Source: Marinobacterium marinum (GTDB taxonomy: Bacteria > Pseudomonadota > Gammaproteobacteria > Pseudomonadales > Balneatricaceae). Taken from it: a stretch of DNA of 64,000 bases. Within the stretch, counting starts at the first letter, position 1. Every line of letters begins with the position of its first letter. The position numbers were made by a program, and so were the translations under genes. The stretch lies in NCBI RefSeq assembly GCF_013868415.1, contig NZ_JACEMT010000053.1, positions 1,173-65,172 on the forward strand, given 5' to 3'. The notes beneath the pieces are model-generated. The model had not been told where the DNA came from. It worked only from the letters and a program-made list of their open reading frames with translations, and did not search any database. Shown here piece by piece: positions 1 to 64,000 of this stretch.

Positions 1-650
1 ATCAAGGCCTGATAACGGTTGGAGCGATACTGAACCCCTCGATCGGAGTGAATGATCAGGCCAGGTTCGATATCGCGTCGCTTGAACGCCATATTCAGGG
101 CATCCGTAATCAGCTGCTCTGTCATACTGGTATCCAGTGCCCAGCCGACGATGCTGCGGGAATACAGGTCCATCACCGTGGCCAGATATAGCCAGCGATC
201 CCTGACCCAGATGTAAGTGATGTCGGTGGTCCATTTTTGGTTGGGACCAGCGGCATTGAAGTGACGTTTGAGAAGGTTGTCCGCTACGCCCGTCATCGCT
301 TCCGTTCGTGGGGTGTACTTGAAGGCTTTGCCGTTACGGGCCCGAATACCGTTATGTTTCAGGATATTGGCGACATAGTTTACGGAGCAGTCGATCCCCA
401 GGGCATTGAGTTCCTGCGTGATTCTGGGGGCCCCGTAACGGGCCTTGTAGGTGGCAAAGGTATCCATGACCTGCTCTTCCATGATCTGTCGCCGACGCAC
501 ACGGGCACTGAGGCCCCGACCCAACCAGCGGTAGAATCCTGAGGCCGATACATCCAGAACTCGGCACATCAACCGTATCGCGTACTGCCCACGATACTCC
601 TGTATCAGAGCGTACTTTACTCCTGCTGGCTCGCAAAGTACGCAGCTGCC
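1..650 (-). CDS. IS3-family transposase OrfB (DDE catalytic part), incomplete at window edge
   Basis: This open frame carries the integrase-fold transposase that cuts and joins IS ends. In order it shows an HTH_21-type segment (YRGQYAIRLMCRVLDVS), then the first catalytic Asp in TTDITYIW and the second in HSDRGVQYRS. The glutamate of the DDE triad lies beyond base 1. No good independent start is visible. The frame is continuous with orfA after a -1 shift at 650-656, so it is most likely made as an OrfAB fusion. No stop or frameshift is seen within the visible part, so the element may be active. The family call is certain; the IS3/IS51 subgroup is likely but not proven. Confidence 0.88.
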
Positions 651-925
651 TTTTTTAGGAACTCGAGCTCCTTCTTCAGCGCATCACGTTCGCGCTTCAG
701 TTGCCGGACCTCATCACTCTCCGGTTTGGAGTAGTCTACCCCGTTCAGGCTGTTAAACTGCTTCTCAGACAGCCGGGTAAACTGACGTCGCCAGTTGTAA
801 ATCTGCCCGGGATGAATCCCCAGCTCCTTGGCCACTGAGACCGCCGTATGTCCGGGCTGATCAGCACGCCTGACTGCCTCGCGCCGAAACTCTTCGGTAT
901 AGTGCTGATATTTTTTCCTGGCCAT
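617..925 (-). CDS. IS3-family transposase OrfA (HTH/leucine-zipper protein)
   Basis: A 102-residue protein that recognises the IS ends and forms the N-terminal part of the OrfAB fusion. Residues about 8-50 (YTEEFRREAVRRAD ... GIHPGQIYNWRRQF) are a helix-turn-helix of the HTH_8/Tnp_1 family. Residues about 70-93 form a heptad-rich coiled coil (VRQLKRERDALKKELEFLKK) typical of IS3 OrfA dimerisation. The start ATG at 925 is preceded by a strong ribosome-binding site (GGAGGT). The stop overlaps the orfB frame downstream of the A6G slippery site. Length and motifs are normal for the family. Confidence 0.92.
   Translation of the reverse strand: MARKKYQHYTEEFRREAVRRADQPGHTAVSVAKELGIHPGQIYNWRRQFTRLSEKQFNSLNGVDYSKPESDEVRQLKRERDALKKELEFLKKAAAYFASQQE
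650..656 (-). promoter_or_regulatory. Programmed -1 frameshift heptamer of the IS3 element
   Basis: On the minus strand the heptamer A AAA AAG lies inside the 3' part of orfA (codons CTA AAA AAG). Slipping back one base leads directly into the orfB frame, and reading continues through GGC AGC TGC with no stop. This is the standard arrangement for making OrfAB in IS3-family elements. Confidence 0.8.
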
Positions 926-1000
926 CTTGCACCTCCTCGTCAGGGGTAAACCTAACTATAGAAGGTGTCTACTGTTCGTGGGTAACTCGGAAACCTAACA

Positions 1001-1554
1001 GTCTGTTAATGAGGTCTACGACCTCATAATAATTATTAGCAGGTATACCTTTTAATTTTCACACTTTAAATTGGATATACCATAAGTGATTGAATCTAAT
1101 ATAAAAAATAATGGAGGCACGTGTCTCGCCGATCTAAACGGGTATTTCAGGCAGTTCATTCCTTACCGAAAGGGTATAGCGCCCAAGGGAAGGCTGAGCC
1201 GATAGCTGCAAGTAGCAGCTATAGCCAACAGAATTCGAGCCGCCTTACACGGCGGGTGTGAAATATGAAAATCCATCAACCAGTCCCTTTGGATCTTTAC
1301 CGGAGTGCTTGTGCATCTACTGCCTGTCTGATGCATGGATGAGTCTGCAATTTTTTCTGGCGAGGTTCAAGCGGGATTACCCCCATCGCCGGTGCTTATT
1401 TCAAGGGCTGCTTTGGGTTGGTGCAGGCACCGAGTGTGACAGCTCTGCGGTACTGTTCAAACAGGCTCGTGTATTGGCTGCGAGGCTTCCGGGTGATCAG
1501 ATGCGTTATGATTACTGTCATTGATGCAATCGGGTCAGTTGGAGATACCAGCGT
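1001..1554. other. Gene-poor, AT-rich spacer between the IS end and the first chromosomal gene
   Basis: Bases 1018-1115 are clearly more AT-rich than the rest of the window and contain no recognised gene. Bases 1231-1260 include a short hairpin (CCGCC/GGCGG). A GTG-initiated open frame at 1258-1524 (88 codons) has no recognisable domain, odd composition and no clear ribosome-binding site, so it is not called. The stretch looks like decayed or insertion-flanking sequence; only the 46-codon frame at 1121-1261 is offered as a weak candidate. Confidence 0.5.
1121..1261 (+). CDS. Possible small basic protein, 46 aa, unknown
   Basis: A short frame begins with GTG at 1121 after a good Shine-Dalgarno sequence (GGAGG, spacing 2-3 nt, rather tight) and ends at TGA 1259-1261. 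The product starts MSRRSKRVFQAVHSLPKGYS and is rich in Arg, Ser and Lys, with no hydrophobic segment and no domain I recognise. It lies in the AT-rich spacer beside the IS element, so it may be a remnant of a disrupted gene or chance. The only support is the upstream GGAGG and the coherent reading frame. Confidence is low. Confidence 0.22.
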   Translation: MSRRSKRVFQAVHSLPKGYSAQGKAEPIAASSSYSQQNSSRLTRRV

Positions 1555-2001
1555 ATGGAAACGAAGAAGTCGAAATATGGAATGATCGGCATGGCCATTG
1601 GTGGCCTTGCCTTCTTGTTGGCGCTTGTGCATTTCTGGGCAGGGCCTTTATCACCCAAGCCTACACTTGAAACAGTGGTTGCTGAAAAGGTGTCTTCAAT
1701 ACGCAATGCGGCTCTGGATGCATTGAAAGGCAAAGAGCCTGTCCGGGTACAGCAGGCTGCACACTGGGACAAGGATAAAATGGTCGAAGTCGCTACGGTA
1801 TTCTTGGGGGGTGTTGCATTCATCCTTGGGCTGATCGGTTACGCGGTCAAGGAGTCGTCTCGTGTTACGGGCGGAGCTGCGATACTTGGGATCAGTGCCA
1901 TCGCATTCCAGTTTTTGGCCATGTATGCCATGGCGTTACTGGTCGTGCTTTTGATCGGGTTGGTGTTATCCAGTTTAAATGTGGATATCGGCATCGGATA
2001 A
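1555..2001 (+). CDS. Small inner-membrane protein, YidI-like, function unknown
   Basis: A 148-residue integral membrane protein. Hydrophobic segments lie at about 9-28, 80-98, 105-121 and 122-139. A hydrophilic loop (about 32-75) carries KPTLETVVAEK, ALKGKEP and AAHWDKDK. The pattern of one N-terminal helix, a polar loop and a C-terminal helical cluster recalls the uncharacterised YidI-type inner-membrane family; this is from memory and tentative. The start ATG at 1555 follows GGAGATACCAGCGT, an acceptable ribosome-binding site. The next gene, 70 nt downstream, encodes a secreted protein. No function can be assigned. Confidence 0.75.
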   Translation: METKKSKYGMIGMAIGGLAFLLALVHFWAGPLSPKPTLETVVAEKVSSIRNAALDALKGKEPVRVQQAAHWDKDKMVEVATVFLGGVAFILGLIGYAVKESSRVTGGAAILGISAIAFQFLAMYAMALLVVLLIGLVLSSLNVDIGIG

Positions 2002-2071
2002 GTGCCTGGCAAGGTGTCAGTGGTTATGGGCCAGATCGACGTGAAGTGCCAATAATTTAAAAGGATTTTGT

Positions 2072-2404
2072 ATGAAACGTATCCTGCTTGCAGGCTTGTG
2101 CCTGTGTTGTGCGGTACCTGCTTTTGCCAATTCGGGCTTGCCTGAGGGGGCCATACAGGAGGGTACTTTGTCGAATCAGCAATTGATTCATGATGCCATG
2201 CTGGGTGTTGCCGCTGATGTTGCGACCCAAGGCTGTGACAGCCCGGAAAACTTCATGCCTTATGTCATGGCCATGCCTGAAGGACAGGTTGGCTCACGCT
2301 ATTGGCGTGAGCTTTGGGTCGTTCAAGGCTGTGGCAAGACGTTTCCTGTCAAAATACGTTTCAGTGAAAAGGGTGTCGGGGCTGCAAACTGGGTGATCGA
2401 GTAA
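2072..2404 (+). CDS. Small secreted periplasmic protein, unknown function
   Basis: A 110-residue protein with a clear signal peptide (MKRILLAGLCLCCAVPAFA, probable cleavage after residue 19). The mature part of about 91 residues has two cysteines (about C55 and C87) that could form a disulfide in the periplasm. It contains the segments YVMAMPEGQVGSRYWRELW and VVQGCGKTFPVKIRFSEKG. No named domain is recognised. The start is preceded by AAAAGGAT at a normal distance. It follows the membrane protein at 1555 and precedes the permease at 2505, all on the plus strand, but the gaps (70 and 100 nt) leave co-transcription uncertain. Confidence 0.75.
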   Translation: MKRILLAGLCLCCAVPAFANSGLPEGAIQEGTLSNQQLIHDAMLGVAADVATQGCDSPENFMPYVMAMPEGQVGSRYWRELWVVQGCGKTFPVKIRFSEKGVGAANWVIE

Positions 2405-2504
2405 TCCGGCGCATCAGGTCTCGAATCGGGATGGCCCGGGGGCTGTAAAAGTCGAACCTGAACCCGGTTATACACGCCCAGTATCAGTCATACGGAGATG
2501 GATC

Positions 2505-3890
2505 GTGAGTATTCCGCTGAAACGTTCTCAACGGGTTGCACTGGTATTGATACCGCTGTTGTCGATGCTGTTGTTGCTGACCCCGGCCGCCGATCTGTTG
2601 ACGCATCGGCAGCAACTGTCAGCTTTGCTGGTGATGACGGGCATGGTGCTGTTTGCAACCGGTGCGCTGCCGGAATTCGTCAGTGCGCTGGTCATTCTGG
2701 TGCTGGCGATGCTGTTGTCGCTGGCACCGGCAGAGGTGGTGTTTTCGGGACTGACCTCGACTGCCTGCTGGCTTATTTTCTCGGGGCTGGTGATTGGGAT
2801 TGCGATCTCTGAAACGGGACTGGCGCAACGGGTTGCCGATCGTTTCAGTCGTTCTCTGGACCGCAGCTATACGCGCCTGATTACCGGTATTGTGCTGATG
2901 GGGGTGCTGTTGGGGTTTTTGATGCCCTCGTCGGTGGGGCGCATTGTGCTGTTTATTCCCATTGCACTGGTGATTGCCGAGCACTGCGGCTTTGCCCGTG
3001 GCAGCAATGGGCAGCATGGTGTTTTGCTGGCGGCAGCCTTTGGCTCCCACCTGCCCACGTTTGCGATATTGCCGGCCAACATTCCCAATATGATCATGAT
3101 CGGTTCGGCAGAAAGCATCCATGGCTGGACGCCGATGTTCACCGAGTATTTGTGGCTGCACTTCCCCGTGTTGGGTGCTTTGAAGGCAGTGTTACTGATT
3201 ATTGTCATTCTGAAGTTGTATCCCGATACACCACGGCGTGCCACGCCGGAGGGGCGGCAGGGTGCGCTGAGTTTTCAAGAAGGCCGGTTGTTGGCCATTA
3301 TGCTGGTAACACTGGGATTCTGGCTGACGGACTCGGTACATCATATCTCGGCAGCCTGGATAGGGTTGGCTGCTGCCACGCTGTTACTGCTGCCCGGTAT
3401 TGGCATGGTGTCGCCCAAGAGTTTTAACGAAAAGGTCAAGATCAGCTCGATTCTGGTGGTGGCAGGGCTGCTGGGGATTGCCGGCCTGATCAATTACAGC
3501 CAGCTCAGCCAAGTGGTGGGCGGGCGAGTCCTTGATTGGTTGCCGCTGGCACCGGGGCGGGATGCGGTAAATTTTTTCTCGCTGTCGCTGGCAGCCATGT
3601 TGACCGGTGTGGTCGCCACGCTGGCGGGTGTTCCCGCCACATTGACGCCGCTGGCGGAACAGGTCAGCGAAATGACCGGCTTCAGTCTGGAGGCGGTGCT
3701 GATGACACAGGTGTTCGGCTTTTCAACGGTGATTTTTACCTATCAGTCGGTTCCTTTGATGATGGCGATGCCTCTGGCGGGAATGTCGATTGGGCATGCG
3801 GCACGACTCTGCCTGATTATGGCTGCCCTGAGTGTTCTGGTACTGCTGCCGCTGGATTACCTCTGGTGGCAATGGCTGGGCTGGATTTGA
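2505..3890 (+). CDS. SLC13/DASS-family or ArsB/NhaD-superfamily anion permease
   Basis: A 461-residue inner-membrane transporter with about 11-12 hydrophobic helices. The N-terminal repeat (ALPEFVSALVILVLAML, then STACWLIFSGLVIGIAISETGLAQRVADRF) and the helix with GFLMPSSVGRIVLFIPIALVIA match sodium-dependent anion permeases of the SLC13 group. The second repeat includes VAGLLGIAGLINYSQ and PATLTPLAEQVSEMTG. Likely substrates are di- or tricarboxylates or sulfate; the sequence does not decide. The GTG start at 2505 follows GGAGATGGATC. It stands alone, with an AT-rich gap before the CZB gene. Confidence 0.82.
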   Translation: MSIPLKRSQRVALVLIPLLSMLLLLTPAADLLTHRQQLSALLVMTGMVLFATGALPEFVSALVILVLAMLLSLAPAEVVFSGLTSTACWLIFSGLVIGIAISETGLAQRVADRFSRSLDRSYTRLITGIVLMGVLLGFLMPSSVGRIVLFIPIALVIAEHCGFARGSNGQHGVLLAAAFGSHLPTFAILPANIPNMIMIGSAESIHGWTPMFTEYLWLHFPVLGALKAVLLIIVILKLYPDTPRRATPEGRQGALSFQEGRLLAIMLVTLGFWLTDSVHHISAAWIGLAAATLLLLPGIGMVSPKSFNEKVKISSILVVAGLLGIAGLINYSQLSQVVGGRVLDWLPLAPGRDAVNFFSLSLAAMLTGVVATLAGVPATLTPLAEQVSEMTGFSLEAVLMTQVFGFSTVIFTYQSVPLMMAMPLAGMSIGHAARLCLIMAALSVLVLLPLDYLWWQWLGWI

Positions 3891-4087
3891 AACAAAGCGT
3901 CATCTCTGCTTCTGTGAAGCGGGGGATGAAGAATTAAAATTGTTGTTTGTATTCAATAGGATACAAAAATATAGTTTTTGCTAATTGATGGAGTCAACGT
4001 ATAACATGGGTTACATAAAAATATAACAATCAGGTGGGAAGGTGTTGTGTTCACAGCACCATACCCCTAGCAAGGAGCCAGCACAGC
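3891..4087 (+). promoter_or_regulatory. AT-rich leader upstream of the CZB-grxB-cytochrome cluster
   Basis: This 197-base gap is AT-rich from about 3935 to 4030 and probably holds the promoter of the following three-gene cluster. An imperfect inverted repeat (GTATTC-AATA-GGATAC) lies at about 3950-3966 and could be an operator. No clean -35/-10 pair stands out. A ribosome-binding site (AAGGAG) at 4072-4077 serves the ATG at 4088. Confidence 0.35.
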
Positions 4088-4588
4088 ATGGGTTTCAGAC
4101 GTTGGTTGATCAAGGCCCTTGGCGGGCAGGACGGAACAACGACAACAGAGTTGGCAGTCGATGCTGCGGATGAAGTGTTGGATGATGCCATTCCCGAACC
4201 GGAAGACCCTTTGGAAGCTGAGGCGGCAGGCCTTGATTTCAAAAGCGCCATTGAAGCGCACCAGCGTTGGAAAATTCGCCTGAATGACGTGATTGCCGGA
4301 CGCTCCCAGGAAGACCTTGATCCGGCGGTTGTCGCACGTGACGACTGCTGCGCGTTGGGGAAATGGATACACGGCGTGGGCGGCGATCAGTTTGCGACAC
4401 AGCCGGAGTTTGCGGAACTCAAGCGGCGCCACGCTCACTTTCATGTTTGTGCCGGGCATGTCCTTATTCTGGCCCAGTCAGAACGCAAGCAGGAAGCACT
4501 GGAAGAGATTAACCAGGGCAATTTTGCGACTATCTCACGTGAGGTCGTGATGCATTTGGCACATATGTATACTCGGTTGAAGCAATGA
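4088..4588 (+). CDS. Stand-alone CZB (chemoreceptor zinc-binding) domain protein
   Basis: A 166-residue soluble protein. Residues about 52-125 form a CZB domain. H58 (EAHQRWK), the core C88-A-L-G-K-W motif and H115/H119 (RRHAHFH) supply the 3His/1Cys zinc site of the family. CZB domains usually sit on chemoreceptors or diguanylate cyclases and sense zinc or oxidants such as HOCl through the cysteine. Here there is no partner domain, only an acidic linker (about 20-48). The start at 4088 is preferred over an in-frame upstream start because AAGGAG lies 10 nt before it. It appears to be the first gene of a cluster with glutaredoxin 2 (27 nt gap) and a cytochrome c', suggesting a redox-linked role, which is inferred. 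Confidence 0.85.
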   Translation: MGFRRWLIKALGGQDGTTTTELAVDAADEVLDDAIPEPEDPLEAEAAGLDFKSAIEAHQRWKIRLNDVIAGRSQEDLDPAVVARDDCCALGKWIHGVGGDQFATQPEFAELKRRHAHFHVCAGHVLILAQSERKQEALEEINQGNFATISREVVMHLAHMYTRLKQ

Positions 4589-4615
4589 CCCCCACGTTGA
4601 AGAGAGAGTAACTCC

Positions 4616-5272
4616 GTGTCGCGTTTGTATATTTACGATCACTGCCCGTTTTGCGTGCGTACCATGATGGTCGCGAACTATCGGCAGGTCAGTGATCTGG
4701 AGCAGGTGATTCTGCTGAATGATGATGAAGAAACCTGTCATCGCCTGATCGGACAGAAGATGGTGCCGATTTTCGAGCATCAGGGTGTTGCGATTGGCGA
4801 AAGCATGGAAATCGCCAAATTGCTGGATGATCTGGGTGCAGCGGACAAGCGACTGCGTCCGCTGCAATTGAGCGAAGCAATTCAGCCATTGTTCCAGCCG
4901 GTGCAGTTTCAGAGTTGGGCGCTGAATTTCCCGCGTGTCACCCGCATCGGATTGGCGGATTTCGCTACCGAAAGTTCGTGCGAATATTTTCGTGCCAAGA
5001 AGGAAGCCCTGCTGGGTTGTTCGTTCGAGCAGGCGCTGGCGGATACCGAAGCACATAAGGCGGACATCGAGCGTGCTCTGGCGGAGTTGCCGGCGTTGTC
5101 CCTGCCGTCGGAGCAGGGTAATACCCTGAGCTGGAATGATGTGATGAATTTCCCGGTCGTGCGCAGTCTGACTTTGGTGAAAGGGCTGCGTTTCCCGCCA
5201 CGGGTTGAGCAGTGGCTGCACGAGGTGTCGGCCTTGAGCGGTGTCGAGCTTTATTTCGATCGTGCGATCTGA
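4616..5272 (+). CDS. grxB: Glutaredoxin 2
   Basis: A 218-residue GST-fold glutaredoxin that reduces protein disulfides with glutathione in the cytoplasm. The N-terminal thioredoxin-like domain carries the active site C10-P-F-C13 (YDHCPFCVRTMMVA) and the glutathione-site segment MVPIFEHQGVAIGESMEIAKLL. The C-terminal part is the helical Grx2 domain. The length matches E. coli GrxB (215 aa). The GTG start at 4616 is preceded by GAGAGAG. It sits 27 nt after the CZB gene and 7 nt before the cytochrome gene, so the three are probably co-transcribed. Confidence 0.93.
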   Translation: MSRLYIYDHCPFCVRTMMVANYRQVSDLEQVILLNDDEETCHRLIGQKMVPIFEHQGVAIGESMEIAKLLDDLGAADKRLRPLQLSEAIQPLFQPVQFQSWALNFPRVTRIGLADFATESSCEYFRAKKEALLGCSFEQALADTEAHKADIERALAELPALSLPSEQGNTLSWNDVMNFPVVRSLTLVKGLRFPPRVEQWLHEVSALSGVELYFDRAI

Positions 5273-5279
5273 GGGCCGG

Positions 5280-5735
5280 ATGATGCAAATGAAAGCATGC
5301 CTGCTGGGTCTGGCGCTGAGCCTGTCGGGGCCGTTGGCCGCCGCGGACGTGGATACGGCGATTCAGTATCGTCAGGGTACCTTTGCCGCGATGGAGTGGC
5401 AGCTGAGCCGTTTGGCGGCCATGGTGCAGGGGCGCGTGGACTTTGATGAAGACGAATTTCGTCAGCGGGCCGGGCATTTGGTGCTGCTTGGCGAGATTGT
5501 CGATGAGGGGTTTGCTGATGCCCAGAGTGCTCGTGGTGATCAGGTTGAAACACGTGCGTCCTGGCGTATCTGGAGTTCTCCGGACCGTTATGCCGTGCTG
5601 ATGCAGGAGATGCAAACGCAGAGCCGGGAGTTGCAGCAGGCGGTGGACGGACATTCGGGGCGAGACAAGTTGCGCCCACTGGTCGGACGTTTGGCACAGA
5701 GTTGCAAGGCGTGCCATGACACGTTCAGAGACTGA
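5280..5735 (+). CDS. Cytochrome c'/c556-type monohaem protein
   Basis: A 151-residue exported protein with a signal peptide (about 1-21, ending GPLAAA) and one haem c-binding motif near the C terminus, C142-K-A-C145-H146. The C-terminal CXXCH after a four-helix-bundle body (IQYRQGTFAAMEWQLSRLAAMV ... SRELQQAV) is the hallmark of the cytochrome c' family (PF01322), whose members handle electron transfer or bind NO in the periplasm. An in-frame start at 5241 would overlap grxB and break the signal peptide, so the ATG at 5280 is preferred. The gene is followed by a strong bidirectional terminator. Confidence 0.88.
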   Translation: MMQMKACLLGLALSLSGPLAAADVDTAIQYRQGTFAAMEWQLSRLAAMVQGRVDFDEDEFRQRAGHLVLLGEIVDEGFADAQSARGDQVETRASWRIWSSPDRYAVLMQEMQTQSRELQQAVDGHSGRDKLRPLVGRLAQSCKACHDTFRD

Positions 5736-5793
5736 TCGGGCAGTGTTCGCCTGACGCGGCCGGTACCGCTGCGGAGATGCCGTTCTTAAACCG

Positions 5794-5827
5794 AAAAACC
5801 CCGCCGGCTGCGCCTGCGGGGTTTTTT
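5794..5827. terminator. Bidirectional rho-independent terminator between cytochrome and glcB
   Basis: The arms AAAAACCCCGC and GCGGGGTTTTTT surround a short GC-rich loop. A-runs and T-runs on both sides let it serve the cytochrome cluster on the plus strand and glcB on the minus strand. Confidence 0.9.
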
Positions 5828-5841
5828 GTCGGATGGCTGAA

Positions 5842-8019
5842 TCAGCCGGCCTGTTTCGCTTTCAGTTCCAGACGGCGGCGATGCAGAACCGGTTCGGTGT
5901 AGCCGCTGGGCTGTTCACAGCCCTTGAAGACCAGCTCACAGGCAGCCTGGAAGGCGATGCTGTCATCGAAGTTCGGTGCCATCGGCTGGTACAGCGCGTC
6001 ATCGGCATTTTGACGGTCAACTACGGCGGCCATGCGTTGCATGGTTTCCATCACCTGGGCTTCGGAGCAGACGCCGTGGTGCAGCCAGTTGGCGATATGC
6101 TGGCTGGAAATGCGCAGAGTTGCGCGGTCTTCCATCAGGCCCACATCGTTGATGTCCGGCACCTTGGAGCAGCCCACGCCCTGGTCGACCCAGCGGACCA
6201 CATAGCCGAGAATACCCTGGGCGTTGTTGTCCAGTTCCTGCTGGATCTCTTCAGCGCTCCAGTTCGGGTTCTGCGCCACCGGAATGGTCAGGATATCATC
6301 GAGGCTGGCGCGTGCTCGGTTTTTCAGCTCCTGCTGACGGGCGAATACATCCACCTTGTGGTAATGCAGCGCATGCAGGGCAGCGGCAGTTGGAGAGGGA
6401 ACCCAGGCGGTGTTGGCGCCAGAAAGGGGGTGGCCGATTTTCTGTTCCAGCATGCTGGCCATCAGGTCCGGCATGGCCCACATGCCCTTGCCGATCTGGG
6501 CACGGCCGCTGAGGCCGCAAGCCAGCCCGGTGTCGACGTTCCAGTCCTCGTAGGCCTTGATCCAGGCCGAGCCCTTCATGTCGCCCTTGCGGATCATCGG
6601 TCCGGCTTCCATGGAGGTATGGATTTCGTCACCGGTACGGTCGAGGAAGCCGGTGTTGATGAAGACCACGCGTTCCTTGGCGGCACGGATGCACTCTTTC
6701 AGGTTGACGGTGGTACGGCGCTCTTCGTCCATGATGCCCATTTTCAGGGTGAAGCTGGGCAGGCCGAGCGCGTCTTCGATGCGGCCGAAGAGTTCGTTGG
6801 CAAAGGCCACTTCCTCCGGACCGTGCATCTTCGGTTTCACGATATAGGTAGAGCCGGTGGTGGCGTTGCGGAAGGGGCCGTTGCCCTTGATGTCATGAAC
6901 TGAGATCAGGGTAGTGACCACGCCGTCCAGGATGCCTTCCGGGATTTCGTTGCCGTCACGATCGATGATCGCCGGGTTGGTCATCAGATGGCCCACGTTG
7001 CGCACAAACATCAGACTGCGGCCCTTCAGGGTCAGACTGCCACCGTTGGGGGTTGTGTACTCGCGGTCCGGGTTCATGCGACGGGTGAAAGTCTTGCCGC
7101 CCTTGCTGATCTCTTCGGTCAGCGTACCTTTCATCAGGCCGAGCCAGTTTTTGTAGGCCAGAACCTTGTCTTCGGCATCAACGGCTGCGACCGAATCTTC
7201 GCAGTCCATGATGGTGGTCAGCGCCGCTTCCATCAGGATGTCCTTGACGCCGGCGGCATCACTCTTGCCGATCTGGCTGTCACGGTCGATCTGGATTTCG
7301 AAATGCAGACCGTTGTGCGTGATCAGAATGGCGGTCGGGTTACTGGCGCTGCCGGTATAGCCTGCCAGCTGGGATGGCGTTGCCAGGCCGGTTTCGCCGC
7401 CATCAAGCAGTGCCACACGCAGCTGACCGTCCTGAATACTGTAACCGGCAGAATCCTTGTGAGACGCTCCAGCCAGGGGAGCACTCTCGTCGAGGAAATC
7501 GCGACCGAAGGCGATGACTCGGGCCCCGCGGGCCGGGTTGTACCCCTGTCCCTTCTCGGCGCCATTGTCTTCAGCGATGGCATCGGTACCGTAGAGTGCG
7601 TCATACAGGCTGCCCCAGCGTGCATTGGCTGCGTTCAGGGCATAGCGGGCGTTCATTACGGGCACCACCAGCTGCGGACCGGCCATGGTGGCCATTTCAG
7701 GGTCCACATTCTCGGTGGTGGCGGTAAAGTCTTCACCTTCCGGCAACAGGTAACCGATTTCCTGCAGGAAGGTTTTGTAGGTGTCTAAATTGAAGCCAGT
7801 GCCGCGATTATCGCGGTGCCAGGCGTCGATCTGAGCCTGAATGGTGTCACGTTTGGCCAGCAGCTCACGGTTACGCGGTGCGAGGTCGTGCACGATACTG
7901 TCGAAGCGGCTCCAGAACTGCTCTGTTTCCACGCCGGTACCCGGCAGTGCTTCGCTGTTGATGAAATCGTAAAGCTCTTTGGCGACTTGCAGGCCACCGA
8001 CCTGTACCCGTTGGCTCAT
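5842..8019 (-). CDS. glcB: Malate synthase G
   Basis: A 725-residue cytosolic enzyme condensing glyoxylate with acetyl-CoA to malate, used for growth on glycolate, glyoxylate or C2 compounds. The start at 8019 ([20 protein letters not shown]) has GAGG upstream and gives the usual G-isoform length of about 723. An upstream in-frame extension to 8511 runs antisense to another gene and is rejected. Visible landmarks include [32 protein letters not shown]-type sequence ([16 protein letters not shown]), [12 protein letters not shown] and [19 protein letters not shown]. No other glyoxylate gene is adjacent, but the acyl-CoA operon beyond 8.8 kb would yield acetyl-CoA. A 283-base leader (8020-8303) separates it from the next gene upstream. 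Confidence 0.97.
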
Positions 8020-8238
8020 TTTTTTGCCTCGATTTTTTATGATCGTCGCGGTCCGAGGGGAGCGGATCCGGACAGGAAAACGGTCCATTAAAGGATTGTG
8101 CATTGCGAAAGTAGCGCATTTTTTTTCATCTGTCCCGCGTATGCGCCTAAAGTATGAGGGGTGGGTCGATAGTGGTGTTTTCGTGGAAGATCGCAGTGTG
8201 TTGACAGTTTTTAATGCGTTTTTCGTTGTTTTTTTACA

Positions 8239-8269
8239 AACCAAGGGGCCGCTTGGCGACCCCTTGGTT
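8239..8269 (-). terminator. Perfect 10-bp hairpin downstream of the DUF4870-like gene
   Basis: The arms AACCAAGGGG (8239-8248) and CCCCTTGGTT (8260-8269) flank an 11-nt loop, 34 nt beyond the stop codon of the minus-strand membrane protein gene. The T-tract after the stem is short, so terminator function is probable but not certain. The rest of 8020-8303 is T-rich non-coding sequence that must contain the glcB promoter; no convincing -35/-10 pair was found on the minus strand. Confidence 0.6.
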
Positions 8270-8303
8270 ATCGTATAAACAGAATGGCGGGCGTGTCGTA
8301 ATT

Positions 8304-8663
8304 TTAGAACAACCAGCTGCCGGAATTGGGCAAGGGCTGGCGTTTCTCCAGGCACTGGTAGCCCTTGACGCAGCGGATGATGAACCAGATGGCGGTGGCG
8401 AGCAGAATAATGAAACCGATACCGATAAAGGTCAGTGCCAGGCCGATACAGCTGTACAGCAGACCGATCCAGAACGTGCGAATCTGCCAGCGGTAATGAT
8501 CCTGCACCCAAGCGGTGGCTTCGCCTTTGTACATGTAGGCCATGACAACACCGACAATACCGGTCAGGCCGACAATCAGGCTGACCAGGTACAGGATGTA
8601 GACAATCTTGGCATTACTGGCTCCGGTGTCCTGTTGCGGGGCCTGTGTGGGGGTGTCCGTCAT
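8304..8663 (-). CDS. DUF4870-like small membrane protein
   Basis: A 119-residue inner-membrane protein with three to four hydrophobic stretches ([27 protein letters not shown] split by polar residues, [22 protein letters not shown] and [19 protein letters not shown]). The layout, including the loop [21 protein letters not shown] between helices, matches the DUF4870/COG3671 family of unknown function. The ATG at 8663 is preferred over 8681 because AAGGAG lies 8 nt upstream. It is monocistronic, with hairpins on both sides, and separated from the TRAP operon by 129 nt. Confidence 0.8.
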
Positions 8664-8761
8664 AGTGTTCTCCTTGAACATGAGTGTGGTTGGGACAACG
8701 GCAGATATTCCCGTTTTGTCGTGCGGGCGTCAATCACGGGATGACGACTGACGTGCGAGGA

Positions 8762-8788
8762 GTTGCCGGGGCTGGCGGCCCCGGCAAC
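8762..8788 (-). terminator. Hairpin terminating the TRAP operon
   Basis: An 11-bp perfect stem (8762-8772 with 8778-8788) and 5-nt loop begins 4 nt after the dctM stop codon. There is no T-tract, so it may be a processing or stability hairpin rather than a full intrinsic terminator. Confidence 0.6.
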
Positions 8789-8792
8789 GGTG

Positions 8793-10064
8793 TTACAGGT
8801 AGAACGGCAGGTACAGGGCCACTTTGGGGAAGAAGAACACCAGCAGCAGGCACATGAACATCAGCAGGATGAATGGCCAGACACCGCGTACTACATCCAT
8901 TATCGGGCCTCCGGAGACGGCTTGTATTACGAACAGGTTGAGTCCGACCGGTGGTGTAATCAGCGCACACTCGATCATGATGACGAAGATGATGCCGAAC
9001 CAGATCGGGTCGATGCCCAGCGGTGCCAGCGAGGGGTAGAGCACCGGCATCATGATCAGCAACATGGAGATGGACTCGAGGAAGAAGCCCATGATCAGCA
9101 GCACCAGGCAGACCGCCATAATGAACAGGCCGGCTTCACCGATGTGCATGCTGACGAACATCGAGATCTCCTGCGGGATCTGATACAGAGTGATCGCCTT
9201 GCCGAACACCTTGGCCCCGGCCATGATCAGGAAGATGGTGATCGAGGTCTTCATGGTATCCATGCAGGCGGCCTTGAAGCCGTCCCAGGTGAAGGTCTTC
9301 AGCGCCAGCACGATGATCAGGGATACAGCCACACCGATGGCGGCGGACTCGGTCGGGGTAAAGATACCGGCATAGATGCCGCCGATGATCACGGCGGCCA
9401 GCAGCAGGGTCGGCAGGGCGCGCAGGGTCGCGCTGCGACGCTCGCCCCAGGAGGCTCGGGCGACCGGGGTGCAGGCCTTGCCGAAGATGGCATAGAGGAA
9501 ACTGAAGGCGATAAAGCTGCCGGCCATGATCAGGCCCGGTACCACACCGGCCAGGAACAGGTCGACGATCGATTCCTCGGTAATCACGCCATAAACGATC
9601 ATCGGAATCGACGGCGGGATCAGGATGCCCAGTGTACCGCCGGCGGCGATCAGACCGAGTACGAACGGGCGGTGATAGCCGCGATCGGTCATTTCCTTGA
9701 TCGCCACACTGCCGATGGTGGCGGCGGTGGCTACCGAGGAACCGGAAATGGCGGAGAAAATAGTACAGGAGGTAATGGTGGCGATGCCCAGGCCCCCCGG
9801 CCAGTGCCCAACCCAGGTCTGCACGGCGTTGAACAGGTCCTTGCCCACGCCACCCTTGAGCAGGATGTTGGACATCAGCAGGAACAGCGGCACCGACAGT
9901 AGAATGAAACTGTCGAACGAGGAGTACAGCGCCATGGGCACCATCAATGGCGAGATATCGGCCAGCAGCAGCATCGCCAGGCCCAGTCCGCCCAGCACGA
10001 AGCCGACCGGCACGCCGGACAGCAGCAGCATCAGCAGGGCAAAAATAATCAGTGCAACCGTCAT
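8793..10064 (-). CDS. dctM: TRAP transporter large permease (DctM family)
   Basis: A 423-residue inner-membrane permease of a tripartite ATP-independent periplasmic transporter, with about 12 helices. Recognisable segments are the N-terminal LLLSGVPVGFVLGGLGL, the GGVGKDLFNAVQTWVGHWPGG region, ISGSSVATAATIGSVAIKEM and TPTESAAIGV. The start at 10064 overlaps the dctQ stop as TGATG, a translational coupling junction; a longer upstream frame only duplicates dctQ sequence. It imports an organic acid together with DctP and DctQ, driven by an ion gradient. It is the last gene of the CoA-transferase/lyase/TRAP operon. Confidence 0.95.
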   Translation of the reverse strand: MTVALIIFALLMLLLSGVPVGFVLGGLGLAMLLLADISPLMVPMALYSSFDSFILLSVPLFLLMSNILLKGGVGKDLFNAVQTWVGHWPGGLGIATITSCTIFSAISGSSVATAATIGSVAIKEMTDRGYHRPFVLGLIAAGGTLGILIPPSIPMIVYGVITEESIVDLFLAGVVPGLIMAGSFIAFSFLYAIFGKACTPVARASWGERRSATLRALPTLLLAAVIIGGIYAGIFTPTESAAIGVAVSLIIVLALKTFTWDGFKAACMDTMKTSITIFLIMAGAKVFGKAITLYQIPQEISMFVSMHIGEAGLFIMAVCLVLLIMGFFLESISMLLIMMPVLYPSLAPLGIDPIWFGIIFVIMIECALITPPVGLNLFVIQAVSGGPIMDVVRGVWPFILLMFMCLLLVFFFPKVALYLPFYL

Positions 10065-10627
10065 CAGATATTTACCTCTTCCGCCGCCTGCAGGTGGCCG
10101 CCCAATACCAGTGCGGCTTCGGTCAGACATTGAATGAACAACAGGCCGAACCCGACCGGAATGGCGCTTTTGGTGAGCCACATGGGCAGCCCCAGCATGG
10201 AGGCGGAAGCGGACCCCATGGTGATGGATTCCATTACGATCTCACTGCCGTACCAGGCCACCCAAGCGGAAAACAGGGCGATGACCAGCAGTGACCAGAG
10301 TTCGGCCAGGGTGCGCATGCGTGGACCAAAACGGGCGATCAGCATGTCGATACGAATCAGGGCCTGGTGCTGCAGCAGCCAGCTCGCACCCAGACAGGAA
10401 GCCCAGATCTGGCACAGCAGAGAGAGATCTTCCACCCAAATGGTAGGGGCGAGAAAAATATAGCGGGCCACCACTTCATAGGTGATCATGACGGCGATGG
10501 TGACGAACAGGGCCGCAGCCAGGCGTCCACACAGGGTCACGATGCGGTGGTTAAAACGGACCCAGCGTGAAGGGTGAGCGGCGCGCCAGGCCTGCTTGTC
10601 ATGTTGAGAGGCGTTCACATCTGACAT
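10064..10627 (-). CDS. dctQ: TRAP transporter small permease (DctQ family)
   Basis: A 187-residue membrane protein with four helices, the small subunit that joins DctM in the TRAP membrane complex. Family features are the helix with TIAVMITYEVVARYIFLAPTIWVEDLS and the HQALIRIDMLI segment. It lies between dctP, from which it is separated by 80 nt and a strong hairpin, and dctM, with which it overlaps by one base (TGATG). The N-terminal 20 residues are hydrophilic. Length and position are normal for the family. Confidence 0.93.
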   Translation of the reverse strand: MSDVNASQHDKQAWRAAHPSRWVRFNHRIVTLCGRLAAALFVTIAVMITYEVVARYIFLAPTIWVEDLSLLCQIWASCLGASWLLQHQALIRIDMLIARFGPRMRTLAELWSLLVIALFSAWVAWYGSEIVMESITMGSASASMLGLPMWLTKSAIPVGFGLLFIQCLTEAALVLGGHLQAAEEVNI

Positions 10628-10657
10628 GAGTAATTCCGACGACTGATAACGAACAAA

Positions 10658-10685
10658 ACGGACACCCCCGCAAAGGGGTGTCCGT
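10658..10685 (-). terminator. Intercistronic hairpin between dctP and dctQ
   Basis: An 11-bp perfect stem (10658-10668 with 10675-10685) with a 6-nt loop sits just after dctP. Hairpins at this place are common in binding-protein transporters and would let the periplasmic protein be made in excess over the permease subunits. No T-tract follows on the minus strand. Confidence 0.65.
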
Positions 10686-10707
10686 CAGGAGTAAGGGAGC
10701 AGGGGAA

Positions 10708-11694
10708 TCAGAGTGCGCGCGCAGCGTCGATCACCTGTTGTCCCAGTGGACCGGCATTGTCGATGAAACTGTCCAGTACCGGGCGGGTTACCTGTTGCCA
10801 CTTGGCCACATCGTCCGCACTCAGTTCAATGACATTCATTTCCTTTCTGGCATTGGCAGCGGCTTCCGTTTCCAGCGTCTGAATCTTGTCACGCAGCTGT
10901 TGTTCAACCTTCACGGCGGCGGTTTGCAGAATGTCGCGTTCGCGCTCGGTCAGACCCTGCCAGACTTTCTCGTTGATGATGGTCATGAACTCGATGTTGG
11001 CATGGTTGGTCAGAGTCAGGTGGTCCATGACCTGGTACAGCTTGCGAGGGCCGACTGCGGTGATACCGGTCATGCCGGCATCCACGGTGCCACGCTGGTA
11101 GGCCAGGAACTGCTCGGAGCCGGCCATGACGGTCGGTGCCGCATCAACGGATTTGGCGAATTCGCCCAGCGTCTTGCCGAACACACGCACTTTCATACCG
11201 GCCATGTCTTCAGGCAGACGAATCGGCTTTTCCTTGGACAGCAGTGCAACGCCGCCATAGGCCTGCCACCACAGAGGACGTGCGCCGGTGGCGATGATTT
11301 CATTATCCAGCAGAGTACGCAGTTCGCTGCCAGGAGCCGTGGCTTTGATCACCTTGTCGTAGGTGGGGAACATGAAGGGTACGTAGAACACATCCACCGC
11401 CGGGATGGTGCCGGCCAGCTGGGTCACGCTCATGACGCCCATTTCAATGGCGCCGGAACTGACCGCATGGTGCACTTCCTTGTCCTTGTACAGCTGAGCG
11501 GAGGGGAAGATCTGGATCTTGATGTCGCCGTTGCTGGCCTTTTCCACTTCGTTCTTGAAGTCCACCATGTTCTGGCCCAGGTGGTGTTTCAGTGGCAGCT
11601 GCAGGGTGACTTTCAGCGTGGTTTCCGCCAGTGTCGGCATGGCGGCCAGCGCAGTCATCAGTATGCCGGAGCCGAGGAGAGTCTTCAGTTTCAT
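10708..11694 (-). CDS. dctP: TRAP transporter substrate-binding protein (DctP family)
   Basis: A 328-residue periplasmic binding protein with a signal peptide (about 1-23, ...MPTLA|ETTLKVTLQLP). The family signature runs through FPSAQLYKDKEVHHAVSSGAIEMGVMS, the AYGGVALLSKEKPIRLPEDMAGMKVRV segment and AYQRGTVDAGMTG, which includes the conserved region around the substrate-carboxylate arginine. Two in-frame ATGs occur. The second, at 11694, has AAGGA at 6 nt and is preferred over 11700, which abuts the ribosome-binding site. It is 40 nt downstream of the lyase gene, so the same operon imports and metabolises the substrate. Confidence 0.94.
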   Translation of the reverse strand: MKLKTLLGSGILMTALAAMPTLAETTLKVTLQLPLKHHLGQNMVDFKNEVEKASNGDIKIQIFPSAQLYKDKEVHHAVSSGAIEMGVMSVTQLAGTIPAVDVFYVPFMFPTYDKVIKATAPGSELRTLLDNEIIATGARPLWWQAYGGVALLSKEKPIRLPEDMAGMKVRVFGKTLGEFAKSVDAAPTVMAGSEQFLAYQRGTVDAGMTGITAVGPRKLYQVMDHLTLTNHANIEFMTIINEKVWQGLTERERDILQTAAVKVEQQLRDKIQTLETEAAANARKEMNVIELSADDVAKWQQVTRPVLDSFIDNAGPLGQQVIDAARAL

Positions 11695-11734
11695 GATCAT
11701 TCCTTGTTTATAGTTCTCGTTTGACCTGGCCTGA

Positions 11735-12694
11735 TCAGGGGCGGCCGTCTTGCATCAACTGTTGTACCGATTCGGGGAGTGGTCGTGTCAGGCTGCGGGG
11801 GCCAGCCTGTACGACCTGGCCGGGCAGCGCGTGATCGACAATGACGCCAAGGCGCTGTGATTGCTGCAGCAGGGCGTTCAGATCCACGCCGGTGTCCAGA
11901 TCCATTTCGTGCAGCATATGGACCAGATCTTCGGTGCAGATATTGCCGGTGGCGCCCGGAGCGAAGGGACAGCCGCCCAGGCCGCCCAGAGAGGCATCAA
12001 ACTGGTCCATGCCCGCTGCCAGTGCTGCCAGAACATTGCTCAGGCCGAGGCCCCGCGTGTTGTGGAAATGCAGGGTCACATCCAGCTCCGGCCAGCGCGT
12101 ATGCACGGCCTGGCAAAGGTCGTACACCTGCGTGGGTACGGCCATGCCGGTGGTGTCGGCCAGGGTAATGCTGTGCAGGCCGCGCTCCAGATAGGCATCG
12201 ATAACACTCAGTACCCGGTCTTCTGCCTGCGGGCCTTCAAACGGGCAGCCGAAGGCAGTGGCCAGCGAGCCGTTCAAACGCATCGGTGTGCCGGAAGTCA
12301 TTTCGGCAATGCGGGCGAACTGCTGCAGCGACTGCTCGCAGCTCATGCGCATGTTGGCCAGGTTGTGGCTGTTGCTGACCGACATCACCAGGTTGATCTC
12401 GTCCACCGCCAGTTCCAGAGCGCGGGTGCAGCCTTTTTCGTTGGGTACCAGCGCCACATAGGTGGTGTCGGTGTCGCGGGTGATGGCACTCATGACCTCT
12501 TCCGCATCGCGCAGATTGGGGATTGCGCGTGGAGATACGAAGGAGGTGACCTCAATCTTGTGCAGCCCGAGCCGTGCCAGTGCATTGATCAGTTCGATCT
12601 TGGTGTCGGTGGGGATGAACGCGGGTTCACTCTGAAAGCCGTCGCGTGTGACGACTTCGTTGACTCTGACCCGATGGGGCAGGCTGGCAAACAT
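11735..12694 (-). CDS. Hydroxymethylglutaryl-CoA lyase-like enzyme
   Basis: A 319-residue TIM-barrel lyase of the HMGL/isopropylmalate-synthase superfamily that cleaves HMG-CoA to acetyl-CoA and acetoacetate, or a related 3-hydroxyacyl-CoA. Key residues are present: R17-D18 (TRDGFQSE), metal ligands H209 and H211 (LHFHNT), and the flexible catalytic loop with C242 (GGCPFAPGATGN). The first motif reads RDGFQSE where bona fide HMG-CoA lyases usually read RDGLQNE, so substrate choice may differ. The start overlaps the CoA-transferase stop (TGATG), showing tight coupling of activation and cleavage. The superfamily call is sure; the exact substrate is not. Confidence 0.88.
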   Translation of the reverse strand: MFASLPHRVRVNEVVTRDGFQSEPAFIPTDTKIELINALARLGLHKIEVTSFVSPRAIPNLRDAEEVMSAITRDTDTTYVALVPNEKGCTRALELAVDEINLVMSVSNSHNLANMRMSCEQSLQQFARIAEMTSGTPMRLNGSLATAFGCPFEGPQAEDRVLSVIDAYLERGLHSITLADTTGMAVPTQVYDLCQAVHTRWPELDVTLHFHNTRGLGLSNVLAALAAGMDQFDASLGGLGGCPFAPGATGNICTEDLVHMLHEMDLDTGVDLNALLQQSQRLGVIVDHALPGQVVQAGPRSLTRPLPESVQQLMQDGRP

Positions 12695-13923
12695 CAGAGG
12701 GCTCCCTTGTCCTGCAACCGCCGGATGGCATCGGCGTCATAGCCGATCCCGGCCAGGATTTCTTCATTGTGCTCGCCCAGCTTGGGGCCCAGCCAGCGGG
12801 TGGTGCCCGGGGTGGCACTCAGTTTGGGCACGATGCCGGGCAGGGATATCTCGGCACCGTCCGGCAGCGGCTGTTCAGTGATCATGCCACGGGCGCGGAA
12901 ATGCGGGTCGTCGAAAATTTCGGCGGCAGTGTTGATGCCGCTGGAAGGCACGGCAGCATCTTCCAGGACCTGGAGTGCGTCCTTTAGCGGGCGGCTGGAG
13001 GTCCAGGCCTCGATCGCTGCGTCCAGCTCGTCACTGCGTCGGGCACGGCCATCGTTGTGTGCCAGGTCGGGGTCTTCGGCCAGATCCTGGCGGTCGATGG
13101 CGTTCATCAGGCGTTTGAAAATGCTGTCACTGTTGGCGGCAATGACGATGTAGCGGTCATCGGCGCTGCGATAGGTGCTGGAGGGGGCAATGCCGGGCAT
13201 GCTGGCACCGGTGCGTTCGCGGACAAAGCCGAACATGCCGTATTCGGGAATCAGGCTTTCCATGACGCCAAAGACGGCTTCATACAGGGCGACATCGACA
13301 TACTGGCCCTTGCCGCCGTTCACTTTCAGGTGGTGCATGGCCATCATGGCGCCGATGACGCCATACAGAGAAGCCAGAGTGTCACCAATACTGACGCCGG
13401 CCCGCACTGGCGGTCGGTCAGGGTAGCCGGCCAGGTGGCGCAGGCCGCCGATCGATTCGGCAATCGCGGCAAAACCGGGGCGCGAGGCGTAAGGGCCATC
13501 CTGGCCGTAGCCTGACACGCGAATCATGATCAGGGACGGGTTGATGGCGGACAGCTGGTCCCAGCCCAGATTCCATTTTTCCAGCGTGCCGGGGCGGAAG
13601 TTCTCGATCACGATATCGCATTCGGCCACCAGCTTGTGGATCACTTCCTGAGCCTCGGGGTCCTTGAGGTTCAACGTCAGGGATTTTTTATTGCGGCTTT
13701 GCGAGTACCACCACAGCGAGGTGTCCTTGTGCATTTTGCGCCAGCGACGCAGGGGGTCTCCGGTACCGGGCGGCTCGACCTTGATCACTTCGGCACCGAA
13801 CTGGGCCAGAATGCTGGCGGCATAAGGTCCGGCGATCAGGGAGCCCAGCTCAAGTACGCGTACACCTTCCAGCGGCAGGGGCTGGTTTGCCTGTTCCTTG
13901 GCGGAGGATTGTTCCTCGGTCAT
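12694..13923 (-). CDS. CaiB/BaiF family (class III) CoA-transferase
   Basis: A 409-residue cytosolic enzyme that moves CoA between acids. The N-terminal LPLEGVRVLELGSLIAGPYAASILAQFGAEVIKVE, the NKKSLTLNLKDPEA segment and the ENFRPGTLEKWNLG motif are typical of the family. The catalytic aspartate is probably D181 in GVSIGDTLASLYG. It is first in a five-gene minus-strand operon with the HMGL-like lyase (1-nt overlap) and the TRAP transporter. This implies it activates the imported acid with CoA taken from a metabolic acyl-CoA. A LysR gene lies 120 nt upstream on the same strand. The acid cannot be named from sequence. Confidence 0.93.
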   Translation of the reverse strand: MTEEQSSAKEQANQPLPLEGVRVLELGSLIAGPYAASILAQFGAEVIKVEPPGTGDPLRRWRKMHKDTSLWWYSQSRNKKSLTLNLKDPEAQEVIHKLVAECDIVIENFRPGTLEKWNLGWDQLSAINPSLIMIRVSGYGQDGPYASRPGFAAIAESIGGLRHLAGYPDRPPVRAGVSIGDTLASLYGVIGAMMAMHHLKVNGGKGQYVDVALYEAVFGVMESLIPEYGMFGFVRERTGASMPGIAPSSTYRSADDRYIVIAANSDSIFKRLMNAIDRQDLAEDPDLAHNDGRARRSDELDAAIEAWTSSRPLKDALQVLEDAAVPSSGINTAAEIFDDPHFRARGMITEQPLPDGAEISLPGIVPKLSATPGTTRWLGPKLGEHNEEILAGIGYDADAIRRLQDKGAL

Positions 13924-14007
13924 GTTTACCTCGTCTTCGCATCACATGGCTACAACTCTGTGTTTGAAGATAATGGTCCTGAACCGGGAAATGACAAAAT
14001 GGTTAAA

Positions 14008-14046
14008 TGAGAGGCTGCCATCTCCAACGGAGATGGCAGCCTCTCA
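14008..14046 (-). terminator. 18-bp perfect hairpin overlapping the LysR stop codon
   Basis: The arms at 14008-14025 and 14029-14046 pair perfectly around a 3-nt loop (AAC on the plus strand). The inner arm contains the TGA stop codon of the LysR gene (14044-14046). On the minus strand the stem is followed by TTTAACC, a weak T-tract. It probably ends LysR transcription before the CoA-transferase operon. Confidence 0.8.
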
Positions 14047-14934
14047 GTCGTCCTGAGTCAAATATTCTAGCAAGCGTCGCGTGGCCTGTGACATGGGCTG
14101 TTGATTGTTGGTACAGAGCTTGAGGTTGCGATGGGCCCAGGCATCGTTCAGAGCAATGGCCTTGATGCGCCGGGTATTGACATAGGGGCGGGCAATATCC
14201 ATGGGCATGATGCCGATGCCCAGATCCTGCTCCACCATGCGCAGCAGGGCTTCGTAGCTGGTGACCTGAATACGCATGCGGAAGGGCTGCTCGGCAGCGG
14301 CAGCGGCGTGGAGCAGCTTGTTGTTAATCGCGCTGCCGGTATGCAGACCGACGTAGTCATATTTGAGGGTGTCGGCAAAATGCAGTCTTGGGGTATCGGC
14401 CAGGGGGTGTCGGTTGGCGGTAATTACGACCAGATTGTCGGATCGATAGGGGTAAATCTGCAGGTTTTCAGTATCGCCCAGTACTTCGGTAAAAATGCCG
14501 ATATCGGCCTTGCGCTGGGCCAGAGTATCGATAATTTCCGAACTGATTTTTTCTTCCAGCTGAATCTGGATCAGGGGATGCCGGTCAAGGAAAGCCTTCA
14601 GCTGACGGGGCAGAAACTGGGTGATGGCGGAGATGTTGGCGACAATGCGCACTTCTCCGCGGACACCCTGGGAGTACTCGTGCATGCGGGCATGCACCTC
14701 GTCCAGTTGCTGCAGCACGCTGCGCGCCAGCTGGGCCAGTGCCTTGCCGGCCTGGGTGCCTTCGACGCCGCGATTGGTACGAACCAGCAGCTGGGCATCC
14801 AGGTTGTGTTCCAGCTCACTGATGCGTTTGCTGACGGCCGATGCGGCAATGTGTTCGTGCTCGGCGGCGGCGGCAATGGTGCCGGTTTCCAGCACACGAA
14901 CGAACAGACGCAGAGAGGTAGGGTCCAGGCGCAT
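14044..14934 (-). CDS. LysR-family transcriptional regulator
   Basis: A 296-residue regulator. Residues about 1-60 are the winged HTH (LRLFVRVLETGTIAAAAEHEHIAASAVSKRISELEHNLDAQLLVRTNRG). The rest is a periplasmic-binding-protein-like effector domain. It lies directly upstream of, and in the same direction as, the CoA-transferase/lyase/TRAP operon, separated by a strong hairpin. It is therefore the natural candidate regulator, although LysR genes are more often divergent from their targets. The effector would be the transported acid or its CoA ester (inference). Confidence 0.93.
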   Translation of the reverse strand: MRLDPTSLRLFVRVLETGTIAAAAEHEHIAASAVSKRISELEHNLDAQLLVRTNRGVEGTQAGKALAQLARSVLQQLDEVHARMHEYSQGVRGEVRIVANISAITQFLPRQLKAFLDRHPLIQIQLEEKISSEIIDTLAQRKADIGIFTEVLGDTENLQIYPYRSDNLVVITANRHPLADTPRLHFADTLKYDYVGLHTGSAINNKLLHAAAAAEQPFRMRIQVTSYEALLRMVEQDLGIGIMPMDIARPYVNTRRIKAIALNDAWAHRNLKLCTNNQQPMSQATRRLLEYLTQDD

Positions 14935-15002
14935 ATAACGGCTCCGAAGAAAACAACGGAGTCGATTCTATGCGCTGGGCCCGGACAGGGGGCAACTCGC
15001 CC

Positions 15003-18000
15003 TTATTTGCTTCTGTGCAGATGCACATCCAGTTGCGGGAAGGCGATCTCGATCTTGTGTTCGTTGAAAACCCGGTTAATGGTCTTGTTCAGCTCATTGG
15101 TCACCGGTACCCGGTCGGACATGCTGCTGACATAGACACGCAAATCGATATTGAGCGTGCTGCTGGAGAATTCACGGAAATAGGCATCCGGCTCCGGGTC
15201 ATCCAGCACTCGCGGATTGTCTTTTGCCGCCTGGATCAACAGTTCTTCCGCCAGTTGGACATCGCTGCCATAGGCGACACCAATGGTGAGGACGACACGG
15301 GTTGTGGCGTCACTGAGTGACCAGTTGATCAGCTGCTCGGTAATGAACGTCTTGTTGGGGATGATCACTTCCTTGCGGTCCCAGTCGGTGATCGTGGTGG
15401 CACGGATCTGGATGCGGGACACGGACCCGGTGACATTGCCCAGCGTGACGGTGTCACCGATGCGGACCGGTTTTTCGAACAGAATGATCAGGCCTGACAC
15501 AAAATTGGCCACGATCTCCTGCAAGCCAAAGCCGAGGCCTACACCCAGGGCCGCCACCAGCCACTGCAGCTTACTCCACTGGACCCCGAATTGCCCGATG
15601 GCGATCATGAAACCGATCAGAATCAGAGAGTACTTGAGCAGAGTGGTAATGGCGTAACTGGTACCGGGAGACAATTCCAGGCGGCGTAATGCCAGCAACT
15701 CCAGCAGGCCGGGCAGGTTCTTGGCGGCCAGCAGGCTGAGCCAGACGATCAGGCCGCCGACCGCCAGGTCACGGAGGGTGACATGAGTGATGATTTCCTG
15801 ATCACCGCTTTTCTCCAGCCCGTTCCAGAGCTGGATGCTTTCCAGTATTTGCAGGGTGGGCAGGAAGTCGCCCAGAGTGAGCCACAGGGCGCTGCCAAAC
15901 AACAGAACCACGGCGGTTTTCAACAGGACTCGTGACTGTTCGGAGATGGTCTGCAGGTCAAGATAATCCTCCTTGAGAGGCGTATTGTCATCCTTGTTTT
16001 CGCGTGCGGCGATGATTTCAGCACGTCTGGTACGGGCACGGCTGAAGGCCAGTCGACGCTCTTCGATCAGCAGCCAGCGCAAGCCCAGCTTGAACAGGAT
16101 GAAGGCGGCAAGCCCCTGCATAATCACGATCAGCAGGATCAGCATGAAGAACAGAGCGGTCAGGGTGTAGCCCCAAAGCCCCAGGCCAAACATGATCAGG
16201 TTGAACAGCAGCATCAGGCCGATCCACAGGTGTGCGTTGCTCCACCAGCGCCGTTGCAGAGTCAGCTGTTCGAAGTCGTGGCTGACGCGCCAGAAGCCCT
16301 GCCAGAACAGCATCAGGCTCAGCACCAGCAGCAAGAACAGCAGACGCCCTGGGCCGCTCTGCAGTTCAACGGCGTTGTAGCTGTCCGTGATCAGCAGCAG
16401 CGACAGCAGTGGCATGGAGACCCAGAACAGCAGGTGGAGCTGGCGTCGCACGACCCGTGCCAGTTGTGAAGGCAGGGCAAAATGTCCACACATCAGCCCG
16501 TTCGGAACCCGTAGCCAGACCAGAGCCATGCCGTAGAATTGCAGGCTCAGCGCCCAGGTCAGCAGCAGTTGACTCAAGACCAGCTGGTCAGGATGCGCCG
16601 GGTTGAGGCTGTAGTTGCGCAGCAATAGCAGCAGGGTTGGCATAGGCAGGGCTGCAATAGCACCGGACAGCAGCAGGCGCAGGGTGCGAGAAAAACGATC
16701 GTGGACAACATTGCCCAGTTCCTGACGCCAGCGCTGGCGGTGGATTTTCTGGTAGCGATAGACGCTCAGGGCCATGGCCAGCAGCAGGGCAAAGAAGCCC
16801 AGCAGCGTGTTCAAGTGTGCATCTTCGGCCAGAATGGGGGTCGAAAGCAGGCGTTGCAGCCGTTCCTTCAACAGGACCTGGCCGTCCATGACTTCGGTGG
16901 GCCACTGCCATGAAATGGGTGGAGAGACCGGCAGCCAGAGCAACTGTTGCTCGATCAGGCGGCGCGCCTGCTGGAGCCGCTCGTTCAGCTGTTTCTTGAC
17001 CGCCAGCAGCTGGGACAGCTCGCCGATCAGTTGTTGACGGCTGTCCTGCAGTCGGCTGTGCAGGGTTCTCTGATTTTCCAGCAGCTGCTCCTGATAGCCA
17101 CGCTGCTCGTCAGTCAGGGATGCGTTGGGGGCCGGGACGTATTCGGAGCCGTTACTCAGGCCGTTAAAGTCCAGACTGCTTAGGCGCAGTGCATTCAGTG
17201 CCTGTCGCGTGGTCGCCGTATTCGCCGGGCGCGACAGTTCCTGGGTAAAGCGACGCAGCTCAAAGCTGGCGCTGTAGCTTTCCAGCTCCAACTGCTGCTG
17301 GATGGTTTTGAAACTGCGGGTAATCAGCTCCAGCTCCCGCTCCAGCGTGATGCGTCGATGTTGCGTGACGCTGGTTTGTTCGACCAGCTCGCGCAGCTGT
17401 TCGCTCAGTTGCTGGTTTTGCTGCAGCAGATCGGCCAGTAAAGGGTGCTCCAGTGCCGTTTCGTCGGGAGTGGTCAGGCTGCTTAACGTGTTTTCCAGCT
17501 CGGTGCGTTGCATCTGCTCGTGCTGATTCAGCATGGCCTGCAGCACCTGTCCGGACTGTTGCAGTTGTTGACGCAGCAGGTCCAGCTGCAGGCTGGCCAG
17601 ATCGGTTTGGCCCGGCAGGGCCAGCAGTTCAAGTTCCAGCGCGCGGACATGGCTGCTGCGACGCTCCAGTAGCGCATTTTTGAGTTGCAGGCGGGCATCG
17701 TTGAACTCGCGCCCTGTATTCTCCAGCGGCAGCGGGGGGAGTTCCGGAGGCGTCTGTTTTAGCTCGGCCAACTGTTCGCGCAGGCTGAGCAGTTTCTGGT
17801 CGTTGAGCTCAATCTGCTGGTCCAGCTGCTCGCGCTGCTGCTCTAGCTGCAGCAGGGCGGCACGCTTGAGGGTGATGGCCTGCTCCAGGTCGGGCTCACT
17901 CAGATTCAGGAAGTTGTCGTCCTGCCTGGGCTGACGATTGTCTTCCAGCAGCTGCTGTTGCTGACGCAGCTCCTGGGGTTGTTGTTCGATCTGGCGCTGT

Positions 18001-18224
18001 AATTCATCGGCCCGTGCCTGATAGCGCTGGCTGGCTTTCAGTGCGCTCAGAGTCTGCTGATACAGCTCCTTGAGTGCCGCCTGGCTGCCGCTGGCATCGG
18101 CCTGCTGCTGCAGCTGCTGTTCCAGTTGCTTGATGGTGTCTTCCGAAGAAGCGGCTACAGTTAAAGGGCAGGCCAGTGACAGGCCCAGCAATAACAACCA
18201 GCGCAGAATTAATTGTTTTGTCAT
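15003..18224 (-). CDS. Large mechanosensitive channel of the MscK/MscM (KefA) type
   Basis: A 1073-residue inner-membrane channel that opens under membrane tension and protects against hypo-osmotic shock. In order: a signal peptide (about 1-24, ...PLTVAA); a periplasmic region of roughly 450 residues rich in Gln/Leu coiled coil (IKQLEQQLQQQAD, QLEQQREQLDQQIE); about 10-11 membrane helices; and a C-terminal MscS channel module. The MscS module includes LQWLVAALGVGLGFGLQEIVANFVSG and EKPVRIGDTVTLGNVTGSV. The length and domain order match E. coli MscK (1120 aa) and MscM (YjeP, 1107 aa); which orthologue is unclear. It stands alone between a LysR gene and a divergent hydrolase gene. Confidence 0.93.
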   Translation of the reverse strand: MTKQLILRWLLLLGLSLACPLTVAASSEDTIKQLEQQLQQQADASGSQAALKELYQQTLSALKASQRYQARADELQRQIEQQPQELRQQQQLLEDNRQPRQDDNFLNLSEPDLEQAITLKRAALLQLEQQREQLDQQIELNDQKLLSLREQLAELKQTPPELPPLPLENTGREFNDARLQLKNALLERRSSHVRALELELLALPGQTDLASLQLDLLRQQLQQSGQVLQAMLNQHEQMQRTELENTLSSLTTPDETALEHPLLADLLQQNQQLSEQLRELVEQTSVTQHRRITLERELELITRSFKTIQQQLELESYSASFELRRFTQELSRPANTATTRQALNALRLSSLDFNGLSNGSEYVPAPNASLTDEQRGYQEQLLENQRTLHSRLQDSRQQLIGELSQLLAVKKQLNERLQQARRLIEQQLLWLPVSPPISWQWPTEVMDGQVLLKERLQRLLSTPILAEDAHLNTLLGFFALLLAMALSVYRYQKIHRQRWRQELGNVVHDRFSRTLRLLLSGAIAALPMPTLLLLLRNYSLNPAHPDQLVLSQLLLTWALSLQFYGMALVWLRVPNGLMCGHFALPSQLARVVRRQLHLLFWVSMPLLSLLLITDSYNAVELQSGPGRLLFLLLVLSLMLFWQGFWRVSHDFEQLTLQRRWWSNAHLWIGLMLLFNLIMFGLGLWGYTLTALFFMLILLIVIMQGLAAFILFKLGLRWLLIEERRLAFSRARTRRAEIIAARENKDDNTPLKEDYLDLQTISEQSRVLLKTAVVLLFGSALWLTLGDFLPTLQILESIQLWNGLEKSGDQEIITHVTLRDLAVGGLIVWLSLLAAKNLPGLLELLALRRLELSPGTSYAITTLLKYSLILIGFMIAIGQFGVQWSKLQWLVAALGVGLGFGLQEIVANFVSGLIILFEKPVRIGDTVTLGNVTGSVSRIQIRATTITDWDRKEVIIPNKTFITEQLINWSLSDATTRVVLTIGVAYGSDVQLAEELLIQAAKDNPRVLDDPEPDAYFREFSSSTLNIDLRVYVSSMSDRVPVTNELNKTINRVFNEHKIEIAFPQLDVHLHRSK

Positions 18225-18296
18225 CAGTTTGTCAATATTGGCACATGGAGAGGAGGCAAAATCATCATAGGCTAATCAGAGCATAGGAGCGTGGCC

Positions 18297-19322
18297 GTGA
18301 ACAGAACAAAAATAACACCTCAGGGAGATTATGCCGAACCCGGCTTCCATCCTTGCCGGTTGCGTGAATCGCTGGACAGCTTTATTCCTGGCGAGCAAAC
18401 CCTGTGTGGCGCCGAGGTGCAGGCCTATCTGGCCTATTATGGTCTGGAAACGGTCTCTTCCATGGCGCGCTACAGCATTGGGACCGAGTTGGTCGGTGAC
18501 ACGCTGTTGGTGGTACAGCATTTCAGTCATGCGCACAGCCGAGGTACCGCTGTAGTGGTGCATGGGTATACCGATCATGCAGGACTGTATCGTCATCTGA
18601 TTGCCCATCTGCTCGAACAGCACTGGGATGTGCTGATATATGATTTGCCGGGTCATGGTCTGTCATCGGGACAGCGCTATGCCATTGACAGCTTTCGTAC
18701 CTATGCCTGTCAGCTGGCCAGTCTATTGCAGCGGCATGAACATCAGCTGACAATGCCGTGTGTGGGGATCGGACAAAGCACGGGCGGAGCGATTCTGCTC
18801 CAGCTGGCAATGGACCGGCAGCGTGGCGCTTTACTGTTGCAGGACCGGGTGCTGTTGTCGCCGCTGGTGCGTCCGCGTCATTACAGTCGTATCGAATTGA
18901 GCTATCGCTGGTTGCACTGGTGCCTGAAGCGGGTCAACCGTGAGCACAGCGACAGCTCCAATGACGCGGCGTTTGTTCACTTCATGCGTTACCTCGACCC
19001 GCTACAGGGCAATTTTGTCGATGTGGGGTGGGTGGGTGCCATGCTGGACTGGGTGCAGAAGGTGGAGCAGGCAAACGATCTGAGCGTACCGGCCCTGATC
19101 ATTCAGGGAACCGATGATCAAACACTGGAGTGGGAACACAATCTGGAGGTTCTGACACGGTTGTTGCCTCGGGCCAGCATTGAACGGCTGGTAGCCGCGC
19201 GTCATCACCTGGTCAATGAGGCCGAACCCTGGCGGCGCGAGGTGTTTGATCGCATCAGCCAGCGTCTGCAGGCGCACTCCCGCTCACCGCGATCCAGGCG
19301 ACTGAAGCGTGTCGCCGGTTGA
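18297..19322 (+). CDS. Alpha/beta hydrolase (monoacylglycerol-lipase-like, Hydrolase_4)
   Basis: A 341-residue soluble serine hydrolase, probably acting on a lipid ester. The oxyanion region is VVVHGYTDHAGLYRHLIAHL (about 86-105), followed by YDLPGHGLSSG. The nucleophile elbow is G-Q-S161-T-G, where most relatives have GHSMG. Catalytic Asp and His are expected in IIQGTDDQTLEW and ARHHLVNEAEPWR. GTG at 18297 is chosen because AGGAG is 7 nt upstream; an in-frame GTG at 18291 is too close to it. The C-terminal tail is very basic (HSRSPRSRRLKRVAG). It is divergent from the MscK-type gene and followed by a strong terminator. Confidence 0.88.
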   Translation: MNRTKITPQGDYAEPGFHPCRLRESLDSFIPGEQTLCGAEVQAYLAYYGLETVSSMARYSIGTELVGDTLLVVQHFSHAHSRGTAVVVHGYTDHAGLYRHLIAHLLEQHWDVLIYDLPGHGLSSGQRYAIDSFRTYACQLASLLQRHEHQLTMPCVGIGQSTGGAILLQLAMDRQRGALLLQDRVLLSPLVRPRHYSRIELSYRWLHWCLKRVNREHSDSSNDAAFVHFMRYLDPLQGNFVDVGWVGAMLDWVQKVEQANDLSVPALIIQGTDDQTLEWEHNLEVLTRLLPRASIERLVAARHHLVNEAEPWRREVFDRISQRLQAHSRSPRSRRLKRVAG

Positions 19323-19335
19323 ATGGCCGGTCAAT

Positions 19336-19369
19336 AAAAAAGGCAGACCCGAGAGGGTCTGCCTTTTTT
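19336..19369. terminator. Bidirectional terminator between hydrolase and serA
   Basis: The 15-bp arms AAAAAAGGCAGACCC and GGGTCTGCCTTTTTT flank a 4-nt loop and serve both converging genes. Confidence 0.95.
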
Positions 19370-19391
19370 GTGTTCATGCGATGCAGCTGTC

Positions 19392-20624
19392 TTAGAACAG
19401 ACGACGGCAACGGATGGTGCCGTTGACCAGCTGCAGTTTTTCCAAGGCCAGCTTGGAGTAGTCCGCATCTACGTCCATGACCACATAGCCAACGGTTTCG
19501 TTGGTTTGCAGGTACTGGCCGGAGATGTTGATGCCGTTTTCGGAGAACACGGTGTTGATCTGGGTGAGTACCCCCGGAATGTTCTCGTGAACGTGCAGCA
19601 GGCGGTGCTTGTTCGGGTGTTCCGGCAGTGCCACTTCCGGGAAGTTCACGGAGGTGATGGACGAGCCGTTGTCGCTGTATTTGACCAGCTTCTCGGCCAC
19701 TTCATAGCCGATGTTTTCCTGGGCTTCCATGGTGGAGCCGCCCACGTGCGGGGTCAGGATCACATTGTCGAATTCACGCAGCGGGCTGATGAATTCGTCG
19801 TTGTTGCTGCGCGGCTCGACGGGGAAGACGTCGATGGCGGCGCCCAGCAGCTTGCCGGCTTGCAGCGCTTCGCACAGGGCGTCGATATCAACCACGGTAC
19901 CACGGGCAGCGTTGATGAAGATGGCATCCTGTTTGATCTGCTCAAACTGGGCGGCTCCCATCATGTCCTTGGTCGCTGCGGTTTCCGGTACGTGCAGGGT
20001 GATGATGTCACACATGCCCAGCAGTTCGGGCAGTGAGCTGACCTGTTTGGCGTTACCCAGCGGCAGCTTGGTGATAACGTCATAAAAATACACGTCCATA
20101 CCCAGGCCTTCGGCCAGCACGCTCAGCTGAGAGCCGATGCTGCCGTAACCGACAATACCCAGCTTCTTGCCTCGGATTTCGTAGGAGTTCTTGGCGCTCT
20201 TCTGCCACTCACCGCGGTGAGCCTTGGCGTTTTTCTCGGCAACACCACGCAGCAGGATGATCGCTTCAGCCAGAACCAGTTCGGCCACGGAGCGGGTGTT
20301 GGAATAGGGGGCGTTGAAGACTGCGATGCCGCCTTCGGTGGCCGCCTGCAGGTCGACCTGGTTGGTACCGATACAGAAACAGCCGACCGCGACCAGTTTT
20401 TCAGCGGCGGCAAACACCTGGCGGGTGAGCTGGGTGCGTGAACGGATACCGATGAAGTGAACGTCACGGATTTTCTCGATCAGTTCTTCTTCCGGCAGGG
20501 AGCCGGTGTGAAATTCGATGTTGGTGTAGCCCTGCGCGTTCAGCGTGTCGATCGCGGACTGGTGCACGCCTTCCAGCAACAGAATCTTGATCTTGCTCTT
20601 ATCCAGAGAAGTACTTTTGCTCAT
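19392..20624 (-). CDS. serA: D-3-phosphoglycerate dehydrogenase
   Basis: A 410-residue cytosolic NAD-dependent enzyme, the first step of serine synthesis. The start at 20624 (MSKSTSLDKSKIKILLLEGV) gives exactly the E. coli SerA length; an upstream in-frame extension to 20699 has no support. The Rossmann motif is GIVGYGSIGSQLSVLAEGLG. Catalytic residues are seen in NAARGTVVD and LTPHVGGST. The C-terminal ACT domain (about 335-410, HENIPGVLTQINTVFSENGINI) is the serine-feedback site. In many Pseudomonas genomes an FAD-linked oxidase gene flanks it; here no pathway partner is adjacent. Confidence 0.97.
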   Translation of the reverse strand: MSKSTSLDKSKIKILLLEGVHQSAIDTLNAQGYTNIEFHTGSLPEEELIEKIRDVHFIGIRSRTQLTRQVFAAAEKLVAVGCFCIGTNQVDLQAATEGGIAVFNAPYSNTRSVAELVLAEAIILLRGVAEKNAKAHRGEWQKSAKNSYEIRGKKLGIVGYGSIGSQLSVLAEGLGMDVYFYDVITKLPLGNAKQVSSLPELLGMCDIITLHVPETAATKDMMGAAQFEQIKQDAIFINAARGTVVDIDALCEALQAGKLLGAAIDVFPVEPRSNNDEFISPLREFDNVILTPHVGGSTMEAQENIGYEVAEKLVKYSDNGSSITSVNFPEVALPEHPNKHRLLHVHENIPGVLTQINTVFSENGINISGQYLQTNETVGYVVMDVDADYSKLALEKLQLVNGTIRCRRLF

Positions 20625-20778
20625 CTTCTGCGACTCATGCTGCAGCTGGGCGGGAAGTCGTCCAGCCAAGGAGAAATTTGAGGAAAGCAAGTCTAGCATA
20701 AACTCGATGCGGGTGTGGGGTCACACAGAGTTGCGTGATGGAAAAATATTCAGTTCATCTTGAGTACAAACGAAGATA

Positions 20779-20800
20779 AGGGCCGGGAGGCGGCGGCCCT
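20779..20800 (-). terminator. Weak terminator-like hairpin after ppnP
   Basis: The 7-bp arms AGGGCCG and CGGCCCT lie 19 nt beyond the ppnP stop on the minus strand, followed by TATCTTCGTTTG, a broken T-tract. It sits within the 194-nt gap upstream of serA, which should also hold the serA promoter. Confidence 0.45.
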
Positions 20801-20818
20801 GTGGATCGGGAGAGGATC

Positions 20819-21100
20819 CTAGCTGTAGTAGCACAGATAGGTGACAGGCGTGTCCAGACGCACGTCAAAGGCATCACCGGCCGTGATATTGAATTCGGTT
20901 CCGGCGGTGAAATCGGTCCATTCGGTCTGGCCTGGCAGACGCACGGTCAACAGACCGGAAGTGACAATCATGCGCTCATTCTGGCTGGTGCCGAAAGTGT
21001 ACTCGCCCGGTAGCATGACGCCCGATGTAGCCGGGCCTTGCGGGGTTTCAAATGCGATCGAGGCCACGTTGCCGTCGAAATAGCTGTTGGTGCTGAGCAT
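20819..21100 (-). CDS. ppnP: Pyrimidine/purine nucleoside phosphorylase (PpnP/YaiE family)
   Basis: A 93-residue cupin of the DUF1255 family that splits nucleosides with phosphate into base and ribose-1-phosphate. Family features are the N-terminal YFDGNVASIAFETPQGPATSGVMLPGEYTFGT, then ERMIVTSGLLTVRLPG and FNITAGDAFDVRLDTPVTYLCYY at the C terminus. The ATG at 21100 has AAGGAG 7 nt upstream; a longer in-frame extension to 21370 overlaps the LysR gene and is rejected. Length matches E. coli PpnP (94 aa). Confidence 0.94.
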   Translation of the reverse strand: MLSTNSYFDGNVASIAFETPQGPATSGVMLPGEYTFGTSQNERMIVTSGLLTVRLPGQTEWTDFTAGTEFNITAGDAFDVRLDTPVTYLCYYS

Positions 21101-21179
21101 GGGTTCTCCTTGCAGACGGTCAGGCCGGTCAGGCCCGAATTGAGTGGAACGCAAGAATAATGTGCCTGGGCACGCGTTG

Positions 21180-22067
21180 TCACCTGTTGTGATCACGTTC
21201 GGCGTGCTGCAGTACCAGGTCCACGAATGTCTGGTTGGCACGTGACAGTCGGTGTCCCTTGCGCCAGGCCAGTGAAAGTTCAAGCCAGACGGCGGGGCTA
21301 AAGGGCACGGCGACCAGGCCGGGATCGTCTGCGACAACCATCTCCAGCAGGGTACTGATGCCGTAGCCATGGGAGACGATCTGCTTGATCAGGGGAATCA
21401 GGTTGGCTTCAAAACCGATACGCGGGGTGACACCGGCTTCCCGGCTGATGCGATCGATGACTTCACGGTGGAAATAGCCTTCTTTGAACAGAACCAGTTC
21501 TTCGGTAAAGAAGGCATCATAGGTGATGGTCCGGGCCTGCGCCAAGGCATGGTCGGCGGGCAGGATAGCCATCATTTGGGCATGCAGAAAACAATGGGTT
21601 TCCAGGTCTTCCGGCGGGGTGTCGCAGACGATGACGCCCATGTCGATTTCACCCTGATGGATCATCTGCTGCAGCTTGCGGGTGCCGGCCTCGATCACTT
21701 CCAGCCGTACGCCGGGGTAGTGGTGCCGGAAGGCCATCAGAATCGGTGGAAAATAGTAGGAGCCCAGCATGCTGGGAATACCGACACGCACCTCGCCGCG
21801 CTCCAGGGTATGCAGCTCGCGCATGTCTCGCTCGGCATCATTGACAGCCTGCAGGATGATGCGGGCGTGACGCAGCAGGACTTCCCCTTCGTCGGTCAGA
21901 CGGATACGCCGTTCCTGACGATCAAACAGGGGCAGTCCCAGCTGCTGTTCCAGCTTGCGAATGGCCATGCTGACGGCCGGTTGGGCAATGTGCAGCTGTT
22001 CGGCTGCAGCGGTGAAGCCTCCCTGCTCGGCGACCGTCAGGAAATAACGCAGGTTACGCAGATCCAT
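21180..22067 (-). CDS. LysR-family transcriptional regulator
   Basis: A 295-residue regulator with the winged HTH at about 1-60 (MDLRNLRYFLTVAEQGGFTAAAEQLHIAQPAVSMAIRKLEQQLGLPLF) and a co-inducer domain (EVRVGIPSMLGSYYFPPILMAF). The overall sequence resembles the CynR/AlsR/CbbR-like group. It is divergently transcribed from the MFS transporter at 22176, the classic arrangement for a LysR regulator and its target. It probably controls that transporter and itself from the AT-rich 108-nt gap between them. Confidence 0.93.
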   Translation of the reverse strand: MDLRNLRYFLTVAEQGGFTAAAEQLHIAQPAVSMAIRKLEQQLGLPLFDRQERRIRLTDEGEVLLRHARIILQAVNDAERDMRELHTLERGEVRVGIPSMLGSYYFPPILMAFRHHYPGVRLEVIEAGTRKLQQMIHQGEIDMGVIVCDTPPEDLETHCFLHAQMMAILPADHALAQARTITYDAFFTEELVLFKEGYFHREVIDRISREAGVTPRIGFEANLIPLIKQIVSHGYGISTLLEMVVADDPGLVAVPFSPAVWLELSLAWRKGHRLSRANQTFVDLVLQHAERDHNR

Positions 22068-22070
22068 ATC

Positions 22071-22080
22071 AAATTAATTT
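22071..22080. promoter_or_regulatory. AT-rich palindrome in the LysR/MFS divergent promoter region
   Basis: AAATTAATTT is a perfect 10-bp palindrome 3 nt upstream of the LysR start codon, inside the flanks ATC...ATG. The surrounding 22068-22130 is unusually AT-rich. It is a candidate LysR autoregulatory site or promoter element; no exact -35/-10 was fixed. Confidence 0.35.
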
Positions 22081-22175
22081 ATGGGTTGAATAAGAAGTAT
22101 ATATTTTAATGATTTTAGGTGGGCTGCTATCGTCATGCCAGTGTTGTTTCCTACGTTTTTACTCAGGTAGTTGCC

Positions 22176-23375
22176 ATGATTACATCCGGTAGTGCCGATT
22201 TCTGGCGGGCCACCCTGGCGCTGTGCCTGGGATCCTTCATGATCTTTGCCAATGTCTATATTACTCAGCCCCTGCTGCCGATGCTGGCGCAGGCGTTCGA
22301 GGTGTCGGCCCTGCAGGCCGGCTGGACATTTACGGTGACGACACTAACGCTGGGGCTATCCTTGCTGATCTGGGGGCCTCTGTCGGATGCGCTGGGGCGG
22401 CGCTGGATCATGCTGTTGACCATGAGCGGCGCAACGCTGGTCACGCTGCTGCTGTCTTTTACCGAGAGCTATACCGGGGTGCTGGTTCTGCGAGCCGTGC
22501 AGGGAATGCTGCTGGCCGGGTTGCCGGCGATTGCCATTGCCTGGATGGGGGACGAGTTTGAACGTCCTGCCATGCTGCTGGCTGTTGGGCTGTATATCGG
22601 CGGTAACAGTTTGGGGGGGATCAGTGGCCGTCTGATCGGCGGCTTTGTCGGCGACTGGCTGGGCTGGTCGGATGCGTTCAAGGTCATGACTCTGCTCAGT
22701 GTGGTGTGCCTGATCATTTTTGCCCTTTTGCTGCCCGTATCGAAACATTTTACGCCGCGCCCCTTCAAGCCGCGTCGCATGCTGGCGGATCTGGGCAGCC
22801 ACTTGCGCAACCCGGTGCTGTTACTGGCGTATCTGGTGGGCGGTTTCAACTTTTTCATCTTTATCAACCAGTACAGCTACATCACCTTTGTACTGGCCGA
22901 TGCGCCCTATAATCTGCCGGCCCGTGTTCTGGGCATGCTGTTTCTGACCTATCTGGCGGGGACCTTTGGCTCAGCCATTGCCGGCAAGCTTGGGCAAAAG
23001 CTGCCCCAGCCGTTATGCATGGCCTTCGGTAGTCTGGTGCTGATGGGCGGTAGTCTGCTGACATTATCAGAGCAGTTGTGGTTGATCGTGTTGGGTTTTT
23101 TGATCAACAGTTTCGGTTTCTTCTTTGCTCATTCCAGCGCCAGTGGCTGGGTGAGTCAGAATGCACGCCATGCCCGCGCCAGCGCCTCGTCGCTATACCT
23201 GCTGTTTTATTACACCGGTGCCAGTACCGGCGGGTTTTATCTGTATCCCTTCTGGCAATGGCAGGGTTGGACAGGCGTTGTGTTCGGCTCGCTGCTGGTG
23301 CTGGCGCTGACATTGACGCTCAGTCTGGCCCTGTACCGGCTGCAGCGGCGTCAGCCAAGCGTGGCCGTTTCCTGA
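22176..23375 (+). CDS. MFS transporter (YnfM/arabinose-efflux-like)
   Basis: A 399-residue inner-membrane transporter with 12 predicted helices. The helix 1 region LALCLGSFMIFANVYITQPLLPMLAQAF and the conserved loop 2-3 motif GPLSDALGRRWIML identify the major facilitator superfamily, in the YnfM-like drug/metabolite efflux branch. The ATG at 22176 is preferred because the first helix starts there; an in-frame upstream start at 22119 adds an unlikely 19-residue leader. It is divergent from a LysR gene, the probable regulator. The substrate is unknown. Confidence 0.9.
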   Translation: MITSGSADFWRATLALCLGSFMIFANVYITQPLLPMLAQAFEVSALQAGWTFTVTTLTLGLSLLIWGPLSDALGRRWIMLLTMSGATLVTLLLSFTESYTGVLVLRAVQGMLLAGLPAIAIAWMGDEFERPAMLLAVGLYIGGNSLGGISGRLIGGFVGDWLGWSDAFKVMTLLSVVCLIIFALLLPVSKHFTPRPFKPRRMLADLGSHLRNPVLLLAYLVGGFNFFIFINQYSYITFVLADAPYNLPARVLGMLFLTYLAGTFGSAIAGKLGQKLPQPLCMAFGSLVLMGGSLLTLSEQLWLIVLGFLINSFGFFFAHSSASGWVSQNARHARASASSLYLLFYYTGASTGGFYLYPFWQWQGWTGVVFGSLLVLALTLTLSLALYRLQRRQPSVAVS

Positions 23376-23419
23376 TCTGTTAAACTGTGGACAGAATCTG
23401 TTGCTGGGAGAAACATGCA

Positions 23420-24094
23420 ATGAGTTATCGACACCGTGCGGTCAATGGCCGCGATGTGGAGCTGCCGCTGGGGAAAGTGGTATGTATTGGGCGCAACTAT
23501 GCCGAGCATGCGCGAGAATTGAACAATCCCGTGCCGAAAGAGCCGATTCTGTTCATTAAACCGGCAACCACGGTGGTGCCGATGGAGCAGCCATTCCGTA
23601 TTCCGGCCCACCGGGGTGCCGTGCATTTTGAAACCGAGATGGCGATTCTGATCGGTGAAACCCTGCACCATGCCAATGAGCAGCAGGCCATGCATGCCAT
23701 TGCCGGTATTGGCCTGGGGCTGGATATGACCCTGCGCGACGTGCAGGACGACCTGAAGGCCAAAGGGCAGCCCTGGGAAAAGTCCAAATGTTTTGACGGT
23801 GCCTGCCCCTTGTCGGCCTTTCTGTCACCGGCATCGGTGAAGGATCTGACGGATGTACAGATTCGCTTGAGCGTGAATGGTGAAGTACGGCAGGACGGCA
23901 ATTCGGCACAGATGCTGACGCCGGTGCTCAAGTTGCTGGCCTATGCCAGCGAGTGGTTTACCCTGGAGCCTGGCGATGTGGTGCTGACCGGTACCCCCGC
24001 AGGTGTCGGCCCGGTTTTGCCGGGCGATACGTTACGTGTGGAACTGGTGGACCTGCTGCGCGTCGAAACCTCCGTACAGGATCCTGTATCCTGA
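23420..24094 (+). CDS. Fumarylacetoacetate hydrolase family protein (acylpyruvase/FAHD1-like)
   Basis: A 224-residue soluble metal-dependent hydrolase or isomerase. Family motifs are KVVCIGRNYAEHARELNNPVPKEPILFIKPATTVV, the metal-binding segment HFETEMAILIG (with E and E as ligands), GLDMTLRDVQDDLKAKGQPWEKSKCFDG and VVLTGTPAGVGPVLPGD. The length and sequence match the short FAHD1/YcgM group, which hydrolyse acylpyruvates or decarboxylate oxaloacetate. GGGAG lies 9 nt before the ATG at 23420. It is on the same strand as the upstream MFS gene (44 nt gap) and the downstream hemJ (45 nt gap). Confidence 0.9.
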   Translation: MSYRHRAVNGRDVELPLGKVVCIGRNYAEHARELNNPVPKEPILFIKPATTVVPMEQPFRIPAHRGAVHFETEMAILIGETLHHANEQQAMHAIAGIGLGLDMTLRDVQDDLKAKGQPWEKSKCFDGACPLSAFLSPASVKDLTDVQIRLSVNGEVRQDGNSAQMLTPVLKLLAYASEWFTLEPGDVVLTGTPAGVGPVLPGDTLRVELVDLLRVETSVQDPVS

Positions 24095-24139
24095 TATCAC
24101 CGGCAACAAGGGCACCCGGGTGCCGACAAGGGGAGAGTA

Positions 24140-24553
24140 ATGCTCTGGTACAAAATGCTGCATATTCTGGCCATGACCAGCTGGATGGCGGGGATTTTCT
24201 ATCTGCCGCGTATCTTTGTGCACTATGTGGAGGGGCGTGAAGCGGGGCAGGATGTAGCGCGTCTGGCGATCATGGCGCGCAAGCTCTACGGTTTCATGAC
24301 GCTGATGGCCGTTTTCACGCTGGGACTGGGGCTCTGGCTCTGGTTGGGTTATGGCTTCAGTGGTGGCTGGCTGCATGCCAAGCTACTGTTTGTCGGGTTC
24401 CTGATCGGATATCACGTCTGGTGTCGTGCGTACCTGAAGCAGTTGCAGCGCGGGGAACTCAATCGCAGCGGCCGCTATTTCCGTCTTTACAATGAGCTGC
24501 CGCTGCTGATCTTCGTGCCGATCCTGATTTTCGTGGTGGTCAAGCCGTTCTAG
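24140..24553 (+). CDS. hemJ: Protoporphyrinogen IX oxidase, HemJ type
   Basis: A 137-residue inner-membrane haem enzyme that oxidises protoporphyrinogen IX to protoporphyrin IX. It has four hydrophobic helices. The first helix carries the conserved His in WYKMLHILAMTSWMAGIFYLPRIFVHY, and the third has AKLLFVGFLIGYHVWCRAYLK, with RYFRLYNELPLL before the last helix. This is the HemJ/UPF0093 pattern. The start is preceded by GGGGAGAG. Another haem gene, hemE, lies about 35 kb away, so there is no haem operon here. Confidence 0.93.
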   Translation: MLWYKMLHILAMTSWMAGIFYLPRIFVHYVEGREAGQDVARLAIMARKLYGFMTLMAVFTLGLGLWLWLGYGFSGGWLHAKLLFVGFLIGYHVWCRAYLKQLQRGELNRSGRYFRLYNELPLLIFVPILIFVVVKPF

Positions 24554-24624
24554 TGAAGGGGACACTGGCAGCGGTGAAGGGAAGGAGCTGGCCGATGCTC
24601 AGCGACCGCTGCCCGAGCCGCATG

Positions 24625-25251
24625 TCAGTCTGGCGCCTTGGGTAGCCGGGCTTCGTATTGCGTCAGGCGGGCCTCCAGTCGGTCGGTAGACTCGCGCAGT
24701 GTCTCGACTTCTTCCTGCCAGATCTCGATTTCCACCCGGGTGGGCAGCAGGCGGGCTTCCTCGTGCAGGTATTCTTCCAGACTGTGAATCAGGCTGCTGC
24801 CGCTGTAGCGCAGCTGATGAGTTGCCGAGCGCAGCAGATTCGCCAATGGGTGTGCGGCAGTATCACCGATCAGGTCCGCCAGCCAGGCCTCCCAGTCAAC
24901 CTGACTGGCTGCCAGAATCTGCTGCAGGCGATGAATCAGCGCCGTGTCACCCGTAAGGGTGACGCCCTTGCCAAATAGAACCTCGTTACCGGCCTGAGGC
25001 AGTCGCATCAGGTCCAGGGCCGAACCGCGAATGCAGGCATCCGCTGGGGTGGCGCTGTCGGCCAACAGGTCGACGCCGCCGGCATGCGGCAGCAGGTAAA
25101 CGTGCATTTCGGGTTGGCTACAGTCGATCCGGATTGTCCGTCCGGCCAGCATGCCCAGTTGTGCCAGTGTCACCCCGTCACGCGCCAGGAGTCGGTTGAG
25201 GCTTTCCTCGGCCAGTGTCAGCAGGGTGGCGTTGAGCATGTGGGTGGCCAT
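24625..25251 (-). CDS. ubiJ: Ubiquinone biosynthesis accessory factor UbiJ
   Basis: A 208-residue soluble protein of the SCP2 sterol-carrier fold that holds hydrophobic ubiquinone intermediates in the Ubi complex. The N-terminal LAEESLNRLLARDGVTLAQLGMLAGRTIRIDC and the SCP2 body (ACIRGSALDLMRL ... VTLTGDTALIHRLQQILAA) fit UbiJ. The C-terminal part has a heptad pattern (EEVETLRESTDRLEARLTQYEARL). It follows ubiE by 18 nt on the same strand. In most relatives ubiB comes next; here the minus-strand run ends and hemJ lies on the other strand. Confidence 0.92.
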   Translation of the reverse strand: MATHMLNATLLTLAEESLNRLLARDGVTLAQLGMLAGRTIRIDCSQPEMHVYLLPHAGGVDLLADSATPADACIRGSALDLMRLPQAGNEVLFGKGVTLTGDTALIHRLQQILAASQVDWEAWLADLIGDTAAHPLANLLRSATHQLRYSGSSLIHSLEEYLHEEARLLPTRVEIEIWQEEVETLRESTDRLEARLTQYEARLPKAPD

Positions 25252-25269
25252 AGTGACACTCCTTCCGGC

Positions 25270-26028
25270 TCAGGGCTTGATGCCGGTATGCAGGGCGACA
25301 ATGCCGCCGGTCATGTTTTGGTAACGGCAGTTGACGAAACCGGCCTGCTCCATCATGCCCTTCAGGGTTTCCTGGTCGGGGTGTTTGCGGATCGATTCGG
25401 CCAGATAGCGGTAGCTGTCTGCATCACCGGCGATAGCCTTGCCCATCTGCGGCAGAATGTTGAAGGAGTAGAAGTCATACAGCTTGGTCAATGCGGCACT
25501 GTCGGTTTTGGAAAACTCCAGAATCATCAGCTTACCACCCGGCTTGAGCACTCTCAGCATCGAGGCCAGGGCCGCATTCTGGTCGGTCACGTTACGCAGG
25601 CCGAAGGCAATGGTGATAACGTCGAAAGTGTTGTCTTCGAATGGCAGACATTCGGCGTTGGCCTGCACATATTCCACATTGCCGGCCACGCCGGAGTTGA
25701 GCAGCTTGTCGCGCCCGACCTTGAGCATGGAGTCGTTAATGTCGGCCAGCACTACCTTGCCTTCCTGACCGACCATGTGGGCGAATTTGCGGGTCAGGTC
25801 CCCGGTACCACCGGCAATGTCCAGTACCTTGTGACCGCGGCGCACGCCGCTCTGGTCGATGGTAATGCGCTTCCAAAGACGATGGATGCCGCCGGACATG
25901 AGGTCGTTCATCAGGTCATATTTGCCAGCCACCGAGTGAAAGACATCGGCAACCCGTTTTACCTTCTCTTCAACCGGCACATCCTGATAGCCGAAGTGAG
26001 TGGTTTTTTTCTCGTTCTGCTCTGACAT
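25270..26028 (-). CDS. ubiE: Ubiquinone/menaquinone C-methyltransferase
   Basis: A 252-residue SAM-dependent methyltransferase that C-methylates demethylmenaquinol and the benzoquinol ubiquinone precursor. The N-terminal family signature is [36 protein letters not shown]. The SAM-binding motif I is [15 protein letters not shown], followed by [24 protein letters not shown]. Length equals E. coli UbiE (251 aa). It is preceded by the DUF971 gene (65 nt) and followed by ubiJ. Confidence 0.97.
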
Positions 26029-26093
26029 GAGTTTCTGTCCGACTGTTATCCGAAATGTGTCCGCATTCTACCCCGCGCCGCGCCATTTGTCGC

Positions 26094-26474
26094 TCAGCCG
26101 CGGGCGATCAGGCCGTTGTCGCGGGATGCGCCGGCGGCTTCCAGTTGGCTCAGGTAGCGTTGCCAGTAGTCGGCTTGATTATGTGCCAGATCGTACAGGT
26201 ATTCCCATGTATAGAGTCCGGTATCGTGACCGTCATCAAAAATGATTTTCAGGGCATAGTTGCCGGCAGGCTCGACTCCCTTGAGGCCGACGTGCCGTTT
26301 GCCGGTTTGCAGAATGCCGTTGCCGATGCCGTGGCCGCGTACTTCGGCGGACGGTGAGTGGACGCGCAGGAATTCGGCGGTCAGCTCGAAAGGGCCGTCG
26401 GCATAGATCAGCTCCAGGGTGCGGGACTTGAGGTGAAGCTTGATATCGGAAGGCAGGGGAACCGAAGGGCTCAT
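26094..26474 (-). CDS. DUF971 protein (gamma-butyrobetaine hydroxylase-like N-terminal domain)
   Basis: A 126-residue soluble protein with a single DUF971/GBBH-like N-terminal domain. It includes IKLHLKSRTLELIYADGPFELTAEFLRVHSPSAEVRGHG, VGLKGVEPAGNYALKIIFDDGHDTGLYTWEYLYDL and the tail HNQADYWQRYL. The family is often linked to iron-sulfur metabolism and is commonly found just after hslU in Pseudomonas-type genomes, as here. The exact role is not established. Confidence 0.9.
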   Translation of the reverse strand: MSPSVPLPSDIKLHLKSRTLELIYADGPFELTAEFLRVHSPSAEVRGHGIGNGILQTGKRHVGLKGVEPAGNYALKIIFDDGHDTGLYTWEYLYDLAHNQADYWQRYLSQLEAAGASRDNGLIARG

Positions 26475-26530
26475 GGTAAGGCTCCGTAAATGGACCGGGG
26501 CAGGGTTTGCCCGGTCGCCGAATGCTGAAA

Positions 26531-26570
26531 GCGCCGTCGAGTCCGCGGTCAGTAAAGGACGCGACGGCGC
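26531..26570 (-). terminator. Hairpin downstream of hslU
   Basis: A 9-bp stem (GCGCCGTCG 26531-26539 with CGACGGCGC 26562-26570), extended by a 4-bp inner stem (GTCC/GGAC), lies 19 nt after the hslU stop. It is followed on the minus strand by TTTCAG, a short T-tract. It is probably a partial terminator before the DUF971 gene. Confidence 0.55.
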
Positions 26571-26588
26571 AGTGCGGTGCTGAGCCGG

Positions 26589-27929
26589 TTAGAGGATGTA
26601 GTGGCTCAAATCCTCGTCATGGCTGAGTTCATCCAGTTGTGAATTGACGTAGGCGGCATCGATCTGCACGGTTTCGCCGGTCTTGTCGGATGCGGAGAAG
26701 GACAGTTCGTCCAGCAGGCGTTCCATCATGGTGTGCAGGCGGCGTGCGCCGATGTTTTCGGTCTTCTCGTTGACCTCGTAGGCCAGCTGGGCGATGCGTT
26801 CGATACCGTCTTCGGTGAAAGCGATATCCACACCTTCCGTGGCCAGCAGTGCCTTGTACTGCTCGGTCAGGGAGGCTTTGGGTTCGGTCAGGATGCGGCG
26901 GAAGTCATCCGGCGTCAGGGCATTCAGTTCGACTCGAATCGGCAGTCGGCCCTGCAGCTCGGGAATCAGGTCGGACGGGCGTGCCAGGTGGAAGGCGCCG
27001 GAGGCAATGAACAGGATATGGTCGGTCTTGACCATGCCGTACTTGGTGTTGACGGTGCAGCCTTCGATCAGTGGCAGCAGGTCGCGTTGTACGCCTTCGC
27101 GAGACACGTCACCGCCGCCGTTGTTGTCGCCTCGCTTGCAGACCTTGTCGATCTCATCCAGGAACACGATGCCGTTCTGTTCCACCAGCTCGACGGCCTT
27201 CTGCTTGGCTTCCTCGTCCTTGACCAGTGCGGCCGCTTCTTCATCGGTCAGCAGCTTGAAGGCATCTTTCACCTTCAGGCGCTGAGACTTCTTGCGCTCC
27301 TGACCCATGTTGGAAAACATGTTCTGCAGTTGGCTGGTCATCTCTTCCATGCCCGGAGGTGCCATGATCTCAACGCCCATGGGTTGCTGGGAGACTTCGA
27401 CTTCGATCTCCTTGTCATCCAGCTGGCCTTCACGCAGCTTCTTGCGGAAGATCTGGCGCGTTGCGCTGTCGGTTTTGCTGGACTCCTCTTCCTGACCGAA
27501 CCCGGTTGAGCGAGCCGGGGGCAGCAGGGCATCCAGAATACGCTCTTCGGCGGCTTCTTCGGCGCGGAAACGCACCTGTTCCATGGCTTGTTCGCGCACC
27601 ATTTTGACCGCCATTTCTACCAGGTCGCGGACAATGGTTTCCACATCGCGGCCGACATAGCCGACTTCGGTGAACTTGGTGGCTTCCACCTTGATGAAAG
27701 GTGCATTGGCCAGTTTGGCCAGGCGGCGGGCGATTTCGGTCTTGCCGACACCGGTCGGGCCGATCATCAGAATGTTTTTGGGCGTGACTTCCGGGCGCAG
27801 CTCATCGTTCAGCTGCATGCGGCGCCAGCGGTTGCGCAGTGCGATGGCGACGGAGCGCTTGGCATCGTCCTGACCAATGATGTGGCGGTTGAGTTCATGC
27901 ACGATTTCGCGCGGGGTCATGTTGGACAT
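26589..27929 (-). CDS. hslU: ATP-dependent protease ATPase subunit HslU (ClpY)
   Basis: A 446-residue AAA+ unfoldase that feeds substrates to HslV. Visible features are the N-terminal [34 protein letters not shown], Walker [16 protein letters not shown], the pore-loop region around [11 protein letters not shown], a variable I domain (about 110-240), Walker [12 protein letters not shown] and the conserved C terminus LSHYIL that docks into HslV. The start is 2 nt after the hslV stop. Length matches E. coli HslU (443 aa). Confidence 0.97.
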
Positions 27930-27931
27930 GT

Positions 27932-28471
27932 TCAGCTCTCCTCGCGGCTGTTGGTCAGGGTTTCAATGGTCAGGTTGTTGTTGGTAAAGACACAGATGCC
28001 GGCCGCAATGTGCAGGCTTTTTTCGACGATATCACGGGCACTCAAGTCGGTATTGTCGACCAGGGCACGGGCCGCTGCCAGCGCATAGTTACCGCCGGAA
28101 CCGATGGCGATTACACCGTCTTCAGGCTCGATCACGTCGCCGTTGCCCGAGATCAGATAGGTTTTCTCGCTGTTGGCGACCAGCATCAGTGCTTCCAGTC
28201 GACGCAGGACGCGGTCGGAACGCCATTCGCGGGCCAGGTGGATGACGGCATTGACGATATTGCCCTGATGCTTGTCCAGCTGCTGCTCGAACAGGTCGCG
28301 CAGGGTGATGGCATCCGCTGTGCTGCCGGCAAAACCAGTAATGACCTGGTGCTTGGGCAGAGTGTTGACCTTTTTTGCGGTGCCTTTCATTACGGTATTG
28401 CCCAGGGAAACCTGGCCATCACCGCCGACTACCACTTGGTCGCCACGGCGTACGGAAACAATTGTTGTCAT
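27932..28471 (-). CDS. hslV: ATP-dependent protease peptidase subunit HslV (ClpQ)
   Basis: A 179-residue proteasome-beta-like peptidase. After removal of Met1 the nucleophile is Thr ([35 protein letters not shown]). Further landmarks are [20 protein letters not shown] and [16 protein letters not shown]. It forms the hslV-hslU operon with only 2 nt between the genes and belongs to the long minus-strand run from priA. Heat-shock control is usual for this operon, but no sigma32 promoter could be fixed in the 77-nt gap upstream. Confidence 0.97.
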
Positions 28472-28548
28472 AACAGATACATCCTATCGGTCCGGTATTG
28501 TGTACAGATATGGATGCGTTCGAGCGGATTTCAAGGGGCAGACCCGGA

Positions 28549-29199
28549 TCAATCGATCCGGATCTGCATGGGGATGATGCGGAGTTTGCCCAGCTTGTTG
28601 CGCGCCTGGCTCATGGCGGCGTAGTTGTCGAAAGGGCCCAGGCGGACGCGATACCAGATGCCATTGCCGCCTTCCGAGCGGTCGGTCCGAACACCGGGAA
28701 AGCCTTGCAGAATCAATTTGGCACGCATGCGCTCGGCATCGGCGGGGTCGCGGAAGGAACCGGCCTGCAGCAGGTAGCGGTACTCCAGTTTGGCATCCTT
28801 GGGAGTGGATTTGTATACGTCCACTTTAGGAGCGACCACCTCGGCCTTGGGCAGCATTTCGTAAAACTCGAACTTGCTCTTTTCCGGTTCTGGCTCTGGC
28901 TCTGGCTTTGGTTCCGGCTTGGGGGCAGGAGTCGGTTTCGCAACGGGTGCCGGCCGTGATTCAGGTTGTGCCGTGGTTGTGGTATCGGTTTCGGCTTCCG
29001 GTGGTGTCTGTACCAGAGTAAACAGCAAGTAGCCGAGCCCGCCCAATACGATGAGGGTGAGCAACAGCAGTTTCCACGGCGTACGCCGTGGCGGCGGCGC
29101 GGCACGCTTGGGTGCCGCCTGGCGTGCCGGTTGGCGCGCGGGCTTGCGGCTGGCGCTGGAGCCGTTGCGGCGCTTGCGGGCGAAGTCCTGCTTGGCCAT
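28549..29199 (-). CDS. FtsN-like SPOR-domain protein
   Basis: A 216-residue inner-membrane protein likely involved in cell division. The N-terminal 42 residues are cytoplasmic and strongly basic (FARKRRNGSSASRKPARQPA). A single helix follows at about 43-62 (WKLLLLTLIVLGGLGYLLF), then a Pro/Glu/Lys-rich periplasmic linker (about 75-108), then a SPOR domain (about 138-215, YRYLLQAGSFRDPADAERMRAKLILQGF). SPOR domains bind denuded septal peptidoglycan. The position between argS (3-nt gap) and hslV is the Pseudomonas FtsN-like locus. The essential FtsN helices cannot be verified by eye. Confidence 0.87.
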   Translation of the reverse strand: MAKQDFARKRRNGSSASRKPARQPARQAAPKRAAPPPRRTPWKLLLLTLIVLGGLGYLLFTLVQTPPEAETDTTTTAQPESRPAPVAKPTPAPKPEPKPEPEPEPEKSKFEFYEMLPKAEVVAPKVDVYKSTPKDAKLEYRYLLQAGSFRDPADAERMRAKLILQGFPGVRTDRSEGGNGIWYRVRLGPFDNYAAMSQARNKLGKLRIIPMQIRID

Positions 29200-29202
29200 T
29201 AC

Positions 29203-30960
29203 TTACATTTGCTCCGGTGCGGAAACGCCCAGCAGTTTCAAACCGTTCGCCAGTACCTGGCGTACGGCCACGCTGAGAGTCAAACGGGCATTACGCAGCT
29301 CGGCGTCGTCGATGATCAGCTTGTGGCCGTTGTACCAGGTATGGAAGTCACCGGCCAGGTCGCGCAGGTAGTTGGCCAGCATGTGCGGTTCGAAGTTGAG
29401 CGCGGCATGCTGCAGGGTTTCCGGATATTTGGCCAGTTGCTTGACCAGGTCCTTCTCTGTTTCGCTTTCCAGGCGCTCCAGGGATGCCAGACCGGCAGTC
29501 TGGTCCCACGCCATGCCTTCGCTGTCCAGCTTGCGCAGCACCGAGCAGACGCGCGCGTGGGCGTACTGGATATAGTATACCGGGTTGTCCTTGGATTCGG
29601 ACTTGGCCAGCTCCAGGTCGAAGTCCATATGCTGATCGGCCTTGCGGGTTACGTAAAAGAAGCGGCAGGCATCGTTGCGGACTTCATTGCGCAGTTCACG
29701 CAGGGTCACGAAAGAGCCGGAGCGGGTGGACATCTGCACGCGTTCGCTGCCGCGGTAGAGGATGGCGAACTGCACCAGGCGCACTTCCAGTTTTTCGGAA
29801 TCGTATCCCATGGCCTGGATCGCGGCCTTCACACGGGCGATGTAGCCGTGGTGGTCGGCTCCCCAGATGTTGACGACCTTGTCGAAACCGCGTTCGAACT
29901 TGTTCATATGGTAGGCGATATCGGACGCGAAGTAGGTCGTCTGGCCGTTGGCGCGCTTGACTACGCGGTCCTTGTCATCACCGAAGTCGGTGGAGCGGAA
30001 CCAGAGGTTGCCTTCTTCTTCGTACAGGTAGCCTTTGGCGTCCAGTTGTTCCAATGCGCGGCTGACATCGCCGCTGCTGGTCAGGGAGCGTTCGGAGAAC
30101 CATTCCTGATAATTGACGCCGAATTCGGCCAGGTCTTCGCGGATGTCACCGAGGATGGAGTTCAGGCCGGCATCAAACACCAGGCCGTAGTCGTCGCCGA
30201 GCAGCTGCTGGGCGCGCTCGATCAGTGCATCAATGTGGGTTTCCTTATCGCCGCCGGCGGGTTCGTCCGCCGGGATATCGGCAAATACATCCGTGATCGG
30301 GCGGTTGAAGCGGTCACCGTGCTCCTTGATCAGGTCATGGGCGATGTCGCGGATGTAATAGCCCTGATAGCCGTTGCTGGGGAAGGTCAGTTCCTGCTCG
30401 TGCTGTTCCAGGTAGCGCAACCAGACACTGGCGGCGAGGATGTTCATCTGCCGGCCGGCGTCGTTGACGTAGTACTCGCGTTCTACCTCGATCCCCGCCG
30501 CTTCCAGCAGGTCGGCAACGGTGGCGCCATAGGCGGCGCCACGGCCGTGACCCACGTGAAGGGGGCCGGTCGGGTTGGCTGATACGAACTCGACCTGCAT
30601 GCGCGGTCCGGAGTTGGGGGCGGCACGGCCAAAGGTGTCACCCTGTTGCAGAATGTCGCCGACGACAGAGAAAGTAGATGCCTGGCTGACGAAAAAGTTG
30701 ATGAAGCCGGGGCCTGCAATCTCGGTTTTTTCCACGCTGGTGCTGGCCGGCAGGGCATCACACAGCAGCTGGGCCAGTTCGCGCGGGTTGCGTCGGGCCG
30801 GTTTAGCCAGAGTCAGAGCGATGTTGCTGGCAAAGTCGCCGTGGGCCTTGTCACGGGTGTTTTCCACCTGAATGTTGTGAGTGATGTCGGCCGGCAGGAT
30901 GCCGTTGGCGGTCAGGGTTGAAAGGGCCGCGTCAATCAGCTGGGCAATCTGTTCTTTCAT
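29203..30960 (-). CDS. argS: Arginyl-tRNA synthetase
   Basis: A 585-residue class I aminoacyl-tRNA synthetase that charges tRNA-Arg. The Add1 domain is N-terminal. The HIGH signature appears as [17 protein letters not shown]. The KMSKS position is degenerate ([13 protein letters not shown]), as is common in bacterial ArgRS. The C-terminal DALR domain ends [29 protein letters not shown]. Length is close to E. coli (577 aa). It lies 93 nt after priA and abuts the FtsN-like gene. A 538-codon open frame antisense to it is a codon-bias shadow. Confidence 0.97.
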
Positions 30961-31053
30961 CGGGGTACTCTGGCTGGAATTGAAGATCAGAAGGATGCAA
31001 TAAACCGGACATTATATGTTGCGGGGCTGGTCAATTGCCAATCAGATTGCCGG

Positions 31054-33258
31054 TCAGTAGCTGTCGACGGGGTCTACGTCCAGTGTCCAGCGTACCCGTC
31101 GTGACTCCGGATGCGCCTGCATCAGTCCGGTCAGTACTGCCAGCGCCTGATGCAGGGGGCTGCGTTGCCGGGATTGCAGCAGCAACTGGGCGCGGAAGAG
31201 TCCGGCACGTTTTTCCATCAGAGAGGGGAAGGGGCCGATGCTCTGGACACCCGCCGGCAGCAGTTGCTGCTGGTCGGCCAGTTCTCTCAGGCTGAGCAGG
31301 AAGTTTTCGGCCAGGGCGGGCTGGCCGGCTTCGGCGCGAATCAGTGCGTGGTGGGCAAAGGGTGGCAAATGGCCGCCGCGGCGCAAACCAAGCTCTTCTC
31401 GGGCAAAGGCGTCATAGCCGGTATGGACCAGCGTGTTGAGCATGGGGTGGTCGGCGTTGAAGGTTTGCAGCAGTACTTCCCCTGGCAGATCGGCGCGACC
31501 GGCGCGGCCGGCTACCTGCAGAATCAGCTGGGCGGTTTTCTCCATGCCGCGGAAGTCGGCACTGAACAGTCCGGCATCCGCATCCAGTACCGCAACCAGG
31601 GTCACTTTAGGAAAGTGATGCCCCTTGGCCAGCATTTGGGTGCCGACCAGAATGCAGGGGGCGCCGCTGTGTACCTGTGTCATGATGCGTTCCAGTGCGT
31701 GCTTGCGCTGGGTGCTGTCCCGGTCGACCCTCAGGACGGGCGTGTGCGGGAAATGGTCGGCGAGGCGTTCTTCAATGCGTTCGGTACCGTTGCCGGCCGG
31801 GCGTAACTGGGTGCTGCCGCAGTGTGCGCATTGGCGAGGAATAGGGGTTTGTCGATCGCAGTGGTGGCAATGCAGATGTGGTGGCTTGCGGTGCAGGGTC
31901 ATGCGAGCATCACAGCGGGTGCAGTCGACCGGTGTGCCGCAGTCATGACAGACCAGTGCGGGCGAAAAACCGCGGCGGTTCAGAAACAGTAACACCTGAG
32001 TGCCGCGGGCCAGATGTTCATGAATGCGCTGTAGCAGCGGCGTGGACAGGCCTGCATCCAGCTGTTGCTGACGGATATCGAGCAGCTCGAACCGGGGTGG
32101 TTTGGCATTGCCGGCCCGCCGGCTCAGGTGCAGATGGTGGAAGCGTCCGCTCAGGGCGTTGTGCAGGGTTTCCAGGGATGGTGTGGCACTGCCCAGCAGA
32201 ACCGGAATGTCATACTCGCGAGCGCGAAAAACGGCCAGGTCGCGGGCATGGTAGCGAAATCCGTCCTGCTGTTTGAATGAGCCGTCGTGCTCCTCGTCGA
32301 CAATGATCAGACCGGGATTGCGCAGTGGGGTGAAAATGGCGGAGCGGGTGCCGATGAGAATACGTGCGCTGCCTTCACGGGCCCAGAGCCAGGCATCCAG
32401 ACGCTGCCGGTCGGTCAGGCCGGAGTGCAGCGCAAGTACCGGTACGCGAAAGCGTGCCTTGAAGCGGGTAATGGTCTGTGGTGTCAGTCCTATTTCGGGT
32501 ACCAGTACCAGCGCCTGGGTACCCTGTTCAAGGCAGCGTTGAATGGCTTGTAGATAGACTTCGGTCTTGCCGGAGCCGGTGACGCCTTCCAGCAGTATGG
32601 GGGTAAATCCGCGTGCCTGGTGCAGGGCCTCGACGGCCGCTTGCTGTTCATCATGCAGTGGCAATGGGGGTTCGCGCAGAATATCGGAGCCCTGCTCATC
32701 TGCATGCGGGAGTGCAGGCAGGTGTTCGAAGGGAACGGCGAGCCCCTTCTCCGCCAGCGTTTTCAGTAATGCGGGGTTACCGCCTTCAGCTCGCAGCGCA
32801 TCGGTGCTGATGCCCTGTGGATGGTCCAGCAGAAGCGCCAGCAGTTCGCGTTGTCGCTCAGCGCGCGCCGAAAGCTGCTCCATGGTGGCGGTGGTAGCGG
32901 CTCGCCACAGCGTCTGGTGCTGGAAGCGGTCGGGCTGTCCCTGGCGCAGCAAAACGGGGAGCGCCTGCTGTAAAGCATCCCCGATCGGGTGCTGGTAGTA
33001 CCGGGCGGCCCAGCTCGCCAGGTGAAACAGGTCCGGCGTCAGTACTGGCCTGGCATCCAGCAGCTCGAGTACCGGCTTGAGTTTGTCGAGAGGTACTTCG
33101 CTGCTGTCTGCCAGTGACACCAGAATACCGATGGCTTCGCGGCGACCGAAGGGAACGCGTACACGGCAGCCTGGGAGAGCCGCTTCAGGCCCATAGACCG
33201 GAGGGCGGTAGTCGAACAGGCGGTACAGGGGTGTCGGAATGGCTACGCGAAAAATCAA
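31054..33258 (-). CDS. priA: Primosomal protein N' (replication restart helicase)
   Basis: A 734-residue SF2 helicase that reloads DnaB at stalled forks. The N-terminal 3' DNA-binding domain is followed by Walker A VTGSGKTEVYLQAI, the DEEH box in LIIVDEEHDGSFKQ, a zinc-binding cluster (CHDCGTPVDCTRC ... HCHHCDRQTPIPRQCAHC) and the helicase C domain (VGTQMLAKGHHFPKVTLVAV, VAGRAGRADLPG). Length equals E. coli PriA (732 aa). It is divergent from rpmE, the standard gammaproteobacterial arrangement, and heads the minus-strand run argS, SPOR gene, hslVU. Confidence 0.97.
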   Translation of the reverse strand: MIFRVAIPTPLYRLFDYRPPVYGPEAALPGCRVRVPFGRREAIGILVSLADSSEVPLDKLKPVLELLDARPVLTPDLFHLASWAARYYQHPIGDALQQALPVLLRQGQPDRFQHQTLWRAATTATMEQLSARAERQRELLALLLDHPQGISTDALRAEGGNPALLKTLAEKGLAVPFEHLPALPHADEQGSDILREPPLPLHDEQQAAVEALHQARGFTPILLEGVTGSGKTEVYLQAIQRCLEQGTQALVLVPEIGLTPQTITRFKARFRVPVLALHSGLTDRQRLDAWLWAREGSARILIGTRSAIFTPLRNPGLIIVDEEHDGSFKQQDGFRYHARDLAVFRAREYDIPVLLGSATPSLETLHNALSGRFHHLHLSRRAGNAKPPRFELLDIRQQQLDAGLSTPLLQRIHEHLARGTQVLLFLNRRGFSPALVCHDCGTPVDCTRCDARMTLHRKPPHLHCHHCDRQTPIPRQCAHCGSTQLRPAGNGTERIEERLADHFPHTPVLRVDRDSTQRKHALERIMTQVHSGAPCILVGTQMLAKGHHFPKVTLVAVLDADAGLFSADFRGMEKTAQLILQVAGRAGRADLPGEVLLQTFNADHPMLNTLVHTGYDAFAREELGLRRGGHLPPFAHHALIRAEAGQPALAENFLLSLRELADQQQLLPAGVQSIGPFPSLMEKRAGLFRAQLLLQSRQRSPLHQALAVLTGLMQAHPESRRVRWTLDVDPVDSY

Positions 33259-33478
33259 AGCAGGGCCTCGCTGTGGCGTGTGAGCGCTGGGAGAGTCAGT
33301 CTAGAGGGTTTGATCGTTCCGGGGAATGCTCGTTTTTGCTTGCCGGTAGTGGGTGTGGGGCGTATAATTTCGCGCCTTGGTTCTATCTATTGTACTTGTG
33401 AGAGTACGCCATTAAATGTGCGGTGCCTGGCGTCATATGCGACCGGGTGGCGGCACGCCAATTTTGTCGAGGTTTAAG

Positions 33479-33694
33479 ATGAAAGCTGGTATCCATCCGG
33501 AATATACCAAAATCACTGTTACTTGCTCTTGCGGTAACGTGATGAACACCCGCTCTACCCTGGGTGAAGACATGCTGGTCGACGTATGCAGCCAGTGCCA
33601 CCCGTTCTACACCGGTAAGCAGAAGGAAGCAACTTCTGGTGGCCGTGTTGACCGCTTCAAGAAACGTTTCGGTTCTCGTGGCTTCAAGTCATAA
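33479..33694 (+). CDS. rpmE: 50S ribosomal protein L31, zinc-binding type
   Basis: A 71-residue ribosomal protein of the large subunit. The four-cysteine zinc ribbon is intact (C16-S-C18 and C37-S-Q-C40 with [10 protein letters not shown] after it), so this is the C+ paralogue used when zinc is sufficient. An alternative in-frame start at 33416 is rejected, because the ATG at 33479 has GAGG 6 nt upstream and gives the normal N terminus MKAGIHPEY. It is followed by a strong terminator. Confidence 0.97.
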
Positions 33695-33716
33695 GCGACG
33701 GTTTCCATGTGAACGC

Positions 33717-33746
33717 AAAAAGGCACTCATCGCGAGTGCCTTTTTT
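33717..33746 (+). terminator. Rho-independent terminator of rpmE
   Basis: The arms AAAAGGCACTC and GAGTGCCTTTTTT flank the loop ATCGC and end in a T6 run. The 200-nt stretch that follows (33747-33944) is AT-rich and should hold the malic enzyme promoter. Confidence 0.93.
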
Positions 33747-33944
33747 GTATCTGTCTCCTGCCGTTTTTTCCTCTACCGAGCACTTGGGTGTTGGGCTGCA
33801 AGGACTGCTGAAATTGATGCATAAGTACCATTTAAAAGGGCACTGAAGTCCTAAATTGCATCGTCTGGAGGGCAGTTGTTGTGGTTATGGGTTTTATATA
33901 TGATGCAAGTTCGTCTTATAAAAACTTAGTTGGAAACAGCAACC

Positions 33945-35189
33945 ATGTCTCAAGATTTTAAACAAGCTGCTCTCGATTACCACGAGTTTCCGCGACCGGG
34001 TAAAATCAGTGTAGAGCTTTCTACTCTTGCTGAGACTTCGCGTGATCTTGCACTGGCCTATTCGCCGGGCGTGGCCGAACCGGTCCGCGAGATTGCCAAA
34101 GACCCGGATGCCGTGTACCGCTACACAGCCAAGGGTAATCTGGTTGCCGTGATCTCCAACGGTTCCGCTATCCTGGGTCTGGGAAATCTGGGCCCGCTGG
34201 CGTCCAAGCCGGTTATGGAAGGCAAGGCTCTGCTGTTCAAGCGCTTCGCCGATATCGACTCCATTGATATCGAAGTGGATGCAGAAAGCCCTCAGGCATT
34301 TATCGATACGGTTGCTCGTATCGCGGAGACCTTTGGCGGAATCAACCTGGAAGACATCAAGGCACCCGAGTGCTTCGAGATCGAGCGAGCCCTGATCGAG
34401 CGCTGCAAGATCCCGGTATTCCACGATGATCAGCACGGTACCGCGATTGTGACGGCGGCGGGCATGATTAATGCGTTGGAACTGGCCGGCAAAAAGCTGG
34501 AAGAAGCTCAGATCGTATGCTTGGGCGCTGGCGCTGCTGCCAGTGCGTGTATGAAGCTGCTGATCAATATGGGTGCCAAGGTCGAAAATATCTTCATGCT
34601 GGACCGTAAGGGTGTGATCCACTCCGGTCGCGAAGATCTGACACCGGAAAAGGCGGCATTTGCCACCGAAACCGATAAGCGTACTCTGGAGGATGCGGTT
34701 ACTGACGCTGACGTATTTGTCGGTCTGTCGGGTCCTGATCTGCTCTCTCCGGAAAATCTGCTGAAGATGGCGGACAACCCGATCGTCTTCGCCTGTGCGA
34801 ACCCTGATCCTGAAATCAAGCCGGATCTGGCGCACAAGACCCGTTCTGATGTGATCATGGCGACTGGTCGTTCCGATTACCCGAACCAGGTCAACAACGT
34901 CCTGGGCTTCCCGTTTATCTTCCGTGGTGCACTCGATGTGCGTGCCACCGCGATTAATGAAGAAATGAAGGAAGCGGCGGTGAAAGCTCTGGCCGATCTG
35001 GCAAAGGAGCCGGTAACGTCTGAAGTACTGGAGGCCTATGGTCTGCAGGAGTTGTCTTTCGGTCGCGAATATATCCTGCCGAAAGCGACAGACTCACGTT
35101 TGCTGGGAGTCATTTCTTCGGCGGTTGCCCAGGCGGCAATCGATACGGGTGTGGCGCGTCTGCCGATGCCGGCGAACTACCCGCTGTAA
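33945..35189 (+). CDS. maeB: NAD(P)-dependent malic enzyme, short form
   Basis: A 414-residue cytosolic enzyme converting malate to pyruvate and CO2. The N-terminal malic domain has [35 protein letters not shown] and [38 protein letters not shown]. The metal-site segment is [13 protein letters not shown], and the NAD-binding domain includes [16 protein letters not shown]. The E. coli MaeB has a C-terminal phosphotransacetylase domain (759 aa total) that is absent here; the short form is usual at this locus in Pseudomonas. The ATG at 33945 fits the family N terminus; an upstream TTG at 33930 is less likely. Confidence 0.95.
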
Positions 35190-35205
35190 AACGAAGTTCG
35201 GACCC

Positions 35206-35236
35206 AAAAAAACCGCTGCCTGGCAGCGGTTTTTTA
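35206..35236. terminator. Bidirectional terminator between maeB and the PBP1A gene
   Basis: The arms AAAACCGCTGCC and GGCAGCGGTTTTTT have a 1-nt centre on paper and a practical 3-4 nt loop. A- and T-runs on both sides serve the two converging genes. Confidence 0.92.
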
Positions 35237-35253
35237 TTGCGCGTTATCCGGGA

Positions 35254-37755
35254 TCAGTAGCCGAAAATCGCTTCGGTTGCCGGGGCTGCTTTCTGTTCTT
35301 CGGGGCTGCGGGCCGTTTCACGCGGAACATCCTCGCTACGGAAGTACTCGTAAATGGCATCTTTTTGTCCGCTGTAGGCGCGTTTTCCGCTGGCGGGATC
35401 GATGCGTACACGGACAATGCCCGGCGGTACGGCGGGCGGGTTGTTCGGCAGATCCTGCAGGGCCTCTTCCATGAAATCGATCCAGATCGGCAGGGCTCGG
35501 CTGCTGCCATACTCGCCTCGGCCCAGTGATGAGGGTTGATCGAATCCGACCCAGGTAGTGGCTACCAGGTCCGGACTGAAACCGCTGAACCAGACATCCT
35601 TTTGCTCGTTGGTAGTGCCCGTTTTGCCGGCCAGGTCGGAGCGTTTGAGTACGTGGGCGCGGCGGCCTGTACCACGGGTAATAACGTCACGCATGATGTC
35701 ATAGATCAGGAAAGCGTTGCGTGGCGTGATGATGCGGGGGGCCGGCAGCGGATCGGCACCGATGCTTTCCGGCGTTTGCAGCTGACTGTACAGTGAATTG
35801 GATGCAGTAATGGCGGCCCCGGAGACTGCAGCTGGAGTATCGGCGGCGACGGTTTCCGTACCGGTTTCTGCTTCAGACGTGGTGGCAGGGGCCATGATCA
35901 CGTCACACTCGGGGCAGGCGTGGAGGGGATTGGCTTTCAGCAGGATGTCTCCGGCGTCATTTTCAATACGATCGATCAGATAGGGCTGGATCAGAAAGCC
36001 GCCGTTGGCCAGTGCCGCATAGCCGCGTGCAACCTGCAGTGGGGTTGAGCTTGCGCTGCCCAGTGACAGGGACAGGTTGCCTGGGTAATTCTCGGGTTCG
36101 AAGCCGAAGCGCAGAATGAACTCACGAGCTCGTTCGACACCGAGCGCGCGCATCAGTCGGATGGAGACCAGGTTGCGGGAGCGGTACAGGGCCTCGCGCA
36201 GGCGGGTTGGACCATTGAATTTGCCGTTGTCATTTTCGGGACGCCAGACGCCTTCGAGGCTGGCATCATGGTAGACAATGGGAGCATCATTGATGATCGA
36301 TGCCGGAGTGAAGCCGTTTTCCAGTGCTGCCGTGTACAGAAACGGCTTGATGTTCGAGCCGGGCTGGCGATAAGCCTGAGTCACGCGGTTGAACTTGTTG
36401 TTGTAGAAGCTGAAGCCGCCCGAAAGTGCACGAATGGCACCATCCTGTGGGTTCAGGGCGACCAGAGCCCCCTGGGCTTTCGGTATTTGGGTCAGGCGCA
36501 GTTGGCCGTCTTCATTCGGCATGATGCGGATAATATCGCCCGCTTCCAGGACGTCGCGCGGACGTTTGGGGACCGGCCCCAGCCAGTATGGACTGCGGTA
36601 GGCGCGGGCCCACTTCATCTGCTCCCAGTCCAGAGGGCTTTCGCTGCCATCGGTACGTAACAATCGTGCGCCATCATCGGTCACCTCCAGCACCAGGGCG
36701 GGCTCAAGGCCGGCATAGGCCGTGTGCTGGCGCAGGGTGCTAAGCTGATCTTCGGGTTCAAGCGTGTCGAGGTCGATGCTGGCTTCAGCACCTCGATAGC
36801 CGTGATCATGGGTGTAGTCGAGCAGACCGCGACGCAGGGCTGCTATGGCTTCAGCCTGCATGCGGCTGTCGATCGTTGTCCACACACGGTAGCCTTCGGT
36901 ATACAGCTCTTCACCGTACTGCTCATACAGCTGCTGACGAACCATCTCAGCGATGTAGGGTGCGTCCAGTTCGATGTCGCTGCGGTGATAACGCGCGGTT
37001 ACGGGAGTGGCGACGGCATCGTCATGTGCCTGTTGCGAGATGTAGCCCAGTTGCAGCATACGTCCCAGAATCCAGTCTCGGCGTTCGAGGGCGCGGTCGG
37101 GGTTGGTGATCGGGTTAAAGGCGGAAGGGGCCTTGGGCAGACCTGCAATCATGGCCAACTGAGCCAGGTCAAGGGCGTTGATATCCTTGCCGTAATAGGT
37201 ATTGGCTGCGGCCTGGATGCCGTAGGCACGATGGCCCAGATAGATCTGGTTGACGTACAGCTCCATGATTTCCTGTTTGGATAGTTCTTGCTCTATCTGC
37301 AGGGCCAGCAGGATCTCGATGAATTTGCGACGGAAGGTCTGTTCGCGGGTCAGAAAGAAGTTCTTCGCGACCTGCATGGTAATGGTAGACCCGCCGCTTT
37401 GGATGCGACCGGTGGATGCCAGCTGGAATGCGGCGCGGCTCAAGCCCTTGATGTCGATGCCGAAGTGCTCAAAGAAGCGGGCGTCTTCGGCTGCTTGAAG
37501 TGCCTGGGTAAAGCCCTCGGGGATCTGGTCGAACGGGATCGGTGTGCGCTTCTTTTCGCCGAATTCGGCGATCAGCTTGTCGTCGGTCGAATAGACGCGT
37601 AGCGGAGTCTGGAATTGGACCTGTCGCAGACTTTGGACATCGGGCAGTTCGGGGCTGAAATAGTAGTACACCCCGGCAAGGCTTGCCGCCCCGATTAAGA
37701 CGCCGATCAGAGACAGGGTAATGATCCATTTAAATAGCCGTTTCAGAATTCGCAT
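35254..37755 (-). CDS. mrcA: Penicillin-binding protein 1A (bifunctional transglycosylase/transpeptidase)
   Basis: An 833-residue class A PBP that polymerises and crosslinks peptidoglycan in the periplasm. The start at 37755 (MRILKRLFKWIITLSLIGVL) places the single N-terminal helix at about 9-32. Transglycosylase motifs: EDARFFEHFGID, GGSTITMQVAKNFFL and the RKFIEILLALQIEQ region. A PBP1A-type insert domain follows (RGLLDYTHDHGYRGAE). The transpeptidase has the SXXK motif in GSNIKPFLYTAAL, SRNLVSIR and the KTGT box GKTGTTNEQKDVWFSG. It is divergent from pilM, exactly as ponA is in Pseudomonas. Confidence 0.96.
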   Translation of the reverse strand: MRILKRLFKWIITLSLIGVLIGAASLAGVYYYFSPELPDVQSLRQVQFQTPLRVYSTDDKLIAEFGEKKRTPIPFDQIPEGFTQALQAAEDARFFEHFGIDIKGLSRAAFQLASTGRIQSGGSTITMQVAKNFFLTREQTFRRKFIEILLALQIEQELSKQEIMELYVNQIYLGHRAYGIQAAANTYYGKDINALDLAQLAMIAGLPKAPSAFNPITNPDRALERRDWILGRMLQLGYISQQAHDDAVATPVTARYHRSDIELDAPYIAEMVRQQLYEQYGEELYTEGYRVWTTIDSRMQAEAIAALRRGLLDYTHDHGYRGAEASIDLDTLEPEDQLSTLRQHTAYAGLEPALVLEVTDDGARLLRTDGSESPLDWEQMKWARAYRSPYWLGPVPKRPRDVLEAGDIIRIMPNEDGQLRLTQIPKAQGALVALNPQDGAIRALSGGFSFYNNKFNRVTQAYRQPGSNIKPFLYTAALENGFTPASIINDAPIVYHDASLEGVWRPENDNGKFNGPTRLREALYRSRNLVSIRLMRALGVERAREFILRFGFEPENYPGNLSLSLGSASSTPLQVARGYAALANGGFLIQPYLIDRIENDAGDILLKANPLHACPECDVIMAPATTSEAETGTETVAADTPAAVSGAAITASNSLYSQLQTPESIGADPLPAPRIITPRNAFLIYDIMRDVITRGTGRRAHVLKRSDLAGKTGTTNEQKDVWFSGFSPDLVATTWVGFDQPSSLGRGEYGSSRALPIWIDFMEEALQDLPNNPPAVPPGIVRVRIDPASGKRAYSGQKDAIYEYFRSEDVPRETARSPEEQKAAPATEAIFGY

Positions 37756-37916
37756 GCTGGCCTTGGAGATTCCGGTGGAAAAAAATAGAGCTGGATCATT
37801 ATATAGGTGTAACCAGCCCGGTCCACACTGTACTGGTAGTTTAAATTGTTCCTGAATCAGGCTACATTGTGACCGTCTGCGGGACTTCACCTGGTTGATG
37901 ATATAAGGAAAATGTC

Positions 37917-38975
37917 GTGCTCAGCTTATTTAAGCCAAAGACCGCCGGCTGGGTGGGAGTGGATATAGGGTCTGCTTCTGTCAAGTTGGTAGCGCTCACT
38001 AAACATGGACAGTCGTACCAGATTGAAGGTTATGCTGTCGTTCCGTTGCCCCCGACAGCGGTGGTCGATGGCAATGTCGAGATCCCCGGTGAGGTGTCTG
38101 ACGCTATTGAACGCGGCGTTAAAGTCTGTGGTATTAATCTCTCACATGCCGTTACGGCGGTGCCGTCCTCGACTGTTATTACCAAACGCCTGGAAATCAG
38201 CAATGCTTTTGTTGGCATGGAGCTGGAAGAGCAGGTGCAGATCGAGGCCGACCAGTTCATTCCCTATCCGCTGGAAGAAGTCGCGCTGGATTTTGAAGTT
38301 CAGGGGCCGGTGGATAAGGCGCCCGAGCTGAACGACATTCTGCTGGTTGCCTGTCGCCGGGATGATGTGGACAGCCGGGAGGACGCTATCGATGGTTCGG
38401 GGCTTAAGTGCGAGGTGATTGATATCGACACCTATGCCATTGAACGTACCCTGCCGTTGCTGGAAACGGGCGAGTCGGGTGGTCAGCTGGTGGGTGTGGT
38501 GGATATCGGCGCTGCTACGCTGACGCTCAACGTGTTCAAGGGCAATAAAATCATCTATAACCGCGAACAGGCTTTCGGTGGTAATGATCTGACCAATATG
38601 ATCCACCAGCAGAAAGGGCTCGAAGTCGCCGAGGTGGAGCGCTTGCTGAGTACGGATGAACTTGATTCTGACATTATGGAGATGATGGTGCTGCCGTTCC
38701 GTCAAACGGTGGTGCAGCAGATTTCGCGCGCCCTGCAGTTCTATTATTCGTCCGGCTCACAGGGGCAGCTGAGCAAGCTGTATCTGGCGGGCGGGACTTC
38801 GGGTCTGGAAGGGTTACCCGCTATGGTTAGTGACGAGGTCGGTGTGCCGTCCTATATCGCCAACCCGTTCATCAACATGCAGATGGCCTCCAAGGTTAAC
38901 GCGGCCCGGTTGCAGAAGGATGCTCCTTCTCTGCTCAAAGCGTGTGGTTTGGCGCAGCGAAGCTTTGATATTTAG
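37917..38975 (+). CDS. pilM: Type IV pilus assembly protein PilM
   Basis: A 352-residue cytoplasmic actin-like ATPase of the type IV pilus alignment complex. It shows the actin-fold phosphate motifs GVDIGSASVKLVAL and VVDIGAATLTLNVF, and YLAGGTSGLEGLPAMVSDEVG near the C terminus. It binds the short cytoplasmic tail of PilN. GTG at 37917 is chosen because AAGGA lies 7 nt upstream; a nearby ATG at 37912 is out of frame. It is first in the operon pilMNOPQ; the 161-nt divergent gap to mrcA holds both promoters. Confidence 0.96.
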   Translation: MLSLFKPKTAGWVGVDIGSASVKLVALTKHGQSYQIEGYAVVPLPPTAVVDGNVEIPGEVSDAIERGVKVCGINLSHAVTAVPSSTVITKRLEISNAFVGMELEEQVQIEADQFIPYPLEEVALDFEVQGPVDKAPELNDILLVACRRDDVDSREDAIDGSGLKCEVIDIDTYAIERTLPLLETGESGGQLVGVVDIGAATLTLNVFKGNKIIYNREQAFGGNDLTNMIHQQKGLEVAEVERLLSTDELDSDIMEMMVLPFRQTVVQQISRALQFYYSSGSQGQLSKLYLAGGTSGLEGLPAMVSDEVGVPSYIANPFINMQMASKVNAARLQKDAPSLLKACGLAQRSFDI

Positions 38976-38993
38976 GGATCACAGGGATTATGT

Positions 38994-39545
38994 ATGGCAC
39001 GTATTAACCTCAGACCCTGGCGCGAAGAGCGGAACGAACGGCAACGAAAGCGCTTTGTCGGCAATATTGCCGCTGCTGCCTTGCTGGGCGTACTGGTCGT
39101 GCTGGGGGTTAGCTATTATTACGATGTTCAGATGGAGCGCCAAAAAGCGCGTACCGGGTATCTGAAATCTGAAATAACCAAACTGGACCAGCGTATCAAG
39201 GAAATCCGTGAGCTGCGTGCCAAACGTGAGCGGCTGTTGGAACGTCTGAAGGCGATTCAGCAGCTGCAGGGCAACCGGCCGGTGATTGTGCGTAACTTTG
39301 ACGAATTGGTGCGGGTGTTGCCGGATGGCATCCACTATGAGTCGTTGGTACGGACCGAAGAAACCATTACGATCGATGGTCTGGCCGAAAACAACAAGGA
39401 TGTATCTGAACTGATCCGTCGTCTGGACAGTTCCATCTGGTTCGAAGAGCCGGACTTCAGTCGTGTTGATGACGCGGAGAGCGGCCTGAAACGATTCAAT
39501 ATGAAAGTCGGCATGACTCGCCCCGATGCTGAGGAGGCACAATAA
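38994..39545 (+). CDS. pilN: Type IV pilus assembly protein PilN
   Basis: A 183-residue bitopic inner-membrane protein. The cytoplasmic tail begins MARINLRPWREERNERQ, the conserved PilM-binding INLRPWR motif. One helix follows at about 24-42 (FVGNIAAAALLGVLVVLGVSYYY), then a coiled coil (KSEITKLDQRIKEIRELRAKRERLLERL) and a ferredoxin-like periplasmic domain that pairs with PilO. The stop codon overlaps the pilO start region (TAATGG), indicating coupled translation. It links PilM inside to PilO, PilP and PilQ outside. Confidence 0.95.
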   Translation: MARINLRPWREERNERQRKRFVGNIAAAALLGVLVVLGVSYYYDVQMERQKARTGYLKSEITKLDQRIKEIRELRAKRERLLERLKAIQQLQGNRPVIVRNFDELVRVLPDGIHYESLVRTEETITIDGLAENNKDVSELIRRLDSSIWFEEPDFSRVDDAESGLKRFNMKVGMTRPDAEEAQ

Positions 39546-40150
39546 TGGACGCCAACTCATTCAAGCGCGCGTTTCAGGGATTTGACATCAATAATGTTGA
39601 TGTCAACCAGGCCGGCAGCTGGCCTGTCGGTGTCAAGGCTGTCGTGTATTTGCTGGTATTCGGTCTGGTGGTGGGAGGAGGCCTGCACTTCTTCATCAAG
39701 GACAAGCACGCTGCGATCGATCGTGAAATCAGCAAAGAGCAGGAACTCAAACAGGAATACAAGACCAAGGCGTTTCAAGTTGCGAGCCTGGATGCCCTGC
39801 GTAAGCAGATGACAGATGTGGAAGGTCGTTTCACCGAGCTGTTGAAACAGCTGCCGACCGACAAGGAAGTGCCTGACCTGCTGGATGACATTACTGAAAT
39901 CGTGCGCTCGGCGGGCCTGGAATCCGAGCTGATTGCACTGCAGCCGGAGCGCAAGGAACAGTTCTATGTGGAACTGCCGATTCGGATTATGGTGCGAGGC
40001 AACTACCACCAGATGGGTGAGTTCGTCAGTGGTGTGGCGGCTATCAAGCGTATCGTGACACTGCACGATTTCTCGCTTGAGCCTGATGAGAATGGTCAGT
40101 TATCAATGGAAATCAGCGCGAAGACTTACCGCTATGATGATACGAAATAA
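39545..40150 (+). CDS. pilO: Type IV pilus assembly protein PilO
   Basis: A 201-residue bitopic inner-membrane protein, partner of PilN. A short cytoplasmic N terminus precedes the helix at about 28-48 (VGVKAVVYLLVFGLVVGGGLHFF). A periplasmic coiled coil (HAAIDREISKEQELKQEYKTKAFQ) and ferredoxin-like domain (LESELIALQPERKEQFYVELPIRIMVRGNYHQMGEFVSGVAAIKRIVTLHDFSLEP) follow. Both domains match the family. It overlaps pilN at its start and pilP at its end. Confidence 0.95.
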   Translation: MDANSFKRAFQGFDINNVDVNQAGSWPVGVKAVVYLLVFGLVVGGGLHFFIKDKHAAIDREISKEQELKQEYKTKAFQVASLDALRKQMTDVEGRFTELLKQLPTDKEVPDLLDDITEIVRSAGLESELIALQPERKEQFYVELPIRIMVRGNYHQMGEFVSGVAAIKRIVTLHDFSLEPDENGQLSMEISAKTYRYDDTK

Positions 40151-40700
40151 CGCACGTTCCCAGGGTCGGCTGGGGCTGGCCCTGCTTCTGATGTTGCCGT
40201 TGTCGGGCTGTCTGTGGGTGGATGATACTCAGGACCTGCAACGCTATACCCGTGAGCAGCAGGCACGTCCCAGTGGCAAAATTGAGCCGCTGCCGGCCTT
40301 CAAACCCTATGAAGGCTTTGTCTACGAGGGAGTCAGCTTGCGCAACCCCTTCCGCCCGATTGTTCGGACATCGGGTGAGCGGGAAGATCTGGCAGCGGAT
40401 GAGGCCATTCAGCCTGATACCGAGCGACCCAAGGAGTATCTCGAAGAGTTTTCCATTGACGAGTTGCAGATGGTGGGCATCATTACCCAACCGGGTGGCG
40501 ATACGCTTTGGGCCTTGATCAAGGACCCCAGAGACGAGGTGCATCGTGTCATCGCGGGCAGCTATCTGGGGAATGACTACGGTGAAGTGACCACAATCAG
40601 TGAGCATGAACTCCATCTGGTGGAAATTATTGAGAACGGACGCGGTGGCTGGATGAAGCGGCCACGTACATTGACGTTAGAAGAACAGCAGGATTTATAA
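40134..40700 (+). CDS. pilP: Type IV pilus lipoprotein PilP
   Basis: A 188-residue inner-membrane lipoprotein joining PilN/PilO to the PilQ secretin. The signal peptide ends in the lipobox LSGC (MLPLSGCLWVDDTQ), so the mature protein begins at Cys. The beta-sandwich domain includes YEGVSLRNPFRP and LEEFSIDELQMVGIITQPGGDTLWALIKDP. Two adjacent ATGs (40134, 40137) inside the 3' end of pilO are possible starts; earlier in-frame starts would spoil the signal peptide. Two nucleotides separate its stop from the annotated pilQ start. Confidence 0.93.
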   Translation: MMIRNNARSQGRLGLALLLMLPLSGCLWVDDTQDLQRYTREQQARPSGKIEPLPAFKPYEGFVYEGVSLRNPFRPIVRTSGEREDLAADEAIQPDTERPKEYLEEFSIDELQMVGIITQPGGDTLWALIKDPRDEVHRVIAGSYLGNDYGEVTTISEHELHLVEIIENGRGGWMKRPRTLTLEEQQDL

Positions 40701-40702
40701 GG

Positions 40703-42856
40703 ATGCAGACCGTGAACAGACATAGACGGATCGAGATTAACCGGATGCAGACCCGAAGCCTGGTGCCGTTCTGGCTCCTGCTCAGTGCGCTGATGTTGAC
40801 GCTTGTTGGTCGTACGGCTCAGGCAGCCATGCTGGAGGATGTCAGCTTTGTCTCCCTGCCGGGCAAGAAAATCGAAGTGCAGATGAATTTTGATGGTGCC
40901 CCGTCCGAACCCAAGGTATACCTTATTGAAACGCCGCCGCGTCTCGTGATCGACCTGGCGGAGACCGGCAGTGCCATGGCGCAGAAAACCCTGGCCGTCA
41001 AATCGGGCGATGTCGACAGCCTGCATTTTGCCGAAGCCAATGGCCGCATGCGTATTGTAACCAACCTGAATGCAGTCGTGGGCTACGATATCCGTGCCGA
41101 AGGCAACTCGCTGCTGCTGGAGCTGGGTGGTGACTCCGCCGTTGCGCGTACGCATGCAGCGGAAGCCAATCAGGCGGCTTCAGCACCGCGTAACGCGCCG
41201 GCCGAACCTTCGCAGGTACGGGGCATTGACTTCCACCGCCTGGACGGTGATCGTGGGCGTGTCACTATTGAGCTGAATGATGAGGGTGCCAATCTCGATA
41301 TCGTGGAAGAGGGTGGCAATGTGGTGGTCAATCTGACCGGTGCCAACCTGAATCCGGCACTGCAGCAGCGCCTGGATGTGCAGGACTTCGCCACGCCGGT
41401 GAATTATATCGATACCGTGGTCAACGGCAGTAATGCCACCATCCTGATCAACCCCACCGCTTCACCTTATGACTACATGGCATATCAGAGCGGCAGCCAG
41501 CTGGTGCTGGATTTTCAGCCTCTGACGCCTGCCGAACAAAAGGCAAAGGAAGACTTCTTCCCCTACAAGGGTGAAAAGATCGACCTGAATTTCCAGAATG
41601 TCGAAATCCGTACCGTGCTGCAGATTATTGCCGAAGTGGCCGAAAAAAACCTGGTCGTCAGCGATAATGTTCAGGGCGATATTACCCTGCGTTTGAAAAA
41701 CGTGCCTTGGGATCAGGCGCTGGACATTGTGTTGAAGACCAAGGGGCTGGACAAGCGTGAAACCGGTAATGTACTGCTGGTTGGCACAGTAGGGGAAATT
41801 GCTCAGCGAGAAGCGGTGGAATTGCAGAGCCAGCAGAGCGAAATCACGGTTGCGCCGCTGGTGACCGAATTTATCCAGATCGATTACCGCAAGGCATCGG
41901 TTATCAAGGAACGCGTAGAAGAGGCGAAGCTGGTTTCGGAACGCGGCTTTGCCATGGCGGATGATGAAACCAACGTGTTGATGGTACGTGAGACGGCCAA
42001 ACAGGTCGAAGAAATTCGTGACACCATCAAGCAATTCGACGTTGAAGTCGCTCAGGTCATGGTACAGGCACGCCTGGTGACGGCCTCCAATACCGCGGCG
42101 AAAGAGCTGGGTATTCGCTGGGGTGCCGGCTTTAAAAATGACCGTTGGAGTATTGGTGGTTCGCCCAACTTCCCGTCCACGCCGGTGGTGCACAACCCGA
42201 TTCTGAGCCAGGATATGGCGGACGCTGTTGAAGATTCCGACGCGCTGAAAGAGAATATGACGATTCCCGGCAACCTGATGGTGGATCTGGGTGTTGATCG
42301 AGCGACATCGGGCCTGGCATTCGGCTTCCTGACGGATCGCTTCCTGCTGTCGGCAGAGCTGCTGGCGATGGAAAGCGACGGCAAGCTGGAAATCGTTTCT
42401 CAGCCGAAAGTGATTACCACGAACGGCAAGCCGGCGGTGATCAAAGCTGGTCAGGAAGTCCCCACGCGGACCATTGATGCCGATGGCAAGATGACCGTTG
42501 AGTGGAAGGAAGTGGTCCTGAAGCTGGATGTGGTGCCGCAGATTATTCCGGGCGACAAGGTTCAGCTGGATCTGATCATTACGGAAGACTCCGTGGGCGA
42601 AGTTTATGACGAGTTGGGCAACCGGTTGATCAACAAGCAGGAGCTGCGCACCTCGATTGTGGTGAGCGATGGTGAAACCGTGGTATTGGGCGGTGTGCTG
42701 CGCAATCAGACCAGTGAAACCATTTCCAAGACTCCGCTGTTGGGAGATCTACCGGTTGTGGGTAACCTGTTCAAGAGTCGGGTATCGGATAATGACAAGC
42801 GCGAGCTCCTGATTTTCATCACACCGCAGATGATTCGAGAGTCTCTCAGACGATAA
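40703..42856 (+). CDS. pilQ: Type IV pilus secretin PilQ
   Basis: A 717-residue outer-membrane secretin through which the pilus passes. After the signal peptide (hydrophobic core FWLLLSALMLTLVG, then RTAQAAM) there are two AMIN peptidoglycan-binding domains (about 45-140 and 170-265). STN/N0 (FFPYKGEKIDLNFQNVEIRTVLQIIAE) and N1 domains follow, then the secretin core (VMVQARLVTASNTAAKELGIRWG ... VSDGETVVLGGVLRNQ ... KTPLLGDLPVVGNLFKS). The true start is uncertain. ATG 40703 abuts its AAGG; GTG 40712 has AAGG at 9 nt; ATG 40745 gives a shorter signal peptide. It is the last pil gene before aroK. Confidence 0.95.
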   Translation: MQTVNRHRRIEINRMQTRSLVPFWLLLSALMLTLVGRTAQAAMLEDVSFVSLPGKKIEVQMNFDGAPSEPKVYLIETPPRLVIDLAETGSAMAQKTLAVKSGDVDSLHFAEANGRMRIVTNLNAVVGYDIRAEGNSLLLELGGDSAVARTHAAEANQAASAPRNAPAEPSQVRGIDFHRLDGDRGRVTIELNDEGANLDIVEEGGNVVVNLTGANLNPALQQRLDVQDFATPVNYIDTVVNGSNATILINPTASPYDYMAYQSGSQLVLDFQPLTPAEQKAKEDFFPYKGEKIDLNFQNVEIRTVLQIIAEVAEKNLVVSDNVQGDITLRLKNVPWDQALDIVLKTKGLDKRETGNVLLVGTVGEIAQREAVELQSQQSEITVAPLVTEFIQIDYRKASVIKERVEEAKLVSERGFAMADDETNVLMVRETAKQVEEIRDTIKQFDVEVAQVMVQARLVTASNTAAKELGIRWGAGFKNDRWSIGGSPNFPSTPVVHNPILSQDMADAVEDSDALKENMTIPGNLMVDLGVDRATSGLAFGFLTDRFLLSAELLAMESDGKLEIVSQPKVITTNGKPAVIKAGQEVPTRTIDADGKMTVEWKEVVLKLDVVPQIIPGDKVQLDLIITEDSVGEVYDELGNRLINKQELRTSIVVSDGETVVLGGVLRNQTSETISKTPLLGDLPVVGNLFKSRVSDNDKRELLIFITPQMIRESLRR

Positions 42857-42877
42857 GTACAAAGAGCTAAGAACAAT

Positions 42878-43405
42878 TTGAATGTGTTTCTAATTGGCCC
42901 TATGGGTGCTGGAAAAAGCACCATAGGGCGTTTGCTTTCCCAGGAGTTGGCACTGGAGTTTCATGACTCGGACCGTGATATTGAGGCCCGAGCCGGAACC
43001 AATATTCCATGGATCTTTGATGTGGAAGGCGAGGCAGGTTTTCGCCAGCGCGAAGAAGCCGCCATTGATGAACTCAGCCAGTTGGATAATATTGTGCTGG
43101 CCACGGGGGGCGGAGCTGTTCTGCGTGAAGCCAACCGCCGTAACCTGCAAAGCCGGGGCACGGTTGTCTATCTGCATACCTCCATTGAACAGCAGCTTGA
43201 ACGGACCGCCAAGGACCGTAATCGCCCTTTGCTGCAAACGGAAAATCCCCGTGCCGTGCTTGAAGCCCTGATTGAGGAGCGGGACCCGCTGTATCGCTCC
43301 TGTTGTGATCTGCTTATCAAGACCGACCGCCGACACCCGCGTGGTGTCGTCAATGATATTATCCGTTTTTTGAAACGACAGAAGCCCCTCCACACATCCG
43401 AATAA
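42878..43405 (+). CDS. aroK: Shikimate kinase I
   Basis: A 175-residue NMP-kinase-fold enzyme phosphorylating shikimate at the 3-OH with ATP. Walker A is [12 protein letters not shown]. Shikimate-binding residues lie in [21 protein letters not shown] and [11 protein letters not shown], with the lid at KDRNRPLL. The start is a TTG at 42878 (MNVFLIG) with AAGAG upstream, or an in-frame GTG at 42884; both give family-like N termini. It lies 21 nt after pilQ and 21 nt before aroB, the common pilQ-aroK-aroB order. Confidence 0.95.
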
Positions 43406-43426
43406 CGCGCCTGCGGAGATTTACTG

Positions 43427-44515
43427 ATGCAAACGCTGAATGTTGATCTGGGGGAGCGCAGCTACCCCATTCATATTGGCCAGAATCTGCTGTCACGCCC
43501 TCTGCTGGTCCCTTTCATAAAGGGGCGGCAAGTGATGATTGTCAGCAATGAAACCGTAGCGCCTCTGTATCTGGACAGGCTGCAGGCGCAACTGTCGGCA
43601 TTCCAGGTAGATACGGTGATTCTGCCGGACGGCGAGGCTTACAAGGACCTGGAGCACGTCAACCGGATCTTTGACGGGTTGCTGGAGCGGCGGCATAACC
43701 GCACGACCACCTTGGTTGCTCTGGGAGGTGGCGTGGTGGGTGATATGACCGGTTTTGCGGCGGCCTGCTATCAGCGCGGGGTTGCCTTTATTCAGGTTCC
43801 GACCACCTTGTTGTCGCAGGTAGACTCTTCGGTTGGAGGGAAAACCGGTGTGAACCATCACCTTGGCAAAAACATGATCGGGGCTTTCCACCAGCCTCAG
43901 GTTGTGCTGGCGGATACCGATGTATTGGCAACATTGCCGGAGCGGGAGCTGTCAGCGGGCTTGGCGGAAGTGATCAAATATGGCCTTATTCACGATGAGG
44001 CTTTTTTGTCTTGGCTGGAGCTGAATATGCCGGCGCTGCGTCGTCGTGAAGCGGGTGCGCTGAGTTATGCGATCTATCGTTCCTGTGCAATCAAGGCGGA
44101 AATGGTGGCGTTGGATGAGCGGGAGTCCGGGATACGTGCGCTGCTGAATTTGGGACACACCTTCGGTCATGCGATCGAGACCGACCAGGGGTATGGGCAG
44201 TGGCTGCATGGTGAAGCGGTCGGCGCCGGTACCATGATGGCGGCGGATCTGTCAGCGCGACTGGGCTGGATATCGCCGTCGTCACTGGAGCGTATCCGCC
44301 GTATCCTCCTGGCGGCAGGCCTGCCGGTTCTGCCGCCTGCGGAAATGTCCGCAGAGCGGTTTATCGAATTGATGGCCGTGGATAAAAAGGTCATTGATGG
44401 CAGTCTGCGCCTGGTGTTGTTGCAGAATGTGGGGCAGGCGGTCGTAACATCGGATTTTTCGCAGGAGCACCTGGCTGCAACACTGGCTGCCGGCGAGCGC
44501 TTGGGGCAGCTGTAA
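43427..44515 (+). CDS. aroB: 3-dehydroquinate synthase
   Basis: A 362-residue NAD- and metal-dependent enzyme that cyclises DAHP to 3-dehydroquinate, the second shikimate step. The NAD-binding region is [24 protein letters not shown]. The substrate and metal site is visible in [35 protein letters not shown] and [12 protein letters not shown] with HGEAVGAG. The ATG at 43427 is preceded by CGGAGATTTACTG. Length equals E. coli AroB (362 aa). Confidence 0.97.
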
Positions 44516-44551
44516 TCGAGCAGGATTCAGGAAGGGAGTGAGAGTTCAAAC

Positions 44552-46159
44552 ATGAGTGTACCCAGTTTTTATCATGAGCCGGGGTCGCGATTGCAGTTGT
44601 CGGAAAAGTTACAGCATTTGGTGCGTTTTTCCGACTTCCTGATCCTGATTACAGGCGCTGAAGGATGCGGCAAAACCACCCTGCTGCGCAAGCTGGAGCA
44701 GGAAGGGCAGGCCACAACGGGGCGCTCGGCGTTGGTCGGTTTCGAGGCAACGGCCGATGTGACTGGGTTATTGCAGGCACTCACCCATGCATTGCAGATG
44801 GAGCCGGTCGATGGCAATCAGGCTCGCCTGTCGCAGCTGCATGGACTGGCCAAGCAGCTGGCGGCGGACGAGTTGCCGTTGGTCTTGATGATCGATGATG
44901 CCGATTATTTGACCAACAATGCGCTTGAGCTCTTGATCAACTTCGCCTCTCTGGGCCCGATTGCGCCACGCATCCTGCTGGCGGGGACACCGGCATTCGA
45001 ACGGCATTTTCACGACCTTGAGATGGATCAGCGTCTTGAGGGGCATCTTCATATTGAACGCCTGGCGCCCTTTACAGCCGATGAGTCGGCGGAGTATATC
45101 GAATCGTTGCTGCCCGATGGGGTGGTGCTGAGTGAGCGGCAGCTGTATCGGCTGGTTGAGCAATCCGCCGGACGTCCGGCCCGGCTGCGGCAGGCTGTCG
45201 TCGAGTTTTTGCAGAATGGTGAGGCACAGGCTCCCCGTTCGCGCTCGGTTGACAAATTGCCGATGCCCCCACGGCATATCAGTGCTGCCTTTGTCATTCT
45301 GTTACTGGTGTTTGCAGTGGCAATCTGGCAATACCTTCCGGATGATGACGATGAACAGGCCTCCGTTGCCGGTGAGCGTGTGACACGCCCTTTGATTGTG
45401 CAGCAGATTCCGCGGGCCGAAGTGGGTAACGCATCGGATGTGGTGGTTGAAGTTGAACCGGCGTTGGCCGACCGCTCGGCCGGCCGGCCGTCAGCAGTCG
45501 TTCAGGTGCCGGCTGGTGAACCCGGCACGCTGGAGGATACATGGACTCCGGCTCCTTCATCAGGAGAGATGCGCTCTCAAATGGAGCCGAATCACGTGCC
45601 TGCACCTGAGCCTGCTTCCGAGCTGGCGCCTGAGTCTGCGACTGCTCCAGAACCGGAACCCAAATCGGCGCCCAAGCCAGAGCCCAAGCCAGAGCCCAAG
45701 CCAGAGCCCAAGCCAGAGCCCAAGCCAGAGCCCAAGCCAGAGCCCAAGCCAGAGCCCAAGCCAGCGCCCAAGCCAGCGCCCAAGCCAGCGCCTAAGCCAG
45801 AGCCTAAGCCAGAGCCCAAACCGGAGCCGGTTGCCGCGTCAGCGGGCGTGGCTGACGCTTGGCTGCGGGAGCAGGAATTGCTGGGTTGGCCCGAGCAGGG
45901 GTATACATTGCAGGTTCTGGGCGCGCGTGACGAAAACAGCATTAAGACGTTTATACAGGGGCAAAAACAGCCGGAACGTTTCTATTATTTCCGCACCCTT
46001 TATAAAGGAAAACCTTGGCATGTTGTGGTCTATGGGCAGTATGCCGATCGCGCTTCAGCGCTGAAGGCGGCGCAGCAATTACCCACGCCGTTGCAGCAAT
46101 TACGGCCTTGGGCGCGCTCTATTGCAGGGGTAAAGGCGGATATTCGGAAAAAACAGTAA
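44552..46159 (+). CDS. damX: DamX-like AAA/SPOR-domain protein
   Basis: A 535-residue protein combining a cytoplasmic AAA ATPase region with a periplasmic SPOR domain. Walker A is G35-AEGCGKTT-42 ([13 protein letters not shown]), Walker B is LVLMIDDAD (about 110-118), and [13 protein letters not shown] is sensor-like. One helix at about 243-261 crosses the membrane. A Pro/Glu linker with a PKPE tandem repeat (about 373-424) leads to a SPOR domain (about 455-530, [20 protein letters not shown]). DamX-type proteins bind septal peptidoglycan. The aroB-damX-gltB order is that of Pseudomonas. The gene symbol is by analogy. Confidence 0.85.
45668..45823 (+). repeat. 13-copy 12-bp tandem repeat inside the DamX-like gene
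   Basis: Thirteen near-identical 12-nt units (GAGCCCAAGCCA with GCG/GAG and C/T variants) encode PKPE or PKPA repeats in the periplasmic linker between the helix and SPOR domain. Units 2-8 are exact copies. The in-frame 12-bp unit means copy-number change by slippage alters only linker length. Confidence 0.95.
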
Positions 46160-46188
46160 TTTCCTGAAAAATCAGGGAATTGGCAGTT

Positions 46189-46214
46189 AAAAAGGCACCT
46201 ATAGGTGCCTTTTT
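46189..46214. terminator. Bidirectional terminator after the DamX-like gene
   Basis: The near-perfect palindrome AAAAAGGCACC-TA-TA-GGTGCCTTTTT has T-runs on both strands, 30 nt past the stop codon. A second smaller hairpin (arms near 46159 and 46182, TTTCCTGA/TCAGGGAA) precedes it. Confidence 0.92.
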
Positions 46215-46249
46215 TATGGACTAAAATTGTCATAAGTCTTGAATAAAAT

Positions 46250-46278
46250 TTGTTCTTTACCCAAAGCGCATGTAGAAT
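46250..46278 (+). promoter_or_regulatory. Sigma70 promoter of gltBD
   Basis: A -35 TTGTTC (46250-46255), a 17-nt spacer and a -10 TAGAAT (46273-46278) lie after the upstream terminator and give an untranslated leader of about 85 nt before the gltB ATG. This is the best-formed promoter seen in the window. Confidence 0.65.
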
Positions 46279-46368
46279 TGCTTCCCCTTTTTGCCCGTCA
46301 GTCGTGCCCCGGGAGAAAGGAGATTATATAACTACTTGTTTTTAAAGAGTTTTTAGTGAGGTCGGCTT

Positions 46369-49300
46369 ATGAACAAAGGTCTTTATCGCCTCGGAGAGTT
46401 CAAGGACAATTGTGGCTTTGGCCTGATGGCCCATATGCAGGGACAAGCCAGTCATGATGTGTTGGACAAAGCGATTGAAGCATTGGCTTGCATGACTCAC
46501 CGCGGGGGGATTGCTGCGGACGGCAAAACAGGGGATGGTTGTGGATTGCTGATGCAGAAGCCTGATAGTTTTCTGCGTGCGGTCATGCAAGAAGAGCAGG
46601 GCATTGAGCTGAGTGACCGCTATGCGGTTGGCATGGTGTTCCTGTCCAGGGAGGCGGCGCTTGCCGAGCAAGCCCGAAACGAGTTGAACAGTGCCGTGGA
46701 GGCACAAGGCCTGGGAATAGCAGGCTGGCGAGAAGTTCCAATAGATCAAAGCTGTTTGGGACCGATCGCGAAGGATACCTTACCTCGTATAGAGCAGGTA
46801 TTTATCAACCCAAACGGCAAGAATGAAAGAGAATTCGCCGTCAGCCTTTTTACCGCCCGCCGACTCACCGAAAAAACCCTCAGCCAAGACCCCGATTTTT
46901 ATATATGTAGCCTTTCCGATAAGGTACTTTCCTACAAAGGCTTAATGATGCCGGTCGATCTTCCGGTGTTTTATCAAGATTTGAACGACCCCCGCCTCGA
47001 AACGGCCATCTGTACTTACCACCAACGCTTCTCTACCAATACAGCACCTCGCTGGCCTCTGGCACAACCTTTCCGCTTCCTGGCGCACAACGGCGAAATC
47101 AATACCGTTGATGGCAACCGCAACTGGGCACGCGCCCGCCGTACCAAATTTGTCACTGAGCTGCTGCCGAATCTGGATGAGCTGCAACCCATCGTGAATA
47201 CCACCGGTTCTGACTCTTCCAGTATGGACAATATGTTGGAGTTCCTGCTGGTGGGAGGCATGGATATTTACAAGGCGGTTCGGATGATCGTGCCTCCAGC
47301 CTGGCAGAACGTGGAAACCATGGACTCCGAGCTGCGTGCTTTCTACGACTACCATTCCATGCACATGGAGCCTTGGGATGGTCCGGCGGGCATGGTGATG
47401 ACCGATGGCCGTTTTGCCGTGTGCATGCTGGATCGCAATGGTCTGCGTCCCTCCCGCTGGGTGATGACGCGGGACGGCTATATCTGTACGGCTTCGGAAA
47501 TCGGTGTATTCGATTATGCACCGGAAGATATCGTGGCCCAGGGGCGTGTGGGGCCGGGCCAGATGTTGTCCATCGATACCCATACGGGTGAAATTCTGCA
47601 TACCGAAGATGTCGACAACAAGCTCAAGTCCGGCCAGCCTTACAAGCAGTGGCTGAAGGAAAAGGCGATCCGTCTGGAACAGACCATGAGCTTCGAGCTG
47701 GAGTCCCGCTCTTTCCGTGAAATGTCGCCGGAAGAAACCCGCCAGTACATGAAAATGTTCCAGGTCTCGTTCGAAGAACGAGAGCAGGTACTGCGCCCAC
47801 TGGGTGAAACCGGGATGGAAGCCGTAGGCTCGATGGGGGATGACAAGCCGATGGCGGTGCTGTCGAGCAAAATCCGTTCGCCCTATGATTACTTCCGTCA
47901 GCAGTTTGCCCAGGTGACCAACCCGCCGATCGACCCGTTGCGCGAAGCGATCGTCATGTCGTTGGAAACCTGTATTGGTGCCGAGCAGAACGTATTTGAG
48001 GAAACACCGGAACACGCCCGTCGCATCATTCTGACGACACCGGTCCTGTCAGCCAATAAATTCCGTTACTTGCTCGATTGCCCCCACGAAGGCTTTGAGT
48101 CGCAGCGGCTGGACCTCCAGTACGATCCGCAGCTCGGGTTGGAACAGGCGGTACGCGATCTATGCGCACAGGCGGAAGAATCGGCCCGCAGTGGCAAGGT
48201 CCTGCTGATTCTGACCGATGCTTATCTGGAGCAGGGAAAATTGCCGATGCATGCCTCCATGGCGACCGGTGCGGTACACCATCATCTGGTCGAAAAGGGG
48301 CTGCGTTGCGAAACCAACCTGATTGTGGAAACGGCAACGGCGCGTGACCCGCATCACTTCGCCGTGCTCTTTGGATTTGGCGCGACGGCGGTTTATCCCT
48401 ATCTGTCCTACCGGGTGCTGAATGATCTGTGCCGTACCGGGGAGCTGGGAATTGAACCGCTGCAGGCGCACGAAAACTACCGCAAGGGCATCAACAAGGG
48501 GCTGCTGAAGATCCTGTCCAAGATGGGTATCTCCACGATCGCATCCTATCGTGGTGCCCAGCTGTTCGAAGCGGTGGGGCTTGCCAGCGAAGTGGTTGAT
48601 CTGTGTTTCCGAGGTGTTTGCAGTCGCATCGAAGGGGCTCGTTTTGCCGATTTTCAGGCGGATCAGGCGGAGTTGGCGTACGAGGCCTGGACGGCTCGAA
48701 AACCGATTCGTCAGGGTGGACTGTTGAAATATGTGCATGGTGGCGAGTACCACGCCTACAATCCGGATGTGGTCAAAACCATCCAGGAGGCGGTGACAAC
48801 GGGTGATACGGCAGCCTATCAGCGGTATGCGGAACTGGTAAACAACCGTGGCGTGGCGACTCTGCGCGATTTGCTGGGATTGAAGCGGCACCGTACGCCG
48901 GTTGCTTTGGCGGATGTTGAGCCGGTCGAAAACATCTTCCCGCGTTTTGATAGTGCAGCCATGTCGCTGGGTGCTCTGTCTCCTGAGGCACATGAGGCAC
49001 TGGCGGTCGCCATGAACGAACTGGGTGGCCGCTCCAACTCTGGTGAGGGGGGTGAAGATCCGGCCCGTCACGGCACGATGAAGCGCTCCAAGATCAAGCA
49101 GGTCGCTTCCGGTCGCTTTGGTGTGACGCCGGAATACCTGATGAGCGCCGATGTCATGCAGATCAAGGTGGCTCAGGGCGCCAAGCCGGGTGAAGGCGGA
49201 CAGTTGCCGGGCGGTAAGGTCAATGACCTGATCGCGCGTCTGCGCTACTCGGTCCCGGGTGTCACCCTGATCTCGCCACCCCCGCATCATGATATCTATT

Positions 49301-50823
49301 CCATCGAGGACCTTGCGCAGCTGATCTTCGATCTCAAGCAGATCAACCCGGAAGGGCTGGTGTCGGTCAAACTGGTGTCTCGTCCAGGGGTCGGTACCAT
49401 TGCCTGTGGCGTGGCCAAGGCCTACGCAGATCTGATTACCATCTCCGGTTACGACGGTGGTACAGCAGCGTCTCCGCTGACTTCCATCCACTATGCCGGT
49501 TCCCCTTGGGAGCTGGGTCTGGCCGACGCTCAGCAGGCGCTGCGTGCCAACCAGCTGCGCGGCAAAATCCGCCTGCAGACGGATGGCGGTCTGAAAACCG
49601 GCCTGGATGTTGTGAAAGCAGCCATTCTGGGAGCGGAAAGCTTTGGTTTCGGGACCATGCCGATGGTGGCATTGGGGTGCAAATATCTGCGTATCTGCCA
49701 TTTGAACAACTGTGCAACTGGTGTGGCAACCCAGCGTGAAGATCTGCGTAACGACCATTTCCGCGGTACCGTGGAAATGGTGAAAAACTTCTTCCGTTTC
49801 ATCGCGGAAGAAACGCGTCAGCTGATGGCCCAGCTGGGGGTACGCAGCCTGGATGAACTGATCGGGCGTGTTGATCTGTTGGAAACACTGCCGGGGGTCA
49901 CGGACAAACAGGGCCACCTGGATCTGACACCGATCATCGGGACGGCCGGGGTGCCGGACGAATATCCGCATACTTGCCAGCAGGCACGCAACGAGCCCTA
50001 TGATGCGGGTTCGCTGAACACCCGCATGCTGGAACTGTCGAGCGCTGCCATTGCCGACCGGCAGGGAGGAGAGTGGGTATTGGAAATCACCAACTGCGAC
50101 CGCTCCGTGGGGGCCCGCACATCCGGTGAAATTGCCCGCCATCACGGTAATCTGGGCATGGATGCTGTGCCGGTTACCTTCCGTTTCCGGGGGCATGCCG
50201 GCCAGTCTTTCGGGGTCTGGAACGCGGGCGGCCAGCATCTGCTGCTGGAAGGTGATGCCAACGACTATGTCGGCAAGGGCATGGCGGGCGGCAAGATCGT
50301 GGTGCGTCCGTTCAGCGAGGTGACGTTCAAGTCCAATGAAACGGCCATCATCGGCAATACCTGCCTGTATGGCGCTACGGGCGGCAAGCTGTTTGCAGCA
50401 GGCCAGGCCGGCGAGCGTTTTGCGGTGCGTAACTCCGGCTGTCACGCCGTCATTGAAGGAGCGGGTGATCACTGCTGTGAATACATGACCGGCGGCATGG
50501 TGATGGTGCTGGGAGAAACCGGTTACAACTTCGGTGCCGGGATGACCGGTGGCTTTGCATACGTCCTGGATATGGACAACAGTTTCGTGGACAAATACAA
50601 CCACGAACTGGTGGATATCCATCGCGTATCGACCGAACAGATGGAAGCGTACAAGAACCATCTGCGCTCGGTGATCGAAGAGTTTACCGCTGAAACCGGT
50701 AGCGCCTGGGGTCGTGAGATCCTGGACAACTTTTATGACTTCAGCGGCAAGTTCTGGCTGGTCAAGCCCAAGGCCGCGAGTCTGAATGATCTGTTGAATA
50801 CCGTGCGTGTACGCCCCGAGTAA
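46369..50823 (+). CDS. gltB: Glutamate synthase (NADPH), large subunit
   Basis: A 1484-residue flavo-iron-sulfur enzyme that makes two glutamates from glutamine and 2-oxoglutarate. The class II glutaminase domain is N-terminal; its nucleophile is C15 ([13 protein letters not shown]), exposed by removal of a 14-residue leader. The central and FMN synthase domains include [32 protein letters not shown] and the 3Fe-4S cysteines in [21 protein letters not shown]. The C-terminal beta-helix domain has repeated G-X-X-G-X-G turns. Length matches E. coli (1486 aa). It is followed by gltD after 62 nt. Long antisense open frames inside it are shadows. Confidence 0.98.
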
Positions 50824-50840
50824 GCACAGCGAACGACTAA

Positions 50841-52319
<1,479 letters not shown>

Positions 52320-52344
52320 TCATTAGGACTGCCAGGCAATGTCA

Positions 52345-52371
52345 ACGGGCGCCTGAAAGGCGCCCGTTTTT
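52345..52371 (+). terminator. Rho-independent terminator of gltBD
   Basis: The arms ACGGGCGCC (52345-52353) and GGCGCCCGT (52359-52367) around TGAAA are followed by TTTTTAT. It lies between gltD and the converging putative outer-membrane protein gene. Confidence 0.93.
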
Positions 52372-52378
52372 ATATCGG

Positions 52379-53356
52379 CTAGAGGGCACGATCGATCGAC
52401 TTTCTCAGGTATAGCTCCAGTCTCAGAGTGAAGGCCCAGCGCGGTTCGAAGTCGGATTCACGTTCGAAGTGGAGTTCGGGAATCGCATCCAGAAACAGGC
52501 GGCCCTTGTGGATATCACGCCGGTACCAGCTTTGCAGGTAATAGTCATTCATGTGTGGGCTCGACAGGCTTTCCCCCACCATGATCAGGCCGTTGCGCAG
52601 GGTCGTGCGATGGTTGAGTCGGTGGGCGATCTCGAAACGCTGGGAAAATTCCAGTGTGTCTTCCGACTCTTGCCACTGCAGCTGGGAGTGTGAGCGCAGA
52701 CGGCGAGCGGATGTCAGTGGACGAGCCAGTTCCCAGCTGCTGCGTGCCGAATAGCCGTCACTGTTGAACCAGGACAGGCGGTTATGGCTGTGCAGTTCCC
52801 AAGGGCTGTCGCCCAGACGCCAAAGGCGCTCGCCGATGGCGCGGGCATAGGGATCGAGCGGCAGTTTAAGCTTGATCCCACCCCCTGCTCTGTAGCTCCA
52901 GTGTTGGCGCTTGTCATCCCGGTTCAGGGCGTCGAGACCAATAATGACGTTGTTGCTGTCCAGGCGCTGGTTGAGCTGGCTGTCACTGCCCTGTTCGGAA
53001 AGGCTGCCGAGGGATTCCTCCGGATCGCTTTCGATCAGCAGGCGCAGGCGCTTTTTACTGGTGGGCAGATCAAGCTTGAAACGAACGCCCAAATCGTTGC
53101 TGAATCCCTGCGACTCTTGCCAGGCATTTTCCAGCGTGAAACGCAGGTAGGAGTGGTTGTCTACGGTCAGGTTGTCGTCGGTGCCGAGCCAGCCATCCAG
53201 ACTGCGGGCTGAATGATCGACCCATTGACCGACGGTGTCGTGGGTCTGATCCAGGCGGCTGGCGGCCCAGTCGGGCAGGTCTGAAACGCTGTTTGCCATG
53301 ACCGGCAGGCTGGAAGCAAGGGAGAGGGCAACAAGTGGCGGGATGAAGGCTTTCAT
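52379..53356 (-). CDS. Putative outer-membrane beta-barrel protein, unknown
   Basis: A 325-residue exported protein with a signal peptide (about 1-21, ...SSLPVMA|NSVSD). No helices follow. The body has many alternating polar/hydrophobic stretches (YLRFTLENAWQ, LGVRFKLDLP, KRLRLLIES, YRAGGGIKLKLPL, LRNGLIMVGESL) and ends near FTLRLELYLRKSIDRAL, consistent with a small beta-barrel. I do not recognise the family. It is downstream of putP on the same strand, separated by 107 nt and a hairpin, so a link with proline uptake is only positional. Confidence 0.7.
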   Translation of the reverse strand: MKAFIPPLVALSLASSLPVMANSVSDLPDWAASRLDQTHDTVGQWVDHSARSLDGWLGTDDNLTVDNHSYLRFTLENAWQESQGFSNDLGVRFKLDLPTSKKRLRLLIESDPEESLGSLSEQGSDSQLNQRLDSNNVIIGLDALNRDDKRQHWSYRAGGGIKLKLPLDPYARAIGERLWRLGDSPWELHSHNRLSWFNSDGYSARSSWELARPLTSARRLRSHSQLQWQESEDTLEFSQRFEIAHRLNHRTTLRNGLIMVGESLSSPHMNDYYLQSWYRRDIHKGRLFLDAIPELHFERESDFEPRWAFTLRLELYLRKSIDRAL

Positions 53357-53413
53357 GCTGACAACATCTCTGAGGGTTTACTCAAAGGTATAGATGATAT
53401 CAGGAGCCGAGGC

Positions 53414-53445
53414 AACGGCAGCACGCGCGAACGCGGGCTGCCGTT
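53414..53445 (-). terminator. Hairpin between putP and the putative outer-membrane gene
   Basis: The 9-bp arms AACGGCAGC (53414-53422) and GCTGCCGTT (53437-53445) enclose a further GC-rich inner stem. It lies 19 nt after the putP stop. There is no T-tract on the minus strand, so termination may be partial. Confidence 0.5.
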
Positions 53446-53463
53446 TCATTCTGAGAGAAACAA

Positions 53464-54954
53464 TCAGAGGTTCTTGAGCATCCGCTCGTGTTGCGCCTGT
53501 ACTTCGGCATTGGGTTCGGCACCCTGCAGGGATACCAGAACAATAGCGATGGTTGCCAGCACAATGCCGGGCACGATCTCGTACAGGTCGAACAGTCCGC
53601 CGGACAGCTGCTTCCAGACAACCACTGTCACAGCACCCACAACAATACCGGCCAGCGCGCCGTTGCGAGTCATGCGTTTCCAGTACAGACTTATCAACAG
53701 GGCAGGGCCAAAGGCGGCGCCGAAACCTGCCCAGGCGTAGGACACCAGACCGAGGACGGTGCTGTCCGGGTTAAAGGCCAGGAACATGGCGATCAGAGAC
53801 AGGCCGATAACGGCCAGACGGCCGACCATTACAATTTCCTTCTGTGACGCATCTTTGCGCAGCAGCTGTTTGTAGAAGTCTTCCGCCAGTGCGGATGAGG
53901 ACACCAGCAGCTGGGAGTCGGCGGTACTCATGATAGCTGCCAGAATGGCCGCCAGCAGGATGCCGGCAATCACCGGGTGGAAAATGGCGTTGACCAGCAG
54001 CATGAAGATGGTCTCGCCATCACCCAGTTCACCACCCAGTTGAGTTTCCACGAACAGCATACCGGCGAGGCCAACCAGAACAGCACCGGCCATGGACAGA
54101 CCGCTCCAGCCGACAGCAATGCGGCGTGCGGTCGGGATTTCATCGTTGCTGCGGCAGGCTGCGAAACGCGCCAGGATATGTGGCTGACCGAAGTAGCCCA
54201 GACCCCAGGCTGCCAGGGAGACGATCGCGATCAGGCTTAGTGGGTCGCCATTGGCGTCGTTGAAGATGGTCAGCAGTTCGGGATTTTTCGCTTCGACAGC
54301 GGCCCACATGACACTAAAACCACCATCGGCCTGAATGGCTGCAACCGGTACGATCAGCAGGGCTGCGGCCATCAGCAGACCCTGTACCAGGTCGGTCCAG
54401 GAAACTGCCAGAAAACCGCCAAACAGTGTATAGGACACAATGCAGAGGGTGCCGACGATGAGTGCAGTGGTGTACTCAAGACCGAACACGGTTTCAAACA
54501 GCTTACCGCCGGCCACGAGCCCGGAACTGGTGTAGAACAGGAAGAACAGCAGAATGAAGAAGGCTGAAATCACCTGCAGCAGTCGCGACCGGTCCTGGAA
54601 GCGGTTGGCAAAGTATTCCGGTAGTGTCAAGGCATCACCGGCTTCGATACTGTACGTACGCAGGCGTTTGGCGGTAAACCTCCAGTTGGCCCAGGTACCC
54701 AGTAACAGACCGCCCGCCAGCCAAATGGCTTCCATGCCGGAACCGTAGGCATAGCCTGGCAGCCCCAGCAGCAGCCAGCCGCTCATGTCGGATGCGCCTG
54801 CAGACAGCGCTGCAGGCCAGGGGCCCAGTGAGCGGCCGCCCAAAAAGTAGTCGGAGGAGTTGGCGGTGCGCTGATAGGCGATAACCCCGATGGCCAGCAT
54901 CATAATCAGGTAGACAATAAAGGTGCCGTACACCGCATAGTTGTTTTCAATCAT
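53464..54954 (-). CDS. putP: Sodium/proline symporter
   Basis: A 496-residue SSS-family inner-membrane transporter importing proline with sodium. About 13 helices are visible. Family segments are RTANSSDYFLGGRSLGPWPAALSAGASDMSGWLLLGLPG (sodium site), RLRTYSIEAGDALTLPEYFANRF, LGYFGQPHILARFAA and AILAAIMSTADSQLLVSSSALAEDFYK. Length is close to E. coli PutP (502 aa). It follows putA and the separate PutA C-terminal-domain gene on the same strand, but a 133-nt gap with hairpins suggests its own promoter. Confidence 0.96.
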   Translation of the reverse strand: MIENNYAVYGTFIVYLIMMLAIGVIAYQRTANSSDYFLGGRSLGPWPAALSAGASDMSGWLLLGLPGYAYGSGMEAIWLAGGLLLGTWANWRFTAKRLRTYSIEAGDALTLPEYFANRFQDRSRLLQVISAFFILLFFLFYTSSGLVAGGKLFETVFGLEYTTALIVGTLCIVSYTLFGGFLAVSWTDLVQGLLMAAALLIVPVAAIQADGGFSVMWAAVEAKNPELLTIFNDANGDPLSLIAIVSLAAWGLGYFGQPHILARFAACRSNDEIPTARRIAVGWSGLSMAGAVLVGLAGMLFVETQLGGELGDGETIFMLLVNAIFHPVIAGILLAAILAAIMSTADSQLLVSSSALAEDFYKQLLRKDASQKEIVMVGRLAVIGLSLIAMFLAFNPDSTVLGLVSYAWAGFGAAFGPALLISLYWKRMTRNGALAGIVVGAVTVVVWKQLSGGLFDLYEIVPGIVLATIAIVLVSLQGAEPNAEVQAQHERMLKNL

Positions 54955-55087
54955 GCAAAAAGCCTCTCTGTGGCCCCGGTCAGGAGCGTGTTATTGTGCG
55001 CCTGTCTCATGCACGAACTCAGAGAAGCTGAGACAGGTCGACAATGAATGCGGGGGGCACCTTGGGAACCCCTCCATTCATGTTACG
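54955..55087 (-). promoter_or_regulatory. putP leader with two inverted repeats
   Basis: The first inverted repeat, CTGTCTCA (55002-55009) and TGAGACAG (55029-55036), spans a 19-nt gap about 50-80 nt before the putP start and might be an operator. The second is a hairpin at 55044-55081 (ATGAATG..GGGG paired with CCCC..CATTCAT), just past the stop of the upstream gene, and looks like its terminator. No clear -35/-10 was fixed. Confidence 0.4.
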
Positions 55088-55780
55088 TTAGACGGTACGG
55101 CTACCCAGCTCAAGCAAAGTAGCGTTGCCGCCGACAGCGGTTGTGTTAATAGTGCGGGTTTTTTCCGTCACCAGACGCAGCAGAAAATCGGGACTGGTCA
55201 GCAGCGGGCAATGCTGCAGGTCGGTTTCTGCCACCAGTTGAACCAGTACACTGTCCTGTTCGGCCAGACGACGGTTCAGTTCGATTTCCTGGGCTGGCGT
55301 GCAGCTGGTCACCACCAGTCGCAAGGCCTCTTCTGCCAACAGTTCTGCGGCGGGTGTTTCGTTGTCTACCACCAGCATGGCACGGGGTACGCCGGCCTGG
55401 TGCAGAGCGCTGGCCAAGGCGGTCGTCCATGCTTCCTGTCCGGGCCACCTCAGTACCACGGTATTACCGCAGGCCAGGGTTGCCAGCAGCTGGCAGGCCA
55501 GCAGAGTTTCACTGCTGCTGTCGGTTCCAGAGACCAGTGCCAGGCCACGTCCGGTCAGATAGAGTTCGTTGGATTCGCCGGTCGGTCCGGGCATTTCCAG
55601 TACCTTCCCCAACGGGCCAGCGTCATTCAGAACCTGGCTGGCCAGGCGCTCGGTCAGCGCGGCTTCGGCGTGGGCAGGCAAATGCTCCAGGGCACTGGCC
55701 AAGTGTTGGCAACGGTCGGCAAAGCCGCGACGGTTCCAGGCTTCCCAGATGGCAATGGCCTGAGTGTCGAAATGCTGCAT
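55088..55780 (-). CDS. Separate PutA C-terminal (ALDH-superfamily, dimerisation) domain protein
   Basis: A 230-residue protein that corresponds to the C-terminal domain of long PutA proteins, not to a complete dehydrogenase. The segment FLLRLVTEKTRTINTTAVGGNATLLELG near its end is the conserved beta-flap-type motif of that domain, and LACQLLATLACGNTVVLRWPG is a degenerate Rossmann-like region. No catalytic Cys/Glu pair of ALDH enzymes is present. It starts 2 nt after the putA stop in another frame, with a strong ribosome-binding site (GGAGG) inside the last putA codons. It presumably assembles with PutA to close the channelling cavity. The assignment is by recognition and context. Confidence 0.82.
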   Translation of the reverse strand: MQHFDTQAIAIWEAWNRRGFADRCQHLASALEHLPAHAEAALTERLASQVLNDAGPLGKVLEMPGPTGESNELYLTGRGLALVSGTDSSSETLLACQLLATLACGNTVVLRWPGQEAWTTALASALHQAGVPRAMLVVDNETPAAELLAEEALRLVVTSCTPAQEIELNRRLAEQDSVLVQLVAETDLQHCPLLTSPDFLLRLVTEKTRTINTTAVGGNATLLELGSRTV

Positions 55781-55782
55781 GT

Positions 55783-58700
55783 TTATCCCTCCGCCTTGTC
55801 AAACGTTGATGTGATCGGCTGCAGCCGGGTGAAGCGCAGTAGATAGTGTGGGCCGCCAGCCTTGGGGCCGGTGCCGGACAGGCCCTGACCGCCAAACGGC
55901 TGTACGCCGACGGTAGCGCCGACCTGGTTGCGGTTGATATAGGTGTTGCCGACACGTGCACGGGATTCGATATGAGCGGCGGTTCCCTCGTTGCGGGTAT
56001 GGATACCCAGCGTCAGTCCGTAGCCACAGCGGTTGATCTGATCGATCAGCGCATCCAGATCACGAGCGTCATAACGCACCAGATGCATGATCGGGCCAAA
56101 CTGCTCGCGTCCCAGGCGCTCGATCGAGTCGATTTCAAACGCAGTGGGCGGCACAAAGGTACCTTGCTCGGATTCGGTGTGCAGCGGGGTCTGTGCCAGC
56201 AGAGTTGCCTGAGCGTTCATATGGTCGATATAGCTGAGCAGCCCCTGTTGTGCGCCGGTGTCGATGACCGGTCCCACATCGGTGCTGTGCAGGCAGGGAT
56301 TGCCGGTCTTCAGTTCGGCCATGGCGCCCTTGAGCAGATCGATGACACGGTCTGCAATATCCTTCTGGACACAGATGACACGCAGGGCCGAGCAGCGCTG
56401 ACCGGCGGACGCGAAGGCGGACTGCACGGCGTCCTGAATGACCTGTTCCGGCAGCGAAGTCGAGTCGACGATCATGGCATTCTGGCCACCGGTTTCGGCG
56501 ATCAGTGGTACGGGAGCGCAGTCCCGTGAGGCCAGGGTGCGGTTGATCAGGCGGGCGGTCTCGGTTGAACCGGTGAACGCGACCCCGGCGATGCGTGGGT
56601 CGGAGGTCAGCGGTGTGCCGACTTCGGCGCCACGGCCGGGCAGCAATTGAATGGCGGTTGCCGGAACGCCGGCTTCGAGCATCAGTTCGACGGCGCGGCA
56701 GGCGATCAGACTGGTCTGCTCGGCAGGCTTGGCAACAACCGTGTTTCCGGCAGCCAGTGCGGCCGTGACCTGACCAAGGAAGATCGCCAGCGGGAAGTTC
56801 CACGGGCTGATGCAGACAAACACGCCACGGCCGTTGCGCATCATGGCGTGGCTGTTGCCGTCGGCCAAGGTGCGTTTGAGCGGTGCGCTGAACAGTTCAT
56901 TGGCGCCCAAGGCGTAATAGCGACAGAAATCGACCGCCTCGCGCACTTCGTCGATACTGTCCTGAATGGTTTTACCTGCCTCCTGGTGACACAGGGCGAC
57001 CAGTTCGGCCAAGTGCTCTTCCAGCAGATCACCAAGGCGCATCAGGGCCTGGGTGCGGATGCCCACGGGCGTAGCCTGCCAGTCGGCAAAGCCGTCATGC
57101 GCAACCTGAATGGCCTGTGCGACCAGTTCGGCGTCGGCAAAGTGAACCTGACCGGTGTGATGGCGGTGATCGTAAGGTGCCTTGACTGTCTGAATGTTGC
57201 CGCTATCAATGCGTGTGCCATTGATGATGGGGCCACCCAGCCACTGATGCTCCAGCCAAGCGCTAACCTTGGCACTGAACGGCGCCCATTCGCAGTGAAT
57301 GTCGATGTTGGGGCCGCGGGAGTTGGGACGCTGTTGGCCGTAGATGTCGCGTGGCAACGGAATGTGCGGGTTGTGTAGCGGGTTGCGCTTGTTCAGTGTC
57401 AGCCAGGGGTGCTCGGTCAGGTCGCTGATCGGGCAGCGGGCATCCACCAGGCGGTGGACGAAGGAGCTGTTGGCACCGTTCTCCAGCAGGCGGCGCACCA
57501 GATAGGGCAGCAAATCCTTGTGGTTGCCCACGGGGGCGTAGATGCGCACGGCAACACCGGCCTGTTCCAGGACGCGGTCATAGAGTGCATCGCCCATGCC
57601 GTGCAGGCGCTGGAACTCGAACTGGTCGTGCTGTGCTTCGGTCATGATGGCAGCGACCGTGTGTGCGTTGTGGCTGGCAAACTGTGGCCAGATCAGTCCC
57701 TTGATATGGGAACTTAGCAAGAAGCGGGCGCAGGCGAGGTAGGCAACATCAGTGGATTCTTTACGGGTGTAGACCGGATAGCCGTCCAGCCCCTTTTGCT
57801 GACACAGCTTGATCTCTGAATCCCAGTAGGCGCCTTTGACCAAACGGATCGGGATCAGGTCGCCCTGCCGTTTGGCCAATGCCGCCAGCCAGATCAGCAC
57901 CGGTAGGGCACGCTTGGAATAGGCCTGTACCACCAGACCAAAACCGCCCCAGCCCTGGCAATCCGGGTGCTGGTACAGTTTCTGGAACAGTTGCAGAGAC
58001 AGTTCCAGTCGATCGGCTTCCTCGGCATCAACGGTGATGGCGACATCCTGTGCACGGGCCTGACGAATCAGCTTGAGCACCGTGGTGAACAACTGCTCCA
58101 TGACCTGCTCTTCCTGGCCCGGCTCGTAGCGCGGATGTAGGGCCGACAGCTTGATGGAAACGCTGGGTTTGGGACCCTTCGCTTTTTGGTCCTGGTAGCT
58201 GCCGACGAAATCGATGGCGCGGCTGTAATCGTTCAGGTATTTGGCGGCATCGGCGCGGGTCAGTGCGGCCTCACCGAGCATGTCGAAGGAATAGGTGTAG
58301 CCTTTCTGGCGCTCTTCACTGCCGCGCTTCATGGCTTCCTTGATGTCGCGGCCGAGGACGAACTGGTGGCCCATGATTTTCATCGCCTGCTGCATCACCT
58401 TGCGGATCAGCGGTTCGCCCATGCGGTTGACCAGGCGGTTGATGACGCCGGACGGGGTGCCATCCTCGCGTTCATCCATGGTGACAACCTTGCCGGTCAG
58501 CAACAGGCCCCAGGTGGAGGCGTTGACCAGCAGGGAGTCGGAATTTTTCAGATGACTCTTCCAGTCGGCGACGCTGAGCTTGTCGCGAATCAGCGCATCG
58601 GCGGTGTCGGCATCGGGGATGCGCATCAGCGCTTCGGCCAGACACATCAACAGAATACCCTCACGGGTATCCAGGCTGTATTCCAGCAGCAGGGCGTCGA

Positions 58701-58920
58701 TCATGTGAATGGCGCCGTCGTCGGCCCGAACCTGTTCGATCAGGCTGGTGGCACGGGATTCCGCCTGACGAATCTGATCGCCGGTCGGTTCGGCCAGTGC
58801 CATCAGCTCCCTGAGCCAGCGGCTCTCGTCAATGGCGTAAAGCGGGGAGATCTGCTCCCAGAGCGCCGCCAGCGGCTGCTCGATCAATCCCGGATGCAGT
58901 GCATCGATCGCTTTGAACAT
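55783..58920 (-). CDS. putA: Bifunctional proline dehydrogenase/P5C dehydrogenase, without DNA-binding domain
   Basis: A 1045-residue FAD/NAD enzyme oxidising proline to glutamate. The PRODH barrel occupies about 60-500 (SVSIKLSALHPRYE, VTVDAEEADRLELS-type sequence, RLVKGAYWDSEIK, ASHNAHTVAAI, YAPVGNHKDLLPYLVRRLLENGANSSFVHR). The P5C dehydrogenase domain runs from about 540 to the end, with E809 (IAETGGQNAMIVDS) and catalytic C843 (GQRCSALRV). The ribbon-helix-helix found at the start of E. coli PutA is missing, so it cannot be an autorepressor of that kind. The protein ends right after GGPHYLLRFTRLQP, where long PutAs continue into a C-terminal domain that here is a separate gene. Confidence 0.96.
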   Translation of the reverse strand: MFKAIDALHPGLIEQPLAALWEQISPLYAIDESRWLRELMALAEPTGDQIRQAESRATSLIEQVRADDGAIHMIDALLLEYSLDTREGILLMCLAEALMRIPDADTADALIRDKLSVADWKSHLKNSDSLLVNASTWGLLLTGKVVTMDEREDGTPSGVINRLVNRMGEPLIRKVMQQAMKIMGHQFVLGRDIKEAMKRGSEERQKGYTYSFDMLGEAALTRADAAKYLNDYSRAIDFVGSYQDQKAKGPKPSVSIKLSALHPRYEPGQEEQVMEQLFTTVLKLIRQARAQDVAITVDAEEADRLELSLQLFQKLYQHPDCQGWGGFGLVVQAYSKRALPVLIWLAALAKRQGDLIPIRLVKGAYWDSEIKLCQQKGLDGYPVYTRKESTDVAYLACARFLLSSHIKGLIWPQFASHNAHTVAAIMTEAQHDQFEFQRLHGMGDALYDRVLEQAGVAVRIYAPVGNHKDLLPYLVRRLLENGANSSFVHRLVDARCPISDLTEHPWLTLNKRNPLHNPHIPLPRDIYGQQRPNSRGPNIDIHCEWAPFSAKVSAWLEHQWLGGPIINGTRIDSGNIQTVKAPYDHRHHTGQVHFADAELVAQAIQVAHDGFADWQATPVGIRTQALMRLGDLLEEHLAELVALCHQEAGKTIQDSIDEVREAVDFCRYYALGANELFSAPLKRTLADGNSHAMMRNGRGVFVCISPWNFPLAIFLGQVTAALAAGNTVVAKPAEQTSLIACRAVELMLEAGVPATAIQLLPGRGAEVGTPLTSDPRIAGVAFTGSTETARLINRTLASRDCAPVPLIAETGGQNAMIVDSTSLPEQVIQDAVQSAFASAGQRCSALRVICVQKDIADRVIDLLKGAMAELKTGNPCLHSTDVGPVIDTGAQQGLLSYIDHMNAQATLLAQTPLHTESEQGTFVPPTAFEIDSIERLGREQFGPIMHLVRYDARDLDALIDQINRCGYGLTLGIHTRNEGTAAHIESRARVGNTYINRNQVGATVGVQPFGGQGLSGTGPKAGGPHYLLRFTRLQPITSTFDKAEG

Positions 58921-59063
58921 AGACTTTTCCTCAACTCATCCGCAAGTGGCGCGCTGTCGTATCGGACAGGGCGGTACTCTTGGTTTTTGCCGGTTCAGGG
59001 AGCGGAATTGCCCACTGAGCCGGACATTTAATAACAGCCGTTAAGGAGCGGTCTTGTCAGTTT

Positions 59064-59855
59064 CTATGGTTGTTTTGCGCAATCCTCTGACGGGTGTTGG
59101 CTCCATTGGCGGCGGAACTGGGCCGGCGACAGGTCGAAACGCTGGCTGAAGGCCCGGGTCAGTGCGCTCTGGTTGCAAAAACCGAAGCGGCTGGCCAGTT
59201 GAGCGATGGAATCGGGGGCGTGGATCAGGGCATCACGTACGGCTTGCAGACGGCGCTCATGGACATACTGACTCGGTGTCAGGCCGGACTGCTCGCGAAA
59301 GCGGGCAAAAAACTGACTGCTGCTGAGACAGAACAATCCCGCCAATTCATCGACGGGCATGCGTCGGTCCATATGGGTATCAATATAGTCATCCAACAGC
59401 TCCATGTTCAGCTTACCCCGCACTCGTGCCGGCAGACTGTGGTCCAGTTGGCGTTGCAGGGCACAGATCAGGGTATTGCAGCAGGCTTCCTGCAGCAGCC
59501 GGTCTTCGGGGTTGTGCTGGATTTCACGGCTGAGCGAACGCAACAGCAGCTGCAGTTCAGGGGGGCAGTGGAAATAGGAGGGGTGTTGAAACAATCGGTT
59601 GATCCGCTCCTGCTGCAGACGGTCGGTGCTTTCGGTGGGCAGATCAAGAACCAGAATGCGGTTGTCGCCCAGCCCGCTGAAAACATGGTCAGTGGCGCAG
59701 GGAACAAGACAACCGTGACCGATACGGACTTCGCGGCTGCGCCCGACCAGCTCGAACGCGGTCTCTCCTTCCAACCCGAATACCAGTTGATGGTGCTGGT
59801 GGTCGTGTTGGTCGGCGGACGGGGGCAGAGTCAGAACTTTGGTGCTGTGGGTCAT
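59064..59855 (-). CDS. AraC-family regulator, probably of proline utilisation (PruR-like)
   Basis: A 263-residue regulator with an N-terminal cupin-like sensing domain (DQHDHQHHQLVFGLEGETAFELVGRSREVRIGHGCLVPC) and a C-terminal double HTH (about 165-255, LLDDYIDTHMDRRMPVDELAGLFCLSSSQFFARFREQSGLTPSQYVHERRL ... SIAQLASRFGFCNQSALTRAFSQRF). The ATG at 59855 gives a family-like N terminus; an in-frame start at 59909 adds an odd basic leader. It sits 143 nt upstream of putA on the same strand. Because PutA lacks its own DNA-binding domain, this is the best candidate regulator, as PruR is in Pseudomonas. Confidence 0.88.
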   Translation of the reverse strand: MTHSTKVLTLPPSADQHDHQHHQLVFGLEGETAFELVGRSREVRIGHGCLVPCATDHVFSGLGDNRILVLDLPTESTDRLQQERINRLFQHPSYFHCPPELQLLLRSLSREIQHNPEDRLLQEACCNTLICALQRQLDHSLPARVRGKLNMELLDDYIDTHMDRRMPVDELAGLFCLSSSQFFARFREQSGLTPSQYVHERRLQAVRDALIHAPDSIAQLASRFGFCNQSALTRAFSQRFDLSPAQFRRQWSQHPSEDCAKQP

Positions 59856-60009
59856 AGGGCGTCGCCACCGTTTTAGCGTTATTACGGTTAACCTTAGCCT
59901 ATTAATCATACAGTGTAACGGGTGTGATGTGATCAGGCGGAGCGCATTTGACTGCCATTACGGGTACAATAGCGGCAAATGAACTCTGACTTACAGGATA
60001 GATGGCGAG

Positions 60010-61074
60010 ATGGCTGAACTGAAAAACGATCGCTTTCTGCGTGCACTGCTGCGTGAGCCGGTCGATGTGACCCCGGTCTGGATGATGCGTCAGGCAGGGC
60101 GCTATCTGCCCGAGTATCGGGCGACCCGGGCTCAGGCGGGGGATTTCTTGAGTTTGTGCAAGAACCGCGAGTTGGCGTGTGAGGTGACTTTGCAGCCGCT
60201 GGAACGCTATGATCTGGATGCGGCCATTCTGTTCTCCGACATTCTGACCATCCCGGATGCCATGGGGTTGGGCCTGTACTTTGAACAGGGCGAGGGGCCC
60301 CGCTTCAAGAAAGTGATTCGTACCGAACAGGATGTGGCGGAGCTGCCGATACCGGATGCGGCAACCGACCTGGATTACGTGATGGCGGCGGTGACCGAAA
60401 TCCGTGGCGCCCTGTCCGGCCGGGTGCCGCTGATCGGGTTTTCCGGCAGTCCCTGGACCCTGGCGACCTACATGGTCGAGGGTGGCTCCAGCAAGGACTT
60501 CCGCCATATCAAGCGGATGATGTACGCCACTCCCGAGGTGATGCACGCGCTGCTGGACAAGCTGGCGCAGTCGGTTACCACCTACCTGAATGAACAGATC
60601 CGCTGTGGCGCCCAGGCGGTACAGATCTTCGATACCTGGGGAGGGGTGCTCAGTGGTCCCATGTACCGGGAGTTCTCGCTGAAGTACATGCAGCAGATCG
60701 TGTCGGGCCTGATTCGCGAACATGAAGGTCGTCGGGTTCCGGTAATCCTGTTCACCAAGAACGGTGGCCAGTGGCTGGAAGTGATGGCCGACACCGGTGC
60801 CGATGCCCTGGGGCTGGACTGGACCACCAACATTGATGACGCGCGTCGCCGGGTCGGTGACCGGGTTGCTCTGCAGGGGAATATGGATCCGAGTGTGCTC
60901 TATGCGCCGGCTGACCGCATTCGTGCTGAAGTAGCGGATATACTGCAGCGCTTTGGGACTGGAGACGGCCATATATTCAACCTGGGGCACGGCATTCATC
61001 AGTTCGTAGACCCGGAAAGTGCCAAGGTGTTTGTGGATGCAGTACATGAGCTGAGCGCCCAGTATCACCGTTAA
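60010..61074 (+). CDS. hemE: Uroporphyrinogen III decarboxylase
   Basis: A 354-residue cytosolic enzyme that removes four carboxyl groups from uroporphyrinogen III to give coproporphyrinogen III. Signature 1 is [19 protein letters not shown]. The catalytic Asp is in [17 protein letters not shown], and signature 2 is [17 protein letters not shown] with [17 protein letters not shown]. Length equals E. coli HemE (354 aa). In Pseudomonas hemE follows gltD; here the put cassette separates them. A terminator follows. Confidence 0.98.
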
Positions 61075-61106
61075 TATTCGAAGTGCTCGTCCTGCGAGTA
61101 AGTCTG

Positions 61107-61146
61107 ACAGGCAGCGGTGCCCTGCACCGCTGCCTGTGTTGTTTTT
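61107..61146 (+). terminator. Rho-independent terminator of hemE
   Basis: A 13-bp perfect stem (61107-61119 with 61125-61137), loop CCCTG and a following GTTGTTTTT tract. It ends 15 nt before the carbonic anhydrase start. Confidence 0.93.
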
Positions 61147-61161
61147 ACGGACTGAAAAATC

Positions 61162-61824
61162 ATGAAAAAACTGTCAAACCTCTTTGCCAATAACCGCACC
61201 TGGTCGGATCGTCTGCGCGAGCAGGACCCGGCGTTTTTCCCCACGCTGGCAGGTCAGCAGGCACCTGAATATCTGTGGATCGGCTGTTCCGACAGCCGTG
61301 TGCCCGCCAACGAAATCGTGGACCTGTTGCCGGGCGAGCTGTTCGTGCACCGTAATGTATCCAACATTGTGGTACATACGGACATGAACTGCTTGTCGGT
61401 ATTGCAGTACGCGGTTGAGGTGCTGAAGGTCAAGCATGTGATGGTGGTCGGTCACTATGGTTGTGGCGGTGTGCGGGCGGCTCTGGAGCAGCGCTCCCAT
61501 GGCCTGATTGACAACTGGCTGCGCAATATTCGAGTGGTATACAACAAGCACCGTGCGCTGGTGGGTCCCTGGAAGGATACCCCGGCTCAGGTGGACATGA
61601 TGTGTGAGCTGAACGCGGTGGAGCAGGCCTACAATGTGTGTAATACCACGATTGTGCAGGATGCCTGGGCGCGGGGGCAGGAGCTGAATATTCATGGGTG
61701 GGTTTATAGTCTCAAAAACGGCCGGCTGACCGATCTGGATTTTTGTGCCAGTAGTGCGGCGGAAACCGAGCCGGAACTGCAGCAGGCAATTGCCCGGGTT
61801 GAGTCGACACGGGCCTTCAGCTGA
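61162..61824 (+). CDS. can: Beta-carbonic anhydrase (Can type)
   Basis: A 220-residue zinc enzyme interconverting CO2 and bicarbonate in the cytoplasm. The zinc ligands are visible as Cys and Asp in WIGCSDSRVPANEIV (C42, D44) and His/Cys in VGHYGCGGVRAALE (H98, C101). FVHRNVSNIVVHTDMNCLSVLQYAVEVLKVKH is the standard core. Length equals E. coli Can (220 aa). The intervening hemE terminator and start-proximal gap suggest its own promoter overlapping the hairpin. It is followed by a strong terminator. Confidence 0.96.
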   Translation: MKKLSNLFANNRTWSDRLREQDPAFFPTLAGQQAPEYLWIGCSDSRVPANEIVDLLPGELFVHRNVSNIVVHTDMNCLSVLQYAVEVLKVKHVMVVGHYGCGGVRAALEQRSHGLIDNWLRNIRVVYNKHRALVGPWKDTPAQVDMMCELNAVEQAYNVCNTTIVQDAWARGQELNIHGWVYSLKNGRLTDLDFCASSAAETEPELQQAIARVESTRAFS

Positions 61825-61850
61825 CGCTGGCACGGTCGGCTTTGGACGTG

Positions 61851-61884
61851 AAAAGGCCCCTGTCGGAAACGGCAGGGGCCTTTT
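61851..61884. terminator. Bidirectional terminator between can and the YeiH-like gene
   Basis: The 12-bp arms AAAAGGCCCCTG and CAGGGGCCTTTT flank a 10-nt loop, with A- and T-runs at the ends, between two converging genes. Confidence 0.93.
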
Positions 61885-61899
61885 GGTTACAGGGACAGG

Positions 61900-62937
61900 T
61901 CAGTTCAGCAGCAGGGTGAGCAGTGTGCCGCTTAGCAGCAGCAGGACAAACAACAGGGCACCCAGCAGCATGGGTTTCCAGCCCGCTGCTCGAATGGCGC
62001 TGATACGGGTAGCAAAACCGAGAGCGGCCATGGCCATGGCCAGACACAGTTGATCCAGCCGGTGCAACCATTCCAGTGTTTGTGGCGGAAGCAGCTCCAG
62101 ACTGTTGACCAGCGGCAGACACATGAAAATCAGTGCAAACCAGGGAATGGGCAGGGCACGGGTTTGAGCCCGGCTCTGGTGCTTTTGCCGGCCGAACACC
62201 TGGCTCAAAACCAGCAAGACAGGCACCAGCAGCATCACGCGCATCAGCTTGGTCACCACGGCGGCATGTGCTGCGTCGGCGGGCAGGGCTGCTGCCACGG
62301 CGGTAACCTGTGCGACTTCATGGGTGGTGGCGCCGACCAGACGGCCGAAGGCGATGTCGGCATTATCACCCGGCAGCACAGTCCAGTCATGGGCGAAGAG
62401 CCAGGGGTAGAGCAGCATGGCGGCACTGCCGAAGAGGACAACGGTGGCAATGGCAACCGGCACGGCCTGCTGGCGGGCACGAATGGCGGGAGCGCTGGCC
62501 AGCACTGCTGCGGCACCACAAATGGCGCTGCCGGCACCAATCAGAACAGCGGTTCGCGCATCCAGTCCGAGCCAGCGTATTCCGATCCAGGCGGCTGCCA
62601 ATAGAATGCCGATGACCATGACCAGATCGATTGCCAAGGCGTTGAGACCGGCGCTGTGCAAGTCAGCCAGGCTGATGCGCAGTCCATACAGGATGATACC
62701 GGCGCGCAGCAGGTAGTGGCGGCTGAACTGAAGGCCTGTCTCACTGCGTTGCTCCAGTGTGTCGCTTCCCCAGTGCCCGATCAGAATACCCAGCAGCATT
62801 GCCAGCGTCAGCGGGCCGATGATGCTTACGCCGGGCAGCGGCAGCTGTGCCAGCAGCAGGGCAACCAGGCTAATACCCAGTGTCAGCAGAAGGCCGGGAA
62901 GTGGCTGGCGGATATGGACCGGTAGTGGCAGTGTCAT
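61900..62937 (-). CDS. yeiH: YeiH/UPF0324 family putative inner-membrane exporter
   Basis: A 345-residue integral membrane protein with about 10 helices. Family segments are LTLAMLLGILIGHW, the GLQFSRHYLLRAGIILYGLRISLADL region, TAVLIGAGSAICGAAAVLASAPAIRAR and VGATTHEVAQVTAVAAALP. The family is annotated as putative sulfate or sulfonate exporter, but the substrate is not settled. It is divergent from a LysR gene, as E. coli yeiH is from yeiE, which supports the pair assignment. Confidence 0.9.
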   Translation of the reverse strand: MTLPLPVHIRQPLPGLLLTLGISLVALLLAQLPLPGVSIIGPLTLAMLLGILIGHWGSDTLEQRSETGLQFSRHYLLRAGIILYGLRISLADLHSAGLNALAIDLVMVIGILLAAAWIGIRWLGLDARTAVLIGAGSAICGAAAVLASAPAIRARQQAVPVAIATVVLFGSAAMLLYPWLFAHDWTVLPGDNADIAFGRLVGATTHEVAQVTAVAAALPADAAHAAVVTKLMRVMLLVPVLLVLSQVFGRQKHQSRAQTRALPIPWFALIFMCLPLVNSLELLPPQTLEWLHRLDQLCLAMAMAALGFATRISAIRAAGWKPMLLGALLFVLLLLSGTLLTLLLN

Positions 62938-63056
62938 GGAGCACCTCCTTGAAATCAGGGGTGCACTTTAAGGCGTTTGGTTATAAGTTTAAAACGGATT
63001 GATTTGGTATTATTAACCTGTTTTTTCGATAGGTTCGGTTCTGGTATGAGGTGGTA
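62938..63056. promoter_or_regulatory. Divergent yeiH/LysR promoter region
   Basis: This 119-nt gap is AT-rich at 62975-63025. It contains a GGTAT-TAT-TAACC dyad (about 63007-63019) and a related GGTTATAAGTTTAAAAC stretch nearby, of the kind bound by LysR regulators. The GAGG at 63048-63051 is the ribosome-binding site for the LysR ATG. Confidence 0.4.
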
Positions 63057-63902
63057 ATGCTCTCGTTGCGTCAGTTGGAAGTCTTTCTTGCCGTGATTGA
63101 AACGGGGTCAACTACACGGGCGGCGACAGCTGTGGCGTTGTCTCAGTCGGCTGCCAGTAACGCCTTGTCGGAACTGGAGTCGCGGTTGGGTGAGAAGCTG
63201 TTCGACCGTGTCGGCAAACGGCTGGTGCTGAATGCCAACGGCCGTGCCCTGCAGCCCCGGGCACGGGCGCTGTTGATGCAGGCCGCTGATGCGGAGAACC
63301 TGTTTCACAGCGATGGTGGGCAGTTGAAAGTGGGTGCCAGCACGACCATCGGCAATTACCTGCTGCCGCACCTGTTGGGACAGGCCGGCACCGATCTGCC
63401 GTGTGAACGGATCGAGATTGCCAACACCGATGAGATCGCCGAACAGATGCTCAGGTTTGAGCTGGATCTGGGGTTGATCGAGGGGAGCGCGTTACATCCC
63501 GATCTGGTGATGACGCCCTGGCGACAGGACGAAATGGTCATAGTGGCTGCCCCGGTCTTTGCCGGATACTCGCTGGACGATCTGCCCTGGATCATGCGTG
63601 AATCCGGGTCAGGGACACGGAGAGTGGTTGAGCAGGAGCTGCTGGGAACATTGGAAGGCATACGGCCAGTGCTGGAACTGGGCAGTTCCGAGGCCATTCA
63701 CAATGCAGTTCGGGCCGGGTTGGGTGTCAGTTGCCTGTCGCGTCATGTGGTCCGGCAGTCTTTGCGTAGCGGTGAGCTGCTGGTACTGGCTCCGGAGCGC
63801 AGCATTCGGCGTCAGCTGTATCTGCTGCGCCATCGGCAGCGGCCTGATACCGCTGCCGTGGCACGTTTTCTGGCGTACTGCCCAGCCGAGAGTCGGACTT
63901 AG
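63057..63902 (+). CDS. LysR-family regulator (YeiE/CysB-like arrangement)
   Basis: A 281-residue regulator. The winged HTH is at about 1-60 ([53 protein letters not shown]). The effector domain starts at [22 protein letters not shown] and includes [19 protein letters not shown]. The ATG at 63057 has GAGG 5 nt upstream; an in-frame GTG at 63051 overlaps that site. It is divergent from the yeiH-like gene, which it probably controls. Its stop codon overlaps the stop of the converging gene at the window end. Confidence 0.92.
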
Positions 63903-64000
63903 CGAACGCTCTTGGCCAGGGCCTGGTCCAGGTCGGCGATCAGATCATCGACATGCTCGATGCCGATCGACAGGCGCACCATCTCGGGTGAGACGCCGGC
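63899..64000 (-). CDS. Cys/Met-metabolism PLP enzyme, C-terminal end only
   Basis: The last 33 codons of a minus-strand gene that continues beyond the window. The visible sequence [20 protein letters not shown] followed by [13 protein letters not shown] is the conserved C terminus of the cystathionine gamma-synthase/O-acetyl- or O-succinylhomoserine sulfhydrylase family. Which member (MetY, MetZ or MetB) cannot be told from this fragment. Its TAA overlaps the LysR TAG by two bases in opposite orientation. Confidence 0.85.

What the first reader, a model, noticed from the sequence alone, without database searches (positions are those of the whole stretch)
55088..58920. PutA split into a 1045-aa enzyme plus a separate C-terminal-domain gene
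Seen: putA ends right after the ALDH domain (GGPHYLLRF...). A 230-codon gene starts 2 nt later in another frame with its own GGAGG. Its product carries the conserved motif of the PutA C-terminal domain (RTINTTAVGGNATLLELG). Known: in long PutAs this domain is covalently attached and helps seal the substrate-channelling tunnel. 1045+230 aa equals the length of long DNA-binding-free PutAs. Inference: a gene fission at a domain border that kept both parts functional as a two-subunit PutA.
Basis: partly seen in the sequence, partly recalled or inferred. Interest (0 to 1): 0.72.

Follow-up and report, generated by a model that had tools for sequence, protein, structure and literature searches.

The report
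PutA proline enzyme with separate adapter
In this marine bacterium and many relatives of Vibrio, the proline-degrading enzyme PutA comes with a second small gene that carries a worn-down, probably non-catalytic copy of one of its domains, which may act as a detachable clamp sealing the enzyme's internal tunnel.

Summary
The 1045-aa PutA gene (58920-55783, minus strand) is followed after 2 nt by a 230-codon gene (55780-55088), between an AraC-type regulator and putP. It is no sequencing error: the small gene lies directly behind the large one in 46 of 46 fetched loci where both could be read, and 108 of 121 Vibrionaceae-family genomes carry it as its own frame.

The small protein has Rossmann fold, flap loop and C-terminal motif of the PutA C-terminal domain (CTD) but no catalytic domain or cysteine, so the 'PutC' P5C dehydrogenase label printed for Vibrio campbellii is probably wrong. 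The large protein keeps both catalytic domains but lost flap loop and C-terminal motif.

Fission of a long type B PutA is not supported: split large subunits form one clade inside type A, and trees joining them with type B are rejected. Seven type A sister loci have putA next to putP with no small gene. Likeliest origin: in-place duplication of the type A aldehyde dehydrogenase domain and reciprocal loss; domain trees cannot exclude an acquired CTD.

Most likely function: a non-catalytic subunit sealing the tunnel in trans. Binding is inferred, not shown.

The parts
55783..58920 (-). putA, large subunit: 1045 aa, proline dehydrogenase plus L-glutamate-gamma-semialdehyde (P5C) dehydrogenase, without the PutA C-terminal motif
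   Evidence: no second PutA of this length in the genome assembly, only a compact 785-aa relative; residues aligned with C843, E809, N708 and K731 present in 28 of 28 split large subunits examined
55088..55780 (-). small adapter gene: 230 aa, Rossmann fold + flap + PutA C-terminal motif, no catalytic domain
55544..55594 (-). flap loop MPGPTGESNELYLTGRG in the small protein (residues 63-79); the same 17 letters stand in the ALDH domain of type A relative L156
55103..55177 (-). conserved C-terminal motif region (residues 202-226) in the small protein
56824..56874 (-). the place of the flap loop in the large subunit (residues 683-699, RTLADGNSHAMMRNGRG): same length as in type A L156, motif lost
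   Evidence: hairpin strands still predicted at residues 681-684 and 690-697
56392..56394 (-). codon of the catalytic cysteine C843 of the large subunit; no counterpart in the small protein
55787..55792 (-). GGAGGG, likely ribosome-binding site of the small gene, inside the last codons of putA: translational coupling likely
   Evidence: sequence; function inferred
53464..54954 (-). putP, sodium/proline symporter, downstream in the same direction
   Evidence: TIGR02121, 712.8 bits, cut-off 515.5
59064..59909 (-). AraC-family regulator upstream, possibly PruR-like
   Evidence: role of PruR seen in passages of PMC5879082; the likeness to PruR was not tested

Best explanation
The pair is a two-chain proline utilization A. 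The large chain does both oxidations, proline to P5C and glutamate semialdehyde to glutamate. The small chain is a non-catalytic adapter: an aldehyde dehydrogenase domain reduced to Rossmann core, dimerisation flap and C-terminal motif. In type A PutAs two identical chains swap these parts so that each covers the other's channelling tunnel; in type B PutAs a fused C-terminal domain does this within the chain. Here the adapter is a separate polypeptide made from the next gene, and it most likely docks on the large chain's aldehyde dehydrogenase module in place of a second PutA chain, sealing the tunnel and supporting that active site. It probably arose once, in an ancestor of the Vibrio/Marinobacterium-type genes, when the C-terminal half of a type A putA was duplicated between putA and putP; the front copy then lost flap motif and C-terminal motif, the rear copy lost catalysis. 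Shown: gene pair, conservation, domain content, lost catalytic residues, phylogenetic place of the large chain, synteny. Inferred: binding, sealing, and the duplication itself.
For: Small directly 3' of large in 46 of 46 readable loci; both the AraC-type gene and putP beside the pair in 30 of 50 loci, several of the rest being too short to show them; annotated example L180. Distribution: separate frame in 28 of 293 genomes of the order, 108 of 121 of the Vibrionaceae family, 16 of 398 of the phylum. Reciprocal pattern: flap-loop pattern in the ALDH domain of 28 of 33 type A (the other 5 have variants), 0 of 22 type B, 0 of 28 split large chains; C-terminal motif absent from 27 of 28 split large chains. 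27 residues are invariant in 25 of 25 smalls, 24 of them in loop and tail, while the cysteine motif and PWNFP are absent in 50 of 50 small frames. Core trees: split = one clade, SH-aLRT 99-100, inside type A; joins with type B rejected. Some split large chains end in what looks like the start of the type A motif, e.g. RFATEQDL, RFAKEQLV. Loop + tail match one of the four nearest type A domains best in 24 of 24 smalls (two of them tied with a farther type A to two decimals); spliced type A domains outscore fused CTDs in 55 of 56. Seven type A sisters have putA-putP gaps of 83-380 nt and no small gene. dN/dS of small 0.05-0.35 in the 13 of 14 pairs that could be computed. Confident fold model (pLDDT 88.7), best match type A BjPutA. 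Transcripts of putB, putC and putP fall together in a V. campbellii mutant (PMC3858670, passages).
Against: No direct evidence of binding. Domain trees do not settle the origin of the small gene: AU tests accept small + nearest type A (p 0.5), small + all fused CTDs (p 0.53, likelihood 1.3 higher) and small + the fused CTDs of family f280 (p 0.76, likelihood 20 higher); an earlier domain tree kept all worn-down domains apart from all ALDH domains, a long-branch pattern. By unspliced BLAST 42 of 56 smalls scored best with the f280 fused CTD and 9 with the nearest type A, an unequal comparison because type A alignments break at the catalytic domain. In the fold search ordinary ALDHs rank between BjPutA and the long type B-like PutA entries, so the fold alone does not point to PutA's CTD. 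The middle of the small protein is poorly conserved. 13 of 121 Vibrionaceae-family genomes have no small gene at the threshold used; whether they have PutA was not checked. The model of the large chain keeps a flap hairpin and C-terminal strand, so a homodimer is still conceivable. In L168-L175 no putP was found in the fetched stretch.
Confidence: 0.65

Rival explanations
1. Gene fission of a long type B PutA at the border between ALDH domain and CTD, both parts staying functional, or fission of an unseen fused form that had arisen within the type A clade.
For: Domain content equals that of type B, split at the domain border; small aligns along its length with fused CTDs.
Against: Large chain nests in type A, joins with type B rejected. 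Among 293 + 121 genomes every match of the small-protein profile at E 1e-42 or better is a separate frame. Type A sisters without small gene.
Confidence: 0.12
2. The CTD was acquired as a gene from another, fused PutA and replaced the type A chain's own flap and C-terminal motif.
For: Domain AU tests do not exclude it, and the constraint with the f280 CTDs has the higher likelihood; unspliced BLAST; genomes G011 and G024 hold both a split system and a fused type B PutA.
Against: Loop and tail resemble the nearest type A more than fused CTDs; tail similarity follows core similarity (rho 0.82 for the window, -0.02 to 0.62 for 22 fused CTDs). Type B CTDs of the same genomes end in a different motif (ERHLCVDTTAAGGNASLIA).
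Confidence: 0.18
3. The small protein is a P5C dehydrogenase in its own right (PutC of a putBCP operon), as printed for V. campbellii.
For: Name and locus order in PMC3858670; ALDH-family relation.
Against: Catalytic cysteine motif and PWNFP absent in 50 of 50 small frames; length and model leave no catalytic domain; the large chain has a complete P5C dehydrogenase domain.
Confidence: 0.03
4. The small protein mainly tethers PutA to the membrane or regulates it, rather than sealing the tunnel.
For: The CTD has been implicated in proline-dependent lipid association of RcPutA and in functional switching (PMC5293562, passages).
Against: The conserved loop and tail are the parts that, by position, type A uses for dimer contact (recalled; PMC5786444 passages, describe the swap in general). 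The two roles do not exclude each other.
Confidence: 0.2
5. Sequencing error or decaying remnant of a once continuous gene.
For: Two frames 2 nt apart in this assembly.
Against: Same arrangement in many genera with different gaps and purifying selection.
Confidence: 0.01

Closest known systems
Type B PutA with fused C-terminal ALDH-superfamily domain (SmPutA, RcPutA)
   Same: Same set of domains; C-terminal motif and, by pattern in 18 of 22 rows, flap loop sit in the CTD; the catalytic ALDH domain has lost its flap loop
   Different: Two chains; large chain belongs phylogenetically to type A; large chain still predicted to have a flap hairpin
Type A PutA (BjPutA; gammaproteobacterial relatives L156, L176, L177)
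   Same: Closest relatives of the large chain (61-67% identity); same AraC/putP neighbourhood in several; nearly the same loop and tail letters as the small protein
   Different: One chain that carries its own loop and C-terminal motif; no small gene next to it in the loci seen
putBCP operon of Vibrio campbellii (PMC3858670)
   Same: Same gene order (large, small, putP); in print with transcripts that fall together
   Different: There the small gene is called P5C dehydrogenase PutC and the large one proline dehydrogenase PutB; the sequences say bifunctional enzyme and non-catalytic adapter. That these tags are the homologous genes is inferred from L181, another V. campbellii strain
Separate PRODH and P5CDH enzymes
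   Same: Two genes for proline catabolism
   Different: There each gene has one activity; here both catalytic domains are in the large chain

Membership tests
PutA (bifunctional proline dehydrogenase / P5C dehydrogenase) | PRODH barrel and ALDH domain in one chain | tested here: met
   large chain; NF008869 1596 bits, cut-off 747
PutA (bifunctional proline dehydrogenase / P5C dehydrogenase) | catalytic residues of both sites | tested here: met
   ALDH C843, E809, N708, K731 and one PRODH arginine (R476) conserved in 28 of 28; other PRODH residues were not singled out; the roles of these residues are recalled
Type A PutA | flap loop in the ALDH domain and C-terminal motif in the same chain | tested here: not met
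   loop absent in 28 of 28, motif absent in 27 of 28 split large chains; L146 ends in GGNA
Type A PutA | phylogenetic place of the catalytic core | tested here: met
   row types were assigned by me from length and tail
Type B PutA | CTD covalently attached | tested here: not met
   separate frame in 46 of 46 loci
Type B PutA | core groups with type B | tested here: not met
   AU tests
Type C PutA | N-terminal ribbon-helix-helix DNA-binding domain | tested here: not met
   NCBIfam trifunctional model matched only from position 89; no such domain in Pfam
P5C dehydrogenase (for the small protein) | catalytic cysteine and NAD-binding motif | tested here: not met
   0 of 50 small frames
PutA CTD / ALDH-superfamily adapter domain (for the small protein) | Rossmann core, flap and C-terminal motif without catalytic domain | tested here: met
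PutA CTD / ALDH-superfamily adapter domain (for the small protein) | contact with the ALDH module, tunnel sealing | not testable with these tools
   two-chain modelling not available; single-chain limit 1200 aa

The most novel reading that the evidence does not exclude
PutA's tunnel-sealing adapter has been invented several times by duplication of the enzyme's own aldehyde dehydrogenase domain, and in the Vibrio/Marinobacterium lineage it stayed a separate subunit: a living example of the step from self-sealing homodimer to heteromer, parallel to the fused type B domain. The presence of a CTD changes 7 times on the core tree, counted without direction, of which well-supported branches force 3, and some fused CTDs (L178, L183) are still about 42% identical to type A ALDH domains.
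Probability: 0.48. Interest if true: 0.75.

Novelty: new variant of a known kind. Interest (0 to 1): 0.6.

Why it matters
As far as the papers seen here go, the CTD of long PutAs has been studied in fused proteins; a natural two-chain version, found in most sampled genomes of one family, lets one take the adapter away and add it back without truncating the enzyme, which makes its role in substrate channelling, aldehyde dehydrogenase activity and membrane switching directly testable. It also corrects a gene label: in Vibrionaceae the gene between putA and putP has been named aldehyde dehydrogenase (L180) or PutC (PMC3858670), but is very unlikely to be an enzyme.

Tried and rejected
Sequencing error, programmed frameshift and pseudogene were rejected: gaps between the genes fall in all frames and the two are separate frames in all 46 readable loci, and dN/dS is low.

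Domain trees were meant to decide between duplication and acquisition and did not: the worn-down domains have long branches and AU tests accept all three placements tried. Unspliced BLAST pointed to fused CTDs of family f280 in 42 of 56; after splicing out the catalytic domain of type A the nearest type A domains won in 53 of 56 (2 other type A, 1 f280). Both results are reported. The cores of the f280 proteins lie in another clade, so they are not the fused form of this pair.

The draw from the class found only the window itself in 369 genomes, probably because it takes few genomes per family; one search shows that the same class holds many more. The promoter/terminator scan found no more than chance. 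Structure model of the large chain: moderate (pLDDT 78.3), not used for contacts. An automatic sorting of rows into types by pattern was poor; the types used in the trees were set by hand.

Literature: ten searches of the held library, of which I saw the listings. None showed a description of a separate CTD subunit of PutA; only PMC3858670, in passages, showed the gene, as PutC. Passages were also seen of PMC5293562, PMC5786444, PMC12398946, PMC12093977, PMC7876524 and PMC5879082; no paper was read whole. The key structure papers on the type B domain (PMC5104932, PMC4159212), the review PMC5650515, the V. vulnificus putAP paper (PMC161561) and one Biochemistry paper asked for by DOI are not held, so prior notice there cannot be excluded; the adapter role of the type B domain is partly recalled.
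Full report
Observation. On the minus strand the window reads AraC-type regulator (59909-59064), a 1045-codon gene (58920-55783), a 230-codon gene (55780-55088) and putP (54954-53464). The two middle genes are 2 nt apart, in different frames, with GGAGGG before the second ATG. The large protein has PutA's helical domain, proline dehydrogenase and aldehyde dehydrogenase (ALDH) domains. The assembly (55 contigs, 99% complete) holds no second PutA of this length, only a compact 785-aa relative. The small protein falls below Pfam's cut-off, but PutA models match it: the ALDH part of the bifunctional model and the last 184 positions of the trifunctional one. In the PDB, type A PutA of Bradyrhizobium matches best, in two stretches, residues 630-763 and, weakly (0.07 on its own), 966-997, i.e. 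Rossmann core and C-terminus without the catalytic part between; long PutA entries (5kf6) match at 1066-1130, inside the CTD (E 1e-7).

It is not an error. Relatives with the same pair were found among 38 relatives (13 separate small frames, 7 of the 8 genus members, the window's own genome counted in both) and in named genomes: Marinobacterium, Grimontia, Enterovibrio, Veronia, Vibrio, Psychromonas, an Aliivibrio MAG and a Beggiatoa MAG. In 46 of 46 loci where both genes could be read the small gene lies directly 3' on the same strand; 45 gaps range from -125 to +73 nt, and in L139 the large frame is itself broken. Some of the 46 are repeats (L101 is the window; L147 and L179 are one genome). 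An AraC-type gene and putP both flank the pair in 30 of the 50 loci printed; in L168-L175 no putP was found. Surveys with a profile of 20 smalls: 28 of 293 genomes of the order (8 of the window's family, 12 of family f208, 7 of f15, 1 of f198); 108 of 121 of the family of G748, taken as Vibrionaceae because the genome of Grimontia locus L031 reappears there with the same match coordinates; 19 of 398 of the phylum, 16 as separate frames and 3 inside long frames; 1 of 369 in a thin draw from the class; 1 of 142 in the class of G987, the long-frame one itself. In plasmid-type records 11 matched, all Vibrio, Salinivibrio or Photobacterium; Salinivibrio is annotated AraC - putA - aldehyde dehydrogenase family protein - putP.

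What the small protein is. Twenty-five smalls share 27 invariant residues, 24 of them in the loop around GPTGE.N.L....RG and the tail R..TE.....N.TAVGGNA.LL.LG. The cysteine motif and PWNFP are absent in 50 of 50 small frames. A model from 25 sequences is confident (pLDDT 88.7, pTM 0.85; residues 1-3 and 217-230 are not). Its best PDB matches are type A BjPutA (from E 1e-11); ordinary ALDHs (from 5e-10) and long PutA entries (from 5e-9) follow, and the output does not say which part of those was matched. dN/dS is 0.05-0.35 in 13 of 14 pairs, one not computable, against 0.02-0.14 for the large gene.

What the large protein is. Types of the rows were set by me from length and tail. A tree of 75 and one of 83 PutA cores put the split large chains (24, then 28) in one clade (SH-aLRT 100 and 99) inside gammaproteobacterial type A PutAs; a third tree with 32 split rows agrees, after I left out 15 long or distant rows. 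Holding split and all 22 type B rows together costs 583 log units (p-AU 0.0003); with the gamma type B clade 223 (p-AU 4e-37). These groups were named after the first tree. The nearest type A relatives are 61-67% identical to the window's large chain, type B proteins of the same genus and family about 50%.

Reciprocal loss. Type A carries the loop in its ALDH domain (pattern in 28 of 33; the other 5 have variants) and the C-terminal motif at its end (32 of 33 by pattern). Type B has no loop there (0 of 22) but has the motif at its end (22 of 22) and the loop pattern in its CTD in 18 of 22. Split large chains have no loop (0 of 28) and no motif (27 of 28; L146 ends in DTPAGGNA, possibly a remnant). 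Several end in what looks like the first residues of the lost motif: RFATEQDL, RFAKEQLV, RFAHEVTI; others, the window's included, show no such trace. The small proteins have both loop and motif. For loop plus tail, 24 of 24 smalls match one of the four nearest type A domains best (60-71%; best farther type A 55-67%, with ties for L043 and L144; best type B CTD 43-54%), and the tail's similarity to type A rows follows that of the partner core (rho 0.82, 0.80, 0.54, 0.77 in four split systems, -0.02 to 0.62 in 22 fused ones; rows are related, so p-values are not independent). Of ten nearest type A loci, L154, L177 and L191 read araC-putA-putP and L156, L176, L190 and L194 putA-putP, with 83-380 nt between and no small gene; in L157, L158 and L193 no putP was found in the fetched stretch. 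All this suits a duplication in place. Against certainty: domain trees accept the small with the nearest type A (p 0.5), with all fused CTDs (p 0.53) and with the f280 fused CTDs (p 0.76, likelihood 20 higher), and unspliced BLAST favoured f280 CTDs in 42 of 56, against 53 of 56 for the nearest type A after splicing.

Mechanism. In BjPutA the oligomerisation domain of one chain engages the other chain's dehydrogenase module and covers the tunnel (PMC5786444, passages). In RcPutA the CTD supports ALDH activity and channelling (PMC5293562, passages). That the SmPutA domain does so within one chain without binding NAD is recalled from a paper not held. The split pair has these sealing parts, as I map them, on a second chain. 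I therefore think that the small protein is an adapter subunit acting in trans. Binding, stoichiometry and sealing are inferred; the large chain's model still has a flap hairpin, so a homodimer is not excluded.

Prior notice. In Vibrio campbellii the operon is printed as putBCP, proline dehydrogenase, P5C dehydrogenase and permease, falling together in a mutant (PMC3858670, passages). The order agrees with L181 from another strain of that species. The sequences say that 'PutB' is the whole bifunctional enzyme and 'PutC' is not a dehydrogenase. No listing in ten searches described a separate CTD subunit; several key papers are not held.

Verdict. A real, old and widespread variant of PutA, related to type A by its core and to type B by its division of labour, and not a fission of a type B protein as far as tested.

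Noticed in passing
L163:2012-4369 (G000:C28, own genome): A 785-aa protein with a weak Pro_dh and a full ALDH domain but no PutA helical domain (30% identity to the large chain); frames of 799 aa also match in G001, G006 and G007.
   Followed up: partly
L139:4001-7119: In Vibrio sp. THAF191c the large gene is in two overlapping frames (724 and 335 aa): a frameshift or a sequencing error; the small gene is intact.
   Followed up: no
L197, L198, L199 (family f280, another class): Fused PutAs of 1267-1284 aa whose CTD is closer to the small protein than other fused CTDs are; their cores lie in a different clade.
   Followed up: partly
L178, L183, L188 with L192: Fused CTDs that look young: L178 and L183 are about 42% identical to type A ALDH domains, and the tail of L188 is most like that of type A L192, also its nearest core: hints of repeated origin of the CTD.
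   Followed up: partly
L149 with L162; L161 with L144; genome G1026 of L088: Some genomes hold both the split system and a fused type B PutA.
   Followed up: no
L146:2524-5691: The split large chain ends in DTPAGGNA, possibly a remnant of the lost C-terminal motif.
   Followed up: no
L143 (NZ_CP141089.1): A 4.9-Mb E. coli record filed as a plasmid in the plasmid collection carries a putA/putP region; its size suggests a chromosome.
   Followed up: no
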